Below are positions 1 through 12,716 of a stretch of 12,716 nt of DNA, piece by piece; positions within the stretch are counted from its first letter, which is position 1; every line of letters begins with the position of its first letter. Below the pieces are notes generated by a model, which saw only the letters and a program-made list of their open reading frames with translations, had not been told where the DNA came from and made no database searches. The DNA comes from Desulfonatronospira sp. (GTDB lineage Bacteria > Desulfobacterota > Desulfovibrionia > Desulfovibrionales > Desulfonatronovibrionaceae): assembly GCA_003563255.1 (NCBI GenBank), contig PWSL01000339.1:1-12716 (forward strand), written 5' to 3'. The position numbers were made by a program, and so were the translations under genes.

Positions 1-338
1 AGTACTACCGCATCAAAGCCGGCATGCTTGAGTGCCGGTCCGAAATAACCAGCCGCCTCAGACTCTCCAAAGCCGCCGGTCAAAGGATTCATGGCTGCTG
101 CTGTATAACGGTTGAAGCCTGATATTCCGCTGCCGCAGAGTACGGATGCCGCAAACACCAGAACATTGTCCGGCCCCAGGGGATCAGCCTTGGGCGGAAT
201 TTCCTTGAGCATATACCAGGAGGCAAGGGACCCGCCGCCCCAGTAGGTGCGGTACCAGGCCTCATCATGCTCATCCACGGACCAGGTCTGGTTGGTCAGA
301 TCCACGACCAGTATTTTTCCGTTGTAACCAAAAGGCAT
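1..338 (-). CDS. Aldehyde:ferredoxin oxidoreductase family protein, N-terminal part (cut by window edge)
   Basis: About 112 N-terminal residues of a tungsten-pterin aldehyde:ferredoxin oxidoreductase (AOR) family enzyme. The start MPFGYNGKILVVDLT, then YWGGGSLASWYMLKEIPP, DPLGPDN, RYTAAAMNPLTGGFGESEA and GYFGPALKHAGFD follow the family's N-terminal domain in order. Known members oxidise aldehydes to carboxylic acids with ferredoxin as acceptor. The complete protein is usually about 600 residues, so most of it lies left of the window, including the cysteines of the [4Fe-4S] cluster. The ATG has a good Shine-Dalgarno (AAAGGAGT) just upstream. It is the last visible gene of the minus-strand cluster, separated from the CuyA-like gene by a 297-bp gap holding a REP-like element. 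By context it could oxidise an aldehyde such as 3-sulfolactaldehyde; that role is inferred. The family call is firm, the substrate is not. Confidence 0.88.
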   Translation of the reverse strand, partial: MPFGYNGKILVVDLTNQTWSVDEHDEAWYRTYWGGGSLASWYMLKEIPPKADPLGPDNVLVFAASVLCGSGISGFNRYTAAAMNPLTGGFGESEAAGYFGPALKHAGFDAVV

Positions 339-366
339 ATGAAGACTCCTTTAATGGTTTTGTCAA

Positions 367-525
367 TTAACACTACAGCGAAACTTCAAAAAATTATAAC
401 CTGTCTCAATTGGGGACAGGCACCCCCGCACTTATTTATCTGAAGGATGATTGACAGGTTTTAAAAATAAGTGCGGGGAGAGCCAGTCCCCGGAGGTCAA
501 TAAATAAGTTTCGCTGTAGTGTTAA
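367..525. repeat. REP/MITE-like nested palindromic element, copy A
   Basis: The outer arms form a perfect 20-bp inverted repeat (367-386 with 506-525). Inside is an 80-bp core (412-491) with its own nested stems: GGGGACAGGC (412-421) pairs with GCCAGTCCCC (482-491) with one mismatch, and CCCCGCACTTATTT (424-437) pairs perfectly with 465-478. The core is about 85% identical to copy B at 1706-1786, including the loop motif TCTGAAGGA. The outer arms are not the same sequence as those of copy B. Cores of this GGGGACAGGC/GCCAGTCCCC type resemble REP elements mobilised by RAYT (IS200-like) transposases, but no transposase gene is in the window. The element lies between the CuyA-like gene and the AOR gene, so it would be transcribed if these are one operon. 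Confidence 0.8.
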
Positions 526-635
526 GAAAAGTCATAGTTTTCAGGTTTTAAGCTGTAAGAAAATGGCTGGCTTAAATAAAAGCAGTCAGGTCCTCCAGAC
601 ATGCAGCCTGAAACATTATTAACCTTCTACCTGTA

Positions 636-1643
636 TTAATTTTCTTTCCTGAACGTCTGCATACAGGCATACAGCGCGGGTGAGCCACCGGTATGCAGGA
701 ACAGGACATTGCTGCCCCGTGGAAAATGTCCGCAACGGACCAGATCCAGGAGGCCGGCAGCCGCCTTGCCTGAGTATACCGGGTCCAGTAAGATGGCTTC
801 ATGCTTGGCAAAGATGCGAACCGCCTCGACCATGGAGTCCGTGGGAAGGGAATAGCCGGGGCCGACATACTGGTCGTAGCAGACGACCGCCTCCCTGGGG
901 ATGGACATCTTCATTTCCAGCTTTTGCGCAGTCTCCTCAGCCAGGTTGTGAACGATGTCTTCCTGATCTTTCTTGGGTCTGGAGACGTTGACTCCGCTGA
1001 CCGGGATATTGGCATTCGTGCCGAACATGCCTGCAACCATGCCGGCGTGTGTACCAGCGCTGCCGGAGGGCACGACGATGTGGTCGATGCCAAGGTGCGC
1101 CACATTCAACTGGTTCATGATTTCTTCTGCGCAGACCGCATAGCCCAGGGCGCCAATGGCGTTGGACGCTCCTCCGGGGACGATATAGGGTTTTTTACCA
1201 TGGGATTTCAGTTCATCCCCTTTTTTGCGCATTTCGGCCATCATGTCCGAACCGCCGGGGACAACAGCAATGCTCTTTATGTTTAACAGGTCGAATAAAA
1301 AGTTGTTTCCGCTTGCTTCAGGGCTGTAGGTTCCCTTGACCCGTTCTTCCAGTATCAGGTGGCAATCCAGATTTTCCTTGCAGCACCAGGAGGCCGTCAG
1401 CCGACTGTGGTTGGACTGGACCGCACCGCAAGTAATGATCGTATCCGCTCCCTGTTCCAGAGCATCTGCCAGGCTGAATTCCAGTTTGCGGGTTTTGTTT
1501 CCCCCGCCGGCCCCCGGCAACAGATCGTCGCGCTTGACAAACAGATTGACATCCTTTCCCAGGGCTTTGCTCAGGTTTTCCATGCGCTCGATGGGGGTAG
1601 CTCCTTGCAGGTAGGCACGACGGGGAAACTTGGTAAAGTTCAT
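636..1643 (-). CDS. cuyA: PLP-dependent lyase, probable L-cysteate sulfo-lyase / D-cysteine desulfhydrase family
   Basis: A 335-residue fold-type II PLP enzyme of the ACC deaminase/D-cysteine desulfhydrase family. The PLP lysine is K50 in GGGNKTRKLEF; the phosphate and substrate loops QSNHSR (S77, N78, H79) and PSGSAGTHAG (192-201) are intact. At the two positions that separate ACC deaminase (Glu, Leu) from sulfur lyases it has Ser291 (DPVYSGK) and Thr318 (HTGGSPALY), so it is not an ACC deaminase. The motifs EERVKGTY, SGNNFLFDLL and VPGGSDM fit the CuyA branch as I remember it. CuyA cleaves L-cysteate to sulfite, ammonium and pyruvate. A GTG at 1650-1652 is also in frame but overlaps the Shine-Dalgarno GGAG (1652-1655); the ATG ending at 1643 is the better start. 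RidA lies upstream in the same direction, which fits release of 2-aminoacrylate. D-cysteine desulfhydrase (DcyD) is the main alternative. Confidence 0.65.
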   Translation of the reverse strand: MNFTKFPRRAYLQGATPIERMENLSKALGKDVNLFVKRDDLLPGAGGGNKTRKLEFSLADALEQGADTIITCGAVQSNHSRLTASWCCKENLDCHLILEERVKGTYSPEASGNNFLFDLLNIKSIAVVPGGSDMMAEMRKKGDELKSHGKKPYIVPGGASNAIGALGYAVCAEEIMNQLNVAHLGIDHIVVPSGSAGTHAGMVAGMFGTNANIPVSGVNVSRPKKDQEDIVHNLAEETAQKLEMKMSIPREAVVCYDQYVGPGYSLPTDSMVEAVRIFAKHEAILLDPVYSGKAAAGLLDLVRCGHFPRGSNVLFLHTGGSPALYACMQTFRKEN

Positions 1644-1674
1644 GATATTCACTCCTGACTGTTATGATTAAATT

Positions 1675-1816
1675 AGTATCTGTTTAGCGTTTTTTTAGGA
1701 AAGCAGGGGACAGGCCCCCCACACTTATTTTTCTGAAGGAGGTTTGACGGAATTTTTTAAAACAAGTGCGGGGGGAGCCAGTCCCCGTACCACATGCAAA
1801 GCGCTAAACAGATACT
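1675..1816. repeat. REP/MITE-like nested palindromic element, copy B
   Basis: The outer arms AGTATCTGTTTAGCG (1675-1689) and CGCTAAACAGATACT (1802-1816) are a perfect 15-bp inverted repeat, extendable to 1693/1798 through one G-T pair. The 81-bp core (1706-1786) begins GGGGACAGGC and ends GCCAGTCCCC, with inner stem CCCCCACACTTATTT against AAACAAGTGCGGGGG (two A-C mismatches). It aligns with copy A over the whole core with about nine substitutions and three small gaps. The segments between core and arms (1690-1705, 1787-1801) have no counterpart in copy A. The element fills almost all of the gap between ridA and the CuyA-like gene. Confidence 0.8.
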
Positions 1817-1828
1817 GAAATAAGTAAC

Positions 1829-2209
1829 TCAAAGCTCGAATACAGCCTCAATCTCAATATCAGCGCCCAGTGGAAGGGCTGCCACCTGCAAGGCTGTCCT
1901 TGCGGGGTACGGCTCCTTGAAAAACTGGGCGTAAACCTGATTTACGGCCTGAAAATCGGCCATGTTGGTCAGAAACACCGTAACCTTGACCGCCCGATCC
2001 AGGCTCGTACCACCGGCCTCGGCAATGTTTTGCAGATTTCGCAGACATTGTTCAGCCCGGACCTGTATGGAATCCTGAAGCATGTTTCCGGTTTCCGGAT
2101 CCAGGGGCAACTGGCCTGAGGTAAAGAGCAACGATCCAGAAGCTACTGCCTGGGAATAGGGTCCTACTGCTTGCGGAGCCTTGTTGGTGTGAATAACGGT
2201 TTTCGACAT
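1829..2209 (-). CDS. ridA: RidA family enamine/imine deaminase
   Basis: A 126-residue RidA (YjgF/YER057c/UK114) protein of normal length. Y18 in VGPYSQA, SGQLPLDPETG, R104 in PARTALQVAALPLGA and E121 near the end (IEIEAVFEL) are the usual active-site and signature positions. RidA hydrolyses reactive 2-aminoacrylate and related enamines/imines to 2-oxo acids and ammonium in the cytoplasm, protecting PLP enzymes from damage. The Shine-Dalgarno TGGAGAA precedes the ATG. The gene is 38 bp after dctM and followed, past repeat copy B, by the CuyA-like lyase, whose expected primary product is 2-aminoacrylate. This placement suggests a pathway-specific role rather than general housekeeping; that part is inference. 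Confidence 0.93.
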   Translation of the reverse strand: MSKTVIHTNKAPQAVGPYSQAVASGSLLFTSGQLPLDPETGNMLQDSIQVRAEQCLRNLQNIAEAGGTSLDRAVKVTVFLTNMADFQAVNQVYAQFFKEPYPARTALQVAALPLGADIEIEAVFEL

Positions 2210-2247
2210 GTGTTTCTCCAGTGATGGTTAAGTTATAAAGTTGGGGA

Positions 2248-3531
2248 TCAGTAACCCAGGGCTGTTGGCAGCCACAGGACGATTTGCGGAAAAAAGACCA
2301 TAAGGATGATCATGCCTATGGTAACGGCACAAAAGGGCAGGGCCTTCCAGGATATTTCTTCAAGAGAGACATTGGCGATACCTGAGGCAATGAACATATT
2401 TTCCCCCAAAGGAGGTGTGGAAAACCCCACACCGCAGCAGCAGACCAGAATGATGCCGAAGTGAATAGGGTCTACTCCCAGAATGGTCATAACCGGAAGC
2501 AGGACCGGAGTGACTATCAAGATAAGGGCCAGGGTTTCCATGAACATGCCCAGGAACAACAGAAACACGACTACCAGAATTAGAAGAAGATGGACGTCAG
2601 AGGTTATGCTCAACAAATGCTGGGCGATGAGATCCGGGATACGGTTCTCTACCAGGATTCTGCCGAAGGCGAAGGCCGTGAACATAATGATCAGTACGCG
2701 CCCGGTCAGCCAGGACGTTGTGGTCAGAGATTTTTCCAGGCCTGCAAAGGTGATCTCCCTGTAGATGAAGATGCCCACGAACAGGGTATAAAAAATGGCT
2801 ACTATGGCTGCTTCCGTGGGGGTAAAGATTCCGGAATATATCCCGCCCAGGATGATCACCGGTGCAAGAATGGCCCAGATACCGTCCTTTACGGCCAGCA
2901 GGAACCGACGCAGGGAAAACTTCTCCATTTCGTCGCTGTAGCCGGTTCCCCGACAGCGCAGATAATGGACTATAATCAAACCCATGGCGATCATCAGACC
3001 GGGAATTACGCCGGCTATAAACATCTTGACGATGGATTGCTGGGCGGTTACGCCGTAGATGACCATGGGGATGCTGGGGGGGATAATGATACCGATTCCT
3101 CCGGCACTGGCCGTGGCCGCGCCGGCATAGCCCTTGTTGTAGCCCTTCTTTATCATTGCCGGAATCATCAGCATGCCCACGGCTGCGGTAGTGGCCGGGC
3201 CTGAGCCGGAAATGGCTCCAAAGAATACGCAGGACAAGGTTGTGGTGATGGCCAGACCGCCGCTGATCTTGCCTACCATGGTCTCAGCGATGTGTACCAG
3301 CCGTTTGGAAATACCGGCGCAATCCATCAGTGCTCCGGCCAGGACAAAGGCAGGCAGGGCCATGATGGGAAATGAGTTGACCGAATTGAAGGCGATCTGG
3401 ACAATACTGGAGAGATCTGTTCCCACATAAATGAAGGTGATCATGGCTGAAACGCCCAGGGCTACGGCAATGGGACTTCCCATTAGCAGCAGGATGACGA
3501 AACACCCGAAGAGGACGGTTGCTGGTGACAT
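2248..3531 (-). CDS. dctM: TRAP transporter large permease subunit (DctM type)
   Basis: A 427-residue, strongly hydrophobic protein of typical DctM length with about a dozen membrane segments. Family signatures are present: the N-terminal LLLMGSPIAVALGVSA, FFGAISGSGPATTAAVG (residues 103-119), GGIGIIIPPSIPMVIYG (144-160) and GIFTPTEAAIVA in the second half. DctM is the ion-coupled translocation subunit of tripartite TRAP systems, which work with a periplasmic binding protein and use a sodium gradient. It starts 12 bp after the dctQ stop codon, with AAAGGAGCTC as ribosome binding site, so the two are almost certainly translated from one message. The cargo cannot be read from this subunit; TRAP systems for DHPS, isethionate and other sulfonates are known, as are many for carboxylates. 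Confidence 0.97.
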   Translation of the reverse strand: MSPATVLFGCFVILLLMGSPIAVALGVSAMITFIYVGTDLSSIVQIAFNSVNSFPIMALPAFVLAGALMDCAGISKRLVHIAETMVGKISGGLAITTTLSCVFFGAISGSGPATTAAVGMLMIPAMIKKGYNKGYAGAATASAGGIGIIIPPSIPMVIYGVTAQQSIVKMFIAGVIPGLMIAMGLIIVHYLRCRGTGYSDEMEKFSLRRFLLAVKDGIWAILAPVIILGGIYSGIFTPTEAAIVAIFYTLFVGIFIYREITFAGLEKSLTTTSWLTGRVLIIMFTAFAFGRILVENRIPDLIAQHLLSITSDVHLLLILVVVFLLFLGMFMETLALILIVTPVLLPVMTILGVDPIHFGIILVCCCGVGFSTPPLGENMFIASGIANVSLEEISWKALPFCAVTIGMIILMVFFPQIVLWLPTALGY

Positions 3532-3543
3532 GATGAGCTCCTT

Positions 3544-4086
3544 TTAGTTACCCGACTTCTCGACCAGTTTTGTCATGGCCTCAGCGTCAACCTTGTCAAC
3601 ATCGCCCATTGCCTCTTTTTGGACATGCATAATGTAATTAACCTGTATGATGCGCAGGCTCATCAAGGTGAAGCTGATGGGAAAGATATAATAGAGATAG
3701 GCCATGTTCCAGCCCAGTGCCGGGGAATGAAAGGCAAATAACTGCATATTGTTGATGACCTTGATGCTTTCATGGATCATGGTCACATTGAAGCCGATCC
3801 AGATCAAATCAGTGAATATCTGCGAAAATTTGCCAATCGCCGGGCGAAACAGTTTGAACTGCATTGTAACTCTATTGTGGGCATACAGTCTGGCAGCATA
3901 GGACGCCCCGAAGAAAACGAACCAGACAAAACAAAAGCGGGAAAGTTCTTCGCTCCAAGGCAGAACAATATTGAATGCGGCCCGCAGGAATATCTGCAAG
4001 AACAAAACGGTGACGAAAAAAGACAGCAGGACCACGCAGATGTATCGTTCCAGGTTGTCGAGAATGTGCAATATTTTTTTGGCCAT
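3544..4086 (-). CDS. dctQ: TRAP transporter small permease subunit (DctQ type)
   Basis: A 180-residue membrane protein with four predicted transmembrane helices (about 13-38, 50-66, 86-106 and 124-150). The DctQ signature LPWSEELSRFCFVWFVFFGA (from residue 42, with the conserved Glu46-Glu47) is followed by the usual ASYAARLYAHNRV. DctQ scaffolds the DctM permease in the inner membrane. The start ATG has GGAG a few bases upstream. It is 206 bp downstream of dctP across a terminator-like hairpin and 12 bp upstream of dctM. The charged tail after residue 155 is slightly longer than in many relatives. Confidence 0.95.
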   Translation of the reverse strand: MAKKILHILDNLERYICVVLLSFFVTVLFLQIFLRAAFNIVLPWSEELSRFCFVWFVFFGASYAARLYAHNRVTMQFKLFRPAIGKFSQIFTDLIWIGFNVTMIHESIKVINNMQLFAFHSPALGWNMAYLYYIFPISFTLMSLRIIQVNYIMHVQKEAMGDVDKVDAEAMTKLVEKSGN

Positions 4087-4235
4087 AAGGATTTCTCCAG
4101 GCGGTTAGATGAACATAGAGGGGCATAGCTCCAACGCTTGCTGTTTAGGAGAAGGTGTCGCTGCAGTATCAGCAAGACAGCCTGTCATATGTATGGATGT
4201 TTGCACGATAATGAACAACAACTCTGAACATATGT

Positions 4236-4276
4236 AAAAATGACCCCTCCAAGGTTCTGTGTCCCTGGAGAGGTCA
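4236..4276 (-). terminator. Terminator/attenuator between dctP and dctQ
   Basis: On the minus strand, 17 bases after the dctP stop codon, TGACCTCTCCAGGG (4263-4276) pairs with CCTTGGAGGGGTCA (4241-4254) with two mismatches around an 8-base loop, followed at once by TTTTT (4236-4240). This has the form of an intrinsic terminator. Because dctQ and dctM follow in the same direction without an obvious promoter, it probably acts as a partial terminator or 3'-stabilising hairpin, giving more binding protein than permease, as is common in TRAP and ABC operons. Confidence 0.72.
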
Positions 4277-4292
4277 AGGTCAGATATTGAGG

Positions 4293-5288
4293 TTACTTGC
4301 CAAGATGCTCGCGCATGGTGTCGATGACTTCTTTCCCGCCGACAAAGTCGTAATACTCAGGCCAGACTTTTTCCATGGCTATTTCCCGCCATTTATCCTC
4401 GTCTTCCAGTTCGCACACCTCAACGCCTTCGGCCTGCATAGCCTCTTTGGCTTTTTCGGCTTCTAAAACCTGAAAAAGCAAGCCGTATTGCTGGGCCTCG
4501 ATCCCGGCTCTAATGATGATTTCCCGGGTCTCGTCGTCCATGTTCTTTAAGGTATTGACGCCGATGATCATTGGTTGCAGAGAATATTGATAATGGGTTT
4601 CAGTGATATAGTCCTGCACCTCGTGAAACTTCATGGTGTAGTTGACTATGTAGGGGTTTTCCTGTCCGTCCACTACTCTCTGCTGTAATGCGGTAAAAGT
4701 TTCGGCCCAGGCCATGGGGACCGGGTTGGCACCCCAGGCTCTGAAAGACGCCAGGATGACCCTGTTTTGCGGAACACGGATTCTTAGACCCTTGATGTCC
4801 TCCAGATTGCAGACTGGGCGGCGGGAATTGGTCACATAGCGGAAGTTGGAGTAAGTCCAGCCAAGGATTTCAAAACCTCCCTTTTCCTTGCTGATCTCGT
4901 TCCAGTAGTTACCGAGATAACCTGTGGTAGCCTTGACAGCATCGTAGTGGGTTTCAATAAGGTAGGGATAGCTCAGGGCCGCGTACTGGGGTATAAAAGG
5001 CGCCACGTTGCCCACGGCTACTATGGCAACTTCCAGTTGTCCCATACGTACATTTTGGAGCATCTCCGGTTCCTGACCCAGGGCGCCGCCAGGAAAGAGT
5101 TCCACCCTGATGTCACCATTGGACAACCCTTCCACGACTTCCTTGAAACGCTGGGCGAAAGCACCCTGGTCCGAATCAATGGGATCACCCATACCGACCC
5201 TGATGACCTGCTGGGCGGAAGCGCTTACTGCCATCATGGCGAATAACATAAAAAAACATACTGCCAGAAGAATAACTTTTTTAAACAT
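4293..5288 (-). CDS. dctP: TRAP transporter periplasmic substrate-binding protein (DctP family)
   Basis: A 331-residue DctP-family solute-binding protein. Residues 1-25 form a signal peptide (KK, a hydrophobic stretch from VILLAV to FAMMAV, then SASA before QQ). The mature part shows the family order: IRVGMGDPIDSDQ, LFPGGALGQEPEMLQNVRMG, LSYPYL, YVTNSRRPV, GLRIRVPQN (carboxylate/anion-binding Arg region, R169/R171), NPVPMAWAETFTALQQRVVDGQENP and HYQYSLQPM. It binds the substrate in the periplasm and delivers it to DctQM. GGAGG precedes the ATG. A long 287-bp upstream gap and a downstream terminator suggest this gene has its own promoter and a high transcript level. The ligand cannot be told from the sequence; by context a sulfonate anion is a candidate. 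Confidence 0.95.
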   Translation of the reverse strand: MFKKVILLAVCFFMLFAMMAVSASAQQVIRVGMGDPIDSDQGAFAQRFKEVVEGLSNGDIRVELFPGGALGQEPEMLQNVRMGQLEVAIVAVGNVAPFIPQYAALSYPYLIETHYDAVKATTGYLGNYWNEISKEKGGFEILGWTYSNFRYVTNSRRPVCNLEDIKGLRIRVPQNRVILASFRAWGANPVPMAWAETFTALQQRVVDGQENPYIVNYTMKFHEVQDYITETHYQYSLQPMIIGVNTLKNMDDETREIIIRAGIEAQQYGLLFQVLEAEKAKEAMQAEGVEVCELEDEDKWREIAMEKVWPEYYDFVGGKEVIDTMREHLGK

Positions 5289-5345
5289 CTTGGTTCCTCC
5301 ACAACGTTAAGGGTTTATTTGTCGCATCTCCGCAATAAGATACAC

Positions 5346-5361
5346 GCAACGAGAATACCAG
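5346..5361 (-). promoter_or_regulatory. Possible sigma-54 promoter for dctP
   Basis: Read on the minus strand, CTGGTATTCTCGTTGC matches the sigma-54 pattern TGGCAC-N5-TTGC with exact spacing (GG and GC in register) but two substitutions in the -24 half. It lies 58 bases upstream of the dctP ATG. No sigma-54 activator gene is in the window, and the only local regulator is of the GntR type, so this is tentative. No convincing -35/-10 pair was found in the same gap. Confidence 0.3.
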
Positions 5362-5478
5362 CGCTTGAAGTACTCCACCTCCTCAATTTTCAGTTACTGA
5401 TAAATAACTCCGGGCCATCAAACACCGAAAAAAGCATCTGAAATTATATTTCGCCAAAATGAAGAATACCAGCTTGAA
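5353..5478. repeat. Short direct repeat upstream of dctP
   Basis: GAATACCAGCGCTTGAA at 5353-5369 recurs as GAATACCAGCTTGAA at 5464-5478, differing by a 2-base indel, with starts 111 bp apart. Both copies sit upstream of dctP, and the first overlaps the sigma-54-like motif. The minus-strand half TGGTAT resembles half-sites of FadR/UxuR-type GntR regulators, so these may be regulator sites. Chance similarity cannot be excluded. Confidence 0.3.
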
Positions 5479-5542
5479 CCCATTTTTGTGCTCCGCCGAA
5501 CGCTGATGAGCAGGGGATGAGTATCATCTTTGAGCTGTACAT

Positions 5543-5560
5543 TTGATCATCGACGATCAA
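5543..5560. promoter_or_regulatory. 18-bp near-palindrome after the iron alcohol dehydrogenase gene
   Basis: TTGATCATCGACGATCAA is palindromic except for one pair. It lies 16 bp past the alcohol dehydrogenase stop codon and far upstream of dctP. There is no T-tract on either side, so it is not a good terminator. It could be an operator or a short mRNA 3' hairpin. Confidence 0.3.
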
Positions 5561-5575
5561 GGCGGTTATCGAACC

Positions 5576-6742
5576 TTAAATACTGAAGTAATCTTTATAT
5601 ACATTGATTACGTCTGATTTTGTAACATTACGTGGATTCGTAAGCTGCATTCCTGATGATAATGTTTCATCAGCCATTTGTGTCAGCTTGTCCTCGCTGA
5701 CAGCCGATCCATCCACAGGTACATTCAAAGAAAGGTCATCCAGGAGCCGTTCTACAGCGAATACAGCGGATTCCGCTTGTTCCATTATCCTGTTTCCCGG
5801 GGCTGTACCCTCCAGCAACAGAGCCATCTCTCTGTACTTTTCCGGACATGCAAGCATGTTGAATCGCATTACAGCCGGCATCAGTACAGCACATGCAGTA
5901 CCGTGCGGCAGGTGAAAGTGGGCTCCCAGAGGGGAAGCCATAGCATGAACCAAGCCTAGTCGGGCGGTATTAAACGCCATCGATCCCATTGAACTCGCCT
6001 GGAGCATGGCTCCTGCGGCTTCAGTATCAGCGGGATCGGCGACAAAGCGGCGCAGATATTTGCCCACGAGCAGGAAATTTTGCCGGCAATAAGCATCTGT
6101 AATGTGTGTTGACCATTTGGAAACGAATGCTTCAGCACAATGGGAGAGTGCATCCATACCGCTTGCAGCGGCTACATGGGAGGGGAGCTTTTGGAGCAGG
6201 AGGGGATCAAGCAGGGCGACCTTGGGGATTTGCATGCAGCTGCGAAAGGAGAATTTGTAGTTGCGTTCCTCATCGTAGAGAACCGCGCCAAAGCTGAGCT
6301 CACTGCCGGTTCCTGCCGTAGTGGGAACGGCGATCGATGACAGGGGCGGGTTGCAATACTTTTCGGGACCCTCATAGGCAGGCAGAGGTCCCTCGTTTGT
6401 GGCCAGGCAGCCAACGCCTTTTCCCGTATCCATGGTGCTTCCACCGCCGACCAAAAGCATAATGTCGCACTGTTCTTTTTTTTGTAGTTCTGAGGCTTTC
6501 ATGACGGAACTCAGCGTGGCATTGACTTCTACCTGATCGAACACGACAAACGGCAGGTTTTCCTTATTCAGAGACTCTAAAATGCCTTCCAGTAATCCTG
6601 ACTTAGCCACTCCAGGATCGGCGACAACAAGGACTTTACTGCCATTCAGCGTCTTGACCTCTGCGCCTGCTTCAGCCGTAATCCCGACACCAAATCTGAT
6701 TTTAGTGGGGCAAAAAAGATCAAACGGCCTGTCTAAGCTCAT
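5576..6742 (-). CDS. Iron-type (group III) alcohol dehydrogenase
   Basis: A 388-residue Fe-ADH of typical length. The NAD-binding GGGSTMDTGK (99-108) and TTAGTGSE (141-148) are intact. Metal ligands by comparison with FucO are D197 and H201 (SGMDALSHCAEA), H266 (LGLVHAM) and H280 (LPHGTA). The position corresponding to FucO His267, a suggested proton-relay residue, is Ser270 (HAMASPLG), so its chemistry or specificity may differ. The family interconverts alcohols and aldehydes/ketones with NAD(H). Iron-type members act in sulfonate pathways (sulfoacetaldehyde reductase SarD of Bilophila is reported as one), which fits the context. The ATG has AAGGAG upstream. It begins 44 bp after the HpsN-like gene and is likely co-transcribed with it. 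The substrate is unknown; DHPS/sulfolactaldehyde is a guess from the neighbours. Confidence 0.92.
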   Translation of the reverse strand: MSLDRPFDLFCPTKIRFGVGITAEAGAEVKTLNGSKVLVVADPGVAKSGLLEGILESLNKENLPFVVFDQVEVNATLSSVMKASELQKKEQCDIMLLVGGGSTMDTGKGVGCLATNEGPLPAYEGPEKYCNPPLSSIAVPTTAGTGSELSFGAVLYDEERNYKFSFRSCMQIPKVALLDPLLLQKLPSHVAAASGMDALSHCAEAFVSKWSTHITDAYCRQNFLLVGKYLRRFVADPADTEAAGAMLQASSMGSMAFNTARLGLVHAMASPLGAHFHLPHGTACAVLMPAVMRFNMLACPEKYREMALLLEGTAPGNRIMEQAESAVFAVERLLDDLSLNVPVDGSAVSEDKLTQMADETLSSGMQLTNPRNVTKSDVINVYKDYFSI

Positions 6743-6786
6743 GATTCGCTCCTTTTTCGTGGAATGTGGTTTAATCGTTGCGCAAG

Positions 6787-8100
6787 TTATAAATTAATCA
6801 GGTTTTTGTGGACGTGAAAATCCCAGTTCTCGTCCGGGAAGAATTTGTTAAGACGCCAATCGCATGACCGGGCATGACCTTCCATGCCCTCTATCCTGGA
6901 AAGCCTTGAGGCAACAGCGCTGAAACGCTTGTTGGCAGCCCTGTCGATCTCCTGATATGTACAGATTTTTAAAAACTTGTGCACACTCAGGCCTCCGCTG
7001 TGATGGGCGGCCTTTCTTGTAGGAAGAATATGGTTTGTTCCAGAGCACTTGTCACCGTGAACAACCGTACTTCCTTCTCCCAGAAAGAGAGAGCCGTAGG
7101 ACCGGAGGTTTTCCAGCCACCAATCCGGGTCTGCGGCCAGAATCTGGACATGCTCAGGGGCATAGGCATCGCAAAGCCGACATATCTCGTCACGGTCGTT
7201 GCAGAGTATGATTTCGCCGAAGTCAGCCCAGGCGGCTTTCGGGACATGGTGATTGGGCATGTCCGCGATCACCCTTGGCACCAGGTTCAGCACCCGGTCC
7301 GCCAGACCCCGGCAATCAGTGAACAGCCAGACCGGTGAATCCGGGCCGTGTTCCGCCTGAGAAACGAGGTCAATGGCAATAGTCATAGGGTCCGCACTGC
7401 GGTCCGCGATGATCGCTGATTCCGTAGGACCTGCATACACATCGATCCCGCATGTTCCGTCTCCTGCCAGCTGGGCTTTGGCTTCGGCCACGTAAGCATT
7501 ACCGGGACCAGCCAGGATGTTGGCCGGCCTGTCTGAAAAAATGCCGTAGGCCATGGCCGCAATTCCCTGTACGCCGCCGAGTTCAAGAATCATGTCCGCT
7601 CCGGCAAGATCCATGGCAAAAGCTACAGCCGGGTCGATACTCTCTCCTCTGGGAGGAGAGCAGGCCACCACAAAGGGTACCCCAGCAGCCCTGGCAGTAG
7701 CTACACTCATGACGGCCGAGCAGGTATGGGCGAATCGGCCTCCAGGTACGTAGCACCCGGCTACATCCACCGGCATAACGCGCTGCCCCAGGCGCACGCC
7801 GGGATGGGGACGGACCTCGAAATCCTGAATGCTTTGGCGTTGCATCTGTGCAAATCTAAATACCTGGTCATGAGCAAAACAGATGTCAGTCTTGACCTGT
7901 TCCGGAACTCTGGCAATCAACCGCTGCTTTTTGTCCTCCTGGAGCACGAACTCTCCTGACCAGCCGTCGTATTGCGCAGCCATCTCCCGGACGGCGGATT
8001 CACCCCGGGTTCGGATGGCATCGAGGAGAAGCGCAACAGTCTCTTTGAGCCTGGAATTGCCGTATTCAGAGGTTTTGATTGCAATTTTAACTTTTTGCAT
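6787..8100 (-). CDS. hpsN: Histidinol-dehydrogenase-family enzyme, probable sulfopropanediol 3-dehydrogenase (HpsN-like)
   Basis: A 437-residue member of the HisD superfamily. All zinc and catalytic positions known from E. coli HisD are present: Q248 and H251 (SQAEHG), E316-H317 (APEHV), D350 (HGDKCSGTNHILPT) and H409 (EGMEGHA). GCYVPGGRFAH, LGGVQGIAAMAYG, ILAGPGNAYVAEAK and IDVYAGPTES form the NAD/zinc core. FAHDQVFRFAQMQRQ near residues 75-89 and DWWLENLRSYGSLFLG at 326-341 fit the HpsN-like branch rather than biosynthetic HisD, and no other histidine gene is nearby. HpsN oxidises (R)-2,3-dihydroxypropane-1-sulfonate (DHPS) to (R)-sulfolactate using two NAD+. The start ATG lacks a clear Shine-Dalgarno, but the frame is closed by a stop 15 codons upstream with no other usual start between. 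It is the first gene of the minus-strand cluster, divergent from the GntR gene. DHPS specificity is inferred. Confidence 0.7.
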   Translation of the reverse strand: MQKVKIAIKTSEYGNSRLKETVALLLDAIRTRGESAVREMAAQYDGWSGEFVLQEDKKQRLIARVPEQVKTDICFAHDQVFRFAQMQRQSIQDFEVRPHPGVRLGQRVMPVDVAGCYVPGGRFAHTCSAVMSVATARAAGVPFVVACSPPRGESIDPAVAFAMDLAGADMILELGGVQGIAAMAYGIFSDRPANILAGPGNAYVAEAKAQLAGDGTCGIDVYAGPTESAIIADRSADPMTIAIDLVSQAEHGPDSPVWLFTDCRGLADRVLNLVPRVIADMPNHHVPKAAWADFGEIILCNDRDEICRLCDAYAPEHVQILAADPDWWLENLRSYGSLFLGEGSTVVHGDKCSGTNHILPTRKAAHHSGGLSVHKFLKICTYQEIDRAANKRFSAVASRLSRIEGMEGHARSCDWRLNKFFPDENWDFHVHKNLINL

Positions 8101-8173
8101 AGGGCGGTGATTTCTAACTATTTTGCTGGCATGAATTTAGAATTTTTTGCAAACCAGCCGTCTTTCAGCCTGT

Positions 8174-8234
8174 AACCATTCAGGGTATCGTCGATGGTGA
8201 TTACTGGCCGGTATCCTTCGTTACCCGAATGGTT
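8174..8234 (-). promoter_or_regulatory. Imperfect stem-loop in the leader of the hpsN-like gene
   Basis: AACCATTC (8174-8181) pairs with GAATGGTT (8227-8234), then GGGTA (8183-8187) with TACCC (8222-8226) across a one-base bulge, with two more pairs after a T-T mismatch (8189-8190 with 8219-8220). The loop is 28 bases and includes GGCCGGTATCC. If transcription starts near 8258, this hairpin would sit in the first part of a leader of about 160 bases. It matches no riboswitch class I recognise. Confidence 0.4.
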
Positions 8235-8264
8235 AACCCAGCTTGATTGTAAAGCATTGACTCC

Positions 8265-8293
8265 TGTTTACTGACAGTCAAAATAGCTGTCAA
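8265..8293 (-). promoter_or_regulatory. Sigma-70-like promoter with overlapping inverted repeat, for the hpsN-like gene
   Basis: On the minus strand a perfect -35 TTGACA (8288-8293) is followed after 17 bases by TAAACA (8265-8270), a weak -10. The inverted repeat TGACAG (8272-8277) / CTGTCA (8287-8292), with a 9-base spacer, covers the -35 and nearly all of the spacer, the usual place for a repressor site. The AT-rich block directly upstream could act as an UP element. The divergent GntR-type protein is the obvious candidate ligand. A TACAAT further downstream on the same strand is an alternative -10 but lacks a partner at proper spacing. Confidence 0.45.
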
Positions 8294-8410
8294 TATTTTA
8301 TAAAATATTTTTTTAAATTTTTTAAATAATTTTTTATGTCAAATTGCTCTTAACTTTGTAAGGTTTTTCATGTAAACACCTTGTCATATCAGCTTTTAGG
8401 TGAATACCTA

Positions 8411-8416
8411 TATAAT
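8411..8416 (+). promoter_or_regulatory. Possible -10 element for gntR
   Basis: A perfect TATAAT about 70 bases upstream of the gntR start. No good -35 hexamer is found at 16-18 bases; TTGTCA at 8381-8386 is 24 bases away. AT richness makes chance occurrence likely. Confidence 0.22.
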
Positions 8417-8442
8417 TTGGGCCGTATTGGAGGATTGACTGG

Positions 8443-8511
8443 ATGAATTCTCGCACAATCCAAATGTGCTTCTGGATGGAGAAAAAATGGAAAACAACAA
8501 ATGTGATTTGA
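8443..8511 (+). CDS. Possible 22-residue leader peptide overlapping gntR start
   Basis: An ATG at 8443 preceded by GGAGG (8429-8433, 9-base spacing) opens a 22-codon frame, MNSRTIQMCFWMEKKWKTTN and two more residues, ending at TGA 8509-8511. It overlaps the first 25 bases of gntR in a different frame, and its Shine-Dalgarno is stronger than that of gntR. It could couple translation into gntR or be a chance ORF. No homologue is recognised. Confidence 0.2.
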   Translation: MNSRTIQMCFWMEKKWKTTNVI

Positions 8512-9140
8512 AGTCTCTGGCGGCTTATCAACGGATCAGGGATATGATTATTGCCAGGGAAAAACTACCTGGAACTCACCTTGTAATCTCGGAGTTGGAG
8601 GATGAACTGGGAATAGGCAAAGGGCCGATCCGGGAAGCCTTAATGCGCTTGGATCGTTCCGGTCTGGTGCGGAATATTCCTTATAAGGGTGCTGTAGTTG
8701 CTGAGGCTCCGCGAATGCGGGAGATTGAGATCATATATGAAATGCGGGTCAAGCTGGAAACGACTCTGGCCCTGGAGGCCATGAGAAATGTGGATGAGCA
8801 AGACATAGCCAAGCTTGAATCCATACTGTCTGAAATGGATCCAGGACTGAATCTCCATGAATTATACCACCTGGATCGTAATTTTCACTCTCAGATTTAC
8901 GGATATTCAAGGCTACCTCACCTTTGCCTGGTAGTGGACAAGCTTATGGAGTCCGTAGACATTTTCCTGATCAATCGTCCCCGCGACAGCAACTATTTAA
9001 ACCGTATGCATGCGCAGCACGATCAGATTCTGGATGCCCTCAGAAAAAAAGATGAGGCCATGCTCAAAGAAAACCTGCAGCAAAACATAAAAAGCGGGCT
9101 GAAGCTGATTAAAAAGGTGTATAGCCCATTTATGCTTTAG
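8487..9140 (+). CDS. GntR family transcriptional regulator, FCD (FadR-like) type
   Basis: A 217-residue regulator from the ATG at 8487. An in-frame GTG at 8466 gives seven more residues but has no ribosome site, whereas GGAG (8478-8481) is 5 bases before 8487. Residues 10-75 are the GntR winged helix (AYQRIRDMIIAREKLPG, ISELEDELGIGKGPIREALM, RLDRSGLVRNIPYKGAVVA). The C-terminal all-helical FCD effector domain (from about 79) keeps the metal/acid ligands D130 and H134 (LDRNFH) and H178 (HAQHDQIL), but the usual last histidine appears replaced by N200 (QQNIKSG). FCD regulators typically bind organic acids and repress the adjacent catabolic operon. It is divergent from the HpsN-like cluster, so regulation of that cluster is the natural guess. 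Confidence 0.93.
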   Translation: MENNKCDLKSLAAYQRIRDMIIAREKLPGTHLVISELEDELGIGKGPIREALMRLDRSGLVRNIPYKGAVVAEAPRMREIEIIYEMRVKLETTLALEAMRNVDEQDIAKLESILSEMDPGLNLHELYHLDRNFHSQIYGYSRLPHLCLVVDKLMESVDIFLINRPRDSNYLNRMHAQHDQILDALRKKDEAMLKENLQQNIKSGLKLIKKVYSPFML

Positions 9141-9175
9141 ACGCTTAGTACAAATTTCAAACAAACATGGAGGTA

Positions 9176-9206
9176 TTGTCCAAAACCGGGATACGGTTTT
9201 GGACAA
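9176..9206. repeat. Perfect 13-bp hairpin downstream of gntR
   Basis: TTGTCCAAAACCG (9176-9188) and CGGTTTTGGACAA (9194-9206) are perfectly complementary around a 5-base loop. It lies 35 bp past the gntR stop in a convergent gap. No U-tract follows on the plus strand, so efficient intrinsic termination is doubtful; it may stabilise 3' ends or be a mobile palindrome. Confidence 0.7.
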
Positions 9207-9213
9207 GGCTGCC

Positions 9214-9250
9214 TTTTCATTTGTCACGAGAAACGAGTGACAAATGAAAA
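9214..9250. repeat. Perfect 14-bp hairpin in the convergent gap
   Basis: TTTTCATTTGTCAC (9214-9227) pairs perfectly with GTGACAAATGAAAA (9237-9250) around the loop GAGAAACGA, with ACGAG occurring twice across the loop. It starts only 7 bp after the preceding hairpin. On both strands the T-run is on the 5' arm and the A-run on the 3' arm, the reverse of an intrinsic terminator. Confidence 0.7.
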
Positions 9251-9261
9251 AAGTTATCCTG

Positions 9262-9297
9262 TCTTCCTTGGCGACCTTTGCGCCTTTGCGTGAGAAT
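9262..9297. repeat. Fragment resembling the dispersed CTTTGCG(C/T)CTTTGCGTGAG repeat
   Basis: CTTCCTTGGCGACCTTTGCG followed by CCTTTGCGTGAGAA has the internal near-tandem unit CCTTTGCG (9276-9283 and 9284-9291). This string resembles a repeat scattered through many bacterial genomes, often mis-annotated as short ORFs whose reverse-strand translation contains RKDAKAQR. Recognition is from memory and has not been searched. Confidence 0.45.
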
Positions 9298-9340
9298 ATG
9301 TTTTTGGGTTGCGGGCAAAGCCAGCGTTAGACGATTATTA

Positions 9341-12300
9341 TCACAGGTCCAGTTTTTTTATTTGCTTTTCCAGCATTTCCATTTCCCGCTCCATCCTGGC
9401 CAGCACCTGTTCTGTTTCCAGTTCGGCCCTGGACCTGTGCATACTGTTGGCCAGCCTGCAGACAGCATCCAGAGCCGTGAAGAGCAGACCGGCTGGGGCA
9501 TTGAGCAGGGCCTTGTCTCCTGAAACATACTCCTGGGGCATAAAAAGCAGGCCAGTCAGGGAAGATACTTTTTCCCGGGAGAGTATTATCTGAATGCTGT
9601 GCTTTTCCTGAAACCTTGCCTGTAGTTTTTTCACCTCATCCCAGAAAAGATTTTCCGCCATACCCATTTTTTGCTCAAAATTTATCAGGAATCGGATAAT
9701 GAGATAGTTTAGCATCTGTTGAGAGAGAGCGGCCTTTATGTTTTCTTTCTCCAGAAAAGCCCCCCGGACAAGATAAGAAAACTCTTCCCGGGCCATCTCC
9801 TGCAGCCTGACTTCCATGGCTTTAATCTGTTCACGGGAAAGTGTTGCATTTTCATCGATGTCTAGATTTTCCAGATCATCCGGACGCAGTACCAGGGTGC
9901 AGCCGGTCTGGTCCGGGTCATTTTTTACAGCAACAGCATAGCCCACCAGACTGGCCTTTCCCCCTGGGCTATGGACCTGGATCCTGTGCAGGCAGTCCGG
10001 CAGTTCCCAGGAGCATACACGCTGCAGCACCTTGTGAAAAACCGGGTCGCCATAACCTGCAAAATGAAGCCCGGCATTATCCGGGGATGATCCATATTCA
10101 AATGTCTTTCTGGAAGAAGTCAGCAGAGTTTCTTCCGGGACACCCTCTATGTTGCGCAGGATTATGGTCTTGTGACCGGCTGAACCGTCAACTTCGCATC
10201 CGCAGGCCTGAAGTGTCCTGGAACCCGACAGAATGGACCAGATAGTATCCATATTAACTGGGCTTTCAGGAGTAAGACCGGACTGTTCCAGGTTGGCATA
10301 AATCTCATAAAGCTCCCTGGCCGGTATTTCCCTGCTGGCTATTCTGGACCTGGTCTCCTCCAGTCTTTTTCTGACCCTGGTTTCCAGGGCCTGCTGGTCA
10401 ATCTTTCCATCAATAAGCTCCTGAAAATCCTCCTGCCCCACCGGCAGAAGAGAGAGTTGCTGTGAACCTACAATACTGTCCACAGAAGACAACCGCTCCA
10501 GCAGGCGTCCGTAAACCAGTGCCTCAGCAGAATCAGCATAACACAGATTGATCACCTGCACACTTTCATTTTCCTGTCCGATACGATCGATGCGCCCGAT
10601 GCGCTGCTCCACCTTCATGGGATTCCAGGGCAGGTCATAATTGACAAGCAGGTCTGCAGTCTGCAGATTGAGCCCTTCAGCTGCGGCATCCGTGCAGACA
10701 AGAATATCAATATCCTGATGCAGAAATAGGTGTTTGACGGTCTCTCTATCGGTACCCACCAGTCTTCTGGTCCGGGGGTTCATATACCGGGCGCCTTGTC
10801 CTGAATACATGCCCACAAGAATGCCGGGCTTTTGACGCACAAGGGTGTTTACAATGTCGGTCAGGGTGTCGAAAAACCTGGTAAAAATTACGGTCTGGGC
10901 GTATCTCCCGGACTGCTGTATACTTCTTTGCTCCAATATGCCAAGCAGGGCCTTCATTTTCGATGACAGAGGCGGCAGACGCTCAAAATCATCGATCATC
11001 TCCCGGACAAAGCCCTGTTCCCATTGCAGGTCATCTACAGTTCTATTGCGCAGCACACTCTGAACCAGCTGCTGATCTTCGTCCCCTGCTTCCAGCAGGT
11101 CCTGCAGCTCTGTCTCGCTTGCTCTGTATTCATCAAGGGGCTCTTCCTGAGCTTTGAGAGTGGCCATGATCCTCTCCAGCCTCCTTTGCAGGGTCTGGGA
11201 CAAGGCATAAAAGCTGGAGGCGAATCTCAGGCGCAGAAAACTCAGGTAAAATCCGATAGAAGCCCTGTTGGCTCTGTCGCCCTGGTTTTTAATGCATCCA
11301 GCCAGCCGGCGGCAGTATTCCTCCAGCCGGATGTAGCAGTGCCTTTCATTTTCAGTGTACGTGATGCGCTGCAATGGCAGAATATGCCTCTTGGCCAGAT
11401 TGTCCTGCAGTTCACCCTTTTCCTTGTATATTTCCAGCAGGGACCTGGTGTGTCTGAGCATGACCCTGGACAGGGGTGATGCAGCAAAAAACAACCTCTG
11501 CATGCGTTTGAGATCCCTGCCCCTGGGTACCACTCCCCTTTCCCGGAAACGGCGGTAACTGGAACGGACTCTTGTATCCAGAACTGCCTTTTGCAAAAAA
11601 TCCATATACATGGGATCATGTCCCTGAATATCTTCCAGGCATTGACGCAAGAACTCCCATTCTTCACTTTCGGGTTCATGGTCATTTACAATCCGGCTGA
11701 GAATTGAGAAATACCAGATGAACAGACCTGGATCGTGCTGAAAACTACTGACCCTGTTGGTGAGGCTGATCAAGTCAAAGACCTCCACAGGGTCCAACTG
11801 CATCGGGGTGGCTGTAGCCAGCAACAGGCAGTCCGTAGCCGGACGCAGGTTTCTGGAAATCAGCCTGTACAGGCTGCCGTACCTGGGTTCAGCCTGAACG
11901 CCCCTGTTGGGGTCCTTGCGGCGGGCATAATGGGCTTCATCCACAAGAGTCAGATCAAAACCAGGACATTGCTTCAACTGCCGGACAGGCTCTTTCCTGA
12001 CCAGAAGACCCGTGGAAATAATGCTTAAATCCTCTTCAAAAAGAGAACCGGCAGGCAATGTTTTCTGGTGGGGATAAATACTTTCTTTTCTGGGATTCTG
12101 GCCGCCATACAGCAGTGAAAAGGGCAATAGAAACTTACCGGACATCTCCCGGAGCCATTGCCTGGTCAAACTGGCCGGGGCAGCTATGAGCACTCTGGGT
12201 GCTATGCCGGATAACACCAGTGAACGAATAATCAGCCCGGCCTCTATGGTCTTGCCCAGTCCCACCTCATCGCACATGAGATAGGAAAAAGGATAAGTGG

Positions 12301-12716
12301 ATAAAATACGTCTGGCCACAACGGCCTGATGCGGCCAGGGCTTTACCGGGGCCGTCTCCATGCCCACATAGCGCCCATGCAGCAGATAAGGTCCATCTGC
12401 AAGCATGGCAAACTGCAGCCGCTCTGTGGGCGAAGGTGCAGCAATGTCCAGAGGGGCTGCACTCGTACCGTCAATCTCAGTAGGTCTGTGCACCTCTCCG
12501 GCCAGGTCCACCAGTTTGCGTTGCACAGCTTCGGGCAGGGACAAGACCTGGAAATGCGGGTGGGAATTGGTCCACAACAGGTCAAATTCCTGCTGGGCCT
12601 CCCGGGTACGCTGCATTTCCACCTCACCCTGCCAACTACAGTGAACATCTATGTTTTCAGCATTAACCACAAGGGCCTGTCTGGATTCATTGAGGGAACC
12701 AGACACATACAGGGCA
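9341..12716 (-). CDS. SNF2/RapA-type helicase with N-terminal phospholipase-D-like domain (5' end outside window)
   Basis: At least 1,124 residues; the frame is still open at the right edge (A-L-Y before a GTG at 12704-12706), so the true start lies outside. Numbering from that GTG: GSLNES (3-8) and N15-A-E-N are the tail of a PLD/HKD nuclease motif, whose H-x-K would be beyond the edge. Helicase motifs follow: DEVGLGKT (146-153, Walker A), VDEAH (255-259), LATATP (296-301), VIFTRF (606-611), TDAAAEGLNLQTADLLVNYD (672-691) and QRIGRIDRIGQ (701-711). A helical insert lies between the two RecA lobes and a coiled coil ends the protein (about 1090-1121). It is a DNA-dependent ATPase of the RapA/HepA-like group. 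PLD-SNF2 architectures are common in restriction and phage-defence loci, but no defence partner is visible here, so that role is unproven. It converges on gntR. Confidence 0.85.
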   Translation of the reverse strand, partial: ALYVSGSLNESRQALVVNAENIDVHCSWQGEVEMQRTREAQQEFDLLWTNSHPHFQVLSLPEAVQRKLVDLAGEVHRPTEIDGTSAAPLDIAAPSPTERLQFAMLADGPYLLHGRYVGMETAPVKPWPHQAVVARRILSTYPFSYLMCDEVGLGKTIEAGLIIRSLVLSGIAPRVLIAAPASLTRQWLREMSGKFLLPFSLLYGGQNPRKESIYPHQKTLPAGSLFEEDLSIISTGLLVRKEPVRQLKQCPGFDLTLVDEAHYARRKDPNRGVQAEPRYGSLYRLISRNLRPATDCLLLATATPMQLDPVEVFDLISLTNRVSSFQHDPGLFIWYFSILSRIVNDHEPESEEWEFLRQCLEDIQGHDPMYMDFLQKAVLDTRVRSSYRRFRERGVVPRGRDLKRMQRLFFAASPLSRVMLRHTRSLLEIYKEKGELQDNLAKRHILPLQRITYTENERHCYIRLEEYCRRLAGCIKNQGDRANRASIGFYLSFLRLRFASSFYALSQTLQRRLERIMATLKAQEEPLDEYRASETELQDLLEAGDEDQQLVQSVLRNRTVDDLQWEQGFVREMIDDFERLPPLSSKMKALLGILEQRSIQQSGRYAQTVIFTRFFDTLTDIVNTLVRQKPGILVGMYSGQGARYMNPRTRRLVGTDRETVKHLFLHQDIDILVCTDAAAEGLNLQTADLLVNYDLPWNPMKVEQRIGRIDRIGQENESVQVINLCYADSAEALVYGRLLERLSSVDSIVGSQQLSLLPVGQEDFQELIDGKIDQQALETRVRKRLEETRSRIASREIPARELYEIYANLEQSGLTPESPVNMDTIWSILSGSRTLQACGCEVDGSAGHKTIILRNIEGVPEETLLTSSRKTFEYGSSPDNAGLHFAGYGDPVFHKVLQRVCSWELPDCLHRIQVHSPGGKASLVGYAVAVKNDPDQTGCTLVLRPDDLENLDIDENATLSREQIKAMEVRLQEMAREEFSYLVRGAFLEKENIKAALSQQMLNYLIIRFLINFEQKMGMAENLFWDEVKKLQARFQEKHSIQIILSREKVSSLTGLLFMPQEYVSGDKALLNAPAGLLFTALDAVCRLANSMHRSRAELETEQVLARMEREMEMLEKQIKKLDL

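Follow-up and report, generated by a model that had tools for sequence, protein, structure and literature searches.

Families of MITEs are usually defined by one terminal inverted repeat (TIR) and one interior, which descend together. In bacteria, such families include RUP, NEMIS and Nezha (available part of PMC3733652). Several other repeat systems are relevant to the elements reported here, each as described in the available portions of the source cited. Inverted repeats with the consensus GGGGWSAS lie beside Y1 "TIRYT" transposases, some of them roughly as far from the gene as the motif copies described below (PMC3733652), and most TIRYTs belong to subclass 2.1, with C-terminal HTH domains (PMC6006769). 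In these portions, GGGGWSAS is described without a tested function. Degenerate REP units joined to unrelated stem-loops occur in hundreds of copies in two Pseudomonas species (PMC3733652). BOX, from Streptococcus pneumoniae, is a repeat built of modules; it has TIRs, duplicates its target and varies at its center (PMC3049150). Finally, certain insertion sequences target REP palindromes and enter them at the symmetry axis, one of them with 3-bp direct repeats (PMC1525189).

Here we analyze a contig of 12,716 nucleotides (C435, which we call the window) from a Desulfonatronospira genome of 3.52 Mb in 532 contigs, in which two short repeats have a similar central hairpin. In our judgment, it is very probable that these repeats belong to two unrelated families of non-autonomous MITEs, moved by transposases acting on their TIRs, with the same kind of exchangeable hairpin cassette at the center. 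Like the bacterial MITEs described in the available part of PMC2229807, they are short, bounded by TIRs, free of genes, hairpin-forming and flanked by direct duplications; they differ in that a single set of exchangeable cassettes occupies the center of families whose TIRs are unrelated. Their cassette boundary, GGGGACAG, fits GGGGWSAS and the genome has Y1 genes, in which they resemble TIRtrons and TIRYT repeats. However, as far as the available portions of PMC3733652 and PMC6006769 go, TIRYT repeats flank a Y1 gene, whereas the repeats here bound a gene-less cassette inside the MITEs of other families. The abundant imperfect palindromes and the Y1 transposase genes also recall REP/REPIN-RAYT systems, but there is no GTAG tag, and the unit is enclosed in elements that have TIRs and duplicated targets. 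BOX resembles our elements in its modularity, TIRs, duplications and variable center, but varies the number of one module, while the cassettes here replace each other, and do so in different scaffolds. The likeness to REP-targeting elements lies in the entry at the symmetry axis; these, however, are full insertion sequences, unlike the cassettes reported here, which are gene-less hairpins of 71-101 bp. Searches of the open-licence PMC literature listed no previous account of bacterial MITEs that are unrelated and yet share cassettes.

An earlier note on this DNA, made from the sequence alone, had described two copies of a core, each within its own perfect inverted arms. Both are indeed present, and exceed chance expectation in shuffling and folding tests. 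The arms of copy 1 (367-386/506-525) are 100% complementary over 20 bp, and those of copy 2 form a pair of 26 nt at 85% that contains a perfect 15-bp stretch (1675-1689/1802-1816). The cores (412-491 and 1706-1786) have 83% and 91% identity over two overlapping stretches. Inverted 15-nt seeds at most 200 bp apart number seven in the window, as against zero in each of 60 dinucleotide shuffles, and seven is the number expected from the two arm pairs alone. Folded as single-stranded DNA, the copies give z-scores of -10.6 and -8.4, and none of 200 shuffles was as good for either copy.

Read along the plus strand, copy 1 consists of a left TIR of family B (CACTACAGCGAAACTT, 371-386), a left inner arm of the B1 type (CAAAAAATTATAACCTGTCTCAATT, 387-411), a hairpin cassette of type G1 that runs from GGGGACAG to CAGTCCCC (412-491), a right B1 inner arm (492-505) and a right TIR (AAGTTTCGCTGTAGTG, 506-521) that matches the left one as an inverted repeat. 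TTAA adjoins it on both sides (367-370 and 522-525). Copy 2, on the same strand, has a left TIR of family A1 (GTATCTGTTTAGCG, 1676-1689), a left inner arm of the A type ending in TTAGGAAAGCA (1690-1705), a G1 cassette whose core matches that of copy 1 (1706-1786), a right A-type inner arm (GTACCACATGCAAAG, 1787-1801) and a right TIR matching in inverted orientation (CGCTAAACAGATAC, 1802-1815). Its outer A/T pair (1675/1816) lies outside the shared TIR, and its flanks, TTAAATTA and TGAAATAA, have no exact 8-bp duplication. The inner arms of copy 1 are common to B1 elements, and those of copy 2 to A elements.

Both copies lie in gene leaders. On the minus strand, the window encodes the N-terminus of an aldehyde ferredoxin oxidoreductase (start at 338), a PLP-dependent enzyme (636-1652) and an L-PSP/RidA-like protein (1829-2209), after which TRAP transporter genes come next. 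Copy 1 starts about 32 bp upstream of the oxidoreductase start codon, and copy 2 about 23 or 32 bp upstream of that of the PLP enzyme, depending on whether the GTG or a later ATG is used. Because the two MITEs (371-521 and 1676-1815) are thus some 23-32 bp from start codons, their hairpins may be transcribed in the leaders. Two further observations concern these genes. The oxidoreductase start (window 3-350) has a second, 95% identical copy on contig C121, and the best matches in a protein search with the PLP enzyme were two Desulfovibrionales MAGs, one of them labeled Desulfonatronum.

That copies 1 and 2 are MITEs is secure; they come from two families, each with many copies, whose TIRs are unrelated. 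Family B, to which copy 1 belongs, has the TIR CACTACAGCGAMACTT and a 4-bp, NTAN-like duplication; family A, that of copy 2, has the TIR GTATCTGTTTAGCG and an 8-bp duplication. We searched 594 kb of the host genome (60 stretches and the window, mostly picked for containing cores) for inverted pairs of the arms, allowing up to 2 mismatches, and found 34 pairs for copy 2 (GTATCTGTTTAGCGC) and 42 for copy 1; the pairs are 130-159 bp long in 27 of the 34 A and 33 of the 42 B cases. A comparison genome of the same genus, G006, has 92 single A sites and 73 single B sites. B1 and B2 elements have a common TIR and different inner arms.

Target duplications were counted in 709 kb of the host's 3.52 Mb. 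Here, 11 of 34 A1 elements have an exact 8-bp duplication (shuffled mean 0.33, maximum 3), or 15 if one mismatch is allowed, and 22 of 41 B elements have an exact 4-bp duplication (shuffled mean 3.57, maximum 9), mostly NTAN. The corresponding numbers for stretches of G006 are 7 of 12 A1 elements (shuffled mean 0.58, maximum 4) and 26 of 33 B elements (mean 6.08, maximum 13). Flanking direct repeats peak sharply at exactly 8 bp for A1 and 4 bp for B. An exact duplication of the family's length is absent from 23 of 34 A1 and 19 of 41 B elements of the host, chimeras among them, and age is a likely reason for others.

The earlier note had proposed a comparison with empty sites in relatives, and G006 provides one for copy 1 exactly: its sequence matches window positions 3-370 and 522-1657 around one TTAA. 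Given this single TTAA, the 20-bp "arm" of copy 1 includes 4 bases that are a palindromic target duplication, and its inverted repeat proper is 16 bp. Copy 2 is also missing at the orthologous place (G006, L095, L097), where divergence of the spacers prevents an exact reading of the junction. In the mechanism that we propose, each copy would be moved as a unit by a putative cut-and-paste transposase that recognizes its own TIR, with a duplication of 4 bp made by the B transposase and of 8 bp by the A transposase.

These results change the picture of the arms given in the earlier note. It had taken them to be specific to each copy, had doubted that they were conserved TIRs and had treated direct target duplications as missing. 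We find two conserved TIR families with direct duplications of 4 bp (B) and 8 bp (A1). That the arms are unrelated holds for the two window copies compared alone, but dozens of further elements have arms of one type or the other. The survey of flanks that it had suggested for all copies has a divided result: the arms are shared, yet they fall into more than one family.

Two explanations offered for copy-specific arms can be judged on the same evidence. The first is that the core, on inserting, copies the flanking DNA in inverted form. Taken alone, the two window copies do look this way, but with dozens of copies per arm family and flanking DNA that is duplicated directly, we see practically no chance that it is correct. 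The second is that the arms of A and B go back to one family and diverged while selection kept them paired. The arms of A1 and A2 are in fact related in a way that looks like divergence of one family. Between A and B, however, the TIR, the duplication (8 versus 4 bp) and the inner arms all differ, and other species of the family have these arm types too, again as separate types, so we regard a common origin by co-variation as highly improbable.

The cassettes have sharp boundaries. Of 119 long cassettes, 117 begin with GGGGACAG and 112 have the ends GGGGACAG...CAGTCCCC; most share approximately 10-12 nt at each end, with CAG at both borders. Their orientation relative to the arms is fixed, with none of 121 elements reversed. 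Exact matches to the core, GGGGACAGGC-N45-75-GCCAGTCCCC, number 353 in the host genome, and the pattern read backwards has none. Among 297 genomes sampled from the order, five have exact cores (353, 65, 100, 30 and 4 copies), and all five belong to one family. With the window copies as the query, diverged relatives are also matched in two more genomes of the genus, G002 and G003. The earlier claim of a core conserved inside unrelated arms stands in the sense that the same boundaries are found in unrelated arms; what it missed is that each arm type is shared by many elements.

One might suppose that the core is a classical REPIN of the GTAG type, moved by a RAYT. High copy number, the imperfect palindrome, a conserved A-A mismatch and the Y1 genes of the genome all agree with this. 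However, there is no GTAG or GTGG tag at the foot of the hairpin, where the GGGG is typically preceded by AGCA (A), AATT (B1) or CACC (B2). Moreover, the window and the first 60 stretches contain 142 distinct cores, of which 117 are accompanied by at least one recognized MITE arm. We therefore consider a REPIN very unlikely. Two arms of one family are present at 59 of these cores, and that many cores are without such a pair counts against our main reading.

The most distinctive property of the cassettes is that they are shuffled between unrelated scaffolds, a pattern that is well supported. Both arms were recognized in 121 elements (62 from the host, 41 from G006 and 18 from others), in which four types of arm are combined with five types of cassette. 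With A1 arms we find cassettes of types G3 (30), G1 (13), G2 (2) and others (2); with A2 arms, G1 (3), G4 (3), G3 (2) and G2 (1); with B1 arms, G1 (25), G2 (14), the GGGGACAGTC type (6) and a bare 13-mer (2); and with B2 arms, G2 (13), G1 (4) and one other. At least 95% identity to a cassette in unrelated arms is seen for 16 of the 119 long cassettes (8 in A, 7 in B1 and 1 in B2), and at least 90% for 22. These counts pool A1 and A2; if A1 versus A2 is counted too, the number at 95% is 35 of 119. Conversely, arms that are identical over 58 nt surround different cassettes within one genome, both for A1 (L080 with G1, L051 with G3) and for B1 (L225 with G2, L235 with the GGGGACAGTC type). Since one scaffold can hold different cassettes, which take each other's place, and one cassette is found in several scaffolds, cassette and scaffold have partly separate histories. 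The shuffling is not free, as 103 of the 119 cassettes have no 95% match in unrelated arms, and no exchange of a cassette between two strains was caught.

This has consequences for classification. In one small bacterial group, a handful of cassettes turn up in MITEs of several kinds, interchanged with precise borders. Because interior and scaffold are shuffled in this way across at least two unrelated TIR systems, assigning elements to families by their interiors would be misleading. Intermediates are available in a few genomes.

Some elements have little or nothing at the cassette position. Two B1 elements of G006 (L205 and L201) have only a 13-bp palindrome there, GGGGACAGTCCCC. A further MITE family, D, is found in the host stretches and in G006 (e.g., L067:6952); it has the TIR GTAACCATTCAGGGGG, an 8-bp duplication in 8 of 22 cases, and either GGGGACAGTCCCC alone or two copies of it around a cassette of its own, GCGACACC...CTTAGC. 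In the 709 kb, a D-like end lies within 150 bp of 30 of the 32 exact copies of this 13-mer, and in L204 a D element with the duplication CTCCGGGG is inserted in the center of a B1 element. The bare 13-mer may be the ancestral target, or may result from deletion through the CAG direct repeat. The suggestion that cores enter pre-existing palindromes may be correct, as two B1 and some D elements have GGGGACAGTCCCC alone at this position. Core-less A elements of 41-45 bp (L068, L073, L078) and short B elements of 52-61 bp (L198, L199, L210) look like deletion products, not ancestral empty MITEs.

Nested elements are also observed directly: a B2 element with a TTAG duplication inside an A TIR (L071:6775), an A element inside the left arm of a B element (L037:5645), and an A element that sits in another A element's core and is flanked by an 8-bp duplication with one mismatch (L051). 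Three chimeras combine one A and one B arm and have an intact outer A duplication, namely L035:1257 (TTTATCAG), L066:2263 (CATTTTTT) and L089:15116 (CGGATTAT). Such chimeras could arise by nested insertion followed by deletion between the cores, while clean swaps would need more.

How cassettes are exchanged is a separate question. Exchange of the central cassette, bounded by GGGGACAG and CAGTCCCC in both MITEs, might make use of the hairpin and of the 8-12 nt at its ends. Template switching or short-homology recombination between hairpins could bring it about, or else a TIRYT-like Y1 protein acting at GGGGACAG. The first of these would need no dedicated enzyme, and would be aided by nested insertion and by deletion between cores. 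It would account for the chimeras with A and B arms around one core, their outer duplication intact, and for the perfect-palindrome cores GGGGACTGGC...GCCAGTCCCC that they contain. The shared ends and CAG borders of most cassettes also favor it, and slippage between the CAGs would presumably leave the observed 13-mer. However, clean swaps with intact arms need two exact exchanges through some 8-12 nt, and the boundary is identical in 112 of 119 cassettes. With these points on either side, we put the chance of this route slightly below even.

The second route is a Y1 transposase of the TIRYT kind that would insert the cassette at GGGGACAGTCCCC sites, and remove it from them, in single-stranded form. 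The earlier note had advised looking for a RAYT or IS200-type gene, and Y1 transposase genes are in fact present in the genome, including on contigs C255 and C270. One Y1 protein has a C-terminal HTH_23, a domain described for subclass 2.1, with a score just over the cut-off, and GGGGACAG fits the consensus of TIRYT-flanking inverted repeats in the available portions of PMC3733652 and PMC6006769. At L055, GGGGACAG precedes the ATG of a Y1 gene by 78 nt, and at L057 the ATG of another is preceded at 81 nt by TGGGACAG, which has one mismatch to GGGGACAG; the bare 13-mers at the cassette position are a further point in favor. On the other hand, REP_Tyr_transpos scores are 61-66, below the cut-off of 80, and GGGGACAG is common anyway (220 in 709 kb, both strands). 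An inverted pair of the motif on both sides of a Y1 gene was not seen at L055, L056 or L057, where contig ends cut several flanks. Specifically, the first Y1 gene of L055 has its downstream side cut; the second has no motif in 300 bp downstream and its upstream side is cut; the downstream motif copy at L057 is part of a B2 fragment in the same orientation; and the contig of the L056 Y1 fragment has no exact GGGGACAG. On balance, we think this route possible but doubtful. Its most specific version is unlikely: a Y1 HUH transposase would recognize GGGGACAG in single-stranded hairpins and excise or insert cassettes at a GGGGACAGTCCCC hub, so that cassettes ride on several scaffolds. The fit of the cassette boundary to GGGGWSAS makes the system a natural substrate for testing what these Y1 proteins do.

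We also looked for autonomous partners, which MITEs usually but not by strict definition have, of the two families whose movement by TIR-specific transposases we favor. In the 594 kb of host sequence, no A or B TIR pair of more than 450 bp was found in a search up to 3,000 bp, and inspection by eye of every TIR site listed for G006 (73 for B, 92 for A) revealed no pairs at insertion-sequence distance. Around the IS66, DDE_Tnp_1 and IS4 genes that we checked, the loci examined, some of them cut by contig ends, show no A or B TIRs paired as element ends. The ends of the G006 IS66 element could not be fixed from five copies, and a PHROGs search gave no matches. The duplication lengths fit those of IS66-like (A and D) or IS5-like (B) families, of which the elements may be derivatives.

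Two candidate partners were rejected. In L100, an IS66-type gene has an A2 arm and half a core on both sides, but close reading resolved this into an element with IS66-type and DruA-domain genes (L100:242-3009, contig C430), with its own ends GTAACTTCTCAATAGTTCTGGG and an 8-bp duplication, CAAAAACA, inside the loop of a MITE. In L057, an IS4_3 gene is truncated by half an A element; it was dismissed because two full copies in G006 are without A ends. Fragments of IS4_3 also lie near MITEs in L147 and L148.

Finally, the core is seen in a few additional arrangements. Units of a core plus spacer form tandem arrays, with three units about 124 bp apart at L036:1826-2164 and four about 103 bp apart at L050:8341-8730. 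A piece of about 31 bp, CTCCGGGCTGTATGCCTCCGGGCAGGAAGCC, lies between the core and the right arm at L060:1732, L071:7943 (with one base different), L089:5218 and in L163. The core is also found in a further context, TGCTTGCATGTT...core...GTGCTCAACGCGTCCTGCA, at L047:4547, L052:9328 and L070:8367, which is possibly another scaffold.
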